64,000 nt of DNA, from NCBI RefSeq assembly GCF_900199705.1, contig NZ_LT904908.1, forward strand, positions 1,313,243 through 1,377,242. The letters are read 5' to 3'. Positions 1 through 64,000 of the stretch are shown here, one piece after another (positions within the stretch are counted from its first letter, which is position 1; the number at the start of each line of letters is the position of its first letter). Both the position numbers and the translations under genes were made by a program. The notes beneath the pieces were generated by a model. That model was not told the origin of the DNA. It was given only the letters and a program-made list of their open reading frames with translations, and ran no database searches. The stretch is from Collinsella provencensis. GTDB lineage: Bacteria; Actinomycetota; Coriobacteriia; Coriobacteriales; Coriobacteriaceae.

Positions 1-136
1 CGAGGAATAGGCGGGCGCATCATTTTAAGTAATATCGCGGGTGGTGTACGCACATGCACATGGGCGCTTTGAGTCTTTGCGCGGCATCGTTCATGCAACG
101 AGGCAGGGTTTTCGTACTGCTATCCGCAATTATCGA

Positions 137-197
137 GTAGACAAGGTGTTTGTGATAGAAGAGCCGCAGGTCAAAAGCTTGCGGCTTTCTTGTCTAC
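137..197 (+). terminator. Nested hairpin near the left edge, possible terminator
   Basis: Two nested inverted repeats are visible. The outer arms GTAGACAAG (137-145) and CTTGTCTAC (189-197) are perfect complements. The inner arms AGCCGCAGG (162-170) and CTTGCGGCT (178-186) pair with one G-T. A short T-rich stretch follows the inner stem. It could end a plus-strand gene lying left of the window, or be part of a small structured RNA. No coding region from 1 to 404 is convincing: short open frames there have no good start signal. Confidence 0.45.
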
Positions 198-328
198 TTG
201 AACCGTTCGTGAACCAATACCAAAACCCTATCTCGGTGCAAGTGGGGCCGCCAGAATTCTTGTTTTTTGCTCTTGCTTAAAAGAGCAATCGTTCAAAGAG
301 CAACGTTTTCTACGATTCAAACAGAAAA

Positions 329-356
329 GGGCCCGGCACCTGTTGGTACCGGGCCC
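329..356 (-). terminator. Terminator of hsp20
   Basis: Near-perfect 12-bp stem (329-340 with 345-356, one mismatch) and a TGTT loop. Read on the minus strand it is followed by CTTTTCTGTT, a fair T-tract, and it lies about 50 nt after the hsp20 stop codon. Confidence 0.8.
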
Positions 357-404
357 TGTGTTATCGCGTCTAACGAAGGAAAGTGGGGGTTCGCGGCCGT
401 TAGA

Positions 405-833
405 CTAGTCGATGGCGATCTTGGTGACGTTCTTCTTCTCGACGAACTTGGGAACATGGACGGTGAGCACGCCGTCGGCGAACGTGGCGGAGAGGCCCTC
501 GCTTGCGGCATCCTTAAGATACACGCCGCGGGTTGCGCTGTAAGACGTGAACTCGCGCTGCAGGTAGTTCTTGCCCTTGTCCTCTTCCTTCTCCTTCACT
601 TCGACGGAAATGGACAGACGGCCCTCGTTGAGCTCGACGTCCAGATCGTCCTTGGACACGCCCGTGAGATACGCCTTGATCTCGTAGGAATCGCCTTCGT
701 CAACAACGTCGATGGGGAACGCTTTGGCGGTAAGTGCGGTGCGCGGGAGGTCCATCATGTCGTCGAAAATGTCGAACAGGGAATTGGAAACGGGAAGAAC
801 GCTGTAACCCTGACGATACGGAACCATTGCCAT
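405..833 (-). CDS. Hsp20 / alpha-crystallin family small heat-shock protein
   Basis: Small ATP-independent chaperone that holds unfolding cytosolic proteins. The 142-residue product has a short N-terminal arm (MAMVPYRQGYSV), a central alpha-crystallin domain from about residue 40 to the end, the family signature GVYLKDAASEG-SATFADGVLTVHVPK and a C-terminal KKNVTKIAID tail. Length is normal for bacterial Hsp20. The ATG at 833 is chosen because AAAGGAG lies 9 nt upstream; a TTG six bases earlier would sit almost on that ribosome site. The gene is monocistronic with its own terminator. A HAIR-like dyad (967-985) and a GC-rich leader hairpin (857-881) suggest heat-stress control. Family assignment is firm; the regulation is inferred. 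Confidence 0.93.
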   Translation of the reverse strand: MAMVPYRQGYSVLPVSNSLFDIFDDMMDLPRTALTAKAFPIDVVDEGDSYEIKAYLTGVSKDDLDVELNEGRLSISVEVKEKEEDKGKNYLQREFTSYSATRGVYLKDAASEGLSATFADGVLTVHVPKFVEKKNVTKIAID

Positions 834-856
834 AATCAATCACTCCTTTGTGATGC

Positions 857-881
857 GCGCCGGCTGTTTGTTCGCCGGCGC
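857..881 (-). promoter_or_regulatory. GC-rich hairpin in the hsp20 leader
   Basis: Perfect 8-bp inverted repeat GCGCCGGC / GCCGGCGC with a 9-nt loop, about 15 nt upstream of the hsp20 Shine-Dalgarno. It does not mask the ribosome site directly, so it is not a classic ROSE or fourU thermometer, but it would lie in the 5' leader. Confidence 0.35.
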
Positions 882-966
882 TTTTCTGTACGACTCCGTT
901 ATTCCCGCCGTGCAGCGCAATATACCCGAGAACGCAGATTTTTTAAGCGTCACAGTATCATCAAAT

Positions 967-985
967 CTAAGTGTATAAGACTTAG
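967..985. promoter_or_regulatory. HAIR-like operator upstream of hsp20
   Basis: Perfect dyad CTAAGT-N7-ACTTAG. The HspR-associated inverted repeat (HAIR) is CTTGAGT-N7-ACTCAAG; spacing and the inner AGT/ACT agree. It is about 135 nt upstream of the hsp20 start, and a possible minus-strand -10 TATATT lies between. Assignment to HspR is inference; no hspR gene is in the window. The 834-1258 gap otherwise holds the hsp20 leader and the 1064-1081 operator. Confidence 0.5.
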
Positions 986-1063
986 GTTTGTGAGGTGTGA
1001 AATGAGGGCTATGTAATAGGTGAGTGCTGCGGAAGAGGGATGCTGTTGAGGGTGAAGTGAGCC

Positions 1064-1081
1064 TTGCCGTATCTACGGCAA
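1064..1081. promoter_or_regulatory. Palindromic operator, copy 1 (TTGCCGTA-TC-TACGGCAA)
   Basis: Perfect 8-bp inverted repeat with a 2-nt spacer, about 178 nt before the small membrane protein gene at 1259. An identical 18-mer lies at 1773-1790 and a degenerate copy at 7304-7321, each upstream of a transporter-related gene. Confidence 0.75.
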
Positions 1082-1258
1082 TCGTTGTGGCCTGGTGGCG
1101 GAAGCCCCGAGGATACACTGTGTCCCGCAAAATCGTAAAGCACAAGGCATATGAGGGTGAAATCTCGTAGGAACGGGACCTCGGCAGGGATGAAGCGTCG
1201 CTGCAAGATGTGCCCGTGCGCAGCGTCTCGTAAAGAGGCGTGTTGAGAAGGGAACAAC

Positions 1259-1756
1259 ATGGCAGCAGCACCGAAAGAGTACAAGAGCTACCTGGCAAAC
1301 AAGTGCATTGTCGGCTACGGAATCATCAACGGCATCGTGAACGCCGCTATTTTCTTTGGCATGAACGCTTCCAATCCCGACGTGACGTTTGCTGCCAACA
1401 AGGTCGTTGAGGAGATCGTCCTCACCGGCGCCCTCCTCGGCCTCATCCTGACCTGGTGCGTCGTGCCGCTTACCAAGGTTGACCTGCGCAAAAACGTCTA
1501 CAAGGCCGAGGCCGACCGTAATGGCATCGTGGCAAAGCTCCCCGGCGGTGCCTTTACGCTGTCCATTCCCGTGGGCATCATCGCGGCCGTGCTCGCCGGT
1601 GCCCTGGCCTGGGTCTTTACGCTGGTGCTTCCCATGCCGCTGACCCGTACCGGCATGATGATTTTCAAGGGCTGCATGTGCGCCGTCGTGGGTGCCGTGT
1701 CCGGCTACCTGGTCGTTACGCGCACTACCGCGGGTTTTGAGCCTGCTGCTGAATAA
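1259..1756 (+). CDS. Small four-helix membrane protein, unknown function
   Basis: A 165-residue integral membrane protein with about four hydrophobic segments (near residues 18-36, 53-70, 95-125 and 132-153) and short charged loops. I do not recognise a named family. The start ATG at 1259 follows AGAAGGGAAC. It is preceded by one copy of the TTGCCGTA palindrome and followed by a second copy before the MFS carrier, so it is likely co-regulated with that carrier and with the amidohydrolase at 3570. It could be an accessory subunit or a small carrier for the same substrate class. The function is not established from sequence. Confidence 0.75.
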   Translation: MAAAPKEYKSYLANKCIVGYGIINGIVNAAIFFGMNASNPDVTFAANKVVEEIVLTGALLGLILTWCVVPLTKVDLRKNVYKAEADRNGIVAKLPGGAFTLSIPVGIIAAVLAGALAWVFTLVLPMPLTRTGMMIFKGCMCAVVGAVSGYLVVTRTTAGFEPAAE

Positions 1757-1772
1757 GGCAAAGGGCAAAAGG

Positions 1773-1790
1773 TTGCCGTATCTACGGCAA
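1773..1790. promoter_or_regulatory. Palindromic operator, copy 2 (TTGCCGTA-TC-TACGGCAA)
   Basis: Identical in all 18 bases to copy 1. It lies 16 nt after the stop of the 165-residue membrane protein and about 160 nt before the MFS start, so the MFS-amidohydrolase pair probably has its own regulated promoter. Confidence 0.75.
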
Positions 1791-1952
1791 GTGTCCTGCT
1801 CATTGGCATGCGCGTCGCGGCATATTCTGTGGTCGTTTCAAATGTCCGTACCTGAATCGCTGCATGCGCGCAAGGGGAAACGCGCGCTCCGACAAGGTCG
1901 GATGGACTGTGTGGGAAGGCAGATGCCTTCCGGGAAGAGAAAGGAAGAAGCA

Positions 1953-3563
1953 ATGGCGTCTTCTGCAGTTAAGAGCGAGGCGAAGGAGGACAAGTTTCTC
2001 GTCCTCCCGATTCTCGTTCTGATCCTTGCCCAGATGGGCACTTCGGGCGACAACGGCGCGCTCTCGCTTGCCGCCACCGCCCTGACCCAGGACCTTGGCG
2101 CAACCGTCGCCGACATCCAGCTCGCCAATATGGTGTACTCCCTCATGGCCGGCGCCTTCATGATCGCCGGCGGCCTCATGGGTACCATCATTGGCTGGAA
2201 GAAGAACTTCCGCATCGGTGCTGCCCTGTGCTCCATCGGTGAGGTCGTCCTCGCCTTCGCCCCCAACATGACCATCTTCATTTGGGGCGGCCGTATCCTC
2301 GTCGGCTTTGGCGCTTCCTTCATGATTCCGTCCGTCCTGGGCTTGGTCCCGAAGATGTACTTCGGCAAGAACCGCGTGCTCGCCTTCGGCTGCATCGGTG
2401 CCGCTTCCGGTCTGTCTGCCCTGCTCCCGCTGGTCCTCGGCGTTGTTATGGAGCTCGCCGGCATGAAGGCCACCTTCCTGACCCTCGCCGTCTATTTCGC
2501 CATGGTTCTGCTGCTTTCCTTTAAGCTCCCCGCAATCGAGCAGAACGATGGCAAGCTCAAGTTCGACGGCATCGGCGTGGTGCTCGCCGCTTTGGGCCTG
2601 TTCCTGTTCCTCGTGGGCATTTCCCGCATCTCCGCGTGGGGTCTTGTCCAGTCCTTCCCCGGCGCTCCCTCCATCGGCGGCTACTCGCCCGTCATCCCCA
2701 TGGTTATCGCTGGCATCATCATCCTTGCTGTTCTCGTTGTCGTTGAGAAGAAGGTCGAGGCCAAGAACGGTCTTGCCCTTCTGCCCCAGTCCTTCCTCAA
2801 GACCCCGCAGGTGCTCGCTGGTCTTGCGGCTTCCGCCATCACCTTCTTTTTCATGGGCGTCCAAGCCATCCTCATGTCTCCTTATCTGCAGCTCGTTGCC
2901 GGTTGGTCTGCCATTTCCGTGGGTGTGACCTCCATCGTTACCGGCGCCCCCACGTTCGCGTTCTCCATGGGTATCCCCAAGGTCGCCCCTAACGCGAACC
3001 CTCGCCGCGTTATCCAGATCGGCTACATCGTCATGGCAGCCGCCCTTGGTGTCATGGCCCTGGCCGTCACCGTCACCGGCGTGAACAACGCCATGATCTA
3101 CCTCGGCGCCTTCCTTGCCGGTTCCGGCGCGGGTATCGTGTCCTCCCAGGCCAACAACGTCGTTGCCCTTGCCGTGAACGAGCGTGACGCCGCCCAGTCC
3201 GGCGGCATCCAGACCACCATGCGCAACGTGGGCCAGGCCCTCGGCATCGCGTTGCTCGGCGCCGTCCTTCTCTTCGGCATCACCAACTCCGTTAAGGCTG
3301 AGGCCGCTTCCAGCCCGGTTATTTCCGCAGAGGTCAACGAGCAGCTCGCCGACATGAACTTCTCGCTCGTTTCCGACGAGAACTTCGAGGCCCAGATCGC
3401 TGGCATCGACATGACCGACGCCGAGCGCACCGAGCTCGTCAAGATCAACCAGAACTGCCGTTACGACTCGACCCGCTTTGCCTACGGTGTTGGCGCTGTT
3501 ATCATCCTCGCTGGATTGCTGACCACTCCCGCAATCAAGATCTTCAAGAAAGAAGAGGCGTAA
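1953..3563 (+). CDS. MFS transporter, DHA2-like (14-TM type)
   Basis: Predicted proton-coupled carrier of the major facilitator superfamily, 536 residues, with a DHA2-type topology of about 14 helices. Visible features are the early block AQMGTSGDNGALSLAATALT, a motif-A-like loop around GGLMGTIIGWKKNFRIG, and the helix-5 segment SVLGLVPKMYFGKNRVLAFG. A soluble loop near residues 445-500 precedes the last helix. The ATG at 1953 is chosen for its AAAGGAAG ribosome site and the MASSAVKSE N-terminus; the frame is open further upstream. It is a close paralogue of the carrier at 7375. The amidohydrolase starts 6 nt downstream, so the carrier probably imports that enzyme's substrate or exports its product. 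Substrate unknown. Confidence 0.9.
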   Translation: MASSAVKSEAKEDKFLVLPILVLILAQMGTSGDNGALSLAATALTQDLGATVADIQLANMVYSLMAGAFMIAGGLMGTIIGWKKNFRIGAALCSIGEVVLAFAPNMTIFIWGGRILVGFGASFMIPSVLGLVPKMYFGKNRVLAFGCIGAASGLSALLPLVLGVVMELAGMKATFLTLAVYFAMVLLLSFKLPAIEQNDGKLKFDGIGVVLAALGLFLFLVGISRISAWGLVQSFPGAPSIGGYSPVIPMVIAGIIILAVLVVVEKKVEAKNGLALLPQSFLKTPQVLAGLAASAITFFFMGVQAILMSPYLQLVAGWSAISVGVTSIVTGAPTFAFSMGIPKVAPNANPRRVIQIGYIVMAAALGVMALAVTVTGVNNAMIYLGAFLAGSGAGIVSSQANNVVALAVNERDAAQSGGIQTTMRNVGQALGIALLGAVLLFGITNSVKAEAASSPVISAEVNEQLADMNFSLVSDENFEAQIAGIDMTDAERTELVKINQNCRYDSTRFAYGVGAVIILAGLLTTPAIKIFKKEEA

Positions 3564-3569
3564 GCCATC

Positions 3570-5183
3570 ATGAAGAAGCTGTATTTCAACGGTGAGTTCC
3601 TGCCCATGACAGGCGAGGGCGACACGTTTGAGGCGCTTGTCGTCGAGGACGGTATCATCGCCTTCACCGGTTCGCTCGACGAGGCGCGCGCTTTTGCGGG
3701 CGATGCCGAACAGATCGATCTCGAAGGCGCCTGCCTCATGCCCGGTCTCATCGACCCGCACAGCCACATCTCCGGTTCCAACCAGTATGTGGTTGCCGCG
3801 CAGCTCGAGAATTGCAAGAGCTTCGACGAGATCATCGATGCCCTGAATGAATTTGCCGAGCGCAACAACATCGGCGAGGATAGCGTGATCATGGGTGTGG
3901 GCTACGACCAGAACAGCCTGGTCGAGGGCCGTCACCCCAACCGTCACGTGCTCGACCAGGTTTCCATCGAGATTCCGGTCATGATTACCCATGCCTCTTC
4001 GCACATGCTGGTGGCCAACTCCAAGCTCGTTGAGCTTACGGGTCTTACCGCTGAGACCCCCGACCCCGAGGGCGGCCGCTACGGCCGTGAGGACGACGGC
4101 GTCACGCCGGACGGCTATTGCGAGGAGCCGGGCGCCATGTGGCCGGTCTTTGGCATCGTTCAGCCGCGCCAGAAGTTCGACATGGACAAGCTCATTCTCG
4201 ACATGCAGGACGTTTACCTGGAGCACGGCATCACCACCTGCCAGGAAGGCGCCACCACGGCCGACCACGCGGACATGTTCGCCGGGTTTGCCAAGAAGGG
4301 CCTGCTCAAGATGGACGTCGTGAGCTATCCGATGTTCGGCGAGGACGTTGATGGCATGATCGCCAAGAACGCCGAGTTCGACAGCCATGAGTACACAGGT
4401 CACTTCCGCTTTGGCGGCCTCAAGATGTTCTTCGACGGTTCTCCGCAGGGCCGCACCGCGTGGATGACTGAGCCGTACGCGCTCGGCGACGAGGGCGAGG
4501 GCTACTGCGGCTACGGTACCGTGTCCGACGAGGACGCCTACAACTTCATGCGCAAGGCCATCGACGGCAACTACCAGCTGCTCGCCCACACCAACGGTGA
4601 TGCGGCTGCCGACCAGTACCTGCGCGTGTACAAGCGCGCCCTGGCCGATTCGCCCAACCCCGAGAAGGCCAAGCTTCGTCCGGTCATGGTGCACTGCCAG
4701 ACCGCGCGCCGCGACCAGTATGAGCAGATGCCCGAGATCAACATGGTTCCGACCATCTTCGCAAGCCACATCTGGTATTGGGCTGACGTGCATCTGAAGA
4801 ACTTCGGCAAGGAGCGCGGCTCCCGCGTGTCCGCCGTCCGCGATGCGATTGATTGCGGCCTGCGCCCGACGTTCCACACCGACTGCCCGGTGCTGCGCCC
4901 GAATCTCTTCGAGGCCGTTTGGTGCGCCGTGAAGCGCGTGACCAAGGGTGGCGTGCAGCTTGATGAGTCGCAGAAGATCACCGTGTACGAGGGTCTTGAG
5001 TGCATCACCAAGAACGGTGCCTACCAGTATGGCGAGGAGGATCGCAAGGGCACGCTCGAGGTTGGCAAGCTCGCCGACTTCTGCGTGACCGAGCACAACC
5101 CGCTCAAGGTCGACATCGACGACCTGCGCGACCTTAAGGTTCTCGAGACCATTAAGGAAGGCGAGACCATCTGGAAGGCGTAA
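3570..5183 (+). CDS. Metal-dependent amidohydrolase, YtcJ-like
   Basis: A 537-residue member of the amidohydrolase superfamily, YtcJ/LAF3 type, predicted to hydrolyse an amide or similar bond with a metal-bound water in the cytosol. The metal site begins with HSH (residues 64-66) in LIDPHSHISG. Further family blocks are ITHASSHMLVANS, LAHTNGDAAADQYL and FHTDCPVLRPN, and the C-terminus carries the usual beta-strand KGTLEVGKLADFCV. The start ATG is 6 nt after the MFS stop, so the two are translationally linked. A strong terminator follows at 5269. The physiological substrate cannot be read from sequence; family members act on varied N-acyl or cyclic amides. Confidence 0.9.
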   Translation: MKKLYFNGEFLPMTGEGDTFEALVVEDGIIAFTGSLDEARAFAGDAEQIDLEGACLMPGLIDPHSHISGSNQYVVAAQLENCKSFDEIIDALNEFAERNNIGEDSVIMGVGYDQNSLVEGRHPNRHVLDQVSIEIPVMITHASSHMLVANSKLVELTGLTAETPDPEGGRYGREDDGVTPDGYCEEPGAMWPVFGIVQPRQKFDMDKLILDMQDVYLEHGITTCQEGATTADHADMFAGFAKKGLLKMDVVSYPMFGEDVDGMIAKNAEFDSHEYTGHFRFGGLKMFFDGSPQGRTAWMTEPYALGDEGEGYCGYGTVSDEDAYNFMRKAIDGNYQLLAHTNGDAAADQYLRVYKRALADSPNPEKAKLRPVMVHCQTARRDQYEQMPEINMVPTIFASHIWYWADVHLKNFGKERGSRVSAVRDAIDCGLRPTFHTDCPVLRPNLFEAVWCAVKRVTKGGVQLDESQKITVYEGLECITKNGAYQYGEEDRKGTLEVGKLADFCVTEHNPLKVDIDDLRDLKVLETIKEGETIWKA

Positions 5184-5268
5184 TGCCTAACAGGCGGTGA
5201 ACCAACGCGATCCCGGCATGGCATCCGTGCTGCAGTGATGCGGGTGTCGTGCCGGTTGCTTGAATCGA

Positions 5269-5304
5269 AACGGTGCGCATGCTTTCGCGTGCGCGCCGTT
5301 TTTT
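5269..5304 (+). terminator. Rho-independent terminator of the MFS-amidohydrolase operon
   Basis: 14-bp GC-rich stem (5269-5282 with 5287-5300, two G-T pairs), TTTC loop and a run of six T. Separates this operon from the convergent regulator gene. Confidence 0.9.
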
Positions 5305-5395
5305 ATATGCGAAGGTCGGGTTGCTTTTGCTGGGTCCGTTTCGCACAAATCAACCTCACGGCAGTGTACGGGGCGAGTTTTGCAAGCCCACTCCG

Positions 5396-7231
5396 TTACA
5401 GCCTGTTGGGAACGAGTCCCTTTGAGACGAGCTGACGGCGGAAGGTTGTTGAGACAGCCCCCAAAATGCGCTCGTCAGCAGGGGAGACGGTGAGCACCGC
5501 GACGTGTCGAACCCTGGTGCTCCAGAAAGGAACCTGCACGTCTACCTCGTAAATCATGCTGCCTGTTTGCGCGATTTCGTGCGAAAACAGCGTAAAGATG
5601 AGCGTGGGCCCGCACAAGAAGGTGGCCATCTCAAAGCACGAACGAAATTCTTCTTCTGCACCGCGCCACAATCCGTCTTCAATGAGTGCCAAGCGTAAAG
5701 CGACGATAAACGATTCGAAATCGTTGCAGTCGAGTTCGCGGCTCGTCAGGCTATCGAGCGCCGTTGCCTCTCCCTGTGCGCGCTGTTGCGAAATCGAGAG
5801 GATGGTGTCGTTGATATGGCGACGATCCTCCTCGGTGATGGCGTTGCTGATTATCGCAACGGGCAGCGTCGATTCGATGGGGTCAAACGACACGAGGAAG
5901 TCGAGGCCGTCGAGCGCCCTGCCACCCTCCATTTGTTCCTGTTCGGGAATCACACGTACCACACGCGTGAAGGGTAGGAGGCGCTCAATACGATCACGCG
6001 CGAAAAACACCTGCTCAACACCGCAATTTGCCACAAGTCCCACGCGCCAGGCATCGCTTACGGAAAGGTCGTCCATAAAATTGAGGAGAAGCATGGCGAT
6101 GCGCGTGCAGTCCGTCTCATACAACGATAGTTCCGCCAAAGAAGGCGTATCGCGGATAATCTGGCAGATGCGCATGAACGTCGTCATGTTTTCAAAGTGC
6201 ACCGTCCACGTGGTTTCAAGTGGCAGCGCAATGGCACGATGGAGGTTTTGACGCAGTGCGCCGGCTTCGATAAGCAGAGCGAGCGGCTTGTACAAATGTG
6301 CTGGGGGTCGTTTGTCATAGTGCTCTCCCAGCGAACGGTAGAGATCGTCGGCAATCAGCGCGGCTTCGCGGCTCGGCGTGTAACTGTCCTGGAAGTCGGG
6401 CGTCCATTGGCGCGCGGCGACCGAAAACACCTCCACAATGACCGCACGCTCTCCGCTGCGCAGCGAAACACCGTAGTGCCGTTCCAGGTTTGTCGCAAAT
6501 CGCGTGAACACAGGTGGAATCGCTGCGGCGCGACTAGGGACTTCATGTCCCTTACGGATACGCAATATGGCAACCTGAAGGTAGGTTGCGAATTCGTGGC
6601 GCGCGTTGTCGGTGATATGGCGCTCGAGCGCGCGTTCCACTGTGTCGATCTCGTTGTAGAGAAACTCCCGGTCAGGGCCGAGCAGTTGGGGCTCTATGCG
6701 GCGTTTCATGGCGGTTGGGGCGAGTTCAAACAGGTTGTGTGCCACGAAGAATCTGATGTTCTCCTCAGGGCCCGCTATCGCGAGATGGCGCTTGCGCTGT
6801 ATCGATGCACCGTAGGGGGCAAGCATCTCGTTCCATGCGGCGATATCATCTTGTGCCTGCTGTTTGTTGGTGAGGATAGCGCGGGCGAGTGTCTCGATGG
6901 TGTAGTTTTGCGTGGAGTCGCAGATGAGCAGCAGGATGCCTCGATAAAACCGGTCGAGCGCCGGGTCCATGGCGAGTGCGTACTCTTTAACAAGGCCAAG
7001 GACGCGCTCGCGCTCGGCGGGGGCGATTTCTATCTTGAGGCCGTTGCCGCGTTTTGAATCGGTCCGCGCTGCGATGCCGGTTTTTTCTAAAAACGCGTTG
7101 ACGGCTTGGATGTCGTTGCGCACCGTGCGCTCCGAACATGAAAGCGCGCGAGCGAGTTCGATGGTAGGCGTATACGAAGTCGAGGAGACGAGCAATTTGA
7201 GCAGCGCCGCTTGGCGTCGATTGATATTCAT
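5396..7231 (-). CDS. PRD-containing transcriptional regulator, MtlR/BglG/Mga-like
   Basis: A 611-residue multi-domain regulator. The N-terminus is an HTH_11-type winged helix (about residues 3-55, with SCSERTVRNDIQAVNAFLEK), followed by a second Mga-like HTH around residues 85-150, two helical regions compatible with PTS-regulation domains (about 180-390), a PTS IIB-like segment with VANCGVEQVFF (about 400-490) and a C-terminal IIA-like region. The ATG at 7231 is preferred over an upstream ATG at 7243 because GAGGT precedes it. It is divergent from the MFS carrier at 7375 and lies between the two carriers, so it is the natural candidate for binding the TTGCCGTA palindromes; that link is inferred. 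No PTS genes are adjacent, which is unusual for this family. Confidence 0.8.
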   Translation of the reverse strand: MNINRRQAALLKLLVSSTSYTPTIELARALSCSERTVRNDIQAVNAFLEKTGIAARTDSKRGNGLKIEIAPAERERVLGLVKEYALAMDPALDRFYRGILLLICDSTQNYTIETLARAILTNKQQAQDDIAAWNEMLAPYGASIQRKRHLAIAGPEENIRFFVAHNLFELAPTAMKRRIEPQLLGPDREFLYNEIDTVERALERHITDNARHEFATYLQVAILRIRKGHEVPSRAAAIPPVFTRFATNLERHYGVSLRSGERAVIVEVFSVAARQWTPDFQDSYTPSREAALIADDLYRSLGEHYDKRPPAHLYKPLALLIEAGALRQNLHRAIALPLETTWTVHFENMTTFMRICQIIRDTPSLAELSLYETDCTRIAMLLLNFMDDLSVSDAWRVGLVANCGVEQVFFARDRIERLLPFTRVVRVIPEQEQMEGGRALDGLDFLVSFDPIESTLPVAIISNAITEEDRRHINDTILSISQQRAQGEATALDSLTSRELDCNDFESFIVALRLALIEDGLWRGAEEEFRSCFEMATFLCGPTLIFTLFSHEIAQTGSMIYEVDVQVPFWSTRVRHVAVLTVSPADERILGAVSTTFRRQLVSKGLVPNRL

Positions 7232-7303
7232 CGCATACCTCATTTCGCAGGATTACCTCTTATAGTAGTGTGCGCGATTACGTTTTGGCTTGCTGCACTA
7301 GTT

Positions 7304-7321
7304 TTGCCACATATACGGCAA
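7304..7321. promoter_or_regulatory. Palindromic operator, copy 3 (degenerate left arm)
   Basis: TTGCCACA-TA-TACGGCAA: the right half is identical to copies 1 and 2, the left half keeps TTGCC. It sits in the divergent promoter region between the regulator (start 7231) and the MFS gene (start about 7375), so it could control both. Confidence 0.65.
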
Positions 7322-7374
7322 AGTAAGTGGTCAGAACCACGATGCCCATTTCTTACGATATGGGTGGTGTTTTT

Positions 7375-9048
7375 ATGAGGAAAGCATCACTGAGCGCAGT
7401 TAGATGGTGGTTGATCGTGAAAGCTGCAAGCGGGTCCGAGGTCAAATCCGATACATCTCGTTCCAGTGCGCGTGCTGCCGCATTTATGTCCTTGGCGGTG
7501 CTCGCTCTTGCCCAGTTGGGCGTCTCGGCCGAAAACGGAGCGTTCTCCGTTGCGATGTCCGAAATGATGCGCGTTTTCTCCTGCTCGGTTTCAGATGTCC
7601 AGCTTGCGAGTACGGTGTACTCGCTTATGGCGGGCACTTTTATGCTGGCCAGCGGCTTACTCGGCATTATGATCGGCTGGCGTCGTCTGTTCGTCGCCGG
7701 CGTGATCCTTATCACGGGCGGCGAAGTGGTTGCGGCGGTTGCCCCCACCATTGATGTGCTCATTTGGGGCGGACGCATGCTCGTGGGCGTGGGCGCCAGC
7801 TTGGTGATTCCCTCGGTGTTGGGCATGGTCCCGCTGTTGTTCGAGGGCGCTCAGCGCAAGCAGGCGTACGGTGTGATTGCCGGCTCAGCGGCGCTTGCCA
7901 CCATCGTTCCCATTCCGCTCGGCATGCTTATCGACAACTTCGGATTCCGTGTCACATTCGGCATTCTCGCAGGCTATTTCCTAATTCTTGCAGTGGCGAG
8001 CCGCGCGTTGCCCCCTTCGTGTCCGCATGAATCCAAGACGTTCGATATTCCGGGCATCATCCTCGCTTCACTTGGCTTGTTCGCCGTGATGTTCGGTCTT
8101 TCGCGCGTGTCTGCCTGGGGTGTCACGGAGCCGTTGCCCACCGCTCCGTTCACCATTGCGGGGCTTTCTCCTGCGCTTTTCATTGCCGGTGCCGGCTTGG
8201 TGCTGTTGGTGGTTCTCGTTCCGGTTGAGGCGTGGATGGAGCAGCGTCGAGGTGTGGCGCTGTTGCCCTCTTGCTTCGTGCGCAACGCGCAGGTTCGCTC
8301 TGGTCTCGTCGCCATCGCGCTTCCGTTTTTCTACATGGGCGCCCAGGGTCTGGTGGCAACCTCGTTTTACCAGCTGGTTGCAGGATTCGATGGAACCAAG
8401 ACAGCACTGCTGGGAATCATCTCGGGCGTGCCGATGCTCTTGCTCGCCACGTTCCTTCCGCGTAAGTTCCCGCACCTTAATCCCTGGGCTGTCGTGCGCT
8501 GCGGTTATATCTCCATTGCCGCGAGTGCGCTGTTGACCGCCTTCGGCGTGCGCGAATCGTCGCTTTCTCTCGTTATCCTAGCTGGCACGTTGTTGGGCGG
8601 CATCGGCGTTGGATTGGTGAACTCGCAGGCGAACAACTTGGTTGCGTCTGCGGTGCCCGCTCGCGCCGCGCAGCAGTCGGGCGGCATTCAGGGCGCGGCC
8701 CGCAACCTCGGTCTGGCGCTTGGCGCAGCCGCTATGGGTTCGGTGCTGCTCATTGCGGTGAATACCGGTTTGGACGCACGCGTGAATTCGCTTACAACGC
8801 TGCCCGAGTCTGTGCAAAGTGCGCTCGAAGATGTTGTGTACACCTATGAAAGTGACGCCATGTTTGCGCGGAGTCTCGAGGCGCTCGGTGTTGACGATGC
8901 GGATGCCGAGCAGCTCATGGAGGACAATCGTGAGGTGCGTGCCAATGCGGGCGCCATGGCGATGGGCACCGTAGCGGCGGTTTCCGCCCTTGCGCTGTTC
9001 ACGACGTTTCCCAGGCGCAAACAGGAGGAGCTGCAGCCGACGCAATAG
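7375..9048 (+). CDS. MFS transporter, DHA2-like, paralogue of the 1953 carrier
   Basis: A 557-residue carrier with the same layout as the gene at 1953: AQLGVSAENGAFSVAMSEMM, the motif-A-like loop LLGIMIGWRRLFVAG, the IWGGRMLVGVGASLVIPSVLG block, and a soluble loop before the last helix. The start is uncertain. ATG 7375 has a weak GGGTGG upstream; a GTG at 7417 would give an N-terminus that aligns better with the other carrier. It is preceded by operator copy 3 and is divergent from the PRD-type regulator. It has no enzyme partner, so it may serve a related substrate or the opposite transport direction. Confidence 0.88.
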   Translation: MRKASLSAVRWWLIVKAASGSEVKSDTSRSSARAAAFMSLAVLALAQLGVSAENGAFSVAMSEMMRVFSCSVSDVQLASTVYSLMAGTFMLASGLLGIMIGWRRLFVAGVILITGGEVVAAVAPTIDVLIWGGRMLVGVGASLVIPSVLGMVPLLFEGAQRKQAYGVIAGSAALATIVPIPLGMLIDNFGFRVTFGILAGYFLILAVASRALPPSCPHESKTFDIPGIILASLGLFAVMFGLSRVSAWGVTEPLPTAPFTIAGLSPALFIAGAGLVLLVVLVPVEAWMEQRRGVALLPSCFVRNAQVRSGLVAIALPFFYMGAQGLVATSFYQLVAGFDGTKTALLGIISGVPMLLLATFLPRKFPHLNPWAVVRCGYISIAASALLTAFGVRESSLSLVILAGTLLGGIGVGLVNSQANNLVASAVPARAAQQSGGIQGAARNLGLALGAAAMGSVLLIAVNTGLDARVNSLTTLPESVQSALEDVVYTYESDAMFARSLEALGVDDADAEQLMEDNREVRANAGAMAMGTVAAVSALALFTTFPRRKQEELQPTQ

Positions 9049-9096
9049 CTGCCTGGAAAGAGCAGTGTGCGAGAAGCGGATACGCCTGTTTTGAAG

Positions 9097-9999
9097 TTAG
9101 AGCACAGAAATCGGGCGGTTTTGGCCGGCGGAGCGAATGTACAGGTCGGGTAGGCCATCTCCGCGCATCAACGTGGCGCTTGAACCCAGCTCGTTGTCGA
9201 GCTCTGCGCCCACGGCGTTTGCCATCGCACGCACGGCAAGGCTCGGACGGTTGTTCTCCTGTGAGATATGCATGGCAACCACGTGCTCGGTGCGATCGCT
9301 AATCAGCTCGGTCAACGCCGTGGCCGCCTGCTCGTTGGACAGGTGCCCGCGCTCGGACAGGATGCGGTCTTGCAGCACGCGAGGATACGAGCCCGTTCGC
9401 AGCATGGGAACATCGTGGTTAGACTCCAACGCAAGGATGCGCACGTCAGCGAGCAGGCGCATGGCCTCGGGCAGCAGAACGCCCGTATCGGTGGCGTAGC
9501 CGATCGCATCGCCGCCGCGGGTAAAGCGAAAACCCACGGGATTCACCACGTCATGCGAGGTCGAAAACGTGTCGATACGCACTCCGCATACCTCAAACGA
9601 GTCGCCCGGGTCAAAGCAACAAAAGGGCAGGCAGTCGAGGTATTTGCGCACTGCCGCCGTGCCCGTGCTCGCATAAAGCTCCCCATCGAATCGCTTGCAC
9701 CATACCGAGACGCCGCTCACATGGTCGGAATGCTCGTGCGTGAGAATGAGCGCGCGGACTTCGTCCTCGCAAAGTCCCAGCTCGTGCATGCGCTTGAGCG
9801 TTTCACGACGCGAAAAACCGTTGTCGATCATGATGAGCCCGTCTGGCCCCTCCACGAGCGCGCAGTTCCCCCGTGATCCGCTGCCAAGGATATGAAGGTG
9901 CAGGTTGTTGCTGCCCCGACTGCCGCCCAGGCTGCTTGCGTCCTGCTTGCGGGCACCCGCGTCCAGGTGCAGGTTGTCGGTGCTTGCGCTGTGTGCCAC
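9097..9999 (-). CDS. Metallo-beta-lactamase-fold hydrolase, WalJ/YycJ-like
   Basis: A 300-residue MBL-fold protein. The diagnostic metal motif is THEHSDH (His88-His93 by this start), preceded by LGSGSRGNCALVEGPDGLIMIDNG, which is typical of the YycJ/WalJ group; family members are nucleases or phosphodiesterases linked to cell-wall and DNA metabolism. GTG at 9999 is chosen because GGAGGC lies 9 nt upstream; an earlier TTG in the same frame lacks a ribosome site. The first 35 residues before the domain are polar and may be a disordered extension. Convergent with the MFS gene and divergent from tilS. Confidence 0.85.
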   Translation of the reverse strand: MAHSASTDNLHLDAGARKQDASSLGGSRGSNNLHLHILGSGSRGNCALVEGPDGLIMIDNGFSRRETLKRMHELGLCEDEVRALILTHEHSDHVSGVSVWCKRFDGELYASTGTAAVRKYLDCLPFCCFDPGDSFEVCGVRIDTFSTSHDVVNPVGFRFTRGGDAIGYATDTGVLLPEAMRLLADVRILALESNHDVPMLRTGSYPRVLQDRILSERGHLSNEQAATALTELISDRTEHVVAMHISQENNRPSLAVRAMANAVGAELDNELGSSATLMRGDGLPDLYIRSAGQNRPISVL

Positions 10000-10176
10000 G
10001 GTTCTCGTGCCTCCAATGGATACAATGCATATCAACGTGCGGGCAAGTGGCAAGACGTCCAAGGAAACGCTGTGCCCGCAGATGGACGATTACGATACAG
10101 GACCCGTGGGCTGCGCGTGTTTGGAAAGGATGCGCGGCACAACGCGGGCAATGCACGTTGAACGGAAAGGCCGCCC

Positions 10177-11733
10177 ATGCCCACGGTTTCACAGCGCTAT
10201 GGTTCCCGCCGCTTTGCAGTTCCCGCAGCAGGCTCGCGTGCACACACTCACGCGGACGAGTTGAGGGCCCCAGTGGTTCTCATGGTATCAGGTGGTGCGG
10301 ACTCTACCGCGTTGGTCCTTCTCGCGTGCACGGGTGCGCTCGACATCGACGACGGACGCGGGGTTGCGCGCATCGCCCGCGAGCGCCTGCACGTACTCCA
10401 TATCAATCATCACCTGCGCGGTGCCGCCTCTGACGCCGACGAGGTGTTCGTGCGCGACCTATGCGCCGGCCTCGGTTTGCCGCTTTGCGTGGAACACGCG
10501 CACTTCACCGAGATCAACGGGCAAAATCTCGAAGCCGCAGCACGAGAGGCACGCTACGCGGCGGCTCGTCGCTATGTGCGCGAGCTGTCTGAAGAAGCGG
10601 GTACTCCGCGCTCGGCAGCGCGTATCCTAACAGCCCATACTGCGAGCGATCGTGCCGAGACGTTTTTCATGAACGCCATCAAAGGGTCGGGCGCTGCGGG
10701 GCTCTCCAGCATCCCGCGCAGACGTAACATCATCGTGCGTCCGCTGCTCGACCACACGCACGCCGAGCTCGTGCGCTACCTTGAGGTCGCAGGTCAACCC
10801 TGGCGCGAGGACGAAAGCAACCAGGACACGAGCTACCTGCGTAATTTCGTACGTCATCGCATCATGCCGCTCGCTACCGAGCGCAACGAGAACGTGGCAA
10901 AAGCCGTTAGCGCGGCGTGCGATTTGCTCGGCGACGAGGACGCCTTCATGTCGCAGCTTGCCGCCACAGCGCTGCGCAGCTGCACGCGCCGTTCTCAAGC
11001 GGGTCTTATCGTGCTCGACGCCACACGCCTCGCCGCCTCCGAGGTTGCCATCGCCCGTCGTATGATTCGCGTTGCGGTGAAGCAACTCGCCCCCGATGCG
11101 CGCCTTGAGATGCGTCACGTCGAGGCGGTTCTCGCGTGCGTGGCTCGTGGGGAAGGTTCGCTCACGTTGCCCGAGGGCATCGATGCACGTATGGAGTTCG
11201 GTACGCTTTCGCTGCGCACGCCCACCGCGCGTGAGACGCTGCCCGTTGGGTGGCTTGCCGTTCCGGGATCTATGACGCTTTCCGCCGGTATGAGGCTCAG
11301 CGCCGCGCTTCTGCGCGTTCCCGCTGGTGCGGACCCCGTCGAGCTCGCTCGCAACGCCGAGCCGGGCGCGGTGTACGTGGACGCTGCGGCGCTGGGTTAT
11401 GCGGAGCGAGATTTGGGCCGCATGCTCGAGGGCAATCCGGGCAAGGACGGTATTCCCGCCGAGGCTCGTTCCGCGCGCCTGTGGGTCGACGCGCCGGAAG
11501 CGGGCGACATGCTGTGTCCTCTCGGTATGCAGGGACGCAGTAAGAAGCTCTCCGACCTGCTCAATGAGGCTCAAATCCCGTTGGCGGAGCGTGCGGCGAC
11601 GCCGGTGGTCCGCACGGGGCCGGGTGGCGCAATCGTGTGGGTTGCAGGCATTCGCCTCGACGACCGCTTTAAGTGCACCGCATCCACGCGCGTGCTGGTA
11701 AAATTACTGTTTCGCCCTGTTCGCGGGGCATGA
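10177..11733 (+). CDS. tilS: tRNA(Ile)-lysidine synthetase
   Basis: Converts the wobble cytidine of tRNA-Ile(CAU) to lysidine with ATP and lysine, an essential step for AUA decoding. The N-terminal PP-loop motif SGGADS is at residues 38-43, followed by HINHHLRGAASDADE and the RAETFFMNAIKGSGAAGLSSI block that marks TilS. The C-terminal region with LCPLGMQGRSKKLSDLLNEAQIP is the TilS C-terminal domain. At 518 residues it is somewhat longer than E. coli TilS, partly through a roughly 30-residue N-terminal extension before the PP-loop. ATG at 10177 follows GGAAAGG. It begins a tilS-hpt-ftsH cluster, a common Gram-positive order. Confidence 0.93.
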   Translation: MPTVSQRYGSRRFAVPAAGSRAHTHADELRAPVVLMVSGGADSTALVLLACTGALDIDDGRGVARIARERLHVLHINHHLRGAASDADEVFVRDLCAGLGLPLCVEHAHFTEINGQNLEAAAREARYAAARRYVRELSEEAGTPRSAARILTAHTASDRAETFFMNAIKGSGAAGLSSIPRRRNIIVRPLLDHTHAELVRYLEVAGQPWREDESNQDTSYLRNFVRHRIMPLATERNENVAKAVSAACDLLGDEDAFMSQLAATALRSCTRRSQAGLIVLDATRLAASEVAIARRMIRVAVKQLAPDARLEMRHVEAVLACVARGEGSLTLPEGIDARMEFGTLSLRTPTARETLPVGWLAVPGSMTLSAGMRLSAALLRVPAGADPVELARNAEPGAVYVDAAALGYAERDLGRMLEGNPGKDGIPAEARSARLWVDAPEAGDMLCPLGMQGRSKKLSDLLNEAQIPLAERAATPVVRTGPGGAIVWVAGIRLDDRFKCTASTRVLVKLLFRPVRGA

Positions 11734-11789
11734 TGCGCCCCATTGGGGTATGCTGCAAACGTCAAACAACACGCCGAGAAAGGGCAACC

Positions 11790-12338
11790 ATGGAAACCAT
11801 GCATCCAGATGTCGAGGAAATCCTGTTTTCCCAGGAGGAGATCGCTTCGATGGTAAAGCGCCTGGGCGCTCAGATTTCTGAGGACTACAAGGGCAAGGAC
11901 CTGGTGCTCATCGCGGTTTTGCGCGGTGCCGTCGTCTTCATGGGCGATTTGATGCGCGCTATCGACAATCCGCTCGCCATCGATTTCATGGCTGTGTCGA
12001 GCTACGGTGATGGTGCCAAGTCCTCGGGCGTGGTCCGCATCATCAAGGACCTCGACATCGACATCAAGGGCCGCGACGTGCTCATTGTCGAGGACATCCT
12101 CGACTCGGGCCTCACCCTCAAGTACCTCATGAAGAATCTTTCCAGCCGCAAGCCCGCCTCGCTCGAGGTCTGCACGTTCCTGTGGAAGGACGTTGAGGGC
12201 AAGCAGGCTGCTGTCAATCCCAAGTACGTGGGCACGCATTGCCCCGACGCCTTTGTGGTGGGTTACGGTCTCGACTTTGCCGAGCATTACCGCAACCTCC
12301 CGTATGTGGGCGTTCTCAAACCGGAGGTTTACGCTTAG
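11790..12338 (+). CDS. hpt: Hypoxanthine phosphoribosyltransferase
   Basis: Salvages hypoxanthine (and usually guanine) to the nucleotide using PRPP. The 182-residue product shows the PRPP loop VLIVEDILDSGLTL near residues 91-104, the early ISEDYKGKDLVLIAVLRGAVVFMGDL region and the C-terminal FVVGYGLDFAEHYRNLPYVGVL signature of bacterial HPRT. ATG at 11790 follows GAAAGGG and gives the usual length. It lies 56 nt after tilS, and ftsH starts 1 nt beyond its stop codon; the ftsH ribosome site (GGAGG) is inside the hpt 3' end, implying translational coupling. Confidence 0.95.
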   Translation: METMHPDVEEILFSQEEIASMVKRLGAQISEDYKGKDLVLIAVLRGAVVFMGDLMRAIDNPLAIDFMAVSSYGDGAKSSGVVRIIKDLDIDIKGRDVLIVEDILDSGLTLKYLMKNLSSRKPASLEVCTFLWKDVEGKQAAVNPKYVGTHCPDAFVVGYGLDFAEHYRNLPYVGVLKPEVYA

Positions 12339-12339
12339 T

Positions 12340-14772
12340 ATGACCGAACGCACGGAATCAAACGACTTCTCAACCGTCGCCCTTTTCGCCGGGGGCGACG
12401 GCTCGTCTAACGGCCGTCCCACGCCACCCGCGGGCGTGGACATCCCTGAGCCGGCGGGCGAGGGGAGGGGCTCCAGCGACGCCCCCGATCACTCCAACAT
12501 CCCGTTGCCGCCCGTCGATGACGAGCCTTCGCGTGGTGGGGCACCCTTCGGCCACAAGGGGCCTCGTCCCATGGGTGACGACGATGAGGCAAACCACCCC
12601 ATGTCCGATGGTCCGTTTGGCCATCTGTTCAATGATTCCGATGACGGTCCGCGTCCTCCTCGAGGCACTTCGGGCGGCACCAACCGTTCCGGCAATGGCA
12701 AGGGCCCGCAGTTTTCGCGCATGGGCGTGATTTACCTGTTTTTCGCGCTTCTATTTGTGAGTTTTGCTTTCAATGCGATGAACAGCGGTTTTTCGATTGA
12801 TGGCGAACCCGAGAAGCTCGCTACGAGTGTGTTCGTGAAGGCGGTCGAGGACGATCGCGTGGAATCCGTCACCTATACCGTGATGAATGGTTCAGTGAGC
12901 GGCAAGTATTGGCCTGGTCGCGTAAAGAAGACCAAGGACAATCTTGAGTCTTTTACCTCGACATACGTGGGATCAGATGCGTTAGCCGAACTCATGGCGG
13001 CTCATCCCGAGACCATCTACAGGGTCGACACCGACGACCCCGATTTCATTTTCAACATGGTGGTGACCGTCGCTCCCACGGCGATCCTGCTCATTGCGAT
13101 GTTCTTCTTCATGCGCCAGGTGCTGGGTGCTAATAACAAGACCATGCAGTTTGGCAAAACCAACGCCAAGACCAGCGAGGCTACGCGTCCCAAGGTGAAG
13201 TTCTCCGACGTTGCGGGTATCGACGAGGCTGTCGAGGAGCTCGCCGAGGTGCGCGACTTCCTGGCTAAGCCTGAGCGCTTCCGCAAGCTGGGCGCAAAGA
13301 TTCCGCGCGGCGTCCTGCTGGTGGGTCCTCCGGGCACCGGCAAGACGCTGCTCGCCAAGGCGGTTGCCGGCGAGGCGGGCGTTCCGTTCTTCAGCATTTC
13401 CGGCTCGGACTTCGTTGAGATGTTCGTGGGCGTGGGCGCCTCCCGCGTGCGCGACCTTTTCAAGGAAGCCAAGGAGCAGTCGCCTTCCATTATTTTCATC
13501 GACGAGATCGACGCGGTCGGCCGTCAGCGCGGCGCCGGTTTGGGTGGCGGCCATGACGAGCGCGAGCAAACGCTCAACCAGCTGCTCGTTGAGATGGACG
13601 GCTTTGAGGAGACCGAGAGCGTCATCCTCATCGCCGCAACCAACCGCCCCGACATCCTCGATCCCGCCCTGCTGCGTCCGGGCCGTTTTGACCGCCAGAT
13701 CACGGTCGACCGTCCCGATGTGAAGGGGCGCGAGCAGATCCTGCGCGTTCACGCTGAGAACAAGCCGCTGGATACCGACGTTAAGTTTGATAAACTCGCC
13801 CAGCTCACGGTGGGCTTTACCGGTGCCGATTTGGCCAACTTGCTCAACGAGGCCGCGCTGCTCACCGCACGCCGCGGTCGCTCGCTCGTCTCCATGGACG
13901 AGATCGAGGAGTCGATGGAGCGCGTCATGGCCGGACCGCAGCGCAAGAGCCGCGTGATGAGCGAGAAGGAGCGCACCACGATCGCCTTCCACGAGAGCGG
14001 TCATGCTTTGGTGGGCCACATTCTCGACAACGCCGATCCCGTCCATAAGATTTCGATTATCAGCCGTGGTCAGGCACTGGGTTACACCATGCAGCTTCCC
14101 GCCGAGGACCACTTCCTCAAGACGCGCGGCGAGATGCTCGACGAGCTCGCCGTGTTCCTGGGCGGCCGCGTGGCCGAAGAGCTCATGTGCGACGACATCA
14201 CGTCGGGCGCGAGCAACGACCTCGAGCGTGCCACCAAGATGGCCCGTGAGATGGTTACGCGTTTGGGCATGAGCGAGGAGCTGGGCACGCAGGTGTTCGG
14301 CGAGGCGCAGCATCAGGTGTTCTTGGGTCGCGACTACGCCGATCACCAAGATTATTCCGAGGAAACTGCGCGTCGCATCGACGCCGAGATTCAGCGCATC
14401 ATGCGCGAGGCCCACGAGCGTGCCCGTACGATTTTGGATGAGCGTCGCGAGCAGCTTGAGCTCATGGCAAAGGTGCTGCTTGAGCGCGAGACGGTCGAGG
14501 GCGACGCCGTTGCGGCCCTGCTCGACAACGAGTGGGATGCCTACCTCGAGCGCGAGGGCGATATCGTGGCTGCCAAGGAAGAGCGCAACACCGCTGCTGC
14601 CAACGGCGCCAGCCCTGCTGCGATCGATGCTGAGCGCGAGCGTAAGCGCCGTCCGCGTCAGAGTGACGAGGAGATCGCCGCCGAGGCGGCCGCGTTTGCC
14701 CAGGCAGCTGTGGCGCAGGAGCAGGCCCCTCAGGCAGACACCTCGGCAGAGCAAAGCGAGGACGAAGAATAG
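12340..14772 (+). CDS. ftsH: ATP-dependent zinc metalloprotease FtsH
   Basis: Membrane-bound AAA protease that degrades misfolded membrane and regulatory proteins. Order in the 810-residue protein: a polar Pro/Gly/Asp-rich cytosolic extension (1-125), first membrane helix (about 128-148), short extracytoplasmic domain, second helix (about 230-255), AAA module with Walker A GPPGTGKT (329-336), Walker B IIFIDEID and the second-region-of-homology arginines, then the zinc site HESGH (551-555), a third ligand in SNDLERAT (about 627), and a long acidic, Ala-rich C-terminal tail. The ATG at 12340 lies 1 nt after the hpt stop. The 125-residue disordered N-terminal extension is longer than in most homologues. 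Confidence 0.97.
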
Positions 14773-14785
14773 AGCGGAGAGCACG

Positions 14786-15967
14786 ATGATTAACGAGGCG
14801 ATGTACGCGCGCGGCGCGGAGAGCTCGAAGATTCGCGAGATTTTTACGTTTGCGTGCGAGCGCAAGCAGCAAATCGGCGCGGACAAGGTCTTCGACTTCA
14901 GCTTGGGCAATCCGAGCATTCCCGCCCCTGATTCGGTACGCGCCTCCATCGAAGCCTCTCTTGCCTCCGTTCCGCCCGGGGAGCTGCACGGATACACTGC
15001 GGCTCCCGGCGCGCCCCAGGTGCGTGCGACCATCGCCGACTCGCTCAATCGCCGTTTTGGCACGAGCTACCAGGGCGTTGACGTGTTCATGACAGTTGGC
15101 GCTGCCGCTTCGGTTTCGTGTGCGCTGCACGCTCTCACCACTCCTGGCGAGGAAGTCATCGTGGTTTCCCCGTATTTCCCCGAGTACAAGGTGTGGATTG
15201 AGACGTGCGGTTGCACGTGCGTCGAGGCTCCCGCCAAACCGGATACGTTCCGTCTCTCGGTGGGCAGCATTCTCAAGGCCATCACGCCCCAGACGGCCGC
15301 CATCATCGTGAACTCGCCTAACAATCCGACGGGCGCCATTTACGCGCGCGAGGTCCTTGAGCGCTTGGCCAACATCCTGCACGAGGTCAACGCCGAGCGC
15401 GAACAGCCCATCTTCCTCATCGCCGACGAGCCGTATCGCGAGCTCACCTATGGCGATGAAGTGCCGTGGATTCCGAGCATCTACGAGCACACGGTGGTGT
15501 GCTACTCGTATTCCAAGTCGCTTTCGCTTGCGGGCGAGCGCATCGGCTGGGTGCTGGTGCCGCCTGCGTGCCACGAGAGCGCGCGCGTGATGGCCGCTGT
15601 TGCCGGATCTGCCCGTGCGCTTGGTTTTGTGTGCGCGCCTTCGCTCTTCCAGCGCGTTGTGGCCGATTGTGTGGACGAGCCCACGGACGTTGCCGCGTAC
15701 GATCGTAATCGCCGTACGCTCATGAATGCCCTGGGCGACATGGGCTACACCTTTGTGGCACCGCAAGGCGCCTTCTACCTGTGGGTTCGTGCGCTAGAAA
15801 AAGATGCCGAGGCGTTTTGCGAGCGGGCTAAGCGCTACGAGCTGCTGCCCGTTCCCTCGGATAGCTTTGGTGCTCCGGGCTGGGTGCGCATCGGCTATTG
15901 CGTGAGCTACGAGACGATTGTGAACTCGCTGCCGGCTTGGCGCGCGCTCATGGAGAGCTATCGGTAA
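14786..15967 (+). CDS. PLP-dependent aminotransferase, class I/II
   Basis: A 393-residue fold-type I aminotransferase, probably transferring amino groups between an amino acid and a 2-oxo acid in the cytosol. Visible blocks are FSLGNPSIPAPDSV, the cofactor-binding NSPNNPTGAIY, IADEPYRELTYGD, and the Schiff-base lysine in YSYSKSLSLAGERIGW. The C-terminus keeps GAFYLWVRA and RIGYCVSYE. ATG 14786 follows GAGCGGAGAG and lies 13 nt after ftsH, so it probably belongs to the same transcript. Substrate specificity (aspartate, aromatic or other) is not clear from the visible residues. Confidence 0.88.
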   Translation: MINEAMYARGAESSKIREIFTFACERKQQIGADKVFDFSLGNPSIPAPDSVRASIEASLASVPPGELHGYTAAPGAPQVRATIADSLNRRFGTSYQGVDVFMTVGAAASVSCALHALTTPGEEVIVVSPYFPEYKVWIETCGCTCVEAPAKPDTFRLSVGSILKAITPQTAAIIVNSPNNPTGAIYAREVLERLANILHEVNAEREQPIFLIADEPYRELTYGDEVPWIPSIYEHTVVCYSYSKSLSLAGERIGWVLVPPACHESARVMAAVAGSARALGFVCAPSLFQRVVADCVDEPTDVAAYDRNRRTLMNALGDMGYTFVAPQGAFYLWVRALEKDAEAFCERAKRYELLPVPSDSFGAPGWVRIGYCVSYETIVNSLPAWRALMESYR

Positions 15968-16089
15968 TCGTCGGCTTGGAGGTGCCGGTCCACTGTTGTG
16001 TGAATGCTTTTTGCACATAGGGGCTTCGCCTGCGTTTCCCGACTGACGGAACTATAGTCGAATAAAAGTTGCAATTTGAAGGGAGAGCA

Positions 16090-16887
16090 ATGCCGTACCA
16101 GATCTTGAGTGATGTTCATACGCATACGCTGTTTTCGCGTCACGCCTATTCGACGTTGGCAGAGGATGTCGCCGCTGCGCAGAAGCTTGGACTCGAGCTT
16201 TTGGGCATCAGCGACCATTTCAGCATCATGTCGTACCGCGACCAGTTCCTCTACAACTTCCAGTACCTCTACAACATGGGCTGCTGGCCGCGCGATTGGG
16301 ACGGCGTGACCGTTTTGCGCGGTTGCGAGGCGGACATCCTCGACTACGACGGTACGCTGTTCGGCGAAAAGGAGATTGTGACCGAGAACATCGTGGGCCG
16401 TCCCTTCCCCGAGCCGCGCCCGCTGCTCGAGCTGGCAACGCAGCATGTCGATTACGTGATTGCCAGCGTACATGATCCGGTGCTCGCCGCGGAAGCAACG
16501 CTTGCCCAGGCGACCGAGATGTACGTCAAGGCCCTCGACAAGAAGGAAGTTCTCATTCTGGGTCACACGGGCCGCGCGGGTGCGAAATACGACCTCGACA
16601 CCGTGCTTTTGCATGCGAAGGAGAAGCACAAGCTCATCGAGATCAACGAGCATTCTTTTGATCTGGGAATTTACGACGAGGTGTGCACATCCGTTGCCGA
16701 GCACTGCGCCGAGCTGGGCGTGGGTATTACGGTTTCGAGCGATGCCCATATCGCGCACGATATCGGCCGCTATCCGCGCGCGATCGAGATGCTCGAGGAG
16801 ATTCACTTCCCCGAGGAGCTCATCATGAATCGCGACCGTGACACGTTCCTCGCCGCCCTCGAAGCGGGAGGCTGCTACCTGCATTAA
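16090..16887 (+). CDS. PHP-domain phosphoesterase, YcdX-like
   Basis: A 265-residue polymerase-and-histidinol-phosphatase domain protein, predicted to be a trinuclear-metal phosphoesterase. Metal ligands are visible in SDVHTHTLFSRHAYST at the N-terminus, ISDHFSIM (about residues 43-50), ASVHDPV, LGHTGRAG, EINEHSFDLG and the C-terminal SSDAHIAHDIG. ATG 16090 follows GGGAGAG; an upstream TTG at 16069 lacks a site. It stands downstream of the aminotransferase with its own 122-nt gap. The family includes YcdX and histidinol phosphatase; a histidinol-phosphatase role is possible but no his genes are nearby. Confidence 0.86.
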   Translation: MPYQILSDVHTHTLFSRHAYSTLAEDVAAAQKLGLELLGISDHFSIMSYRDQFLYNFQYLYNMGCWPRDWDGVTVLRGCEADILDYDGTLFGEKEIVTENIVGRPFPEPRPLLELATQHVDYVIASVHDPVLAAEATLAQATEMYVKALDKKEVLILGHTGRAGAKYDLDTVLLHAKEKHKLIEINEHSFDLGIYDEVCTSVAEHCAELGVGITVSSDAHIAHDIGRYPRAIEMLEEIHFPEELIMNRDRDTFLAALEAGGCYLH

Positions 16888-16921
16888 GTGCGGGGCCGCT
16901 TTTTCTTCCAATTATTCCGGC

Positions 16922-17161
16922 GTTGCCTGCGCATTATGCCACACTTCGGCTGTTGCCTGCGTTTTTCTGTCGCTTTCCCTGCCGTTGCCTATGGTCTCCT
17001 TGCGTTGCCTATGAAATCTTGCGCTTTGATGATCTGAAAAGGTAGAAAACCATAGGCAACGGAAATGGACCATAGGCAACGGGATTTGTCTGTGGCTCCC
17101 TGCTATTGCCTGTGAAATAATGCGGTTTGGCGCCTCTAAAGTGCAGAAAACCATAGGCAAC
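16922..17161. repeat. Family B nested palindrome cluster, locus B1
   Basis: Copies of GTTGCCT(A/G)(T/C)G face right at 16922, 16952, 16984 and 17004; inverse copies CATAGGCAAC lie at 17051 and 17071; a further opposed pair lies at 17105 and 17152. Outer arms 16982-16996 and 17068-17082 are a perfect 15-bp inverted repeat around an inner pair at 17004/17051. The two inner units (17004-17060 and 17105-17161) are both exactly 57 nt. This fills most of the gap between the PHP gene and the lipase. Related elements are at 36110-36304. Confidence 0.85.
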
Positions 17162-17224
17162 GGGCGCGGTAATGCTCTGTACGCCTGAACGTCACAATAA
17201 TGTAAGGAAATCGCAACACTTCCG

Positions 17225-17256
17225 TACGACTCCGTTGATATTCTGACGGAGTCGTA
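17225..17256. promoter_or_regulatory. Perfect 11-bp inverted repeat before the lipase gene
   Basis: TACGACTCCGT-N10-ACGGAGTCGTA, ending 5 nt before the TAAGGAGGTG ribosome site. It could be an operator or a leader hairpin. The 13-mer GTACGACTCCGTT of its left arm recurs once at 888-900, upstream of hsp20. Confidence 0.6.
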
Positions 17257-17277
17257 TCTGTAAGGAGGTGGCGCATC

Positions 17278-18651
17278 GTGGAGCAAGAGCATGTGAGCCC
17301 CAAAGAGGTGCGCCGTCTCGTTGCACGCATTTTGCTTGCCGGCGCACTCGCTTCGTGTGCCGTCGGCCTGATGGCGCTCGCTTTTCGCCATGTGCAAAAG
17401 ACCGCGGCTGGGGTTGAGGGCGTCGCGTCGAGCACGGAGACCCCCGCCATCGCTTCGGATGGTTCTGCGGTCGATGCGTCGGCGGCGGATGACCCCGCCC
17501 ATCGAACCGTTGAAATTGCGTATACCAGCTTGGATATTCCCGCAGATGGCGAGGCTCACTCGCAGGTCACATGGGATGACGCATGGTTTTCTGCCGATGA
17601 AACCGTGTATAACCAGGAGCTTGCCCGCACCGCCGCAGTGCTTTCCGCGCTCGCGTATTCAGAGTCCGGGTATTACAAGACGGATGTCGATCAGCCCGCC
17701 TATATGGAGCAGGCGCTCGAAAAGCTCGGGTTCTCCGATATTTCAACTGAGTCGTATCGGTATCGGAGTGAGGTCGTGGACGAGGTCCTCAACTTGGTGA
17801 CTAACGACAGCGATACCGTTGCCTACACCATTGCGCGGCGCCACCTTGTGACAGATGACGGCACCAAGCGCGATCTCATATTGGTCAGCGCTCGTGGGAG
17901 CTACGGGTCGGAGTGGCTGAGCAATCTCGATTTGTCGGATGCCAGTTCAAGCGACCATGGTGGCTACGTGCGTGCCGCGCGGGAAATCGATGAGGAAATC
18001 GCCGCGTGGACGGCAGAGTCGCGTCGCGCAGGTGCAGAGGTTTCTGTGTTGATGGTAGGTCACAGCCGCGGTGGCGCTGTGGTCAATTTGGCTACAGCGG
18101 GCATTGACAATGTTCGCGCCGATACGCCTTCCGACGAGATATCTTCCGAGCTTTCCCAGGTAGATTGCGTGTATACCTATACGTTTGCCTCCCCGCGCAC
18201 CACGCTCAACGCGGAAGTGCACGCCGAGCGCTATGCGAACATCTTCAACATCGTGAATCCGTCGGACATCATGCCGTTTTTGCCGCTTGAGGAGTGGGGT
18301 TACCAGCGCTATGGAACAACCCTGCTGCTTCCCGGGGTGGGGGATGAGGGATTCGACGAGCGCTACGCCGCAATGCAGGACGTCTATGAGCAGATAACAA
18401 GCGTTGCCTGCGCCGCTGATCCCACCGACAAACATACGGTTGAAGCGGTTATCGACTCGCTGTCGATGGAAGTTGGATCCATCGAGCAACTTGTCACACC
18501 CAAGGGAGCAGTGGCGACCTTCTTTGCGGTTTCGGCACATGTGGACCCGGTGCGCATTCTGTACAGCCACTATCCCACCACGTACATCGCGTGGATGAAC
18601 ACCTTGGACGGCAGCGAACTCACAGCGGAGCAGCCAACGATTATTTATTAG
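17278..18651 (+). CDS. Lipase, class 3 (alpha/beta hydrolase)
   Basis: A 457-residue serine hydrolase of the class 3 lipase type. The nucleophile elbow is GHSRGG with Ser263; the segment TYTFASPRTTLNAEVH after it and NIVNPSDIMPFLPL hold the likely acid region, as in fungal-type lipases. One hydrophobic helix near residues 17-38 (ARILLAGALASCAVGLMALAF) would anchor it or act as an uncleaved signal, placing the enzyme outside the cell. GTG 17278 is chosen for the strong AAGGAGGTG 8 nt upstream. It stands alone, behind a perfect inverted repeat. The acyl substrate is unknown. Confidence 0.82.
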   Translation: MEQEHVSPKEVRRLVARILLAGALASCAVGLMALAFRHVQKTAAGVEGVASSTETPAIASDGSAVDASAADDPAHRTVEIAYTSLDIPADGEAHSQVTWDDAWFSADETVYNQELARTAAVLSALAYSESGYYKTDVDQPAYMEQALEKLGFSDISTESYRYRSEVVDEVLNLVTNDSDTVAYTIARRHLVTDDGTKRDLILVSARGSYGSEWLSNLDLSDASSSDHGGYVRAAREIDEEIAAWTAESRRAGAEVSVLMVGHSRGGAVVNLATAGIDNVRADTPSDEISSELSQVDCVYTYTFASPRTTLNAEVHAERYANIFNIVNPSDIMPFLPLEEWGYQRYGTTLLLPGVGDEGFDERYAAMQDVYEQITSVACAADPTDKHTVEAVIDSLSMEVGSIEQLVTPKGAVATFFAVSAHVDPVRILYSHYPTTYIAWMNTLDGSELTAEQPTIIY

Positions 18652-18872
18652 ATTTAAAAGGTTGGCAGGGCATCTTGTGATGGAAACAATAATCCCGTTG
18701 GTTTGAACAACTGAAGGCCTTTCGATTTGAGCGGATTGAAAGCGATGCATCCTGAGCATCTGACAGCTTTTTACAGTTAGTCAACTAGGTTTCTATTTTG
18801 TGCCAACGGGTTTTATCGCCACCGTCTGCGTTATAACAGGAGGGTACGGTACCAGAGGAAAGGACCATCACA

Positions 18873-19844
18873 ATGGGAGTTAATCGTATCGGCATCATCG
18901 GGTTGGGTCACGTGGGTGCACATGTGGCAAACAGCCTAATGCTCCAGGGCATCGCAGACGAGCTGTATCTTGCTGACATCTGCTCCGGTGAAGAGGACAA
19001 CAGCGCCAAGCTCACGAGCGAGGTCCAAGATCTCAACGACTCGCTGGCCTTCTGCCCGCACAACGTCAAAATCGTATCCTGCGGCGAGGATTACGCGCGT
19101 CTTGCCTGCTGCGACGTCATCGTCAACGCCGCCGGCAAAGTGGCCCTTGCCGCCGGCAATCGCGATGGCGAGCTGTTCTACACCACCAATACCGCCAAGC
19201 GCTTCATCACGCCCGTCACCGAGGCAGGTTTCCAGGGCATTTGGGTGACCATCGCCAATCCCTGCGATGTGGTGGCAACCGAGATTTGGAAGATCTCCGG
19301 CATCGATCCGCGCCGCGTTATCGGTTCCGGTACCGCGCTCGATTCCAGCCGCTTCAAGTACATCCTGTCCGATGCCACCGGTATTGACCAGCATTCCATC
19401 TGCTCGTATGTGTTGGGCGAGCATGGCTTTAGCCAGTTCGCCGCGTGGAGCACGGTGAATTTCGGCGGCAAGCCCCTCGCCGAGCTCGAAAAAGAGCAGC
19501 CCGAGCGCTTCACCTTCGACTACGATGATTTTGAGGACAAGGCCCGCCACAACGGTTACGTTACCTACGCCGGAAAGCAGTGCACCGAGTATGCCGTGGC
19601 CAACGCGGCCGCCCGCCTGGTGCGTGCCGTCGTTTCCAACGAGCACGTCATCATCCCGTGCTCTACGCTCATGACCGGCCAGTATGGTGAGGAGGGCATC
19701 TTCGCCTCGCTGCCCTGCATCGTGGGTGCCAACGGAGTTGAAGAGGTCATCGAACTCGACCTCACGCCCGAGGAAGTCGAGAAGTTCCACGCTAGCTGCG
19801 CGCACATCCGCGAGAACGCCATCCGCGCCGGTGTGATCGAGTAG
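18873..19844 (+). CDS. L-2-hydroxyisocaproate / L-lactate dehydrogenase family
   Basis: NAD-dependent 2-hydroxyacid dehydrogenase of the LDH/MDH superfamily, 323 residues. The Rossmann motif is GLGHVGAHVANSL (from residue 10). The catalytic histidine lies in GEHGFSQFAAWSTV, which closely follows the L-2-hydroxyisocaproate dehydrogenase pattern GEHGNSQFVAWSTV rather than ordinary LDH. The substrate loop reads AGKVALAAGNRDGEL, lacking the usual LDH Q/R-x-PGETR pattern but retaining a possible Arg. This points to branched-chain 2-oxo acids as substrates, consistent with reductive amino-acid fermentation. ATG follows AGAGGAAAGG. The 221-nt upstream gap has no recognised operator. Convergent with the HAD gene. 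Confidence 0.82.
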   Translation: MGVNRIGIIGLGHVGAHVANSLMLQGIADELYLADICSGEEDNSAKLTSEVQDLNDSLAFCPHNVKIVSCGEDYARLACCDVIVNAAGKVALAAGNRDGELFYTTNTAKRFITPVTEAGFQGIWVTIANPCDVVATEIWKISGIDPRRVIGSGTALDSSRFKYILSDATGIDQHSICSYVLGEHGFSQFAAWSTVNFGGKPLAELEKEQPERFTFDYDDFEDKARHNGYVTYAGKQCTEYAVANAAARLVRAVVSNEHVIIPCSTLMTGQYGEEGIFASLPCIVGANGVEEVIELDLTPEEVEKFHASCAHIRENAIRAGVIE

Positions 19845-19883
19845 CCCTTCCTCCGTCCACGGCGGTCGTCGCAGTGGGCGGGC

Positions 19884-20711
19884 TTAGAACTCCTGCTCGC
19901 TCGCTTCAAATCTCGCCTCTAACCAGTGGGCAACGCCGTCTTCGTCGTTTGAGCCGATCACGGCGGTTGCCCGCTCCTTCAACTCGTCCACGGCGTTTTC
20001 CACCGCATAGCACTCGTCGGCGATGTCGAACATATCGAGATCGTTCTTGCCGTCGCCGAACACCACCAGCCTGTCGCAGCCCAACAGCTCCTTGAGGTGC
20101 AAGATGGCGTGGGATTTCGACGTCTTCTTGGGCATGAATTCGAGCCACTGCTCGTGCGAGTACACGTCCCTCTGGTACACGCAGTGGTAGCTGTTCCGAT
20201 ATTTCTCGTACAGCGGTTCGAGCTTTTGGGGCTCATCGATGCAGGTGATGTAAAAGATGTCGCCGCGTTTCAAATCGTCAAAGTTGGCGACCGCATGAGT
20301 CCGTATGTCGCCTTTTCGGCTGTTCAAAAACGTGGTCATGCCCGGTGTGCACGCATGGGGGATGAATGAGAACTTCTCTTTTCCGTCAATGTAGGCGTAC
20401 ACGATCGGATAGACTCCCGCGCTGTGCAGGTCGTCGAGCAAGTCGATCGCCGTTGCGTCGAAGTACCGTGCGGCGAGTATCTCTTCGGTGGCATTGTCGA
20501 AGATGAAAGCCCCGTTATACACGATGAGCGGGATGTGCGCGCAGATTCCCCCGGTCACCTTTTTCGCCGTGATGAGCGACCGCGCCGTGGCGTACGAGAA
20601 GAGCATTCCTCGCCTGGTCAGGAAGTTTATGACATCGTTCGTATATGACGAGGTGGTCTCGTCGCTTCGCAGCAGCGTGCCATCCAAGTCGGACACGTAC
20701 AGGGTTCTCAT
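19884..20711 (-). CDS. HAD-superfamily phosphatase, Cof/YidA-like
   Basis: A 275-residue HAD IIB hydrolase, probably a sugar-phosphate phosphatase. Motif I DLDGTLL is at residues 9-15 with the nucleophilic Asp9, a threonine in SYATARS forms motif II, a lysine-containing motif III lies in KTSKSHAILHLKELLG, and motif IV is FGDGKNDLDMF. The C2-type cap lies between residues 85 and 190. The start is supported by AAGGAGGCCAGG directly upstream. The gene is 76 nt downstream of the methyltransferase on the same strand and may be co-transcribed with it. Confidence 0.9.
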   Translation of the reverse strand: MRTLYVSDLDGTLLRSDETTSSYTNDVINFLTRRGMLFSYATARSLITAKKVTGGICAHIPLIVYNGAFIFDNATEEILAARYFDATAIDLLDDLHSAGVYPIVYAYIDGKEKFSFIPHACTPGMTTFLNSRKGDIRTHAVANFDDLKRGDIFYITCIDEPQKLEPLYEKYRNSYHCVYQRDVYSHEQWLEFMPKKTSKSHAILHLKELLGCDRLVVFGDGKNDLDMFDIADECYAVENAVDELKERATAVIGSNDEDGVAHWLEARFEASEQEF

Positions 20712-20787
20712 CCTGGCCTCCTTGCTTGCTTCTCGCGCTCTACCCGCTCGCTGTCATGCTATTTCCAACGCGGTGTCGTCCCGGCAT

Positions 20788-22092
20788 CTACGACCGCTCC
20801 AGCACGGTGACCGTCTCCACATGAGTGGTATGCGGGAACATGTCCACGGGGGCGATGCGCAAGAGCCGGTAGCCGGCGCGTCCCAGAAGCTCGAGGTCGC
20901 GTACCTGCGTGGTGGGGTTGCAACTGATGTAGACGATGCGCCGCGGCGCGAGGGCGCCCGCCGCCGTGAGGAACTCGGGTGTGGAGCCGGCGCGCGGCGG
21001 GTCCATGATCAGCACATCGACCTTGGCACCTTCCGCCGCCCGCGCTTTCATGTAGGCCGTTGCGTCCTGCGCGACAAAGCGCGCCGGCACGGGGGCGTCT
21101 TCGCCCAGCCCGTTGATCTTCGCATTGCGCCGCGCATCGCGCACGCCCTCCACGTTGCGCTCCACACCGATGAGCTGCACATTGTTGCCCTGTGCGTGCA
21201 ATGCATCGGCGGCGCAAAGGCCGATGGTGCCGCTGCCGCAATAGGTGTCGAGCAGCACGTCACCCTCATGGGCGTCCATACCGTCGATGGCCAGTTGGTA
21301 GAGCACCTCGGTCTGCTGGGGATTGACCTGGTAAAAGGAGGTGGGGGAGATCTCAAACGTGCAGCCGAGCAGCATATCGGTCATGCGCGGCTCGCCGTAC
21401 AGCAACCTCGTCTCCCCGCCCAAGATGGCGTTGGTTCGGCGCGGATTGATGTTCTGCGCGATTGTGACAAGCCGAGGTTCGTACGCATGCAGCACTTCGA
21501 TCAACTCGTCGAGGTGCGGCACCTCACGGCTGCGCGTAACGAGCGTGAGCATGAATTCATCGGTGCGCCAGCCCGCGCGCACCACGGCGTAGCGCATTTG
21601 GCCTGTGCCCCGATCTTCGTCATAGGCGGGAATGCCCAGGCGTTCGCAGGCGCGGGCGACCTCGTTGAGGAGCTCGCGTGTTCGGGGTGCCTCCACAGCG
21701 CAGGAGGGGCAGGGGACGATCTCGTGGGTGCCGCGAGCGAAGAAGCCGGATCGCACGTCGCCTTGCCTCTCGCCGCCGGGCGCGAACGGAGTTGCCGCCT
21801 TATACCGGAATGCGCGCGGCGCCGCGAGTGGGGCATCCGCCGTGGTAACGGGTCCGCTCTTGCGGCTCTCGCCCATGCCGAGCACGGGTTCGACGGTCAC
21901 GTCCCAACCAAAGCTCTCGATGAGCGGCCCGAACAGCTCGACCATCGCCGCGTGTTTGCGCGCGAGCTGCTTGCGGTAGGGGAGGCCCAGCCATTCGCAT
22001 CCGCCGCATGAGCGCATGATGGGGCAGGGGCCGTCCGAGCGGGCGCCCTTTGAAGGGTATTTGTGTTGATGATTCTTCGCGGACCGGGTCAT
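20788..22092 (-). CDS. 23S rRNA (uracil-5-)-methyltransferase, RumA/RlmD-like
   Basis: SAM-dependent enzyme placing a methyl group on C5 of a uridine in 23S rRNA or tRNA. The N-terminal iron-sulfur cluster cysteines are visible in CPIMRSCGGCEWLGLPYRKQ and later PCPSC. The SAM motif is DTYCGSGTIGLCAADAL, followed by VLIMDPPRAGSTPEF and the catalytic cysteine in YISCNPTTQVRDL. It lacks an obvious N-terminal TRAM domain, as in the shorter RlmCD-type enzymes. I take ATG 22092 as the start (434 residues); a TTG at 22125 is also open, and neither has a strong ribosome site. Target position not assignable. Confidence 0.9.
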   Translation of the reverse strand: MTRSAKNHQHKYPSKGARSDGPCPIMRSCGGCEWLGLPYRKQLARKHAAMVELFGPLIESFGWDVTVEPVLGMGESRKSGPVTTADAPLAAPRAFRYKAATPFAPGGERQGDVRSGFFARGTHEIVPCPSCAVEAPRTRELLNEVARACERLGIPAYDEDRGTGQMRYAVVRAGWRTDEFMLTLVTRSREVPHLDELIEVLHAYEPRLVTIAQNINPRRTNAILGGETRLLYGEPRMTDMLLGCTFEISPTSFYQVNPQQTEVLYQLAIDGMDAHEGDVLLDTYCGSGTIGLCAADALHAQGNNVQLIGVERNVEGVRDARRNAKINGLGEDAPVPARFVAQDATAYMKARAAEGAKVDVLIMDPPRAGSTPEFLTAAGALAPRRIVYISCNPTTQVRDLELLGRAGYRLLRIAPVDMFPHTTHVETVTVLERS

Positions 22093-22218
22093 TGCATTCC
22101 ATTCGCGTTGAGAATGTTTAGTCAATTTTATCAGGGTGCTTTTTTGTGAAGTATAGCCTGCGCGCTTTTGCTCGCGGTCTTCTGTTCTTAGAAGTAAGAA
22201 AGGGCATAGTAATAATCA

Positions 22219-22311
22219 CCAAAGCCAAAAGTATAATAACGCCAAATACGAAAATAAAATCGCACCAAAGTCAAAAGTAAAATGGCGCCAAACACGTAAG
22301 TACTGTACTAT
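22219..22311. repeat. Four 23-nt iterons upstream of the AAA ATPase gene
   Basis: CCAAA recurs at 22219, 22242, 22265 and 22289, spacings 23, 23 and 24 nt, inside similar AT-rich units (consensus CCAAA-n5-AAAAnTAAAATnnCG). Units 1 and 3 extend to a 34-nt direct repeat (22217-22250 and 22263-22296) with 29 identities. The array ends just before the start of the 22335 gene, so it overlaps its promoter. The region is much richer in A+T than its surroundings. Confidence 0.75.
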
Positions 22312-22334
22312 TAACAGGTGAAAGGTGGTGCAGA

Positions 22335-23609
22335 ATGAAGTATATACCACGTATCGCCGATATTGAGCTTAAGGAAAAACTGGAGCGGACAGGGGCTGTG
22401 CTCGTGCGTGGCCCGAAGTGGTGCGGTAAGACCTCAACATGTCAACAGATTGCCGCAAGCACGCTTGAAATGCGCGATCCAGATACATATGCGGCAAATA
22501 TGGAAGCTGCTGCTATTCGCCCGTCGCTGCTCTTGAGGGGCGATCGCCCCCGTCTTATTGATGAATGGCAGGTTGTTCCCGTGCTTTGGGATGCCGTAAT
22601 TCATGAAGTTGATATTGCCGGCGGCTTACCGGGGCAATTTATGCTTACGGGTTCTGCAAAACCTCTCGCTCTGAATAGCGATGATAAACCCATGCATACG
22701 GGAACGGGCAGGATCTCCCGGCTTGATATGGATGCAATGACGCTTGAGGAATCAGGAGCATCCACATGCGAGGTGTCTCTTTCTGCCCTTTTTAAGGAAT
22801 GCTCTCAAGTCGAGGGCGCATCATCTTGCACGGTGGAAGACTATGCGAAGTTGATTTGCGCTGGTGGATGGCCTGCTCCAATTGCGCGCGGAGCGCTCGA
22901 CTTGCATGTTGCTTCAGATTACATCTCCGCATTGTGTGAGGCCGATATTTCTGAGGCAGCTAATGTTAAGTTGGATCCCACACGCGCTCGTGCCCTTCTG
23001 CGATCTATTGCACGCAATAGTGCACAGAGCGCTTCGATTCAAACGCTTCTTGCCGATGTTAAAGATATCGGCGTGGGAATGAGCGAACCTACGTTGCGCG
23101 TTTACCTCAATGCGTTGCGAAGGCTATTCGTGATAACGGATATCCCGGCTTGGGCACCGTCTCTGCGGTCTCGCACCCCCTTGCGAAGCTCGGCGGTATG
23201 GCACTTGTGTGACCCATCTTTAGCTGCCGCTTCTCTTGAAACAAATCCAGAGGGACTGTTAAACGATTTGGTAACAATGGGATATTTATTTGAGACGCTT
23301 TGCGTGAGAGATTTGCGCGTTTATGCTCGACGGCTAGGGGGAACCATTGCGCATTATCGCGATAAATCTGGACTTGAGGCGGATGCAATTGTTCGGCTTG
23401 GAGATGGTCGCTGGGCAGGCATTGAAGTAAAGCTGGGGGGCAGTCAGCGTATTGACGAGGGTGCCAAGAACCTGCTCTTACTTGCAGAAAAGGTTGATGC
23501 AGAAAAGACCGGATCGCCAGAGTTCCTTATGGTGTTAACAGGCGGGCAGTTTGCCTATACACGACCAGATGGCGTTCATGTAGTTCCGCTGGGCTGCCTA
23601 TGTAGTTAG
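22335..23609 (+). CDS. AAA_14 / DUF4143 ATPase
   Basis: A 424-residue protein of the common AAA_14 plus DUF4143 pair. Walker A is GPKWCGKT (residues 26-33), a Walker B-like RLIDEWQVV follows near residue 75, and the DUF4143 region with a restriction-endonuclease-like fold lies in the C-terminal half (LGDGRWAGIEVKLGG, with E and K of a PD-(D/E)xK-like arrangement). Members are widespread and variable in gut bacteria; function unknown, possibly defence or toxin-antitoxin related. Its base composition is lower in GC than its neighbours, it stands alone, and its promoter carries four iterons, which together suggest transfer and self-regulation. ATG follows AGGTGAAAGGTGG. Confidence 0.88.
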   Translation: MKYIPRIADIELKEKLERTGAVLVRGPKWCGKTSTCQQIAASTLEMRDPDTYAANMEAAAIRPSLLLRGDRPRLIDEWQVVPVLWDAVIHEVDIAGGLPGQFMLTGSAKPLALNSDDKPMHTGTGRISRLDMDAMTLEESGASTCEVSLSALFKECSQVEGASSCTVEDYAKLICAGGWPAPIARGALDLHVASDYISALCEADISEAANVKLDPTRARALLRSIARNSAQSASIQTLLADVKDIGVGMSEPTLRVYLNALRRLFVITDIPAWAPSLRSRTPLRSSAVWHLCDPSLAAASLETNPEGLLNDLVTMGYLFETLCVRDLRVYARRLGGTIAHYRDKSGLEADAIVRLGDGRWAGIEVKLGGSQRIDEGAKNLLLLAEKVDAEKTGSPEFLMVLTGGQFAYTRPDGVHVVPLGCLCS

Positions 23610-23662
23610 TGCCGCTCTCTCATCTGGACTGTACAATTCGCACGCTTGCTCATGTGCATCTC

Positions 23663-24397
23663 CTACTTACTCGACTGCACCGAGTAGATGTAGTTGTCGG
23701 GGTTGATGATCTGGTGGTTGATATAGATGGGGTTGTCCGCGCTGTCGGCAACGACTTCCTCAACGAGCAGCAACGCGTCGCCCGGCTCGCAGTCGAGAAG
23801 TTCCGCCTGTTCATCAGTGGCATTCGTAATAAAAAAGCTGTCGGTGAAACTCGCCGCCACCGCACCGCGTTCCTCGCGGATAACCTTGAGAAGCGACACG
23901 TCGTTCAAATCCATATCGAGCAGGAAGTCAAAGGTGTCGGGCAGGTAGTCGATCTCCAAGATGCCGGGGACATCGTCGACGAGGCGCAGACGGTCGATGC
24001 GCACGACCTCGTGGCTGAAGTCGGTGACGTTCAGGCGCTCGAACAAGTCCTCTCCAACGGATTCCTTCGCAGCGCAAACAATACGCGTCGAAGGCTTTGC
24101 GTTCATGTTGAGACAGGTATCGGTGAAGCTGCCGTTGGCGAACACCGATTCGTGATAGACCTCTTGCTGGCGAACGAAGGTCCCCTTGCCCTGGCGTTTA
24201 ATCAGCACGCCTTCGTCCACGAGTGCGGCTAGTGCGGCGCGCACGGTCACGCGGCTCACTCCGAAAGCCCCGATGAGCTCGGTTTCGCTCGGCAGTTTGT
24301 CGCCCGGACGATAGGAGCCATCGGCAATGGCGGCGTGCAGGCGTTGCTTTACCTGGTCCTGCAGGGTGAGGGGTGCCATAGAAGAGCTGTCGCGCAT
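23663..24397 (-). CDS. GntR-family regulator, HutC subfamily (UTRA domain)
   Basis: A 244-residue ligand-responsive repressor. The winged helix spans about residues 8-75 (LQDQVKQRLHAAIADGSYRPGDKLPSE, then GVSRVTVRAALAALVDEG and RQGKGTFV), followed by a UTRA effector domain (about 95-240) containing EVVRIDRLRLVDDVPGILEIDYLP. UTRA proteins usually bind sugar phosphates or similar. ATG 24397 is chosen for AAGGAGACG upstream; the open frame extends further without a site. It is divergent from the BtpA/PTS operon, and the dyad at 24509-24544 between them is its likely operator. It would therefore sense a product of that pathway. Confidence 0.92.
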   Translation of the reverse strand: MRDSSSMAPLTLQDQVKQRLHAAIADGSYRPGDKLPSETELIGAFGVSRVTVRAALAALVDEGVLIKRQGKGTFVRQQEVYHESVFANGSFTDTCLNMNAKPSTRIVCAAKESVGEDLFERLNVTDFSHEVVRIDRLRLVDDVPGILEIDYLPDTFDFLLDMDLNDVSLLKVIREERGAVAASFTDSFFITNATDEQAELLDCEPGDALLLVEEVVADSADNPIYINHQIINPDNYIYSVQSSK

Positions 24398-24508
24398 ACG
24401 TGCGTCTCCTTGCGTGATGAAATTCGAGGGGTTCCGTGCCCATGTCCTAAGGATACCCCACAAGGGGGCTAAAACGCTCACGGCGGATTTTCTACCGTTT
24501 ACAGTTAT

Positions 24509-24544
24509 CTTATCTCAACTCATTTTAATACAAGTTAAGATAAG
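24509..24544. promoter_or_regulatory. Operator candidate between GntR regulator and PTS operon
   Basis: Inverted repeat CTTATCTCAACT / AGTTAAGATAAG, 12-nt arms with one mismatch and a 12-nt AT-rich spacer. It is centred in the 200-bp divergent region and probably overlaps a promoter. Confidence 0.65.
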
Positions 24545-24599
24545 TGCCGTAAGTTAGGCGGGCCGAAATGTTCAGCCCGAGACGGTAAGGGAGGACCAG

Positions 24600-25346
24600 A
24601 TGGAGACCAACGAGGGATTCCTTTCGATCTTCAAGGAGAAGAAGCCGATTCTGGCCATGCTGCATCTTGCAGGCGAGACCGACGGCACGATGATGGAGCG
24701 CCTCAAGCGCGAAGTTGACCTGTATGTCAACGGTGGCGTTGACGCTGTTATCGTCGAGAACTACTTCGGCACCTACAACAGCATGGTTCAGGCACTCGAG
24801 TACATCACGAGCCAGGACCTGCCCATTCCCTTCGGCATCAACTGCCTCAACATCGATCATATGGGCTTCGAGCTCGGCCGTCGTTACAACGCCGCGTTCG
24901 TGCAGCTCGACTCCGTTGTCGGCCACGTCAAGAAGCGCGACGAACCCGGCTTCCAGGCCTTCATGGATCTCGAGCGCTCCACGTTCAACGGCAAGGTTCT
25001 GGGCGGCGTTCGCTTCAAGTACCAGCCCGTTCTCTCCGAGAACACCGTTGAGGAGGATCTCGTCATCGCCAAGGACCGCTGTGACGCCGTCGTGGTGACC
25101 CAGGATGCCACCGGCCAGGAGACCTCCATGGGCAAGATCGAGCAGTTCCGCAACGGTCTCGGCGACTTCCCGCTGATCGTTGGCGCGGGCGTGACCCCCG
25201 AGAACGCTCACAAGAGCTTCGCCATCGCCGACGGCGCCATCGTGGGCAGCTACTTCAAGGACACCTACAAGGACACGGGCGACGTGTGCGCTGAGCACAT
25301 CGAGGCTCTGATGACCGCCGTGCGCAAGATCCGCGCCGAGCTCTAA
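24600..25346 (+). CDS. BtpA/SgcQ-family TIM-barrel protein
   Basis: A 248-residue protein of the BtpA family, which includes cyanobacterial BtpA and enterobacterial SgcQ found in PTS clusters. Recognisable stretches are KPILAMLHLAG, GGVDAVIVENYFG, GGVRFKYQPVLSE and the phosphate-binding style LIVGAGVTPENAH-GAIVGSYFK near the C-terminus, consistent with a TIM barrel binding a phosphorylated ligand. It opens an operon with PTS IIB-IIC-IID (15 nt to IIB), so it probably acts on the incoming sugar phosphate. The reaction is not known from family data. ATG follows GGGAGGACCAG. Confidence 0.88.
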   Translation: METNEGFLSIFKEKKPILAMLHLAGETDGTMMERLKREVDLYVNGGVDAVIVENYFGTYNSMVQALEYITSQDLPIPFGINCLNIDHMGFELGRRYNAAFVQLDSVVGHVKKRDEPGFQAFMDLERSTFNGKVLGGVRFKYQPVLSENTVEEDLVIAKDRCDAVVVTQDATGQETSMGKIEQFRNGLGDFPLIVGAGVTPENAHKSFAIADGAIVGSYFKDTYKDTGDVCAEHIEALMTAVRKIRAEL

Positions 25347-25361
25347 GGAAGGGAAGAACCG

Positions 25362-25844
25362 ATGATCACCGTTACCCGCATCGACCATCGTCTGCTGCAC
25401 GGCCAGGTGGCCTTCAGCTGGATCAAGTCCACGGGCTCCAACTGCATCCTCATCGCCAACGATGCCGTTGCCGCCGACAAGCTGCGCATGAGCGCTCTGC
25501 GCCTTGCCAAGCCCGAGGGCGTCAAGCTCGTCATCAAGAACGTTGAGGACTCCATCGCTGCCATCACCAGCGGTGTTACCGACAAGTACGAGCTCTTCGT
25601 CATCGTCGAGTCCATCGAGGACGCCTATCGCCTGGTTCAGGGCGTCAACGTCAACGGCAAGGTCATCCCCGAGATCGACCTCGGCGGCGTGAAGGTTGAG
25701 GAGGGCAAGCGCCAGATCTCCAAGGCCGTCTTCGTCTCCGACGCCGAGTGCGACCGCATCCGCGAGCTCGAGGCTGCCGGCGTGCATGTGTACGTCCAGA
25801 TGCTCCCCGACGAGAAGGCCGAGAACGCCCTCGATCTTCTGTAG
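25362..25844 (+). CDS. PTS mannose/fructose/sorbose-family EIIB
   Basis: Cytosolic EIIB that passes phosphate from EIIA to sugar entering through IIC/IID. The 160-residue product has the family N-terminus with the phospho-acceptor His13 in RIDHRLLHGQVAFSW. Length is typical. ATG follows AAGGAAGGG. No EIIA gene is present in this operon, so phosphate must come from an EIIA encoded elsewhere, perhaps the one at 55647. Confidence 0.94.
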   Translation: MITVTRIDHRLLHGQVAFSWIKSTGSNCILIANDAVAADKLRMSALRLAKPEGVKLVIKNVEDSIAAITSGVTDKYELFVIVESIEDAYRLVQGVNVNGKVIPEIDLGGVKVEEGKRQISKAVFVSDAECDRIRELEAAGVHVYVQMLPDEKAENALDLL

Positions 25845-25854
25845 GTTAAGAAGG

Positions 25855-25890
25855 GGTGTCGCGTGCGAAAGCGCGTGCGCGGCGCCTTTT
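25855..25890 (+). terminator. Intra-operon attenuator between IIB and IIC
   Basis: GGTGTCGCG (from 25855) can pair with CGCGGCGCC (ending 25886) through G-C and G-T pairs, followed by TTTT. It is likely a partial terminator or mRNA stabiliser that sets IIB above IIC/IID. Confidence 0.5.
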
Positions 25891-25919
25891 GTGTTCATAC
25901 ATACGTGAGGAGAACACCT

Positions 25920-26708
25920 ATGTTGGTTCAATCGCTTCTTATTTTCCTCGTGGCCGCTATTGGCTACAGCAACAGCGCCCTCGGCAGCTCGCTGCTCAGC
26001 CGTCCGCTGGTTCTGAGCGCCTTCGTGGGCCTCGTCCTCGGTGACCTCGAGACCGGCATCAAGGTCGGCGCCACCCTCGAGCTCGTGTGGCTCGGCGCCA
26101 TGGCCATCGGCGCTTCCAACCCGCCTGATATGACCTCCGGCACCGTCATCGGCTGCGGCTATGTTATCGCCACCGGCTCCGACATCGCTTCCGCCGTCGC
26201 CCTCGCCGTACCCGTGTCCATGCTCATGTCCATGGTGTGGAACTTCCTCATGGCGGTCCCCGGCCCCATGATGTCCGAAAAGGCCGACGAGTACGCTGCT
26301 CAGGGCAACCGCAAGGGCATGGAGCTCATGACCTTGGGCTTCTGCCTCCTGCAGATCGTCATCCTCTCCGCTCTCTGCGCTGCTGGTTTCTATGCTGGCA
26401 CCACCGCCGTCCAGGGCATCATCGACTCCATCCCCGAGTTTGTGAACACCGGTCTCAACTACGCCATGGGCCTCATCCCCGCCATCGGCTTCGCGATGCT
26501 CGTCCGCATGATCGTTGACAAGAAGACCGCTTGCTTCCTGTTCCTCGGCTTCCTGCTGGTTGCCTACGGCAACATGAACCTCATCGGCGTTGCCGCCGCT
26601 GGTGCCGTCATTGCCGCCGTGCTGGTGCTCAACGTCGGCTCCGGCTCCAAGGCCGCTGCTGGTGAGCCCGCGCTCGCCGTTGCCGATGATGACGACAACG
26701 AGTTCTAA
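25920..26708 (+). CDS. PTS mannose/fructose/sorbose-family EIIC
   Basis: A 262-residue membrane channel component of a mannose-family PTS. It opens with MLVQSLLIFLVAAIGYSNSA and contains the family block GLVLGDLETGIKVGATLELVWLGAMAIGAS, with about eight hydrophobic segments. The C-terminus is acidic (ADDDDNEF). ATG 25920 is chosen for GAGGAGAAC upstream. It works with IID (26757) as the permease; the sugar cannot be deduced from sequence. Confidence 0.93.
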   Translation: MLVQSLLIFLVAAIGYSNSALGSSLLSRPLVLSAFVGLVLGDLETGIKVGATLELVWLGAMAIGASNPPDMTSGTVIGCGYVIATGSDIASAVALAVPVSMLMSMVWNFLMAVPGPMMSEKADEYAAQGNRKGMELMTLGFCLLQIVILSALCAAGFYAGTTAVQGIIDSIPEFVNTGLNYAMGLIPAIGFAMLVRMIVDKKTACFLFLGFLLVAYGNMNLIGVAAAGAVIAAVLVLNVGSGSKAAAGEPALAVADDDDNEF

Positions 26709-26756
26709 TCCTCGACCGCACGATTGACTGATTTTCGCACTCCTAAGGAGGATGCA

Positions 26757-27608
26757 ATGACTAACGAAACCACCGCTGTCGCGCAGGCCGAGGCGCCGGA
26801 GCGCAAGCTTTCCGAGAAGGACCTTCGCAGCATTTTCTGGCGTTCCTGCATTTTGGACTGCCCCTGGACCTACGAGCGCCAGCAGAACATGGGTTACTCC
26901 TACGCCATGGTTCCCGCTATCGACAAGCTCTACGAGCAGGGCTCCGAGAAGCAGAAGCGCGCCTATGGTCGCAGCCTCGACTTCATGGCTGTCACCCCGC
27001 AGCTCTCCACGCTGCTCATGGGCATCAATGTCGCGCTTGAGGAGCGCAACGCTAACGACCCCGATTTCGACGACTCCACCATCGCCGCGGTGAAGACCTC
27101 CCTCATGGGTCCGCTGGCCGGCGTCGGCGACTCGCTCATCGCGAGCACCCTGCGCATTATCGCCACGTCCATCGCCCTGGGCTTCTCCCAGCAGGGCAGT
27201 ATCCTTGGCCCGATCCTCATGCTGCTCGTCTTCAACATCCCGGGCTTTGCCCTTCGTTGGTGGGGCGTGCACGCTGGCTACAAGTACGGCTCCGACATCA
27301 TCAGCGACGCTGCGTCCGGCGGCATCATGGAGAAGATCACCTATGCCGCGAGCATCGTTGGTCTTATGGCCATCGGCGGCATGATCGCAAGCTTCATCTG
27401 GTTCGATTCTTCGCTCATCGTCATCGGTTCCGGTGAGTATGCGACTTCGCTGCTCGAGTATCTTGAGATGATCATGCCCTGCCTGCCGCAGCTGCTGGTC
27501 TTCGGCATCATGTACTGGATCATGGGCAAGAACGTGAAGACCACCTGGGTTCTTCTGGGCACCATCGTGCTGAGCATCGCTGCCTTCGGTATTGTTTCCC
27601 TGTTCTAA
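26757..27608 (+). CDS. PTS mannose/fructose/sorbose-family EIID
   Basis: A 283-residue partner of EIIC. Family blocks include LSEKDLRSIFWRSC, NMGYSYAMVPAIDKLY, the conserved AVKTSLMGPLAGVGDSL and a C-terminal cluster of hydrophobic helices (about residues 200-283). ATG 26757 is set by the strong CTAAGGAGGATGCA upstream. It ends the operon and is followed by a clear terminator. Confidence 0.94.
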   Translation: MTNETTAVAQAEAPERKLSEKDLRSIFWRSCILDCPWTYERQQNMGYSYAMVPAIDKLYEQGSEKQKRAYGRSLDFMAVTPQLSTLLMGINVALEERNANDPDFDDSTIAAVKTSLMGPLAGVGDSLIASTLRIIATSIALGFSQQGSILGPILMLLVFNIPGFALRWWGVHAGYKYGSDIISDAASGGIMEKITYAASIVGLMAIGGMIASFIWFDSSLIVIGSGEYATSLLEYLEMIMPCLPQLLVFGIMYWIMGKNVKTTWVLLGTIVLSIAAFGIVSLF

Positions 27609-27665
27609 GGTTGCCTGGCAATCAACATAGCTGAGCGCGTTTTCAATGCGTGCTCGGTACTTCTG

Positions 27666-27700
27666 AAAGGTGTTCATCTTACGATGAACACCTTTTTCTT
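27666..27700 (+). terminator. Terminator of the BtpA-PTS operon
   Basis: Perfect 13-bp stem AAAGGTGTTCATC / GATGAACACCTTT with TTAC loop and a T-rich tail. Confidence 0.92.
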
Positions 27701-27773
27701 TTAAGGGCCCTCGATCTTGCGTCACGCGTCGCGCGAGGCGCCAGCCGAGGGCGCGCGGCAAGAACGTGCAGCA

Positions 27774-27843
27774 AACTTTGGGCTGTTTTTGGCCATTTGA
27801 TGCCCTTTCCAAGCCTTCAAACATCGAATAACAGCCCAAAGTT
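27774..27843. repeat. Family A inverted-repeat element, copy A1
   Basis: 17-nt arms (27774-27790 and 27827-27843, one mismatch) around a 36-nt centre. The distance from GGG to CCC is 58 nt, exactly as in copies A2 and A3, and the centres align without gaps. It lies in the 27701-28101 gap, which also contains a 16-nt direct repeat with one mismatch (27867-27882 and 27930-27945) and the operators of the ABC operon. Confidence 0.85.
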
Positions 27844-27996
27844 AGAGCCCTTCAAGAAGCAGGCCTGTGCGGAGGCGAGGCGAGCGGCTACCCGAAGCCG
27901 GGAATACGCCACAGAAGCCGAGCGGCCCCGTGCGGAGGCGGGGCGCACGGTTCAAGATAGGAGCGCCCGTCTTGAAACAAAACAGAAACAGCTTGA

Positions 27997-28014
27997 ACTT
28001 TATCAGAGTAAAGT
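27997..28014. promoter_or_regulatory. Dyad operator 1 of the amino-acid ABC operon
   Basis: Perfect ACTTTA-N6-TAAAGT. Same arms and spacing as the dyad at 28041; centres are 44 nt apart, about four helical turns, which would suit cooperative binding. Confidence 0.65.
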
Positions 28015-28040
28015 GTATCCTTCCAATCACGGTTAGAGAC

Positions 28041-28058
28041 ACTTTAGTTAAGTAAAGT
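28041..28058. promoter_or_regulatory. Dyad operator 2 of the amino-acid ABC operon
   Basis: Perfect ACTTTA-N6-TAAAGT, 44 nt upstream of the start codon; arms can be extended by one C/G pair to CACTTTA / TAAAGTG. Confidence 0.65.
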
Positions 28059-28101
28059 GCTTACCAAGAGTAACAAATAACCTTTAAGGAAAGGAACCAC
28101 C

Positions 28102-28977
28102 ATGAAGAAGTTCGAGTACAGCATTTCCCGCCGCGCTATGATGGCCACTGCCACCTCCGCCCTCCTGACTTGCACGCTCCTTGCCGGCTGCGGTGGAGCA
28201 CCCGCAGGAGGCGATGCGGGATCGGCAGGTTCCGCCCCTGCGGAGGCGACGGATACCTCCGCGGCAGCTACGGGCACGCTGATTGTAGGCTTTGACCAGG
28301 CGTATCCTCCCTACGGATTCGTAGGCGACGACGGCGAGTTCACCGGCTTCGACCTTGATCTTGCCCAGGCTGTCGCCGAAAAGCAGGGCTGGGAAGTCAA
28401 GCTCGAGCCCATCGACTGGGATGCGAAGGACAGCCTGCTCAACTCTGGCGCCATTAACTGCATCTGGAACGGCTTCACCATGGAGGGACGCGAGGGCAAC
28501 TACACCTTCTCCGATCCTTATATGCTCAACGCCCAGGTCGTGGTCGTGCGTGCCGACAGCGGCATCGCTTCGCTTGACGACCTCGCCGGCAAGACCGTCG
28601 TAACCCAGGTTGATTCCGCCGCCGAGGATGTTCTCGAGGGCGACCAGGCCGACCTCACTGCGACGTTCACCAGCCTCGAGACTATCGCCGAGTACAACAC
28701 TGCCTTCATGCAGCTCGAATCCGGCGCTGTTGACGCGGTTGCCTGCGACCTCTCCATCGCTCAGTACCAGATGGCCGCCAACCCCGACGCCTACGTCATG
28801 CTCGAGGACTTCCTCTCCGAGGAGAACTACGCCGTGGGCTTCAAGAAGGGTGACACCAAGACCGCCGACGCCGTAACCGAGTCGCTCAAGGCCCTGTACG
28901 AGGAAGGCACGGTTGAGGAGCTGTGCGAGAAGTATGCTGAGTACGGCCTCTCCTTCGAAAACTGGGTGCTTAAGTAA
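28102..28977 (+). CDS. Polar amino-acid ABC transporter, substrate-binding lipoprotein
   Basis: A 291-residue family 3 solute-binding protein. The N-terminus is a lipoprotein signal with lipobox LLAGC; an SRR pair before the hydrophobic core hints at possible Tat export. A low-complexity Gly/Ala/Ser linker follows, then the SBP_bac_3 domain (from about residue 53) with TLIVGFDQAYPPYGFVGDDGEFTGFDLDLA and the WDAKDSLLNSGAINCIWNGFTM pocket region. The YPPYGF element and a downstream Asp suggest binding of a polar or cationic amino acid, not settled by sequence. First gene of a binding protein-permease-ATPase operon; a hairpin after the stop may raise its level over the others. Confidence 0.93.
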   Translation: MKKFEYSISRRAMMATATSALLTCTLLAGCGGAPAGGDAGSAGSAPAEATDTSAAATGTLIVGFDQAYPPYGFVGDDGEFTGFDLDLAQAVAEKQGWEVKLEPIDWDAKDSLLNSGAINCIWNGFTMEGREGNYTFSDPYMLNAQVVVVRADSGIASLDDLAGKTVVTQVDSAAEDVLEGDQADLTATFTSLETIAEYNTAFMQLESGAVDAVACDLSIAQYQMAANPDAYVMLEDFLSEENYAVGFKKGDTKTADAVTESLKALYEEGTVEELCEKYAEYGLSFENWVLK

Positions 28978-28997
28978 TCACAGATAACAGGCAGAAT

Positions 28998-29027
28998 AAG
29001 GCGCTCGCGCAATAACGCGGGCGCCTT
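28998..29027 (+). terminator. Partial terminator after the binding-protein gene
   Basis: AAGGCGCTCGCG / CGCGGGCGCCTT, 12-bp stem with CAATAA loop and no long T-run. A second perfect 8-bp hairpin follows at 29032-29051. The rest of the gap to 29274 holds an imperfect 32-nt direct repeat (29103-29134 and 29197-29228, about 22 identities). Confidence 0.6.
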
Positions 29028-29274
29028 CCTGGGCTCAAAAGGGTTTGAGCCGGCGGGGATTATGGGGTCTAAGACGGTTGCCCGCTGCTCGGAAAAGGAC
29101 GCAAAATCTACCAGAGCATCGGACTCGCTTTGACCCGTAGTTTGCAGGGAATCCCCTCGGGGGTTAAAGTCGATTCTCCGCTGCATAAAAGGGTCTAAAA
29201 TCCACCAGGGCATTGCGCCCGTTTCAATTCGCAGCTCGTACGGGCAACGCAAGGAGAATGCAGAGGAGCAGACG

Positions 29275-29928
29275 TTGACCATCCAGACCATGTTTCAAAT
29301 GCTGGGCGAGGGCTTTTTCGTAAGCCTGCAAATTTTCGCGTTCACGCTGCTCGGCGCCCTGCCGCTCGGCATTCCAGTGGCGCTGCTCCGCATGAGCCGC
29401 TTCAAGATCGTGCGCGGCATCACGCGCTTTTACATCTCAATCATGCGCGGCACACCTTTGATGCTGCAGATGTTCGCCATCTACTTCGCGCCGTATTACG
29501 TTTTTGGCATCCAGCTCACGCCCAACAGCAAATGGCAGGCGACCATCGTCGCGTTCATCATCAACTACGCCGCGTACTTTGCCGAGATTTACCGTTCGGG
29601 CCTGCAGTCGATCCCGCGCGGCCAATACGAGGCTGCCGAGGTGCTCGGCTATTCTCGCTTGCAAACGTTTGTCTACATCGTGTTGCCGCAGGTAGTCAAG
29701 CGCATCATGCCCGCCATTGGCAACGAAGTCATCACCTTGGTTAAGGACACGTCGCTGGCGTTCGCCATCGGCGTGGGCGAGATGTTCTCCACGGCTAAGG
29801 CGCTCGTCGCATCTCAGGTGAGCATGATTCCGTTTGCCATTGCCGCGGCGATTTACTGGGTCTTTAACTTCTTGGTTGAGGTCACGCTCGGTCGTATTGA
29901 GAAGAAACTCGATTACTATCACGATTAA
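29275..29928 (+). CDS. Polar amino-acid ABC transporter, permease
   Basis: A 217-residue HisM-type permease with about five helices. The EAA loop that contacts the ATPase is EVLGYSRLQTFVYIVLPQVVKRIMPAIGNE (residues about 122-151), and RFYISIMRGTPLMLQMF is also typical. The TTG at 29275 is taken as the start because AGAGGAG lies 7 nt upstream; an ATG at 29290 is the alternative. It belongs with the binding protein at 28102 and the ATPase at 30106. Confidence 0.93.
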   Translation: MTIQTMFQMLGEGFFVSLQIFAFTLLGALPLGIPVALLRMSRFKIVRGITRFYISIMRGTPLMLQMFAIYFAPYYVFGIQLTPNSKWQATIVAFIINYAAYFAEIYRSGLQSIPRGQYEAAEVLGYSRLQTFVYIVLPQVVKRIMPAIGNEVITLVKDTSLAFAIGVGEMFSTAKALVASQVSMIPFAIAAAIYWVFNFLVEVTLGRIEKKLDYYHD

Positions 29929-29941
29929 GTTTGCGTTTATT

Positions 29942-30017
29942 AGGCTTGCGCCTGCAAAGCAGGCTTGCGTTTGCACGTGAGGCTTGCGCTTGCAAAGCAG
30001 GCTTGCGTTTGCAAAGG
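29942..30017. repeat. Four-copy 19-bp tandem repeat
   Basis: Units 29942-29960, 29961-29979, 29980-29998 and 29999-30017 share AGGCTTGCG(C/T)(C/T)TGCA with variable ends. The array sits between the permease stop and the ATPase start. The unit contains TTGCG/TGCAA-like words able to form alternative hairpins. Copy number may vary between strains. Confidence 0.88.
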
Positions 30018-30105
30018 GTTCGCCAATCGTCGGAATGGCGAATCGCCTTCGGTTTTCGTTGAGAGGGCGGGCTTCCATTCGGGTCCGCTGAGGAGGGCAA
30101 ATCCC

Positions 30106-30867
30106 ATGTCGGTTGTTTCCATACAAGACGCTCGTAAGGCTTTTGGCGGCACCGAGGTACTGCGCGGAATCACGCTCGAGGTGCCGCGCGGCGAGGTCGT
30201 GGCGATTATCGGCCCGTCGGGTGGCGGCAAGTCAACGCTGCTGCGGTGCATGACGCTGCTTGAGCGACTCGACGGCGGCAGCCTGTCATACGGCGAGGTC
30301 ATCGCGGCGGAGCAGGGGGCCGATGGGCGCACGCATTACGCCAAGCCCGACGTGCTCAAGCAGGCGCGTGGTTGCTTTGGGCTTGTATTCCAAAATTACA
30401 ATCTGTTCCCGCACTACACGGTGCTCAAAAACATCATGGATGCACCGCTGCGCGTGCAAAAACGCCCGCGCGCGGAAGTCGAAGCCCAGGCGCGCGAACT
30501 CATTGCGAAGATGGGTCTTGCAGGCTGCGAGGACAAGGTACCCTGTCAGCTTTCGGGCGGACAGCAGCAGCGTGTGAGCATTGCCCGTGCGCTCGCGCTC
30601 AATCCCGAGGTGCTCTTCTTTGACGAGCCCACGAGTGCGCTCGATCCCGAACTCACCGGCGAAGTTCTGCGCGTCATCAAGGCATTGGCTGCCGAGCAGA
30701 TGACCATGGTGGTGGTCACGCACGAGATGGGCTTCGCGCGCGAAGTCGCCGACCGTGTGGTGTTCATGGACGGCGGCGTGATCGTGGAGGAAGGACCCGC
30801 AGCACAGGTTATCGACACGCCACGCGAACAGCGTACGCGTGAGTTCCTTGCGCGTATGGATGGTTAG
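30106..30867 (+). CDS. Polar amino-acid ABC transporter, ATPase
   Basis: A 253-residue HisP/GlnQ-type ATPase. Walker A is GPSGGGKST (about residues 35-43), the signature is [16 protein letters not shown], Walker B is [15 protein letters not shown], and the switch histidine lies in [26 protein letters not shown] 30106 follows TGAGGAGGGC; the frame stays open upstream through the 19-bp repeats, where no start signal is seen. Energises the importer formed with the two preceding genes. Confidence 0.95.
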
Positions 30868-31010
30868 CGGCAGCTCGGGGTCTGATGGTCGTTAGCCGCT
30901 TGGGTCCTGACGACAAGCGTCCGCTTCACGCACGAGCCGACAACTGGGCAACTGCCCGTAATACGGCGGTCAACCGGCAAGCAGCGCGCGAAATTATCAA
31001 GTCGGCAATC

Positions 31011-31044
31011 GGGCAACCGCTCGTAATTCAACGGGCGGTTGCCT
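31011..31044. terminator. Hairpin between convergent ABC ATPase and TPR genes
   Basis: 14-nt arms GGGCAACCGCTCGT / ACGGGCGGTTGCCT with one mismatch, one G-T pair and a 6-nt loop. There is no T-run on either strand, so it may be a weak bidirectional terminator or a REP-like element. The 30868-31104 gap holds nothing else I can name. Confidence 0.4.
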
Positions 31045-31104
31045 GTCACGTGCGACTTGGCGGCAGCCCATGGCTAGGCGGCCATTTGGCCATTACCTAC
31101 AACT

Positions 31105-33513
31105 CTAGTCGTGCGCCTCAAGCGACCATGCAACAGCGGCGAGAACGTCGCGGCAGTTGGAAGGCCCGTCGAGCGTCGACAGGAAACGCGTGAGATTTTC
31201 CGCTGCAGACAGGAAGCCACCATCTACCAGCTCGATTGCAGCTTTTGCCGCATGCTCTCCCAGCGTGGGAAGCGGTGCCACGGGAATACCCTCGGCACGC
31301 AGCATCGACTCGGCAGCGTCGCGCGTAGGCGGCTGCGCAATATGGTTGTCGCGCATGAGCTCCGCCATCTCGTCCGCCGCGGCAGAGCCAAACGGGCTGT
31401 TGGGATGCACCAGAACGTAGCAGGCCAAACCGAGCTCCGGCTCTCCCGCTTGCCAGAGCACAAAGCCCAAGCGGTAATATCCAACCGCAATGTCCTGCGG
31501 AACGCTTGCGAACTTGAGGCCCTGGATGAGCGCCTTGGCTGCATCTTCGGCTCGGTTGAGCTCGTTAAACGTGAGCGCGAGCGAGTGCCATGCCGAGAAC
31601 GTGGTGGGCGCGTATTCGACGCATTCCTGCCCCAGGCGCAACGCATCTTCGAAGTTTCCGAGCTCACGCATTGCACGGGCGAGCGCCGTGCGCGCATCAA
31701 ATGCCGAATCGGGCATCTTGCGGAATCGAACGGGTTCAGCAGGCGCAGAGCCATCCTCGTCAGCGCCGGCCATCACACGCGAGACCATATTGGCGCAGTA
31801 TAAAAGCTGACGGTTGTCATCCTCGAGCATATCCGCAGCTTCATAGGCCGAAATGATGTCGGTAAGGCCGGGAATCGCCGACGGATCGCTGGGGTCGAAG
31901 GCATCCAGGATTTCATGGAGACGATCGCGCAGGGTATCGTCGGACGTTCCGTAGATGTCGAGGTCGCAAACGCGGTTTGCATGCACGTACGCCGCGAGCG
32001 CCTCGGGCAGTTCGCGCGTGTCGTACTCCATCTTCGGACGAGGGCCCAGGGCAAATTGCACGAGCTCGATCGGCTCAAGGCCGCCGTCTTTGCCAAACGA
32101 GACGGTTTGCTCCACGGGCTCGAGTGCGGCAAGAATATCTTGCGCCGTAAGGCTGGCTTCCTGCAGTTTTTTGTTCTTTACGAGCGGCACGACCTTCATG
32201 GTGAACATTTGGCGGCTCAGCGTGAGCGAGAGCAGCGGTGTGCCGGTTGCCGTGCGCTCATGCAGCGTGATGCGTGCGCGGATGATGCCCACGCCCGAGC
32301 CGAAGGCAACGCTCGCCAGCACGGCGGCAAAACGCATGGCGTATGCGGCGCGTACCTGGGCGGGCGAGAACTCGCCCATGGCGGGGAAGGCGCCTGTGGC
32401 GGGTAGCGACGCATGGACCTCGAAGGTGCCCGCGCGCACCTCACTGTCAAAGTTGTACAGGAAGTTGAACGGTGCAAGAACACGTTCGGCGGCAGCGGCA
32501 AAGCGCGTGCGCACATCCCACTCTCCACCGCGTGCGCAGGTGGCTCCGTGCATGGTTGCAAACAGGTTTTTGTCGTTGCAGGCAAGCATGAGCTTGGGAA
32601 TGGCGTCCATAAAGCGCGTGAATGTGGCGTAGAAAGCGGCGACGCACGTCTCTTCGGAGAGTGCGCTCAGCTTGGGCGACACGCCGTCCGTGCTCAGTGC
32701 GTTGTTGACAAAGACAAGGCGGTTGAGCGTTCCCTCGATTGCCTGCAGCGTATCGACCTCGTCGTCGGTCATCTCGCTGTAGTCCGTTGCAGTCCAGAAC
32801 AGGTTGGTTGAGGAAAGACGGCGCAGCTCGACATCGTGTTGGGCGGCGATGAGGCGCACGCGCTCTGATCCCAGACACATAAGCTCGCGTGCCGCAAAGC
32901 GCTCAAATGCCGAACCGTTCTCGTCCATGCCGCGGAAGGTGAGCGCGTCAAGTGCGTCGGGATAAGACGCACGGCGGAGGTCGTCGAGCACGTCGGCTAC
33001 CGAGCGCCACGGATTTGTTTCACCGCGCTCGAGTGGGAACTGGTAGAACTGCAGGAACGATACGGCAAGCGTGAGGTCGATGTCCATTTCCTCGTCTGCG
33101 TAGGGTCCCATATCGGCGGCGGGAGCGACGAACGCGAAACGGTTGTTGTTCAGGGGATTTTGGCGATACCGCGAAACCGCCACGGGGCTACCGCCCAGGC
33201 AGGAGAAGACCTCACCGGAACCTGGTTGGCTGGGGTGGTTGCGGATGTGCACCTCGGGCGTGGTGTCGGGCTCAGCGAGCAGGGGGCCATCGCAGGCATG
33301 TGCGTCACCACCGCGGATGAGGCATGCAAGCACCTTGACGCGTCGCGCGCCCACGACTTCCACGAGGTATCCCATGCTTTCCGTGGGAGCGGGCGAGATG
33401 TTTGTGGTGATGCCGAAGGTACGCCCCGCATTCTGGCCGGGCAGGGGTTTGAGTTCGTGTATGCGAGAGAGAAGCGGCAGCTTGATCTCGGGTTTTTCGG
33501 TGCTCTGCGCCAT
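31105..33513 (-). CDS. Large TPR-containing protein, unknown function
   Basis: An 802-residue soluble protein that I do not recognise as a named family. The C-terminal third contains tetratricopeptide-like helices, most clearly ALARAMRELGNFEDALRLGQ and AWHSLALTFNELNRAEDAAK, then GYYRLGFVLWQAGEPELGLAC. The N-terminal and middle parts (1-600) show no signal peptide, membrane helix or catalytic motif that I can identify. ATG 33513 follows GAGGAAACC; the frame is open further upstream across a 45-bp tandem repeat but lacks a start signal there. TPRs suggest a protein-binding scaffold. Divergent from the FusA2-like gene. Confidence 0.82.
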   Translation of the reverse strand: MAQSTEKPEIKLPLLSRIHELKPLPGQNAGRTFGITTNISPAPTESMGYLVEVVGARRVKVLACLIRGGDAHACDGPLLAEPDTTPEVHIRNHPSQPGSGEVFSCLGGSPVAVSRYRQNPLNNNRFAFVAPAADMGPYADEEMDIDLTLAVSFLQFYQFPLERGETNPWRSVADVLDDLRRASYPDALDALTFRGMDENGSAFERFAARELMCLGSERVRLIAAQHDVELRRLSSTNLFWTATDYSEMTDDEVDTLQAIEGTLNRLVFVNNALSTDGVSPKLSALSEETCVAAFYATFTRFMDAIPKLMLACNDKNLFATMHGATCARGGEWDVRTRFAAAAERVLAPFNFLYNFDSEVRAGTFEVHASLPATGAFPAMGEFSPAQVRAAYAMRFAAVLASVAFGSGVGIIRARITLHERTATGTPLLSLTLSRQMFTMKVVPLVKNKKLQEASLTAQDILAALEPVEQTVSFGKDGGLEPIELVQFALGPRPKMEYDTRELPEALAAYVHANRVCDLDIYGTSDDTLRDRLHEILDAFDPSDPSAIPGLTDIISAYEAADMLEDDNRQLLYCANMVSRVMAGADEDGSAPAEPVRFRKMPDSAFDARTALARAMRELGNFEDALRLGQECVEYAPTTFSAWHSLALTFNELNRAEDAAKALIQGLKFASVPQDIAVGYYRLGFVLWQAGEPELGLACYVLVHPNSPFGSAAADEMAELMRDNHIAQPPTRDAAESMLRAEGIPVAPLPTLGEHAAKAAIELVDGGFLSAAENLTRFLSTLDGPSNCRDVLAAVAWSLEAHD

Positions 33514-33610
33514 GGTTTCCTCGTTTCGTCTAACTGGTTGTCCATAGCATACCAGCCCGTCAGGACAAGCTGCATGGTGGGCGCTGTTTGTTTTGGGAAT
33601 GGCCTGACCC

Positions 33611-33694
33611 GCCTTGCTCTGTGGCCAATTCGGCTTTTTGCCTGCGACCCATCCTGCCTTGCTCTGTGGCCAATTCGGCTTTGACCTGCGACCT
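33611..33694. repeat. Two-copy direct repeat, period 45 bp
   Basis: The stretches 33611-33637 and 33656-33682 are identical over 27 nt, and similarity continues to about 33694. It lies in the 378-bp divergent gap between the TPR protein and the FusA2-like gene. The unit contains the palindrome TGGCCA and may be a duplicated regulator site. Confidence 0.85.
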
Positions 33695-33891
33695 GCCCCT
33701 TCGTCGGCGCTTTTTCCAAGGTTGCGTCTGTACCGTCCAACCCGTTGCTTGCCGCGCCTACCGATATGCGTGCATGGACGAGCGCCCGTGTGGGTAATGT
33801 CGAGGCATACGGCTGTCGTGCGAGGTTGCACAGGGCACCTCGTCACGCGTTTCGGCACGGCGCGGTTCGTGCTGGGAAAGGGAGGTGTCCC

Positions 33892-35958
33892 ATGGGTGCA
33901 CCCAAGACTGGTAACGTAAGGAACGTGGTGCTCGTAGGCCAAGGCGGGGTGGGCAAGACCTCACTCGCGGAGGCCATGCTCCACCTGTCCGGCAAGACCG
34001 CCCGCCTGGGTGGCCACGGTGGCACCAAGCCTACCCTCGACTACGATACCGAAGAGGTCAAACGCGAGTTCTCGATTTCGACCTCCATCGCGCCGATTGA
34101 TTGGAAGGGCGCCCGCATCAACGTGCTCGACGCTCCTTGCTACCCCGACTTCATTGGTGACGCCTATGCGGCTATGAGTGTGTGCGAGTCGGCCTTGTTT
34201 GTCGTCGACGCCGCTGAGGGCCCGCAGCCCACTACCGTCAAGCTGTGGTACGCCGCCGAGGACCTGCGCCTCGCACGCGCCGTGTTCGTGAACCGCGTGG
34301 ACAAGGAAAACGCCGATTTCGACATGTGCCTCGAGATGCTCCGTGAGCGCTTCGGCACGCGCCTGGGCGCTGTGACGCTGCCGTGGGGTACCGGCTCCGA
34401 CTTCCATGGCATCATCGACTTGGTGCGCATGAAGGCGCGTCAGTGCGACGGCACCAAGCAGACCGAATTCGACATCCCCGAGGACCTACTGCCCGCCGCC
34501 GAGGCCGCGCACGAGACCCTGTGCGAGCTCGTGGCCGAGGCCGACGACGACCTCATGGAGAAGTACCTTGAGGGCGAGGCCCTCACGCAGGAAGAAGTCG
34601 AGGGCCTGCTGTCCAAGGCCATCGCCAAGCGCCTGTTCGTTCCCGTGTTTGTGGGTTCTTGCACGCAGGAGCAGGGCGTCAACTCGCTCATGGACGACAT
34701 CGCCACGTACTTCCCAGCACCCACCGACTACGGCGAGATGCCGCTCATCGACGGTGACACGCTGAAGATTTCCTCCGACGACGACCGCCCCGTGGTCTTC
34801 GTCTTCAAGACGCTCAACGATGCCCAGCAGGGTCGCATCTCCTTTATCAAGGTGCTTACCGGCACCATCGAGCCCGGTATGGAGCTCATCAACGCCCGCA
34901 CCCGCAAGGGCGAGCGTATGGCGCACCTGTATGTGATGTGCGGCCGCGAGATGACCGAGGTCGGTCACGCCTATGCGGGCGACATTGTGGTCGTTCCCAA
35001 GCTGTCCGCCGATACGGGCGACACCCTTTCCGTGTCCGGCAAGGTCGAGGCTGCGGCGTTCAAGTTCCCCAACTCGCAGTACCGCATCGCCATCGAGGCC
35101 GAGAACCGCAGCGAGGAGGACAAACTCTTCACCTTTATCGACAAGGCGTGCGAGGCCGATCCCACCATGCGCATCGAGCGCGACGAGGAGACGGGCCAGA
35201 CCGTCATCTACGCGGTGGGCGAGGCCCAGGTGAGCGTGCTGCTTAATCGCCTGGAGGAGCGCACCAAGGTGTCTGCGCACATCGTGCCGCTGCGCATTCC
35301 GTATCGCGAGACTATCCGTCGTGTGGCGAGCGCCCAGGGCCGTCACAAGAAGCAGACTGGCGGTGCCGGCCAGTTCGGTGACTGCTACCTGCGCGTTGAG
35401 CCGCTGCTCGACGGTACCGACTACGAATTCGTCGACGAGGTCGTGGGCGGCCGCATTCCGCGCGCGCTCATCCCTGCTGTCGACAGGGGCGTTCAAGAGA
35501 CCATGAAGGAAGGTGTCATCGCCGGCTATCCGCTCACGGGCATCCGCGTGGCCTGCTACGATGGCTCCTATCATCCGGTCGACTCCAACGAGATGGCGTT
35601 CCGTTCCGCCGCGCGCATCGGCCTCAAGAAGGCGTGCGAAGACGCCGATCCAGTGGTGCTCGAACCCATGGAGAACATTACGGTGACGATCCCCGAGAGC
35701 TACGCTGGCGCGGTGATGGGCGACGTGAGCGGATCGCGCGGCCGCGTGACCGGCATGGACACCAACGACCGCGGCGAGACCGTGATTATGGCTGTCGTGC
35801 CCTACGCCGAGCTGGTCGATTACGCCACGCGCCTGCGCTCGCTCACGCGCGGTACCGGCGACTTCACCATGGAACCCGCCGGCTACGAGCAGGTGCCGTA
35901 CGACGTCCAGCAGAAGCTGGTCGAGTTCTACGAGCACTCACGCGCTCAGGGCAGGTAG
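33892..35958 (+). CDS. EF-G paralogue, FusA2-like translational GTPase
   Basis: A 688-residue protein with the full EF-G domain order: G domain (1-275), domain II (about 295-380), domains III-V, including the domain IV stretch AQGRHKKQTGGAGQFGDCYLRVEP and domain V SRGRVTGMDTNDRGE. The P-loop is GQGGVGKT. The G3 region reads DAPCYPDF (Asp80-Phe87) instead of DTPGHVDF, so the catalytic histidine is Tyr84 and the switch glycine Cys83; Tyr at this place is known in FusA2-type paralogues. G4 is NRVD. GTPase behaviour is therefore likely altered, and it is not the main EF-G. ATG follows GGGAGGTGTCC. A terminator follows at 36059. Confidence 0.88.
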   Translation: MGAPKTGNVRNVVLVGQGGVGKTSLAEAMLHLSGKTARLGGHGGTKPTLDYDTEEVKREFSISTSIAPIDWKGARINVLDAPCYPDFIGDAYAAMSVCESALFVVDAAEGPQPTTVKLWYAAEDLRLARAVFVNRVDKENADFDMCLEMLRERFGTRLGAVTLPWGTGSDFHGIIDLVRMKARQCDGTKQTEFDIPEDLLPAAEAAHETLCELVAEADDDLMEKYLEGEALTQEEVEGLLSKAIAKRLFVPVFVGSCTQEQGVNSLMDDIATYFPAPTDYGEMPLIDGDTLKISSDDDRPVVFVFKTLNDAQQGRISFIKVLTGTIEPGMELINARTRKGERMAHLYVMCGREMTEVGHAYAGDIVVVPKLSADTGDTLSVSGKVEAAAFKFPNSQYRIAIEAENRSEEDKLFTFIDKACEADPTMRIERDEETGQTVIYAVGEAQVSVLLNRLEERTKVSAHIVPLRIPYRETIRRVASAQGRHKKQTGGAGQFGDCYLRVEPLLDGTDYEFVDEVVGGRIPRALIPAVDRGVQETMKEGVIAGYPLTGIRVACYDGSYHPVDSNEMAFRSAARIGLKKACEDADPVVLEPMENITVTIPESYAGAVMGDVSGSRGRVTGMDTNDRGETVIMAVVPYAELVDYATRLRSLTRGTGDFTMEPAGYEQVPYDVQQKLVEFYEHSRAQGR

Positions 35959-36058
35959 CGAGAAACCTGCCGGCGTAGTGGCTGTAGCCGGCGGCGGTCG
36001 TACACTGACTAGCGTATGGCAGCTGTTTGCTAGTTGCTCACGAGCAATCGTTCTTGAT

Positions 36059-36093
36059 AACGGGTCGTTTGCGTAAGCAAGCGGCCCGTTTTT
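36059..36093 (+). terminator. Terminator of the FusA2-like gene
   Basis: 14-nt arms AACGGGTCGTTTGC / GCAAGCGGCCCGTT with G-T pairs, GTAA loop and TTTTT run. Confidence 0.88.
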
Positions 36094-36108
36094 GTGTGGC
36101 GGTTAGCT

Positions 36109-36304
36109 TTTGCCTATGTTTGGCGGCGGTTGCCTGCGATCGGTTCGCGTTACCTATGGCAGTTCGCGTTGCCTATGCTTTTCTGCGCAATAACAGCTTC
36201 AAAATGCAGAAAACCATAGGCAACCGCAGAGGAGTGGGGGTAATGGGAAGAAAACCATAGGCAACCCCGAGATGATATAGACAACAGGTTGTAACCATAG
36301 GCAA
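36109..36304. repeat. Family B nested palindrome cluster, locus B2
   Basis: Right-facing words at 36109, 36129, 36149 and 36168 (about 20 nt apart) face left-facing words at 36215, 36256 and 36296 (about 40 nt apart). The innermost unit 36168-36224 is 57 nt and forms a 19-bp stem with one mismatch around a 19-nt loop. Outer pairs are 36149/36255 and 36110/36296. Same word and core length as locus B1. It occupies the gap between the FusA2-like gene's terminator and the flavoprotein gene. Confidence 0.85.
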
Positions 36305-36436
36305 TAGGCTCGCAATGTGCGCTCCCCGCGCGTGATGGCACGCCGGCCTACGCATTGATGACGCGGCGGAGAGTCATCCCGAGTGTTATCATGTCTCAGA
36401 ATTGTCACTAAACGCATGACAGTATGGGAGGCAACA

Positions 36437-37621
36437 ATGCTGAATGCGATCGAGATTTCCCCCAAGGTCTGGTGGGTCGGCGGCATCGATTGGAACGAGC
36501 GCTCGTTCCACGGCTACACCACCGAGCGCGGCATCACCTATAACGCTTACCTCATCACGGATGAGAAGATCACGCTCATCGACACTTGCAAAGCCCCGTT
36601 TGCAGACGAGCTCGTGCAGCGCATCTCCCAGGTGATCGACCCCGCGAAGATTGACGTGGTCATCGCCAACCATGTGGAGATGGATCACTCCGGCTCCTTG
36701 CCCGTCATCCACCGCATCGCGCCGAACGCGCAGATTTACGCCTCGGCAGGCGCGGGCGTAAACGGCATCAAGGCGCACTTCGGCATCGACGTCACGCCCG
36801 TCAAGAGCGGTGAAACGCTGAACATCGGTGAGCGCACCCTCACCTTTGTGACCACGCCCATGGTCCACTGGCCCGACAACATGGTCACCTATTCCGACGT
36901 GGACAAGATTCTCTTCTCAAACGATGCCTTTGGTCAGCACTTCGCCTCCACCAAGCGCTTCGACGACGAGAATGATCTGTGCGAGGTCTTTAAGCAGGCC
37001 AAGAAGTACTACGCCAACATCGTGTGGCCCTACGGCATGCAAGCCCACAAGGCGCTCGACACCGTGCGCACGCTCGACCTCAACATGATCGCGCCAAGCC
37101 ACGGCTGCATTTGGCGTTCGCACATCCCCGAGATTCTCGACCTCTACGAGGCGTGGACCACGTATCAAACGGAGGAAAAGGCCGTGGTGGTGTTCGACTC
37201 TATGTGGCACTCTACTGAGTCGATGGCGCGCGAGATCTGCGATGCCTTCATTGCCGAGGGCATTTCCGCGCGACTCATGGACATCAAGGCCACGCACATT
37301 TCGGATATCATGGCTGAGCTGTGCGATGCGCGTTACGTTGCGGTTGGTTCGCCGACCCTGAACTCCAACATGCTGCCCACCGTGTCGAGCTTCCTCACGT
37401 ATATGCGCGGTTTGTCGCCTAAGAACGAGCAGCGTATCGGCCTGGCATTTGGTTCTTACGGTTGGGCGCCGCTTGGCCCTAAGCAGGTGTACGCCGAGCT
37501 TGAGAATGCTAAGTTCCAGCTTCCGGTACCTGTTGTGGCACAGCAGTGGATTCCGAGCGAGGAGAACCTCGCCGAGTTGCAGGGCACGGTGCGCGCCATG
37601 ATCGAGGCTGCGCGCGCGTAA
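36437..37621 (+). CDS. A-type flavoprotein (flavodiiron protein, FprA-like)
   Basis: A 394-residue flavodiiron protein that reduces oxygen to water or nitric oxide to nitrous oxide, protecting an anaerobe. The N-terminal metallo-lactamase domain shows the diiron ligands HVEMDHSG (His79, Glu81, Asp83, His84), with later ligands in VHWPDNMV, SNDAFGQH and PSHGCIW. The C-terminal flavodoxin domain starts near residue 250 (AVVVFDSMWHSTESMA binds FMN phosphate). ATG 36437 follows GGGAGGCAAC. It is monocistronic with its own terminator; the partner rubredoxin or oxidoreductase is not nearby. Confidence 0.94.
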   Translation: MLNAIEISPKVWWVGGIDWNERSFHGYTTERGITYNAYLITDEKITLIDTCKAPFADELVQRISQVIDPAKIDVVIANHVEMDHSGSLPVIHRIAPNAQIYASAGAGVNGIKAHFGIDVTPVKSGETLNIGERTLTFVTTPMVHWPDNMVTYSDVDKILFSNDAFGQHFASTKRFDDENDLCEVFKQAKKYYANIVWPYGMQAHKALDTVRTLDLNMIAPSHGCIWRSHIPEILDLYEAWTTYQTEEKAVVVFDSMWHSTESMAREICDAFIAEGISARLMDIKATHISDIMAELCDARYVAVGSPTLNSNMLPTVSSFLTYMRGLSPKNEQRIGLAFGSYGWAPLGPKQVYAELENAKFQLPVPVVAQQWIPSEENLAELQGTVRAMIEAARA

Positions 37622-37684
37622 AACGGTTTGTATGCGAGCCGCTCCGACGCGAAATCAAAAATCCGAGAAGTGAGAAGATTTATC

Positions 37685-37713
37685 GGGGCAGTCTGGGTAG
37701 ACTGCCCCTTTTT
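37685..37713 (+). terminator. Terminator of the flavoprotein gene
   Basis: Perfect 10-bp stem GGGGCAGTCT / AGACTGCCCC, GGGT loop, TTTTT. The following 37714-38061 stretch holds no gene or named element that I can support; it has a small GGAGGC / GCCTCC hairpin near 37830. Confidence 0.93.
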
Positions 37714-38061
37714 GTTAAAGAAATGCCTGGTAGACGCGTTGTGTATTGTTAGGCTACTTGAGGATTGCATTCGAAGGTTCTCACTTCGCAGATTAATGAA
37801 GTTTGAGGCCACGACGCGGGAGGCAATCGACGCCTCCGGTCGCCACAGAACTCGCCGAGACGATGGAGAAACGAGGTTGCGCGGACGGCGCCCGATGGCG
37901 TCATCCATAATTTCCAGTGCTTTTCGGCGGGAATGCATTCATAGTTACTGGGGTCCGCGCATGCGAGGACTTTTCCGGCCCATGTCATAAGGATGCTATC
38001 CTTGTGATGCCGCGTTCCCGTTGCGAACGCTCGCACAAAGCTCACGTGCAGAGGAGAGTAC

Positions 38062-39615
38062 ATGGCCGCCTTGTATACAACTCGTTCGCTTTCGGCGTAT
38101 GCCGACCTACTCGACCATGCGGGCATCCTGGCTGCACGTCCGGAAGCTGCAGCGGAAGCGACCACGACCATCTCGTTTGCCACCGACGATTCGCGCGAGG
38201 TTCAGCCTGGGACGCTCTTCGTGTGCAAAGGGGCCGCATTCAAACGAGAATACCTGGTCAATGCACTCGCGGCAGGTGCTGTCGCCTATGTTTCGGAAGT
38301 CGATTACGAGATCGACGAGGAACTGGGCAGGCATGTCCCGTGCCTGATTGTCAGCGACATCCGAGCCACGCTCGCCCTGATTGCCGATGCCCTGTACGAC
38401 CACCCGTCCGGGCGGGTGAGCGTTTGCGCGTTTACGGGCACAAAGGGCAAAACCACGAGCGTGTACTACCTGCGCTCCATGTTGGCGGAGCATGCGAAGG
38501 AGCACGGTTTGCCTGCGCCTGCGTTTCTCACGGGCGTTGAATATGACGACGGCGTCGAGCAGGGGGAGTCGTTGCTTACCACGCCGGAGTCCTTCGTGCT
38601 TGAACGCCGCATCGCGCATGCTGCTGAGGCGGGTTGCGCGCATTTGGTCATGGAGGCGTCCAGCCAAGCGATGAAGTTCAAGCGCACGCTTGGCGTTGAG
38701 TTCGCCGTGGGTGCGTTCACCAATTTTGGCGAGGATCACATTTCGCCCATCGAGCACCCCACGCTCGAAGATTATTTTGAGAGCAAGCTCCTGCTCTTTG
38801 AAAATTGTCACACGGCGGTGGTGAATCTCGATACCGACGTTGCCGAACGCGTGCTCGCGGTTGCGCAGCGCGCGCCTTTGGTTGAGCGCGTGCTCACGTA
38901 TTCGCTTGAACGGGAGGATGCCGACGTCACGGTGCAGGAATTTGAGCGCACGGACGGGGGCATTCGCGCTCTTGTGCGCACGCCGCGCTTCACGCGCTGG
39001 CTGCTGGTGCCATCGCCTGCAGCGTTCAATCTATCCAATGCATTGGGTGCCATCACCTGCGCGGAAGCCTTGGGAATGAGCGCCAATGCGATTGAGTTTG
39101 GCTTGGCTTCGGCACGTGTGCCGGGCCGCATGGAGCTGTATCCCACGGAGAGCGGTCGTGTTCTGGGCGTGGTCGACTACGCTCATAACGGTATGAGCCT
39201 TGAGGCCTTGCTGAACGACCTGCGCGCCGCGTATCCCGATCGCGAACTGGCTGTGGTGTTTGGCGCCACGGGTGGCAAGGGCGTTGACCGGCGCGAAACT
39301 ATGGGTGAGGCGGCCGGAAAGCTCGCCGATCGCATCGTGATTACCGAGGACGACCCTGGTCCGGAGGATCCCGCTGTCATTTGCGATGCCATCGCCGCGG
39401 CAGTGAGTGCACAGGGGCATCAGGCGTGGCAGATCGTGCTCGATCGTTCCGAAGCCATTGAAACTGCTGTACGCGAAACCGCTGGTCAGGCCGTTATCGT
39501 GGTGACTGGCAAGGGAAACGACCCGTTCATGCTGCGCCATGGCGTCCGCGAGCCCTACGAACCCGACGGCGATCAGCTCAAACGTGCACTTGCGGAGTGG
39601 GATGCCGCAAATTAG
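38062..39615 (+). CDS. murE: UDP-N-acetylmuramyl-tripeptide synthetase (Mur ligase)
   Basis: Adds the third residue to the peptidoglycan stem peptide using ATP. The 517-residue protein has the three Mur ligase domains: UDP-binding N-terminus (FATDDSREVQPGTLFVCKG), ATP loop GTKGKTT (126-132), and C-terminal domain with GVVDYAHNGMSLEALL and FGATGGKGVDRR. The residue-selecting motif reads DDPG (430-433), not the DNPR of meso-diaminopimelate enzymes, so lysine, ornithine or another residue is likely. ATG follows GAGGAGAGTAC. No other mur genes are adjacent, so it stands outside a dcw cluster. Confidence 0.9.
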   Translation: MAALYTTRSLSAYADLLDHAGILAARPEAAAEATTTISFATDDSREVQPGTLFVCKGAAFKREYLVNALAAGAVAYVSEVDYEIDEELGRHVPCLIVSDIRATLALIADALYDHPSGRVSVCAFTGTKGKTTSVYYLRSMLAEHAKEHGLPAPAFLTGVEYDDGVEQGESLLTTPESFVLERRIAHAAEAGCAHLVMEASSQAMKFKRTLGVEFAVGAFTNFGEDHISPIEHPTLEDYFESKLLLFENCHTAVVNLDTDVAERVLAVAQRAPLVERVLTYSLEREDADVTVQEFERTDGGIRALVRTPRFTRWLLVPSPAAFNLSNALGAITCAEALGMSANAIEFGLASARVPGRMELYPTESGRVLGVVDYAHNGMSLEALLNDLRAAYPDRELAVVFGATGGKGVDRRETMGEAAGKLADRIVITEDDPGPEDPAVICDAIAAAVSAQGHQAWQIVLDRSEAIETAVRETAGQAVIVVTGKGNDPFMLRHGVREPYEPDGDQLKRALAEWDAAN

Positions 39616-39624
39616 CAGTTGCGA

Positions 39625-40548
39625 TTATCCGCGCCACCAGGCGACGGCGATTTGCGTGCGGTTTTTGAGTCCCATTTTGGAGAGGATTGAGCTAATGCGG
39701 TTGCGTACCGTGCCCTCGCTGATGTAGGCGACCGCAGCGATTTCGTGGTTGTCCAGGCCGTCCGCCACGAGTCGCGCCACTTCGTATTCGCGCTCCGTAA
39801 GGCAGGCGAACGCCGTCGGGCGCGTGCTGTAGTTGCCCGCAGTGTCTCGCGTGGGATGCTCGGATTGCAGTTCATGAATAGCGTCTGTGAGCTGTTCGTT
39901 TTCTCCCCTGAGAGCGAGCGCGCGTTCTTGCATGTCATCGCGTACGCGTCGGGAGAGTTCTCGCTGGGCATAGAGCCGATTGGTACGGGCAGCGAGCAGT
40001 GCTGCTCCCGCCAGAAGCATGCCTATCATCGCGTTTTCGACCGCGGAAACGTGCGCTGTTGTACCCGCTGCGCCCATTGGGCCATTGCAAACGTAGAGTG
40101 ACGCCGCGTATGCGAGTACCACCGCAATGAGCCCCGATCTATCGAGGTAGGAGCCATGAAAGCCGCGCATGGCCTCATATGCGAAGAGGGGGAGAAACGC
40201 CATGCCACCGTTGAGGAACGGGGCGATTGCGCAAAACGCAAAGAGGGGGATCAGACGCTTGCGGCCTTTGAGCGTTTCGAACAGGGCGATTGCGATAATT
40301 GCAAGCAGTAAGGCGGCGATGACAGAGGCGCTCGGCAGGGCGAAAACAGCTTGGGTCTGCGCGACGCCTTCGCCGCTGTCAATCAACGCAGTGCCCCCGT
40401 TGCCGATTAACACCGCGCTGCCGTCAACCAATGCGTTGCCGCCGCTCGCAGCCGCACCCATGCCGGCGCCGAGTCCGTCCCCGTCCGTTCCGGCGAGGAC
40501 AAATACGCATCCGGTGAAGAGGGCGATGATGTCAACGAGTCGTTCCAT
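39625..40548 (-). CDS. Membrane-anchored LuxR-family regulator
   Basis: A 307-residue protein joining about five to six hydrophobic segments (residues 1-185) to a short coiled coil (RRVRDDMQERALALRGENEQ region) and a C-terminal LuxR/NarL helix-turn-helix (LTEREYEVARLVADGLDNHEIA, then EGTVRNRISSILSKMGLKNR). There is no histidine kinase or receiver domain, so it looks like a one-component membrane sensor-regulator, a type frequent in Coriobacteriia. The start is uncertain: ATG 40548 lacks a clear ribosome site and a GTG at 40587 is also open. It is divergent from an ABC-2 exporter, which it probably controls. Confidence 0.82.
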   Translation of the reverse strand: MERLVDIIALFTGCVFVLAGTDGDGLGAGMGAAASGGNALVDGSAVLIGNGGTALIDSGEGVAQTQAVFALPSASVIAALLLAIIAIALFETLKGRKRLIPLFAFCAIAPFLNGGMAFLPLFAYEAMRGFHGSYLDRSGLIAVVLAYAASLYVCNGPMGAAGTTAHVSAVENAMIGMLLAGAALLAARTNRLYAQRELSRRVRDDMQERALALRGENEQLTDAIHELQSEHPTRDTAGNYSTRPTAFACLTEREYEVARLVADGLDNHEIAAVAYISEGTVRNRISSILSKMGLKNRTQIAVAWWRG

Positions 40549-40751
40549 GGGGACTAGTGTAGCAAAGCGGGGCGTGGGCACCCGCACATGCGCGCATTCT
40601 TAACCCGCATGGAGTGCGCGCGGAAGTGCATGGCGCGGTCGCCAGGAGCCTCAGTTGACCCTGCGATCCAAAGCACCACACGGCTCGAACCTCTCATAAC
40701 CAAGTACCGATTTCCACGTAAACCCACCAAATACCTGCGGTTTTGCAATTC

Positions 40752-40765
40752 GTGACATTTGTCAC
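40752..40765. promoter_or_regulatory. Operator candidate GTGACA-TT-TGTCAC
   Basis: Perfect 6-bp dyad with 2-nt spacer in the 347-bp gap between the LuxR regulator and the ABC ATPase, 130 nt before the ATPase start. A second perfect dyad GCGCGT-N6-ACGCGC follows at 40772-40789. The first is the more likely regulator site. Confidence 0.6.
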
Positions 40766-40895
40766 TGGCGCGCGCGTGGGGCAACGCGCAAGATGGGGCC
40801 ATGCGCAGGCTCATGTGTGGGCGAACGAAAGCCCCGACGCATCACTTGCGCTTGGGTGAGCATCCCCGCGCGCCCGCATCAGACAAGGAGAGGCT

Positions 40896-41834
40896 ATGGA
40901 CATCGTATCGGTTACCGGGCTTGTTAAGCGCTATGACGACTTGCTCGCGCTCGACCACTTCAACCTCAACATTCCGCAAGGCGAGATCTTCGGCCTGCTC
41001 GGCCCCAACGGCTCGGGCAAAACCACGACGATCAACTGCATTCTCTCGCTGCTTACCTACGATCGCGGCTCAATCTCGCTGTTCGGCGAGCCCATGTCGC
41101 CCACGCGCTACGACCTCAAGCGCCGCATCGGCGTGGTGCCCCAGCAGGTGGCGGTGTTTAACGAGCTTACGGTGCGCGAGAACATCGACTACTTCTGCTC
41201 GCTGTACGTGAGCGACCGCGCTCGCCGTCGCATGCTGGTGGACGAGGCCATCGAGTTCGTGGGGCTCGAGGAGTTCGCGCGCTTCCGCCCCAAAAAGCTG
41301 TCGGGCGGCCTGCTGCGCCGCTTGAACATCGCCTGCGGCATTGCGCACAAGCCGGAGCTCATCTTCTTCGACGAACCCACGGTGGCGGTCGACCCGCAGA
41401 GCCGCAACGCCATCCTCTCCGGCATCACGCGCCTGCGCGACGAAGGCGCAACAGTGGTGTATACCAGCCATTACATGGAGGAAATCGAGCAGATTTGCGA
41501 CCGTGTGATGATCATGGACCATGGCGTCTCACTCGTCCAGGGCACGTGCGACGAGCTCAAACGCAGCATCAAGATGGGTGAGCGTATCGTGGTCGAGCTC
41601 GAAGCGGAGCTGCCCGATCGCGACCTCGAGCGCCTGCGCGCCTTGCCGCACGTTCTCGCGGTCGATGTCGAGGGAGACCTGCTCAGCGTCACGTGCGAGC
41701 CGAGCGAGCACAACCTCACCGACGTGATCGCCGCCCTGCGCGCGGCCAACGCCCGTTTGGGCCGCATCACGTGCGCGCCGCCCACGCTCAACGATGTGTT
41801 CCTTGAGATCACCGGTCGCGAGCTGCGCGATTAA
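40896..41834 (+). CDS. ABC-2 type exporter, ATPase
   Basis: A 312-residue ATPase of the drug/antibiotic or polyketide-exporter kind. Walker A is GPNGSGKTTT, the signature is KKLSGGLLRRLNIACGIAHKP (note LSGGLLRR), Walker B is LIFFDEPTVAVDPQ, and the switch region is VVYTSHYMEEIEQICDRV. A C-terminal extension (about 215-312) is typical of DrrA-like subunits. ATG follows AAGGAGAGGCT. First gene of a three-gene operon with two permeases. Confidence 0.93.
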   Translation: MDIVSVTGLVKRYDDLLALDHFNLNIPQGEIFGLLGPNGSGKTTTINCILSLLTYDRGSISLFGEPMSPTRYDLKRRIGVVPQQVAVFNELTVRENIDYFCSLYVSDRARRRMLVDEAIEFVGLEEFARFRPKKLSGGLLRRLNIACGIAHKPELIFFDEPTVAVDPQSRNAILSGITRLRDEGATVVYTSHYMEEIEQICDRVMIMDHGVSLVQGTCDELKRSIKMGERIVVELEAELPDRDLERLRALPHVLAVDVEGDLLSVTCEPSEHNLTDVIAALRAANARLGRITCAPPTLNDVFLEITGRELRD

Positions 41835-41843
41835 GGGGCTGCC

Positions 41844-43040
41844 ATGTGGACTACCTTCAAGATAACCGTTAAAACGGCGCTTCGCACGCCGAGTGTCGTC
41901 ATATGGACGCTGCTGTTTCCCATTGTGCTTGCTACGGTGTTCAACTTCATGTTCGAATCGCTGCGCGCCAAGGATTCCATCGATCCCGTGCCGGTTGCCG
42001 TGGTTGACGACGGCGCGTGGGACGACTCGCCGTTTTCCGAGGTCATAGACGAGCTGGTAGAGGGCGACGAGCCGCTGTTCGACGTTCAGACCGCAAAGAC
42101 CGAAGACGCTGCGCGCGAGCTTTTGCTGTCCGGTGCGGTTGACGGCGTGTACATGGCGGATGAGGCGGGCGATCCGCACCTGCTGCTCGCCCCGGAGAAC
42201 TCGAGCGTGCACACCGCGGGCGATAACGCGACCTACGAGGTCAACCGCTCCATCATCGAGGTCGTCGCCTCGAGCTATCTGCAAAACCGCGCGTTGATCG
42301 ATCGTATCGCGGCCGAGAATCCACTGCTGTTCACCGATCCCGAGGCCATTGAGCAGGCGCTTACGCAAAACGTCGAGGTGAACGAAATCTCGCTCACGCA
42401 CTCTCAGCCCGACCAGACCGTGCGGTATTACTACGCCCTGCTGGGCATGGCATCGATGTTTGCTGCCCAGGTTGCCGAGGGTATGGTGTGCCGTTTGCAG
42501 CCCACCACGTCCGACCTCGGCGCCCGCCGCAGCATCTCGGGGACGAGTCGCGTGCGCTTGCTCCTGTCCACCCTTGCCGCGTGCTGGTTGGTGTCGACCG
42601 CGTTTTTGGGCATCGCATTGCTGTATATCTGCACGACGGGCAATATCGATTTTGCCGGACGCGAGCCGATATGCCTGCTCGGCATCACGGCTGCCTCGCT
42701 GTTCTCCACCTGTCTGGGGGCGTTAATTGGAGCGCTGCCCATCAAGGGCGGAGCGGATGCGCGTTCGGGCATCTTGACCATGCTGACCTGCCTGCTTGCG
42801 GTTTTTGCCGGTCTGTACGGGCAGCCAACCATGGAGCTTGCCGACTCGATTGCGCAGGCATGTCCCGCCGCCATGTGGATCAACCCGGTTTCGCTCATCC
42901 GCGACGTGTTCTACAGCATCTACTACTACGATGCGTTCGAACCGTTTGCCCTGCGCGCGCTGATGTGCATCGCTCTTGCGGCGGTGGCGTTTGCCGCGTC
43001 CGCCGTGTTCTTTAGGAGGCAGAGCTATGAGCATCTGTAA
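41844..43040 (+). CDS. ABC-2 type exporter, permease 1
   Basis: A 398-residue membrane protein of the ABC-2/YhgE-like kind: one N-terminal helix (about 15-32), a large extracytoplasmic domain (about 35-190) and five to six C-terminal helices. Such ectodomain-bearing permeases pair with DrrA-like ATPases for export of lipids, peptides or drugs. ATG is 9 nt after the ATPase stop. Its 3' end overlaps the next gene by 14 nt. Confidence 0.9.
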   Translation: MWTTFKITVKTALRTPSVVIWTLLFPIVLATVFNFMFESLRAKDSIDPVPVAVVDDGAWDDSPFSEVIDELVEGDEPLFDVQTAKTEDAARELLLSGAVDGVYMADEAGDPHLLLAPENSSVHTAGDNATYEVNRSIIEVVASSYLQNRALIDRIAAENPLLFTDPEAIEQALTQNVEVNEISLTHSQPDQTVRYYYALLGMASMFAAQVAEGMVCRLQPTTSDLGARRSISGTSRVRLLLSTLAACWLVSTAFLGIALLYICTTGNIDFAGREPICLLGITAASLFSTCLGALIGALPIKGGADARSGILTMLTCLLAVFAGLYGQPTMELADSIAQACPAAMWINPVSLIRDVFYSIYYYDAFEPFALRALMCIALAAVAFAASAVFFRRQSYEHL

Positions 43041-44226
43041 ATATGCCTTGCTTATCGCCCGGAGGCACCCGTTTTACCTGTCAATCTACGTGGTGTTTCT
43101 CTCCGCCATGGGCGTGTTCATGATTGGGACAACGTTGGGCGGGGATGCCGCTGCGCCAGAGGACGGCGTGGAGTCCTATCAGTCTCAAATCGCGCTTATC
43201 GACCGAGATGATTCCAAGCTGTCGCGTGCGTTGCGCGATTACATGCAAGCAACGGACGAGCTTGTCGATGTAGAGGACGAGTCGTTCGCATTGCAGGATG
43301 CCCTGGCAACGTCGCAGGTTGATGCCGTGTTGATTATTCCGGAGGGGTTTGGCCGGGAGCTCATGGACGCGGCGCATGCGAACGACGAGCTGCCCGCACT
43401 CGACGTTGCCTTTGGTGATGACATCCAGGCGAGTGTGTTGGCGGCCCTGCGTGCCGAGCGATGGGCGTCGCTGGTTGCCGCTGAGGCAACGCTTGACGCA
43501 GACGCATCGGAGCAGGATGTGCTCAGTGCGGTCGAGGAGGATGCGTCCCATACGGCGAGCATCGAGCTCGTTCAGACGCAGAGCGGGGAGACCCCTGCGA
43601 GCAAACTGGAGTTTTACCTGCGCTTTAGCTCGTATTCGATTACATCGTCCGTTGTGGTTGTCGCCGGCGTGGTGTTCGCCGCGCTTGCCGAGCCCGAGGT
43701 TCGCCGCCGTCAGCTCGCGTCGCCGGTGAGCACGTGGAGCCAGGGCGCCCAGGCGCTGGCGGGGTGTGCGCTGCTCACGCTGCTCGTGTGCGTGTGGGTT
43801 GCTTTGGTTGGTCTCACGGCAAGCGGTGCGTGGCCCATGCTTGCGGATGCCCCCGTGCAGGTTGTGCTCTCCTTGCTCGCGCTGTTCGCTTTCGCGCTCA
43901 CGCCGTTTTCGATTGCGTACCTCCTGTCCCAGCTGGGTCTACGTGAGGAGGGGCTCAACTCCGTGGCAAATATCGGCGGTATGGTCATGTCGTTTTTGGG
44001 CGGTGCGTGGGTTTCTCTTTCGCTGCTCGATGAGAGCGTCCAGGCTGTTGCACGCTTTACCCCCACGTATTGGATGGGCGATGCGATCCAGATGCTGCTG
44101 GGCGCGTCTCAGGTTACGCCCGAGCTTTTGAGCGCGGTTGCGCTCGATATCGGCATCGTGCTGCTGTTCGCGGTTGCGTTTGCCTCCGTCGGATTTGCCG
44201 TGGCGCGCTCTCGGCGTGCAGCGTAG
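43027..44226 (+). CDS. ABC-2 type exporter, permease 2
   Basis: A 399-residue paralogue of permease 1 with the same layout: N-terminal helix (about 15-35), ectodomain to about residue 195, and six C-terminal helices with a GGMVMSFLGGAWVSLSLLDE stretch. ATG 43027 lies inside the end of permease 1 behind AGGAGGCAGAG, implying coupled translation. The two permeases probably form a heterodimer. Substrate unknown. Confidence 0.9.
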   Translation: MSICKYALLIARRHPFYLSIYVVFLSAMGVFMIGTTLGGDAAAPEDGVESYQSQIALIDRDDSKLSRALRDYMQATDELVDVEDESFALQDALATSQVDAVLIIPEGFGRELMDAAHANDELPALDVAFGDDIQASVLAALRAERWASLVAAEATLDADASEQDVLSAVEEDASHTASIELVQTQSGETPASKLEFYLRFSSYSITSSVVVVAGVVFAALAEPEVRRRQLASPVSTWSQGAQALAGCALLTLLVCVWVALVGLTASGAWPMLADAPVQVVLSLLALFAFALTPFSIAYLLSQLGLREEGLNSVANIGGMVMSFLGGAWVSLSLLDESVQAVARFTPTYWMGDAIQMLLGASQVTPELLSAVALDIGIVLLFAVAFASVGFAVARSRRAA

Positions 44227-44273
44227 GATTTTCGACAGCTAGTTGCAATCGAATAGTTTGTAGATGAACAGCG

Positions 44274-44310
44274 ACCCGGACCTCCCAAAACCTGCAGGGA
44301 GGCCCGGGTT
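44274..44310 (+). terminator. Terminator of the ABC-2 operon
   Basis: 13-nt arms ACCCGGACCTCCC / GGGAGGCCCGGGT with one mismatch, 10-nt loop and a short T-tail. The tail is weak. Confidence 0.65.
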
Positions 44311-44359
44311 CTGCTATAGTTTTGGACATTGCAAATCTTTTGGAGGACGAACCAAGCAA

Positions 44360-45151
44360 ATGCCCGATTCGAGTGACAGTTCCACGCCGCGACCGAACAT
44401 CGCGGCTGCCCCTGTTCCCATAGCGCGTGCCGATGCCGCAGCGCGGGCGCAGCGCATCGCTCAGGCTGCCGGTTCAACCGCGCGTGACGCCGCTGCTAAG
44501 GTCAAGCAGCATGCGCTTCCCCTGTATACGGTGGGCGAGGAAATCGTCAACTCCATTACACACGGCATCGGTGCAGCGCTTTCCATCGCGGCACTCGTCA
44601 TCATGGTCGTCAAGGCCGTCATGACGGGCAACCACCCTGCGTCTCTCGCAAGCGCCCTGGTGTTCGGCATTACGCTCATTCTCGAATATCTCGCTTCAAC
44701 GCTCTATCACGCCATTCAGCCCCAAGGCGCCAAGCGCGTATTCCGTATCATCGACCACTGCGGCATCTACGTGCTCATCGCCGGAAGCTATACGCCGTTT
44801 TGTCTCATCACGCTTGGACAGGACGGCGGCATTCCGCTGTGCATCGCTGTGTGGGTTTGCGCAGTTGCGGGCATCGTGTTCGAGGTGATCATGCGCGAAC
44901 GCCAGCCGCGCTGGCTCACCGCGGCGCTCTACCTTGCCATGGGTTGGCTCGTGGTGTTCCGCCTGCCGCAGCTCGTGGCGTTGCTGCATCCCGTCGCGCT
45001 CGCCCTGCTCGTTGCATCCGGGTTGTGCTATTCCGTGGGCACCATCTTCTACGTGCTTAAGAAAATCCGCTACATGCACAGCATCTTCCACGTGTGGGTG
45101 CTTGCCGGTAGCGTGCTTGAGTTCTTGGCGGTGGTCCTCTTCGTGATTTAA
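44360..45151 (+). CDS. Hemolysin III family membrane protein (YqfA/PAQR-like)
   Basis: A 263-residue seven-helix membrane protein of the hemolysin III / PAQR superfamily. After a polar Ala-rich N-terminal region (1-52), family motifs appear: EEIVNSITHGIGAALSIAAL, LASTLYHAIQPQGAKRVFRIIDHCGIYVLIAGSYTPF and the C-terminal HSIFHVWVLAGSVLEF. The conserved histidines of these motifs form a metal site in PAQR proteins. ATG 44360 follows TGGAGGACG. Despite the name, a hemolytic role is not implied; roles in membrane lipid homeostasis are suggested for relatives. Confidence 0.92.
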   Translation: MPDSSDSSTPRPNIAAAPVPIARADAAARAQRIAQAAGSTARDAAAKVKQHALPLYTVGEEIVNSITHGIGAALSIAALVIMVVKAVMTGNHPASLASALVFGITLILEYLASTLYHAIQPQGAKRVFRIIDHCGIYVLIAGSYTPFCLITLGQDGGIPLCIAVWVCAVAGIVFEVIMRERQPRWLTAALYLAMGWLVVFRLPQLVALLHPVALALLVASGLCYSVGTIFYVLKKIRYMHSIFHVWVLAGSVLEFLAVVLFVI

Positions 45152-45246
45152 CGCGCGTTTTCACGCATCTGCCTGCCCAGGGAAAGACCCTCGCAAGCAG
45201 GCTCAACCTTGTGTCGTTTCGTATCAGGAGGTTCGAAACCGTCCCC

Positions 45247-46638
45247 ATGGACATTACGATCAGTATCATCACTACGCTTATCCTCACCCTTATCAACGGG
45301 TATTTCTCTATGTCGGAGATGGCGCTCACCACGGCCAAGCGCGCCGTGCTCGACCATGAGGCAGAGGAGGGCGACCGCCGCGCCGCCCGCGCCGCCGAGC
45401 TCTCCGCTGACTCGGGCAACTTCCTGGCCACCATCCAGGTCGCCATCACGCTCGTGGGCTTTGCCTCCTCGGCAGTCGCCTCGACCAATCTCTCCGACCC
45501 GCTCGCCCAATGGCTGACGAGTTTTGGTATCGCGCCGCTCTCCGCAATTGCGTACGGCCTGGCCCCCGTGCTCATCACCCTCGTGGTGTCCTATCTTTCC
45601 ATCGTCGTAGGCGAGCTCGTGCCCAAGCGCATTGCCCTTGCCGACGCCGAGAGTATGGCCAAGCGCGTGGCACAGCCGCTCACGATGTTCCAAAAAGTGG
45701 CTCGCCCGCTTGTGTGGCTCACGCAGGCTTCTGCCAACGGCGTGGCCAAGCTGCTGCGCATCAAGAGCGCCGACGACCGCCAGAATATGTCGGAAGAAGA
45801 GATCAAGTACATGATCAACGAGCAGGAAACGCTGCTCGACGAAGAAAAGCGCATCATCCATGAGGTCTTTGACCTGGGAGATGCTTCTGCCCGCGAGGTC
45901 ATGATCCCGCGCGTGGACGTCACGATGGTGGAGGATTCCGAGACCATTGGCGAGGTCATCGCCCAGATGCAGGAGACCGGTTACTCGCGCATGCCGGTGT
46001 ACCACGAGGATATGGACGGCGTGGTGGGCATCGCGCACATCAAGGACCTGATCGGCCCCGCTATGGCCGGCGAGATCGACCGTCCCGTGGGTGACTACGT
46101 GCGCGACCCGACCTTCATCCCCGATACAAAGGACATCCTTCCGTTGCTCTCCGAAATGCAGACCGCTCACGAGCAAATCGTGGTGGTTGTGGATGAGTAC
46201 GGCGGCACGGCGGGCATCCTCACCATTGAGGACATCGTCGAGGAGATCGTGGGCGAGATCGAGGACGAGTTCGACCCCGACAACAAGTACCTCACGCGAC
46301 TTTCCAAGCGCGAATGGCTGGTAGACGGCCGCTTCCCCTGTGACGACGCCGAGGAGCTCGGCTGGCCCATCGAGGAAAGCGACGAGTACGAGACCATTGC
46401 CGGTTGGATTTTGGACCTTTGTGATTCCCTGCCCGATATCGGTGAGGTTTTTGAGGCGGAGGGGTACAAGTTTAAGGTGCAGTCCATGCGCGGCCAGCGT
46501 ATCTCGCTTATTCGAGTAACCGCTCCTCTGGAGGAACAATCTGTTGATGGCGATGGCGTGGTCGACGGGGTTGCCGCCGATGCATCCGCGCGGGGTAAGG
46601 GGTATGCTGCCGCCGACTCCGATCGCGCCGACGTGTAA
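45247..46638 (+). CDS. CNNM/CorC/HlyC family transporter-like protein
   Basis: A 463-residue protein: DUF21/CNNM transmembrane domain (about 1-190, with LINGYFSMSEMALTTAKR), two CBS domains (about 210-340, with MIPRVDVTMVEDSETIGEV and DEYGGTAGILTIEDIVEEIVGEIEDEFD), and a CorC_HlyC domain (about 360-445). The family is linked to magnesium or cobalt export. ATG 45247 is taken; its AGGAGG is 15 nt away, longer than usual, and an in-frame GTG at 45211 is an alternative. It lies 95 nt after the hemolysin III gene. Confidence 0.92.
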   Translation: MDITISIITTLILTLINGYFSMSEMALTTAKRAVLDHEAEEGDRRAARAAELSADSGNFLATIQVAITLVGFASSAVASTNLSDPLAQWLTSFGIAPLSAIAYGLAPVLITLVVSYLSIVVGELVPKRIALADAESMAKRVAQPLTMFQKVARPLVWLTQASANGVAKLLRIKSADDRQNMSEEEIKYMINEQETLLDEEKRIIHEVFDLGDASAREVMIPRVDVTMVEDSETIGEVIAQMQETGYSRMPVYHEDMDGVVGIAHIKDLIGPAMAGEIDRPVGDYVRDPTFIPDTKDILPLLSEMQTAHEQIVVVVDEYGGTAGILTIEDIVEEIVGEIEDEFDPDNKYLTRLSKREWLVDGRFPCDDAEELGWPIEESDEYETIAGWILDLCDSLPDIGEVFEAEGYKFKVQSMRGQRISLIRVTAPLEEQSVDGDGVVDGVAADASARGKGYAAADSDRADV

Positions 46639-46651
46639 GAAAGGAAGGGCC

Positions 46652-47269
46652 ATGGCCGACTTGTTCAATGTTCTTAAGGTCACGGTGGGGCCCAAGAAGC
46701 TCACCGCCCGCGTGCTCGTAAATCCGGGTATGCCGCTCTTCACCTCGCAGGATGTTGAGGCGACGGCGCGCGTGTACTATCTTGCACCCGCCATTGCCGA
46801 CCATATGTGCCTGGGCGACGCCGGTTCGCGATTCCAGGATTGCATGGGCAACACCGAGCTCGCACACTTGCTCGAGCATCTCACGGTCGAGATCATGAAC
46901 GAGACGGGCCTTGCGGGCGCGATTTCCTCGGGCCGTACGCGCAACGTGATGGGCGATGAGCGCCTGTTTGACGTCGAGATTTCCTGTCCTGACGACGCGC
47001 TTGCCATCGGCGCCCTATCTTCTGCCACGTTCATGATGAACTGGGCGTTTTTGCATGCAAATCAGACGCCGCCCGACTTCCCGGGTACGGTTGCGGCGCT
47101 GACCGCGCTGATCAAGAACCTGCGCGGCGCAGATGACGCCGTTGAGCCCGAGCAAGAGGACGACGATACCGCGGGTGCCGTGATCGACACCGAGGGCGCG
47201 ACTGCGGTTGCGCGTGAGGACGCCGGCGCGGTTGTGTACGGCGGCGCTGCTGCAGAGGACAACCTGTAG
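46652..47269 (+). CDS. Conserved protein with a cyanophycin-synthetase N-domain-like segment
   Basis: A 205-residue protein, not confidently named. The block NTELAHLLEHLTVEIMNETG resembles the EHVALELQ region in the N-terminal domain of cyanophycin synthetases, but the ATP-grasp and Mur ligase parts are absent. The C-terminal 50 residues are acidic and Ala-rich, probably disordered. ATG 46652 follows AAAGGAAGGGCC and lies 13 nt after the CNNM gene, so the two may share a transcript. Function unknown. Confidence 0.75.
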   Translation: MADLFNVLKVTVGPKKLTARVLVNPGMPLFTSQDVEATARVYYLAPAIADHMCLGDAGSRFQDCMGNTELAHLLEHLTVEIMNETGLAGAISSGRTRNVMGDERLFDVEISCPDDALAIGALSSATFMMNWAFLHANQTPPDFPGTVAALTALIKNLRGADDAVEPEQEDDDTAGAVIDTEGATAVAREDAGAVVYGGAAAEDNL

Positions 47270-47322
47270 GGGAACGTTAATAAGCGCTATTGCTGCGTGC
47301 ATGCACTTGTGGCGTACGTGGG

Positions 47323-47328
47323 TATAAT
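47323..47328 (+). promoter_or_regulatory. Consensus -10 box (TATAAT)
   Basis: Perfect TATAAT 53 nt before the YtxH-like gene, without a good -35 at the expected distance. A 7-bp hairpin AACGGCC-GTGT-GGCCGTT follows at 47341-47358 in the leader. Confidence 0.45.
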
Positions 47329-47380
47329 GGTTGAACATTGAACGGCCGTGTGGCCGTTCGTCTCGATGAAGGAGAAAGAC

Positions 47381-47773
47381 ATGGGCAAGGGTTTGAGTTT
47401 TGCGGCAGGTGCAGCGGTTGGCGCTGCAGCCGGCGTTGTTTTGGGCGTTATGTTCGCCCCTCGTCCCGGCTCTGAGAGCCGCGCGATGGCCGCGGACATG
47501 GCAAACGACGCTTGGGATTCCGCCGTTGACATGTATGAGCAGGGTGTTGACCAGGCTCGTAACGCCATGGACGACTTCGGTCCCACGATGGATGCCGCTA
47601 CTGACGAGCTGCGCGCCAAGGTCGACCTGGCCCGTGAGCGCATGGATCAGCTTCGCGAGCAGCTGAACGACGCTGTTGCCGCAGGTACGGTTACGCCTGC
47701 CGCCGACGTGGTCGTCGAGGCCGCTGACCCCGAAGTGGATGCCGACGCCGCTAACGCTGCTGACGAAGCCTAA
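47381..47773 (+). CDS. YtxH-like small membrane-anchored protein
   Basis: A 130-residue protein with one N-terminal glycine/alanine-rich helix (FAAGAAVGAAAGVVLGVMFAP) followed by FAPRPGSESR, the usual YtxH/gas-vesicle-GvpP-like junction, and a charged helical region with coiled-coil character (residues 40-95) ending in an acidic Ala-rich tail. Such proteins are membrane-tethered and often stress related. ATG 47381 follows GAAGGAGAAAG. Confidence 0.8.
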   Translation: MGKGLSFAAGAAVGAAAGVVLGVMFAPRPGSESRAMAADMANDAWDSAVDMYEQGVDQARNAMDDFGPTMDAATDELRAKVDLARERMDQLREQLNDAVAAGTVTPAADVVVEAADPEVDADAANAADEA

Positions 47774-47804
47774 GCACTCGTTTGCCTAGGATTTTACACG
47801 CGTC

Positions 47805-48638
47805 ATGCTTTCAAGTAGTTTTTTGGGGCTCAAGCTCTACCAGCTTCCTGCTGAAGATAAGCGGGTCAAGAAGGATGGAACGCCCCGGAACCCAAAGAAA
47901 ATCGGAAAGCTCCACTACCCCGTGTTCTCAAGTGATGGAACGCGGGTAGTGGGTTTTATGCTGCGCCTGCCCGATATCGCCGGCATGATCAAGCAGCCTG
48001 ATTGGTTTGTGGCACGTGACGCAATCGGGGTTTCGGGCGACTATCTGGTGGTCAAAGACCCCAAAACTGCATTTGATACTCAGGCTGCCAAGCGTTTGGG
48101 CATTGATTTGGACACCTGCCTGATTTGGACGGGCATGGATGTCGTGACTGCCTCGGGCAAGAATGTCGGATACTGCTCGGATGCGCAGTTCAACGGGAAG
48201 ACGGGCGACGTCGAGCATTTTGTTCTGGTCGAGAGTGGCGCGTCGAACGCGCTGGTGGGCCATCGCGAGATACCCGTGTCGTACTTACGCGGGTACCGCG
48301 AAGGCGCGATGATCGTTTCGGACGAGGTGCTCGAGCTGGACTTTTCGGGTGGTGCCGCCGCCAAGGCCGCCGAGGTGAGCGTGAAAGCCGCCGCCAAGGC
48401 ATCTGAAGCCACTGCGAAGGCAAAAGTACAGGTAAAGAAGGGTGCACGCGCCCTTGACGAGCATGGTTCCAAGGCGCTTGACAAGGGAAGCCGCGCTTTG
48501 GGAAAGCAACTCGGCAAGACCAAGGGAATGTTCGGCTCCTTTGTGAGTGAGTATAAGAAGGCGTCGGGTTCGGCGGGAAATCCGTCCAGCGCTTCGGGAA
48601 AATCGTCCGGCGCGAAAACGCGTAAGAGCAAAACGTAG
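47805..48638 (+). CDS. PRC-barrel domain protein
   Basis: A 277-residue protein with two PRC-barrel-like stretches (about residues 1-85 and 95-175; for example SGKNVGYCSDAQFNGKTGDVEHFVL) and a lysine/alanine-rich tail (190-277) of low complexity that could bind nucleic acid or membrane. PRC barrels act as small assembly modules in ribosome maturation (RimM) and photosynthetic reaction centres. The start ATG has only a distant AGGA. It lies 31 nt after the YtxH-like gene. Confidence 0.8.
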   Translation: MLSSSFLGLKLYQLPAEDKRVKKDGTPRNPKKIGKLHYPVFSSDGTRVVGFMLRLPDIAGMIKQPDWFVARDAIGVSGDYLVVKDPKTAFDTQAAKRLGIDLDTCLIWTGMDVVTASGKNVGYCSDAQFNGKTGDVEHFVLVESGASNALVGHREIPVSYLRGYREGAMIVSDEVLELDFSGGAAAKAAEVSVKAAAKASEATAKAKVQVKKGARALDEHGSKALDKGSRALGKQLGKTKGMFGSFVSEYKKASGSAGNPSSASGKSSGAKTRKSKT

Positions 48639-48656
48639 GGAAGGATAGGAGACACA

Positions 48657-50084
48657 TTGCCTAACTACACCAACTCCTACTCCAACAGGCCAAACAACAG
48701 ACGTCCTAAACCTCAATATCAAAAACCCCGCTATCGCAAGAGTGTGGGAAGCCAGCTTCCCAATGGCAGGCGCCGTCAGCAGCAACGCAAGGGAAACATG
48801 TACCTCAAGCGTTCGCAGGGATTCGGCGGCCGCCGTCGCTCGCGTCGCGGGATGAATTCGCGCAACGATCCGCGCCGCGTATACGCGCTCATCATCGTGG
48901 GCTGTGCGTTGCTGCTCTTCTTTGCCAGCATCTTGTGGTACGCCAATCGCAGTGTGGAGATTACGCTCAACGGTGAGACCACATCTGTGCGCATCAATTC
49001 CACTATCGACCGCCTGATTGAGGACAAGGAACTGGACCTCAAACCGGGCCATTTGCTTGCGGTGGACGATTCCGTGTTGGAGAAGGGCGGTGGCACGGCG
49101 TGTACCGTCAAGCTCAACGGCAAGAAGATCAAGAACTCGAAGCTCGACTCGACGGAGCTTAAGGGTGGCGAGGAGCTCGAGATCACCGACGGCGAGGACG
49201 TATACGAGAAACACGAGGTCCAAGCCACCGAGATCCAGCCGGAGCTCGTGGTGAAGGGTTCGGGCCCGGTGCGCTTTGTCGAGACGTGGGGCGAGGCGGG
49301 TCGCACGGAAGTGTGGACGGGCGAGCAGACCGGCAAGACGGTGGATAAGGGCATGGTCAAGGAGCCGGTGGACTGCGTGGTCTCGTGCACGTCGATTTCT
49401 CCGAGCGACAAGGAGAACAAGTACATTGCCCTGACCTTTGATGAGTGTCCCAGTTCGCGCACTAAGGACATCCTGGCGATTTTAGAGGAAAAGGGAGCGA
49501 AGGCGACGTTTTTCGTGTCGGGCGATAAGGTTGCGGACAATACTTCCGTCGTGCAGGCGATTGTGGACTCGGGCAATGAGCTCGGGACGAACGCCTATAG
49601 CGACACGATGCTCACCGAGCTCTCAGCCAGCGATTTGCGCAGCCAGCTTACCAGCGGTTTTGATGCGGTAAAGCAGGCGACGGGTGCTTCGGTGTCGTTG
49701 CTGCGCCCGCCGTATGGCGAGTTTTCGGAGCAGAATTGGGCCGACGCGATGGATTTGGTCAGCGCAGTCGTTACGTGGAACGTCGACTCGGGCGACTGGT
49801 TGCTCCAGGGTGCGCAGACGGTTGTCGACACGGTGGTTGGCTCTGCGGGGAACGGCAGCATCGTGCTGCTTACCGACAACGATGCCACTGCCGATCAGAC
49901 TATCGAGGCGCTTCCGCAGATCATCGAGCAACTCCAGGCGGAGGGCTATAAGTTCGTGACGCTTTCAGAGCTCATCGCAACTGACGAGGACCTTGCGGAC
50001 GTTATCGGAATCAACAAGGCGACTATGCCCAAGGGCGCAACGCTGCCAAAGCTCTCCTCAAGCGATGACGCTGCGGGGGAGTAG
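48657..50084 (+). CDS. Polysaccharide deacetylase-like protein with altered metal site
   Basis: A 475-residue NodB-domain protein, probably surface exposed. Order: basic Arg/Gln-rich cytosolic tail (1-75), one membrane helix (about 80-102), an extracytoplasmic linker with two small beta domains (105-245), then the NodB domain (about 255-455) with LRPPYGEFS and WNVDSGDW. Two key motifs are changed: TFDDGP is TFDECP (Asp262, Glu263), and the metal histidines of the NH-x3-H motif are Asn312 and Asp316 (GTNAYSD). It may be inactive, bind metal differently, or bind glycan only. TTG 48657 is the start, with AGGAG upstream. Confidence 0.85.
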   Translation: MPNYTNSYSNRPNNRRPKPQYQKPRYRKSVGSQLPNGRRRQQQRKGNMYLKRSQGFGGRRRSRRGMNSRNDPRRVYALIIVGCALLLFFASILWYANRSVEITLNGETTSVRINSTIDRLIEDKELDLKPGHLLAVDDSVLEKGGGTACTVKLNGKKIKNSKLDSTELKGGEELEITDGEDVYEKHEVQATEIQPELVVKGSGPVRFVETWGEAGRTEVWTGEQTGKTVDKGMVKEPVDCVVSCTSISPSDKENKYIALTFDECPSSRTKDILAILEEKGAKATFFVSGDKVADNTSVVQAIVDSGNELGTNAYSDTMLTELSASDLRSQLTSGFDAVKQATGASVSLLRPPYGEFSEQNWADAMDLVSAVVTWNVDSGDWLLQGAQTVVDTVVGSAGNGSIVLLTDNDATADQTIEALPQIIEQLQAEGYKFVTLSELIATDEDLADVIGINKATMPKGATLPKLSSSDDAAGE

Positions 50085-50404
50085 GGTAGCTGCGATTCGC
50101 GCTGCGGAGGAGTGCGGGAGCGCGATATGTCCTGCCGTCCGATGAGTACGACGAGTAATACAAAAACGATTCCGTATTTTCAATCGAAGGATGTTATAGT
50201 TGGTCTAGCTGTGTCCATCGGGCATGGCGATGCGGTTGTGCCCGTCGGGCGCAGCGTCAGAAGTAGTGGGTCACGAGAAAGGCCTGAATTGAAAGCGAAA
50301 CCCCGACCTCACAGTCGATGACCCCTGCACGTGCCCTTCCGTAGCGGCGTAATGCCCGCGCGCAGAGCACCTGCCGGGGTGTGTCTGCACAGCGAAGGAG
50401 CACT
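50085..50404 (+). promoter_or_regulatory. Leader region before the MgtE_N/CBS gene
   Basis: A 320-nt gap without a supported gene. A -10-like TATAGT lies at 50195-50200, which would leave a leader of about 200 nt. GGGTCA near 50270 and TGACCC near 50320 can close a long stem. I looked for an M-box or yybP-ykoY (Mn) riboswitch and did not see their conserved words, so a metal-sensing RNA is only a possibility. Confidence 0.3.
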
Positions 50405-52294
50405 ATGAATTACTTTTCTGAAATGCTCAGGCTTCCCGTTGTCGATTCCGACGGCGAGAAGATCGGCATCGTAAACGACCTGGGTATTGCCACGGGCGAG
50501 GTCTTCCCCCGTGTGACGGCGCTGGCGTTCCAGGGCCCGGGTAAAACCCCCTTCATGATTTCCTGGCGCAAGTACGTTGGGCATTTTGACGACGAGGGCG
50601 TGTACCTCAAGTGCCCCGCCACCGATATTCGCTTCTCGTACCTGCAGCCCGACGAGGTGTTGCTGGCGCGCGACATCATGAATAAGCAGATCGTGGACAC
50701 GCAGGGCATGAAGGTCGTGCGCGTTAACGACATCAAGCTGTCCGTGAGCGGTGATAACCAGGTGCGCCTGCTCGGCGCCGAGGTGGGTGCCCGCGGTTTG
50801 CTGCGCGCCATGCATCCGTGGCTCGAGCACGCGGTGGCGAAGATTTGCAAGATGGTCGGCAAGCCGCTGTCTGAGGACATCATCGCCTGGTCGTACATGG
50901 ACCTGCTCGAGCGCAGCACCAAACAGATTAAACTTTCGGTGTCGCACAAGACGCTCTCCGAGCTGCACCCTGCCGACATCGCCGACATCATCGAGCAGCT
51001 CGATCCGCGTCTCCGCAGCCAGGTGTTCGCCCAGCTCGACACCGAGCAGGCCGCCGAGGCCATTGCCGAATTCGACGACGACGAGCTCATGACCGAGATG
51101 CTCGAAGGCCTGTCCGACCGTGATGCTTCGAGCATGCTCGCCAAGATGGACCCCGACGACGCCGCCGCGCTCATCGAAGAGCTCGACTACGAGAAGGCGG
51201 AGAAGCTGCTGCGTCTTATGGGCGTCAAGGAGGAGAAGGCCATTCGTAACCTGCTCGGATACGAGGAGGATACCGCCGGCCGCATCATGACCAACCAGTT
51301 CGTGGCGCTGCCTGCCACGGCCACGGTCAACGACACGATCGACGCGCTGCGCAAGCTCGACGATGACTTTGAGAGCATCTACTACGTGTACACCACGGAC
51401 GCGGAGGGCGCGCTCACAGGCGTGCTGTCTATGCGCACCTTGGTGGTTGCCGACCACGAGGCCCGCTTGAGCGACCTCGCATATCGCGACGTGGTGTGGG
51501 TCGCTCCCGACCTCGACCAGGAAGAGGTTGCGGACGAGATGACCAAGTACGACCTCGTTGCCATTCCCGTTTGCGACGAGAACCGTCACATCCTGGGTAT
51601 CGTTACTGTCGACGACGCGCTTGACGTCATTGCCGAGGAGCACGCCGAGGATTTGCAGATCGCCGGTGTTTCCGCAGGTGAGAACAATACAGGCGAGTCG
51701 ACTCATGCCCTGGCGTGGTTCGCGCAACGCCAGTTCTGGATCGTGGTGTGGGCCGTTGCGGCTTGTGCCATCGCGGCGATTGCAGTGCCCTCGGTTGAAA
51801 CCTTTGACGCGAATGCCCTGACTAGCGGAGAGTCCGTTTCCGCGTATTTGACCCCGCTTGCCCTGAGCGCCCTCATGCCCATTTCCATCATGCCGCTCGT
51901 CCTGCTGGCCTCCATGCACATGACATCGTTTGTGAAGAGCAGCTTCCTCGAGTACGACGACCATGATGACGAGGCAAAGCCGTACCTGGGCTTCTTCCTT
52001 AAAATGACACTTGTCGGTGCGCTTTTGGCGCTCGTGGTATACCTGTGCGGCGAACTCATCGTTACCACGCTGTTTGCCGGCGCCCAGACTTGGGTGGGGA
52101 CGACGTTCCTCGCGTGTTTCAAGGCGGCAGCCGTGGTGATTATCGCGACCTATGCGAGCGCTGTGATCTACCTCGCCATTTTGTTCCGCAGCGATGATCG
52201 CGACCAGAACATCTCGGGTACGTCGCTCACGTTTACCGCCGTGCTGCTTTCCGCCCTCGCGTATACGGTGCTCGGTTCCATGCCACTGCTGTAG
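50405..52294 (+). CDS. PRC-barrel / MgtE_N / CBS membrane protein
   Basis: A 629-residue protein in the order: PRC-barrel-like N-terminus (1-85, and a second about 90-150), MgtE intracellular N domain of repeated helices (about 185-300; RSQVFAQLDTEQAAEAIAEF, MLAKMDPDDAAALIEELD), two CBS domains (about 300-430), and a C-terminal region of about five helices (445-629). That membrane part does not show the canonical MgtE channel sequence. ATG 50405 follows GAAGGAGC. The NRAMP-related carrier begins 11 nt after its stop, so the two probably act together in Mg or other divalent cation transport, with MgtE_N/CBS as the sensor. Confidence 0.87.
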   Translation: MNYFSEMLRLPVVDSDGEKIGIVNDLGIATGEVFPRVTALAFQGPGKTPFMISWRKYVGHFDDEGVYLKCPATDIRFSYLQPDEVLLARDIMNKQIVDTQGMKVVRVNDIKLSVSGDNQVRLLGAEVGARGLLRAMHPWLEHAVAKICKMVGKPLSEDIIAWSYMDLLERSTKQIKLSVSHKTLSELHPADIADIIEQLDPRLRSQVFAQLDTEQAAEAIAEFDDDELMTEMLEGLSDRDASSMLAKMDPDDAAALIEELDYEKAEKLLRLMGVKEEKAIRNLLGYEEDTAGRIMTNQFVALPATATVNDTIDALRKLDDDFESIYYVYTTDAEGALTGVLSMRTLVVADHEARLSDLAYRDVVWVAPDLDQEEVADEMTKYDLVAIPVCDENRHILGIVTVDDALDVIAEEHAEDLQIAGVSAGENNTGESTHALAWFAQRQFWIVVWAVAACAIAAIAVPSVETFDANALTSGESVSAYLTPLALSALMPISIMPLVLLASMHMTSFVKSSFLEYDDHDDEAKPYLGFFLKMTLVGALLALVVYLCGELIVTTLFAGAQTWVGTTFLACFKAAAVVIIATYASAVIYLAILFRSDDRDQNISGTSLTFTAVLLSALAYTVLGSMPLL

Positions 52295-52305
52295 GGGAGG
52301 GTGCC

Positions 52306-53547
52306 GTGCAAGACGAGACCAAGAAAAAGCTGACCGTCGCCGCGGTGCTCGGCGCCATGGGCCCGGGTTTGCTGGCGGCGCTTTCGGGCAACGACGCGGG
52401 CGGTATCGCCACGTATTCGAGCGCGGGCGCAAGCTTTGGCTATGCCACACTGTGGATGCTTCCCGTCATGGCGCTGCTGCTCATCGTGGTGCAGGAGACC
52501 GCCGCGCGCTGCGGTTGCGTGACGGGTAAGGGCTTCGCATCGCTCATCCGCGAGAAGTTCGGCGTGCGCAAAGCCGCGCTGGCCATGGTGTCGCTGCTCA
52601 TCGCGAACACCGCAGTGACGATTTCGGAATTTGCGGGTATCGCGAGCGGTTTGGCGCTGTTCGGAATCCCCAAGACGGTATCGGTCCCGCTGATGGGCTT
52701 ACTCATCTGGATGCTCACCATGTCGGGGAGCTTCCGTCGTATCGAGAAGGTTTTGCTGCTCGTGAGCTGCGTGTTTGTGACCTACGTGGTCGCGGCGTTC
52801 CTCGCCGGCCCCGATTGGGGAGAGGTTGCGCTCTCCACGGTCACGCCGCAGTTCATCGCCGATCCGAGCTATGTGTCTTTGCTGGTTGCGACCATCGGCA
52901 CCACCATCGCGCCGTGGATGATCTTCCTCGCGCAGAACAACGTGGTCGACAAGAACGCCGACGAGGATGACATCATCTTGCAGCGTATCGATACCACGAC
53001 CGGATCGGTTATCGCGTGTGCTATCGCGTGGTTCATCATCATCACGACCGGCGCGGTGCTGCATCCGGCGGGGATCGCCGTCGCCGACGCAGCCGACGCT
53101 GCGAGCGCGCTCGAGCCGATCGCCGGTGAGTTCGCAACCATCCTGTTCGCCGCGGGCTTGGTTGCCGCGAGCTTCTTGGCAGCGTGCGTGCTGCCGGGCG
53201 TGACGTCGAGCGCGATTTGCGAGGCGTTTGGCTGGGAGCGCGGCGCCGACCGCACGTGGAGTGAGGCGCCGGTGTATCGCGGCATTATCACGGTGGTCAT
53301 CGTCGCTTCCGCGTTGCTGGTTATCATGCCGGGTGTCGATCTGTTCCAAATCATGATGAGCGCACAGGTCATCAATGGTGTTTTGCTGCCGATCCTGCTG
53401 GTGTTTCTGGTGTTCATCGCCGGCGACAAGCACATCATGGGCAAGTTCAAGAACAGCCGCCTGTGGAACGTTCTCACCTGGGCCACCATCGTTCTCATCA
53501 CGGTGCTCACGGTGGTCATGTTCGCCCTCCAGGCGATGGGGTACTAG
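52306..53547 (+). CDS. NRAMP-related divalent metal transporter, NRMT-like
   Basis: A 413-residue LeuT-fold carrier with about 11 helices. The helix-1 metal motif, DPGN in manganese/iron NRAMPs, is DAGG (Asp30-Gly33), and the helix-6 motif, usually A-x-x-MPH, is TTIAPW (Ala202, Pro203, Trp204). Loss of the soft methionine ligand and the Asn matches the NRAMP-related magnesium transporters (NRMT) described from the coriobacterium Eggerthella lenta. Mg2+ (or Mn2+) uptake is therefore the best prediction. GTG 52306 is chosen for GGGGAGGGTGCC upstream. It is coupled to the MgtE_N/CBS protein. Confidence 0.88.
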   Translation: MQDETKKKLTVAAVLGAMGPGLLAALSGNDAGGIATYSSAGASFGYATLWMLPVMALLLIVVQETAARCGCVTGKGFASLIREKFGVRKAALAMVSLLIANTAVTISEFAGIASGLALFGIPKTVSVPLMGLLIWMLTMSGSFRRIEKVLLLVSCVFVTYVVAAFLAGPDWGEVALSTVTPQFIADPSYVSLLVATIGTTIAPWMIFLAQNNVVDKNADEDDIILQRIDTTTGSVIACAIAWFIIITTGAVLHPAGIAVADAADAASALEPIAGEFATILFAAGLVAASFLAACVLPGVTSSAICEAFGWERGADRTWSEAPVYRGIITVVIVASALLVIMPGVDLFQIMMSAQVINGVLLPILLVFLVFIAGDKHIMGKFKNSRLWNVLTWATIVLITVLTVVMFALQAMGY

Positions 53548-53606
53548 CTGGCGGGTACAGGGCATGTGCGTTTGCCGTCGGGTGGTTGTCATGATTGGAG
53601 ATGACG

Positions 53607-55550
53607 TTGGTCGACCGCACCCAGCAAATCCTGTTACAGCTCATCAATGCGCACGGCCCTCTGACTTCGGCTGAAATCGCTGCGAACCTCAATGTTTCGG
53701 GGCGAACGGTAATTGGCGAGATGGGACGTGTGGCAGATGAGTTGTTGCGCCATGGTGCTCGGCTGGTTTCACGGCGCAATTGGGGTTATGCGATTTCCGT
53801 AACTGACGAGGCACTCTTTTCGGAGTTCCGGTCCAATCTGGATATCCTCGCCATGCAAATCGAGGTCGCGAGTTATGACGAAACAGCTCGCTTCATCTAC
53901 ATTGCGCGCAGGTTGATTGCTTCTCCTGAGGGTGTTCGGCTCGATGCGATTTCGGACGAGTTGAGCGTGTCGCGTTCGGCGTTGAGAGAACCCCTGCGGC
54001 TCGCATATCGCTTTCTTAAGAGCTACCACTTGGAAATCGTTTCCGTGCCCAAGCTCGGAGTTACGGTGAGGGGCGAGGAATATCGCCTGCGCTTTGCCAT
54101 GACCGAGCTGTTTTTGGCCCATTTCCACAAGGCGCGCCCCAAGGATTTGGGTGCCGGTTATGCGAGTATCATCGCGTGCGGCTGGCAGGAGCGTCAGGAC
54201 ATTCGTCATCTGTATCTGGAAATTCAACGTGAGAGCGGATGGAGCCCGCGGGATAGCAGGACTCAGCGGTTGTCGATGTTGCTTATCATCTCGCGCAATC
54301 GGGCGCGAGCTGGGCACAACGTAAAGCTCAACGCAACATGGGAAGAGGAGCTGCGCCAAACTCCCCAGTTTGATTGTGCACGTCGCGTGCTCGATCGCCT
54401 CGCCGAGCGTTTCGACGATTTCAATTTAGACGATGGGGAGTGCGCGTTACTGGCGCTGTACATGATTGAGTCGCTCACCATCGACCTGAATGCCGATGGC
54501 AATCGATGCTCACCGAGGCTGCAAAAGGAAGCCGAGCAGGCGGCTCGAAAGGTGGCAAGGGAATCGGCACGTAGTTTGGGAATCAATCTGTTCTCGTCGA
54601 CGCAAGACCAAGAGCTTCTTGCACAGGCCCTGCTTCCCATATGCGTTGCGATTCGCTACGGTCTTGACGGACATGAGTGCTTTGACCACGAGAACGAGAG
54701 GACCATTCAGACGAGTCCTCTGTGCATGGCCGCGGCATCACGCATTGCTCTTGTCATCGAGGAGTGCCTTACCTGCCACGTTTCTCGTTCAACGGTATAT
54801 GTGCTCGCGGCGATAGTTGCGCGTCGGCTCTTTATGGTGAGCTACGAAGTTCGCCCCCTGCGGCTGCTGGTCAGCGATGGCACGGGGACGGAATTCGCCC
54901 GATGTAAGGGCGAGATGCTCATGCAGATGTTCCCAGATCTTATCGAGTCGGTTGCTCCCTTCGAGCTCTATGAGATGCGCGGTTTGGACGAGAACTCATA
55001 CGACGCCGCGATCATCGACTCCCAAAAGGTCAGCTACAGCTACTCATATCCAGCTGCGCATGCCAAGTTCGTCGAGTGGCGTTCAGGGTTCGCCGCAATC
55101 CACGATGATTTGCTTGTGAGGGCGTATCGGGTGGAGGGGACGCTGTTCGACCCCAACCGAATCAACGTGAGGCGCATGCGCGGCCCGGCATCGCTCGATG
55201 TGTTCCTGCGCAGAATCGGCGTCGCGGTATCTCGACGTGAAGCGTTGTTGGAGCAAAGCTTCGAGCCGTATGCATCTGCATCTGAAGTCAGCGTGCTCGT
55301 AGACTTCGTTGATGACGTGGCGAATGAGCGCGTGGAGGTCGCTCATTTTGCCGGGGCTTCCTCCGTCGGAGTGCGGGACATCGTGTATCTTGCGGTATCC
55401 GGTTCCCTGGGTGAACGGCATCTAAAGTCTGCCGAACGGCTTGCCTACTACCTGCGCATGGGAGTTCCAAAATCGTTTGACGACGATCCCGCAGGTTCAT
55501 GCTTACAGATTTTGCGCAGATCGCTGGGTATTTCGGGCAAAGGTTGCTAA
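53607..55550 (+). CDS. PRD-containing PTS regulator, MtlR/BglG-like
   Basis: A 647-residue multi-domain regulator: N-terminal HTH_11-type winged helix (about 3-60, with LTSAEIAANLNVSGRTVIGEM), a second HTH (about 95-150, LDAISDELSVSRSALREPL), two PRD-like helical regions (about 170-290 and 330-420) carrying histidines for PTS phosphorylation, an EIIB-like part (about 430-500) and a C-terminal EIIA-like part. Start uncertain: TTG 53607 has GGAG six bases upstream; ATG 53601 and TTG 53595 are in frame. It directly precedes the PTS operon (97 nt) and is its likely regulator, probably acting at the dyads at 55552-55605. Confidence 0.85.
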   Translation: MVDRTQQILLQLINAHGPLTSAEIAANLNVSGRTVIGEMGRVADELLRHGARLVSRRNWGYAISVTDEALFSEFRSNLDILAMQIEVASYDETARFIYIARRLIASPEGVRLDAISDELSVSRSALREPLRLAYRFLKSYHLEIVSVPKLGVTVRGEEYRLRFAMTELFLAHFHKARPKDLGAGYASIIACGWQERQDIRHLYLEIQRESGWSPRDSRTQRLSMLLIISRNRARAGHNVKLNATWEEELRQTPQFDCARRVLDRLAERFDDFNLDDGECALLALYMIESLTIDLNADGNRCSPRLQKEAEQAARKVARESARSLGINLFSSTQDQELLAQALLPICVAIRYGLDGHECFDHENERTIQTSPLCMAAASRIALVIEECLTCHVSRSTVYVLAAIVARRLFMVSYEVRPLRLLVSDGTGTEFARCKGEMLMQMFPDLIESVAPFELYEMRGLDENSYDAAIIDSQKVSYSYSYPAAHAKFVEWRSGFAAIHDDLLVRAYRVEGTLFDPNRINVRRMRGPASLDVFLRRIGVAVSRREALLEQSFEPYASASEVSVLVDFVDDVANERVEVAHFAGASSVGVRDIVYLAVSGSLGERHLKSAERLAYYLRMGVPKSFDDDPAGSCLQILRRSLGISGKGC

Positions 55551-55551
55551 A

Positions 55552-55574
55552 TTCTTCATCAATTAATTGAAGAA
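55552..55574. promoter_or_regulatory. Dyad 1 before the second PTS operon
   Basis: Perfect TTCTTCA-N9-TGAAGAA, beginning 1 nt after the regulator stop codon; its centre holds the 12-nt palindrome TCAATTAATTGA. AT-rich compared with its surroundings. Confidence 0.6.
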
Positions 55575-55586
55575 GAAATGATGGAG

Positions 55587-55605
55587 ATCTTCAAATCAAG
55601 AAGAT
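55587..55605. promoter_or_regulatory. Dyad 2 before the second PTS operon
   Basis: Perfect ATCTTC-N7-GAAGAT, 13 nt after dyad 1. The two share CTTCA/GAAG half-sites and precede the EIIA ribosome site by about 30 nt. Confidence 0.55.
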
Positions 55606-55646
55606 AGAGTGAGCGTGTCGAAAAAATCCTGAAAAAGGAGGTGGCA

Positions 55647-56072
55647 ATGCTCAAGGTGTTTCTATCTTCCCATGCGCATCTCGCTTCGGGAATGCAAAGC
55701 GCTTTGGCACTCTTTTCGGCTTCAGAGGATCGACTGCGCGTTCATGATGCGTATGTCGAGGGTGAGGAAGCGACGCTCCAAGAGGATCTCGATTCATTTT
55801 TCTCCGAGGTCTCTCCAGAGGATGACGTCCTTCTTCTTAGCGATCTATACGGCGGAAGCGTGAATACGGTCATGGCGGGGTATCTCGATCGCCCGCGCAC
55901 GCGTTTGGTGGCAGGCGTCAACCTCGCGTTTCTCATCGAGGTCATGGCGCATACCGATTTGTCCGAAGGGCAGCTCGAGGACATTGTCTTACAGGCACGC
56001 GAAGCGTTGCGGGAAGTCAAGGTGAACGCGCCTGGACCTGTTCCTGCAAACGATCCGGATGATTTCTTTTAA
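55647..56072 (+). CDS. PTS mannose-family EIIA
   Basis: A 141-residue EIIA of the mannose family. The phospho-acceptor is probably His9 in LSSHAHLASGM, matching the SHG-x-(L/F)ASG pattern, and LLLSDLYGGSVNT is the second family block (usually DLxGGTP). ATG 55647 is set by GAAAAAGGAGGTGGCA. It takes phosphate from HPr and passes it to the EIIB at 56084. First gene of a complete IIA-IIB-IIC-IID operon. Confidence 0.93.
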   Translation: MLKVFLSSHAHLASGMQSALALFSASEDRLRVHDAYVEGEEATLQEDLDSFFSEVSPEDDVLLLSDLYGGSVNTVMAGYLDRPRTRLVAGVNLAFLIEVMAHTDLSEGQLEDIVLQAREALREVKVNAPGPVPANDPDDFF

Positions 56073-56083
56073 GGAGGTAGAAC

Positions 56084-56578
56084 ATGATTGTGCTCGCACG
56101 TTTGGATGAGCGTCTGATCCATGGCCAGGTTGCCATCAAATGGAGCCGACTGCTCAACGTGGATCGCATCATTGTGGCGGACGACCAGGCAGCCAGCAGC
56201 GAGATTATGCAGAAATCGCTCATGATGGCGGCACCTGCTACGGTCAAAGTGGCAATCGTTCCACTCGAGCGCGCGATCGCGCTTTGCAACGACCCGCGTT
56301 CGGAGCAGTTGAAGATCTTACTTGTTGTATCCACGCCCGAGGCGCTGCTTCGTATCGCGCGTGAGATTCCGGGAATCCCAAAACTCAATATCGGCAATTA
56401 CGGCCGTGTGGCTCCCAAGCGCAACGGTCGCGATCGTAAAGCCTACGCTGCGAATCTCTACGCCGACGAAGAGGAGGCGGGTATTTTGCACGAGGTTGTC
56501 CAGTTGGGTATTCCCTGTGTCTTGCAGACGATTCCGGACGATACTCCCCGTGATTTGAAGGGCGTTTTGGGGTTCTGA
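56084..56578 (+). CDS. PTS mannose/fructose/sorbose-family EIIB
   Basis: A 164-residue EIIB with phospho-acceptor His13 in RLDERLIHGQVAIKW. Length and fold are standard for the family. ATG follows TAAGGAGGTAGAAC, 11 nt after EIIA. It is a paralogue of the EIIB at 25362. Confidence 0.94.
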   Translation: MIVLARLDERLIHGQVAIKWSRLLNVDRIIVADDQAASSEIMQKSLMMAAPATVKVAIVPLERAIALCNDPRSEQLKILLVVSTPEALLRIAREIPGIPKLNIGNYGRVAPKRNGRDRKAYAANLYADEEEAGILHEVVQLGIPCVLQTIPDDTPRDLKGVLGF

Positions 56579-56663
56579 TCGTTCGGCTTGGAACTTGACA
56601 CAAGGGTGTTAAAGGGCATTGCAACGGGCGGTGCCTTATAACGAAAAAAGGAGGGAGAGAGGT

Positions 56664-57494
56664 ATGTCAGCAGCAACAGCAGGTTTTCTGTGCGGTTTGG
56701 TCTACTTCGCGGTCTATTTTATCGACAACGCCTTCATGTCATGGGATTGCATCACGCGCCCCATCGTGGTGGCTCCGCTTATCGGTTTGGTTCTCGGTGA
56801 CCCTTTCACCGGCGTGATCATGGGCGCGTCGCTTGAGGCGATTTTCATGGGGATCTCTGCAATCGGCGGTTCGATTCCATCCGATGCCATTTCGGGATCG
56901 GTCGTGGCGGTTGCCTATGCGATTATGACGGGCGGCGGCCAGAGCGCTATTGAGGCGGGTCTTGCCCTTGCCATGGCAATCGGTACCGTGATGGGCGCTG
57001 TGAACAGCCTGGTCCGCGTTCTGCGCGGTTCCCTCGCTCCGTACTATGAGAAGCTGGCGGCGGAGTGCCGTCCGGTGAAGTTCTTCGTCATGAACCTCCT
57101 GATTCTCGGCGTGACCACCTTGCCGGTCGCCTCCATCGTGGGCATTGGTGTGGGCGCTGGCGTCGACGTGCTCCAGGCGGCGCTTGACTCCTGCCCTGCA
57201 TGGGTTATGTCCGGCATTGCCGCTGCTGGTTCGATGATGACTGCAGTTGGATTTGGCATCCTTCTGTCCATGATTTGGTCTCCTAGCATCGCGGTATTCT
57301 TCTTCGTCGGTTTCGTGCTCACCAAGTCGCTCGCACTTCCGAGTATCGCGGTCGCGGTCATCGGTGCCGCTATCGCGCTGTTCTACTTCTTCATCGAGAA
57401 GGACATCATCGATGCGAAGCGCGTGGGTGGCAGCTCCGAAGGTGCGCCCCAGATGGCGGTACCTGCAAACTCCGATGAAGACTTCTTTGCATAG
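56664..57494 (+). CDS. PTS mannose/fructose/sorbose-family EIIC
   Basis: A 276-residue membrane component with about eight hydrophobic segments and the family block PIVVAPLIGLVLGDPFTGVIMGASLEAIFMGISAIGG (residues about 31-67). The C-terminus is acidic (SDEDFFA), like that of the EIIC at 25920. ATG 56664 follows AAAGGAGGGAGAGG. Functions with the EIID 10 nt downstream. Confidence 0.93.
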   Translation: MSAATAGFLCGLVYFAVYFIDNAFMSWDCITRPIVVAPLIGLVLGDPFTGVIMGASLEAIFMGISAIGGSIPSDAISGSVVAVAYAIMTGGGQSAIEAGLALAMAIGTVMGAVNSLVRVLRGSLAPYYEKLAAECRPVKFFVMNLLILGVTTLPVASIVGIGVGAGVDVLQAALDSCPAWVMSGIAAAGSMMTAVGFGILLSMIWSPSIAVFFFVGFVLTKSLALPSIAVAVIGAAIALFYFFIEKDIIDAKRVGGSSEGAPQMAVPANSDEDFFA

Positions 57495-57504
57495 GGAGGT
57501 AGCG

Positions 57505-58335
57505 ATGGAAGAGACGAAACAGGGCAAGCGCGCCCTTACAACAACTGAAAATGCGACGTTGAATAAGATGTTCTGGCTGTCGCACTGCGTATTCCTTGGC
57601 TTTAACATGACCAAGATGGAGGCAAACGGCTTTACCCTCACCATGGCGCCTGCCATCGAGGAGATTTATCACGACGACCCCGAGGGGAAGCGCGACGCGT
57701 ATATCCGCAATCAGGCGTTCTTCAACACTCATGCGGTTGCCTTCAACTTTATCGCCGGTATGACGTACGCCTTCGAGCGCGATCACAAGGCGGGCGAACT
57801 ACCCGCTCAGACCATCGACGCCATGAAGGTGTCGTTGATGGGACCGACCGCAGGCATGTTCGATTCGCTGTTCTTTAACTGCCTGCGCGTTATCGGCGCC
57901 GGCATCGCCATGGGGCTCTGCGCTCAGGGCAATCCGCTGGGCGTGTTGCTGTTCATTTTCATCTATGGCGTGAGCCAGAGTGTGCTGAAGTATATTTTGC
58001 TCCGTCTTGGCTATACGCTCGGTGCTTCGGCGATCGACACCGTGTTTGAGAGCGGCTTGATGCAGATTGCGACCAAGGCCGCCTCTATTCTGGGTCTGAC
58101 TATGGTCGGCGCCATGGCGGCGACTACGGTCTCGGTTCCCATTGCCTGGACCCTCGGCTCGGGTGATACCGCTGTTGCAGTCGCTGATCTTCTCGACGGA
58201 ATTTATCCCGGGATTTTGAGCCTTGCCATCGTGCTGCTTTGCATGTGGCTCATCAAGAAGGGTGCACGTCCGATGCAGATCATCTTGGGCATCGTCGCGG
58301 TTGCACTTATCGGTGCCTTCCTTGGCATTTTCTAA
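57505..58335 (+). CDS. PTS mannose/fructose/sorbose-family EIID
   Basis: A 276-residue EIID with MFWLSHCVFLGFNMTKMEANGF at the N-terminus, the conserved AMKVSLMGPTAGMFDSLFFNC loop and C-terminal helices. ATG 57505 is set by GGGAGGTAGCG. It completes the permease and is followed by a terminator. Confidence 0.94.
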   Translation: MEETKQGKRALTTTENATLNKMFWLSHCVFLGFNMTKMEANGFTLTMAPAIEEIYHDDPEGKRDAYIRNQAFFNTHAVAFNFIAGMTYAFERDHKAGELPAQTIDAMKVSLMGPTAGMFDSLFFNCLRVIGAGIAMGLCAQGNPLGVLLFIFIYGVSQSVLKYILLRLGYTLGASAIDTVFESGLMQIATKAASILGLTMVGAMAATTVSVPIAWTLGSGDTAVAVADLLDGIYPGILSLAIVLLCMWLIKKGARPMQIILGIVAVALIGAFLGIF

Positions 58336-58354
58336 AACTGACCTTTGAGGCGCT

Positions 58355-58394
58355 GGGCGCGGTAACTGGCATGTCTGGTTATCGCGCCCGTTTT
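58355..58394 (+). terminator. Terminator of the second PTS operon
   Basis: 12-nt arms GGGCGCGGTAAC / GTTATCGCGCCC with one G-T pair, 11-nt loop and GTTTT tail. The ChbG-like gene starts 82 nt later and may receive read-through. Confidence 0.8.
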
Positions 58395-58475
58395 GAGTGC
58401 AGGTCGTCTTTTCATGCGACTATTTGTTTCATGTGGTTATTTGGGTAGTTTGAGTCGTGGGACTGGATTGATGCC

Positions 58476-59345
58476 ATGAGTAAAGAGCTTGTCATATCCG
58501 GTGATGATTTTGGCATGTCCGAGGCGTTTAACATCGGCGCGCTACGTGCGTGGAGCGAGGGGTCGGTGAGCGTTTTGGCGCTCATGGTGAACCTGCCCGC
58601 ATCATTGCACGCCGTGGAGCTGCGCAACAAGAACGCTCCAGATGCACCTCTTGCGCTTCATTTCAATGTCGTGCTAGGCCGCCCCGTGAGCGATCCGGAG
58701 AGCATACCTTCTTTGGTTGATGAGGATGGTTGCTTTTATCGCAGCTCGGCATGGAAGAGTGATAATCCGGAAAATGCGAAGTGCAAGGGGGATGTGTATC
58801 CCCAAAGCGAGGATATCGCTCGGGAACTTCTGGCGCAGATAGCGCGTTTTCACGATTTGACGGGCGAGTATCCTTCTCATATCGATTGCCACAGTGTTGT
58901 GGTCAAGCCCGTGGCGGAGGCGTTGCAAGACGTTGCGAAAGCACTGGAGATCCATTGCGAGAGCTGTCCACGAATTTGCCCGGAGATTATGAGAACGTGT
59001 GCGGAATGTATGCCCTTTGGTGGAGACACGGAGCGCGTCCAAATCACCTCGCGCGGATCTACCGTACAAGATTGGGAGCGCGACGCATTCGGAGTGCTGG
59101 AATGCCCTTACGATATCGCCGTTGTACATGCGCATCCTGGCTACATCGATCAGACGCTGTTGGACAACACTTCCCTCACGCTGCCCAGGTGCCGCGACCT
59201 TCAGACGCTTACTGACCCTCGTGTCGCCGCATGGCTTGAGTCGAACGGCATTCGCCTCGTCACCTACGAAGAGGTATATCCAGGTGGCTACCAAGCACCT
59301 TCCCATGAAGCGGTCGAGCGGTTAAAGGCGCGTTTTTGCATGTGA
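58476..59345 (+). CDS. ChbG/YdjC-family carbohydrate deacetylase
   Basis: A 289-residue YdjC-like enzyme; ChbG removes an acetyl group from chitobiose- and chitotriose-phosphate in the cytosol after PTS uptake. The metal and catalytic residues are visible in ISGDDFGMSEAFN (Asp-Asp), ALHFNVVLG, HIDCHSVV (DxH type) and VVHAHPGYID. Length is normal. The ribosome site is weak (GGATTGATGCC). Position after a complete mannose-family PTS suggests that the PTS imports an N-acetylated amino-sugar di- or oligosaccharide; this is context inference. Confidence 0.9.
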   Translation: MSKELVISGDDFGMSEAFNIGALRAWSEGSVSVLALMVNLPASLHAVELRNKNAPDAPLALHFNVVLGRPVSDPESIPSLVDEDGCFYRSSAWKSDNPENAKCKGDVYPQSEDIARELLAQIARFHDLTGEYPSHIDCHSVVVKPVAEALQDVAKALEIHCESCPRICPEIMRTCAECMPFGGDTERVQITSRGSTVQDWERDAFGVLECPYDIAVVHAHPGYIDQTLLDNTSLTLPRCRDLQTLTDPRVAAWLESNGIRLVTYEEVYPGGYQAPSHEAVERLKARFCM

Positions 59346-59456
59346 TAGCGTTTGGCTGGTTATGTGCGCAGCGCCTAGCCGATGCATTGTCATGATTGGT
59401 GCCTAAATTGGTGCGTAAATGCGTCGAACGGGAACAGCGAATTGAATACCGGTCCG

Positions 59457-59513
59457 AAAGGGTAGTGCGGGTTTGCAAAGGCAGCGCGGACCCACAAAGG
59501 TAGTGCGGCCCGC
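59457..59513. repeat. Three-copy degenerate tandem repeat, about 19 bp
   Basis: Units AAAGG(G)(T/C)AG(T/C)GCGG followed by variable GC-rich ends start at 59457, 59477 and 59496. They abut family A copy A2. The 59346-59749 gap holds these repeats and no gene that I can support. Confidence 0.6.
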
Positions 59514-59588
59514 AAGATTGGGCTATTTTTCGGTGTTTAGCCCTCGAAAAAGAGGTTCAATTGCCTAAAAACAGCCCAACCTTGCGGG
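59509..59588. repeat. Family A inverted-repeat element, copy A2
   Basis: 22-nt arms (59509-59530 and 59567-59588) with two mismatches, 36-nt centre, GGG-to-CCC distance 58 nt. The T-run in one arm and A-run in the other would allow it to act as a bidirectional terminator, here for the AbiEi/DUF559-type gene on the minus strand. Confidence 0.85.
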
Positions 59589-59749
59589 GTACAACGACGG
59601 TCTCTGCGCACCGGACAACTACTCGGAAAACTGTAGGCAGCTCAATCTGCGGGACGCAATGACAGCGTTCATATTGTTTGGGTGCATTTGCCACCAGGCG
59701 ATACCGTATGCGCCGCCGCGTTCTTCCACGCGCCTTCTTGAGAGCGCAT

Positions 59750-60850
59750 TTACCACCATCGATAGCCATCATACGCAACCGTGAGGTCGGCATAACACTC
59801 TAACGGTGGAAGTTCATCATATGTTCCAGCGCCCCGAAGGCTGTTGAGGTCGCACAGCAGCCTGATATGACGCGAATAGGAAGCGTGTGGAACCCCATAG
59901 CTTTCGAGCAAATGCGCAAAGTAATACTCATCGCATACGTCATCAAACGAAAACCGTACAATTCGAGCGCCCGTGAGGCTGAGGCGTGATTCTCGGATTC
60001 GCTCCTGTCTAAGAACATCGACGCTGCTCTTTCCTTTGGTCATCGCAGGGTCTACGTACTTTTGACGTCCATCGAGCTCGCCGAGTATGACAGTCCCGTC
60101 GGGGAGTTCCCATTTGAAGTCGGCGCGCATGATGCGGCCGGGCTCAATAGGATCGCGGTACTCAACTTGGAGCTCTGGCATGGCAAAGCCGAGCGCAATC
60201 ATGGTCGCCCGAGCAACGGACTCCCCGCCGCTCTCACTTCGCGGGTCAGCGAGCTTCACCGTATCGAGAACTCGTTTGAAATACGCTCGCCCCTTAATCG
60301 GTTCATACTGCTCAAGCCAAGTAACAGCTTCTTTGGCGGACAGATTGAGCTGCCGAAGTGCAGAATCGACAACGGGCAGTGACAAGCGTAGGTCCCTCGT
60401 ACGCAGGCAGTCGAAGAGTGTTTGCTCCGCCGATGTTACGGGAAGTCCATCCACTAACTCGTGTTCAACCTGTTTGGAAGTTCGGCTCACGACAGCGTTA
60501 GCTCGGCGGTGATAGGTTGAGCCAAGGTGTATTTCTTCGAGTAATGCATACGATACGTTCCAGCCGCGGATGGTTGCGGCCGTGACATCGGCGAAGACCC
60601 AGGTGGGATGTTTGGTGTAAAGCGCCCGCGCGGCATGTATCGTTTGCTGTGTTGGGTCGAGCGCGTCCCATTTGTCTCTTCTGGCGTAGATTCCCGAATA
60701 TGGTCGAACGATCGGAAGGTTCGTCATATACGAATTCATTCTTCGGTTAAGCGCATCTCGAAGTCGCTGGGTGGGCGGAACAAGACACATATGGTTGCTT
60801 TCCGCTTGCTCGAACAAGATGATGAGTTCATCGTCTAGCGATTTCTTCAC
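59750..60850 (-). CDS. AbiEi-like / DUF559-type protein
   Basis: A 366-residue protein resembling the actinobacterial group annotated as type IV toxin-antitoxin AbiEi-like with a nuclease-like C-terminus. The N-terminal 60 residues look like a helix-turn-helix (RLRDALNRRMNSYM region). The C-terminal part holds a possible PD-(D/E)xK site: SESGGESVARATMIALGF, MRADFKWELPDG and GELDGRQKY (Glu and Asp near 257-259). GTG 60850 is chosen for GGAAGGGG upstream; the frame continues upstream without a site. No AbiEii partner is adjacent. It is flanked by family A repeats A2 and A3, which suggests an acquired island. Confidence 0.72.
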   Translation of the reverse strand: MKKSLDDELIILFEQAESNHMCLVPPTQRLRDALNRRMNSYMTNLPIVRPYSGIYARRDKWDALDPTQQTIHAARALYTKHPTWVFADVTAATIRGWNVSYALLEEIHLGSTYHRRANAVVSRTSKQVEHELVDGLPVTSAEQTLFDCLRTRDLRLSLPVVDSALRQLNLSAKEAVTWLEQYEPIKGRAYFKRVLDTVKLADPRSESGGESVARATMIALGFAMPELQVEYRDPIEPGRIMRADFKWELPDGTVILGELDGRQKYVDPAMTKGKSSVDVLRQERIRESRLSLTGARIVRFSFDDVCDEYYFAHLLESYGVPHASYSRHIRLLCDLNSLRGAGTYDELPPLECYADLTVAYDGYRWW

Positions 60851-61244
60851 GATACCCCTTCCGCAGCGTTTGATGTTGAGCGTGGTGGCTGTGACGGGGC
60901 GTGAACGTCCCGTATGATTTGAGCGCCCAACGTGACGCTTGTTTGCGGTTGCTGATGAAGGGGATAGTAGGCCGCTCAATCTGATAACAAACCAACAGTT
61001 GGGCCGATATTTCTAACGGGAACCTTACCTGCGTCCCGCATCTGTCGAACATGCCGACGTATGGCAATGCGCCGTCTCCCGCATGGGCGTTCTTTCTCAA
61101 CAGAATCTCGACAATGTTCAGGTGATGCTACATAGAACAATCGGAATCTGTCGGTTTGCAGATGGTGCTGATATATCGGTGGCTTGCTGTGTCGTTGCGC
61201 TCGCTGCCATGCTTCGTTGTCGCCCTTGCCGCCACACTCCTGCG

Positions 61245-61314
61245 AAAGTTGGGCTATTTTTCGGTATCTGAGCCTCTGCAAAGTCCCTCAAATGCTAAAA
61301 AACAGCCCAACTTT
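61245..61314. repeat. Family A inverted-repeat element, copy A3
   Basis: 17-nt arms (61245-61261 and 61298-61314) with one mismatch, 36-nt centre, GGG-to-CCC distance again 58 nt. It is closer in sequence to A2 than to A1. It lies in the 60851-61787 gap, which otherwise has no supported gene apart from a possible 8-codon frame at 61509; short minus-strand frames at 60976-61281 may be decayed coding sequence. Confidence 0.85.
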
Positions 61315-61508
61315 TATTGACGGGCAATTTGCTGACATAGTTGATATCGCGCTTGTCAAGTGTATGTGGACGTTTGTCGATTGAACGGTCAAGTCGTTAA
61401 GGTGTGTCTGAGGCATATTCGCTCGTGCGCATGTGGACGTTTGCCGAGTTGTTGCCACGTGTGCCCAGCTTTGGGTATCATATCCACGCCAAGAACGGGG
61501 AGGATCCC

Positions 61509-61535
61509 ATGCATATCACGCTTGATAAGCTCTAG
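61509..61535 (+). CDS. Possible 8-codon leader or gene remnant (MHITLDKL)
   Basis: An ATG with an excellent ribosome site (GGGGAGGATCCC) opens an 8-residue frame ending in TAG. Either a leader peptide or the truncated start of a lost gene. Many actinobacteria carry rho and rpmE before prfA, and neither is here, so a remnant is conceivable. Evidence is limited to the start signal. Confidence 0.25.
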   Translation: MHITLDKL

Positions 61536-61787
61536 CTACGATGATTTTGCGCCCGGCGCCTGCATGCGCAGACGTCCGGTGCCGCTACGTTCTGCCGCGC
61601 TGCGCTGTGGCAGCTGGTCCGTCGCCTCACTCGACGCGCCAGCCTCCTGCATTGGCCCGCTCGCGCTTTGTCATCCCGATCGAAAAGCGCCCCTGGCCAG
61701 CGGTTTCGAAAAAACAGACTGCAAACGGACGGCGTCGCGGCACCCTTACCGTACTTATCTTTCGCACATATATAAAGGAGCGTTATC

Positions 61788-62855
61788 ATGCGTGACAAAC
61801 TCGAGAAAATCATCATTGCCTACGAGGAGCTTGAGAAGAAGCTCTCCGACCCCTCCGTGGCGAGCAACATCAAAGAATTTACGCGCCTCAACAAGGAATA
61901 CGCGCATCAGACCGACCTCGTGAACGCGGCGCGCGAATACCTCTCGGCGCTCGACGACATCGAGGCCGCCAAGGAGATGCTGCACGACACCTCCGACGCC
62001 GACGAGAAGGAGATGCTCCAGATGGACATCTCCGAGAACGAGGAAAAGCTTCCGCAGCTTGAGGAAGACATCAAGTTCATGCTCATTCCGGGTGACCCCA
62101 TGGACGAGAAGGACACCATCATGGAGATCCGTTCCGCCGCCGGCGGCGACGAGGCGGCCATCTTCGCGGGGGACCTGTTCAAGATGTACCAGCGCTTCTG
62201 CGAGAGCAAGAAGTGGAAGATCGACGTGCTCGATTCCAGCCCCAGCGAGGCGGGCGGTTTCAAGTCCATCGAGTTCAAGGTGACGGGCGACAAGGTGTAC
62301 TCCGTCATGAAGTACGAGAGCGGCGTGCACCGCGTGCAGCGCGTTCCCAAGACCGAGAGCCAGGGCCGTATCCAGACGTCCACCGCGACCGTCGCTGTGC
62401 TGCCCGAGGCCGATGAGATCGACATCCAGATCAACCAGGCCGACCTGCGCATCGACACGTACTGCGCGTCCGGTCCCGGCGGCCAGTGCGTCAACACCAC
62501 GTATTCCGCGGTGCGCATCACCCACCTGCCCACGAACACGGTTGTCCAGTCCCAGGAGCAACGCTCGCAGATTCAGAACCGCGAGGTCTGCATGCAGATG
62601 CTGCGCGCCCGTCTGTACGAGATGGAGCTCGAAAAGCAACAGGCCGAGCTGGGCGCTGAGCGTTCGGCGCAGATCGGCCATGGCAACCGTTCGGAGAAGA
62701 TCCGCACGTACAACCAGCCGCAGGACCGCGTGACCGACCACCGCATCGGCTACAACTCCACGTACAACGGCGTTCTGCTTGCCGACCAGCTCTCCGGTGT
62801 GATCGATGCGCTTGCTGCCGCTGACCGCGCCGCGCGCCTGGCGGAGGCGGTGTAA
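61788..62855 (+). CDS. prfA: Peptide chain release factor 1
   Basis: Recognises UAA/UAG and triggers peptide release. The 355-residue protein has the N-terminal helical domain, the stop-codon tripeptide PKT within RVPKTESQGRIQTS (PxT motif, PAT in E. coli) and the GGQ loop in SGPGGQCVN (usually GGQHVN or GGQSVN; Cys follows here). C-terminal block RSEKIRTYNQPQDRVTDHRI is standard. ATG follows AAAGGAGCG. A terminator follows, then prmC, whose product methylates the GGQ glutamine. Confidence 0.97.
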   Translation: MRDKLEKIIIAYEELEKKLSDPSVASNIKEFTRLNKEYAHQTDLVNAAREYLSALDDIEAAKEMLHDTSDADEKEMLQMDISENEEKLPQLEEDIKFMLIPGDPMDEKDTIMEIRSAAGGDEAAIFAGDLFKMYQRFCESKKWKIDVLDSSPSEAGGFKSIEFKVTGDKVYSVMKYESGVHRVQRVPKTESQGRIQTSTATVAVLPEADEIDIQINQADLRIDTYCASGPGGQCVNTTYSAVRITHLPTNTVVQSQEQRSQIQNREVCMQMLRARLYEMELEKQQAELGAERSAQIGHGNRSEKIRTYNQPQDRVTDHRIGYNSTYNGVLLADQLSGVIDALAAADRAARLAEAV

Positions 62856-62883
62856 TACTTGAAGTAAAGCCAATGCTTACAAG

Positions 62884-62908
62884 GCCCTCCCATGCGGAGG
62901 GCTTTTTT
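62884..62908 (+). terminator. Terminator of prfA
   Basis: GCCCTCC / GGAGGGC, 7-bp stem with CATGC loop and six T. The 62909-63177 stretch then carries the prmC promoter region; TTGGAT (62992) and TATGAT (63017), 19 nt apart, are a weak candidate. Confidence 0.9.
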
Positions 62909-63177
62909 GAGCTTGTCGAGAAAAGCCACGCAGCTTTGTTGCATCGCTCGGGACCGCTTAACCGCTCTGTTGGAAGTCGCATAGAACAAGATTGGATGTG
63001 TGTTAGACGTCGTAGGTATGATTTGAGTGATGCGTGAGACTTGCGTCAGAAAATGCCGTTGAAATGCTGTGTTTCGACGAATTTGGGCCAGAAATTACCG
63101 AATTGAGCGTTCTCGAAAAACGTCGGCAACAGGTGCCGTAGAATCGCTCTCGAGCACGACGAGGGACGGAGAACGCA

Positions 63178-64000
63178 ATGCCAAACGACACGTGGACGAT
63201 AAAACGATGTCTCGATTGGACGCGCGACTACTTGCGCGACAAGGGTGATGAACGACCGCGTCTTTCGGCGGAGTGGCTGCTGTCCGGAGTGACCGGGCTT
63301 TCGCGCACCGAGTTGTACATGAGCTTCGATCGTCCGCTTGCCGCTGATGAGCTGGCATCCATGCATTCGGCTGTAGTGCGTCGCGCAAAAGGGGAGCCGC
63401 TTCAATACATCACGGGCGAGACGGATTTTCGTTTGATAACCGTTGCTTGCGAGCCCGGCGTGCTCATCCCGCGTCCCGAAACGGAATTGCTGGTCGAGGA
63501 GGTTCTTGCCTTCCTCGATCGGGAAGTATTTGCGGGTGATGCCGCGCCGGTGCGCGAACGCAAGGAGCTTCCCTGGAATGCGGAGGTTGAAGCTGCGCGG
63601 CAAGCAGAGCTTGCCGCAGCGGCCAAGAAGGCCGCTGAAGAGGCCAGTGTGCCGGAACATGTTTCCGCTTTGGATGTGGATGAAGAGAGGGGCGGCGTTG
63701 ATGCTGTACCAGGCGATGTCGTCGCAAGCGACACGTCGACCGAGCACGGAGGCCGGGGGGCTTCATCATTGGGTGTCGCTTCTGATGCACGAGTAGATAC
63801 GGATGGGGATTGCGAGCAAGAAGAGCCGCGTACCGCGCGCGTACTGGAAGTCGGATGTGGCACTGGGTGCATTTCCCTCTCGCTTGCATATGAACGAAAA
63901 GGCCGCGTTACGTGCGTGGCGACCGATATTGAACCTCGCGCGGTGGACTTGTCCATACGCAATCGAGACGCTTTGGGTTTGATGCCTGATGACGTTGATA
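63178..64000 (+). CDS. prmC: Release-factor glutamine methyltransferase, 3' end outside the window
   Basis: Methylates the GGQ glutamine of release factors with SAM. The first 274 codons are present. The N-terminal five-helix domain (1-80, with RLSAEWLLSGVTGLSRTELYM) and KGEPLQYITGETDFRLITVACEPGVLIPRPETELLVEEV (about 69-107) are clear, and SAM motif I is LEVGCGTGCISLSLA from residue 223. Between LIPRPETE and motif I lie about 119 residues, against about 20 in typical PrmC: an acidic, Ala-rich insertion with probable coiled or disordered character. The NPPY motif lies beyond the edge. ATG follows GGGACGGAGAACGCA. Confidence 0.92.
   Translation, partial: MPNDTWTIKRCLDWTRDYLRDKGDERPRLSAEWLLSGVTGLSRTELYMSFDRPLAADELASMHSAVVRRAKGEPLQYITGETDFRLITVACEPGVLIPRPETELLVEEVLAFLDREVFAGDAAPVRERKELPWNAEVEAARQAELAAAAKKAAEEASVPEHVSALDVDEERGGVDAVPGDVVASDTSTEHGGRGASSLGVASDARVDTDGDCEQEEPRTARVLEVGCGTGCISLSLAYERKGRVTCVATDIEPRAVDLSIRNRDALGLMPDDVD

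Follow-up and report, generated by a model that had tools for sequence, protein, structure and literature searches.

Several described systems share part of the design of the repeat analyzed here. In eukaryotic foldback (FB/TU-type) transposons, short direct repeats, variable in number, make up the inverted arms on either side of a small center; the arm architecture of our repeat is alike, but the repeat is bacterial and far smaller, and the likeness is one of layout only. The ends of Tn7- and Mu-like transposons carry multiple transposase sites approximately two turns apart, and phased, inward-facing multiple sites also occur here, but with neither cargo nor transposase between the ends. Pneumococcal BOX elements are modular repeats whose internal units vary in number; this modularity is common to both, whereas sequence and layout differ, and those of our repeat are stacked to the left and right of a constant core. 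Bacterial MITEs, which to our knowledge do not usually carry outward-stacked short phased words, resemble the repeat in being small, dispersed, and without coding capacity and in having terminal inverted repeats; however, a search of the Y1 and rve families found neither a parent insertion sequence nor a transposase sharing the ends of our repeat. Alike in habit are the REPINs and REP-BIMEs with their RAYT transposase (TnpA_REP), which are likewise short, palindromic, intergenic, dispersed, clustered, and non-autonomous and contain opposed pairs at a fixed distance. REP hairpins are defined by a GTAG or CGTC tag (PMC3733652), compensatory changes are common in REPINs (PMC3116915), and RAYT-less palindromic repeats, such as the CGTC REPs, have no known mover (PMC3733652).

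The window, a stretch of 64,000 nucleotides (G000:C3:1313243-1377242), belongs to the 1.74-Mb Collinsella genome under study (G000) and contains two loci of the repeat family, comprising the following features:

16922 to 16932, plus strand: degenerate outer word GTTGCCTGCGC, off the 20-nt lattice
16952 to 16962, plus strand: degenerate outer word GTTGCCTGCGT, off the lattice, with the next word 32 nt on
16984 to 16994, plus strand: word of the left array, 20 nt out from core 1
17004 to 17060, no strand: 57-nt dyad core 1, with words at 17004 (plus) and 17050 (minus)
17070 to 17080, minus strand: word of the right array, 20 nt out from core 1
17085 to 17095, plus strand: degenerate word TTTGTCTGTGG in the left array of core 2, fitting the 20-nt lattice
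17105 to 17161, no strand: 57-nt dyad core 2, with words at 17105 (plus) and 17151 (minus)
36149 to 36305, no strand: second window locus, with a core at 36168-36224 and words at 36149, 36255, and 36295

The first-pass annotation of this DNA had described nested, opposed copies of a word, and its layout was confirmed: right-facing words at 16922, 16952, 16984, and 17004 are followed by left-facing words at 17050 and 17070 and then by the opposed pair 17105/17151. The outer 15-bp pair (16982-16996 with 17068-17082) is perfect, and both units measure exactly 57 nt and have the internal bases GAAAT, TGCG, and TTTG in common. The words at 16922 and 16952 are degenerate forms of GTTGCCTGCG. That annotation had overlooked the degenerate lattice unit of the second dyad and the fact that the word spacings follow a 20-nt lattice found throughout the genome. 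At the second window locus, two word spacings are 1 nt off this lattice.

The word was strongly enriched. With at most one mismatch, GTTGCCTATGG occurred 14 times in the window compared with 0.85 expected, and none of 100 shuffles reached 14; exact copies numbered 37 in the whole genome, compared with 0 for the reversed control word. Genome searches identified 27 core pairs within three mismatches, and a covariance model returned 82 two-strand matches, corresponding to approximately 41 places, so that the genome holds approximately 40 cores at approximately 24 loci. A set of 36 cores, collected by word match, represents only the stretches read around matches; a core length of 57 fitted all 36, and all 36 were intergenic according to a codon-usage gene caller written for this analysis. 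Mean column identity among the cores was approximately 80%. In a scan of inverted-pair lengths from 20 to 159, the lengths 57, 77, 97, 117, 137, and 157 dominated (29, 22, 21, 14, 8, and 5 pairs, respectively), and 57 is the favored core length. Same-strand words were spaced by 20 nt (n = 48, approximately 12 of which come from one long tandem array, L116) or 40 nt (n = 8), and no other spacing occurred more than three times. Nearly all words thus sit on one lattice with a 20-nt period and a 57-nt core, and nearly every copy has the same design, in which 0-4 right-facing words on the left and 0-4 left-facing words on the right surround the fixed core. L116 contains many more than four words in a near-identical, recently expanded array. 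The minimal unit is a 57-bp dyad comprising the inward-facing 19-bp half-site GTTGCCTATGGTTTTCTGC and its complement, with a 19-bp center between them. Approximately two thirds of the cores lie in the ori half of the genome (dnaA at 1219036), a bias too weak to build a role in ori/ter organization on.

We examined the range of the repeat among relatives. Strict word-pair matches were obtained in 4 of 45 Collinsella genomes; 16 further genomes of the family and 39 of the order yielded none. Besides G000, named matches to the same core came from three relatives (G005, C. intestinalis; G015 and G029, C. stercoris and a MAG), in which the core measures 57 nt (58 nt in some copies) and the array period is 21 nt rather than 20 nt. 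Both 20 and 21 bp correspond to approximately two helical turns of B-DNA. The concern that only the loci of the window might exist, with the 57-nt spacing not conserved in relatives, was therefore removed by the many loci and by the conserved spacing. Copy number ranged from approximately 2 to approximately 40 across the carrier genomes. The loci of G000 and those of the other species had no orthologous flanking gene in common, and the sole flanking-protein match between species involved two generic ABC-transporter ATPases with 27% identity. Outside Collinsella (84,980 species), nine single-site matches were detected, compared with approximately four expected by chance on our own estimate; they stood in other sequence contexts without a phased array, and two of them (L090 and L091) were unrelated long palindromes. 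Viral contigs contained no match to the repeat. The literature on Collinsella palindromic repeats, REP, or RAYT yielded no description of the family. This family of dispersed palindromes is of a new kind restricted to Collinsella, being carried by a few of these gut bacteria; it is REPIN-like in habit and fails the REPIN tests that we ran.

Three Collinsella genomes contain repeats of comparable appearance. In G021 (L177:1475-1625), a different word, GTGCGTATGG, shows the same layout with four units at 20 nt and is a possible word-swapped relative; TCGAACCTATGGG palindromes in G036 (L196 and L197), located beside another palindromic repeat, may be others. Weaker palindromes of G036 and G032 contain the inner TATGGnTTT...CCGTTT part. 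The TTGCCTATGG repeats of four Collinsella and the repeats of G021, G036, and G032 may constitute one superfamily.

The dispersal of the family is well supported. The window locus lies between genes encoding a PHP-domain protein and a lipase-like protein, which are also adjacent in G035, G005, G015, and G029; no word was found between them in these four genomes, and the gap between the genes is approximately 230 nt shorter in G005 and G015 than at the window locus. The simplest history would be an insertion of the window element in the lineage of G000, although a deletion common to the four relatives could in principle produce the same empty site. Furthermore, two cores separated by 684 kb (at 757177 and 1440837) show full identity over 57 nt and 97% identity over 75 nt, indicating that copies spread. 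The homology of this pair reaches 6 and 12 nt past the 57-mer and stops within a lattice unit; the element thus lacks sharply defined ends. No target-site duplication of the MITE kind was found against the closest relatives, which at only approximately 70% identity are too diverged to resolve one.

The phased blocks around a fixed 57-base center look like the footprint of a DNA-binding protein or transposase, whereas the first-pass annotation had considered a multi-hairpin RNA. Selection on a hairpin should leave each change in one arm accompanied by a matching change in the opposite arm, and this expectation was used as a test. Pairing across the dyad occurred in 78.1% of the cells, below the value of all 500 shuffles (mean, 81.1%); in an orientation-free test, the halves of one copy showed 279 mismatches compared with 253.6 +/- 8.8 when halves were paired at random (4 of 5000). 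Compensatory changes across the dyad were absent in both tests, and G-T mismatches (73) were about as common as A-C mismatches (81). Half-sites within one copy thus resemble each other less than randomly chosen ones do, so that RNA pairing is not the conserved property; the excess difference may reflect an intrinsically asymmetric element or an avoidance of perfect palindromes. Single copies do fold to approximately -10 to -28 kcal/mol, as a structured RNA with nested hairpins (an sRNA, terminator, or attenuator) should, but the negative covariation results, the lack of G-T preference, the unequal lengths of the left and right arrays, and the absence of Rfam matches (none in the window, and only tRNAs at the tRNA loci) render such an RNA very improbable. 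Comparing the two halves of each palindrome may serve elsewhere as a way to tell duplex-DNA sites from RNA hairpins. Passive tandem duplication followed by neutral decay around an old palindrome is supported by the near-identical array of L116; outside L116, however, the words and their 20-nt phase persist between diverged spacers, and we consider this account highly unlikely. Conservation across 66 array units covers positions 2-10 and 17-20, whereas at spacer positions 12-16 neighboring units agree approximately as often as the columns predict. That the 20-nt register has stayed constant while the spacers diverged suggests selection on both the site and its phase, as would be expected if a protein bound at every second turn.

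The REPIN-like reading of the first-pass annotation held in part: the repeat is palindromic and intergenic, with approximately 40 dispersed copies, an empty orthologous site, and an identical distant pair, and it is a fixed-spacing inverted pair in the manner of a REPIN, a likeness that concerns the pair and not whether its halves are REPs. Other features expected of a true REPIN were not found. A genome-encoded Y1/RAYT transposase was looked for, and none was found in G000, even at E<=10, or in C. intestinalis (G005); inspection of cores and flanks revealed no REP hairpin with a GTAG- or CGTC-type tag at its foot; and same-orientation arrays at two helical turns stand here in place of the alternating REPs. 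The repeat could nevertheless be a true REPIN family whose mover, a RAYT, was later lost from G000 and C. intestinalis, given that 39 of 45 Collinsella genomes have Y1 matches, among which are RAYT-like genes with matches to NF047646 (E 8e-21 and 3e-16) that fall short of its cut-off, and that the element carriers G015 and G029 each keep one RAYT-like gene. We regard this history as improbable: G000 has the most copies yet no Y1, the compensatory changes common in REPINs (PMC3116915) are missing, and none of the 20 Y1 loci read in Collinsella relatives had a core pair of the word, most of them being flanked by other repeats. An rve transposase was rejected as the mover because the sole rve-domain place of the genome (193718) has no word nearby; G015 had no rve match. 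More generally, the loci examined contained no word-flanked transposase. A host protein, such as a nucleoid-associated, chromosome-organizing, or transcription-end factor, might instead bind the phased arrays, with copies kept for the benefit of the host. The strict two-turn phase, the conserved words between diverged spacers, the scarcity of divergent promoters among the loci, and the position of all 10 tRNA-associated loci (16 cores) on the 3' side of the tRNA are consistent with this role. A patchy range, variable copy number, and loci unshared between species are nonetheless unlike a conserved chromosomal function, and we judge a host role rather unlikely.

We lean toward the reading that the repeat is a lineage-restricted, non-autonomous, foldback-like MITE composed of phased duplex recognition sites for a putative DNA-binding protein such as a recombinase. 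This protein, in the simplest case a trans-acting transposase or recombinase, would bind the words on one face of double-stranded DNA, including the extra words that stack outward by approximately two turns (20 bp here and 21 bp in relatives); it would pair the two halves across the core and copy or move the element, and the arrays would lengthen through 20-bp duplication. A broader proposal, which we offer tentatively and with some doubt, is that these repeats represent a new class of bacterial mobile repeat, in which the recognized unit is an array of duplex sites, variable in number and phased at two turns, that faces a fixed dyad, with a putative enzyme as the mover and a site specificity that changes between species (TTGCCTATGG in four Collinsella and GTGCGTATGG, with a 20-nt period, in G021). 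The conserved phase, diverged spacers, empty sister site, and small genome would offer a direct route to the mover through the protein that binds the word.

Several observations were made beside these analyses. In many Collinsella (L151-L170), RAYT-like Y1 genes are bordered by REP-like repeats particular to the species, such as TTGGGGACGTG in G023, of which the literature on Collinsella REP/RAYT gave no description. Two proteins, encoded at L102:2379-3518 (379 aa) and at window positions 59750-60979 on the minus strand (409 aa), are alike at the DNA level over approximately 180 nt and had no significant Pfam or NCBIfam match; the former gene lies between two element clusters, and no element adjoins the window gene, which appears to be its paralogue. 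At L100, inverted repeats of approximately 310 nt (658974-659278 and 666183-666496 of G000:C3), 79% alike and each with a 57-nt core, enclose approximately 7 kb of DNA, in which genes resembling those for butyrate/acetate kinase and thiolase were recognized by eye.

Three tRNA genes (Gln, Leu, and Ser) have a second copy of their 3' end approximately 180-190 nt downstream, within GC-rich repeated tails, at the following positions of G000:C3:

1440559-1440621 and 1440748-1440810: tRNA 3' end and its duplicate (L113)
1452209-1452286 and 1452388-1452465: tRNA 3' end and its duplicate (L114)
1180140-1180194 and 1180323-1180377: tRNA 3' end and its duplicate (L109)

These tails, which recall the tyrT/rtT repeats of E. 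coli, matched no Rfam family. A second repeat, MITE-like and approximately 158 nt long, has inverted ends CAAAAATGACGGAAATGC and is present in three copies in G000:C3, each near a 57-nt element:

1107305-1107461: copy at L107
1162904-1163061: copy at L108
approximately 1179996-1180153: copy at L109
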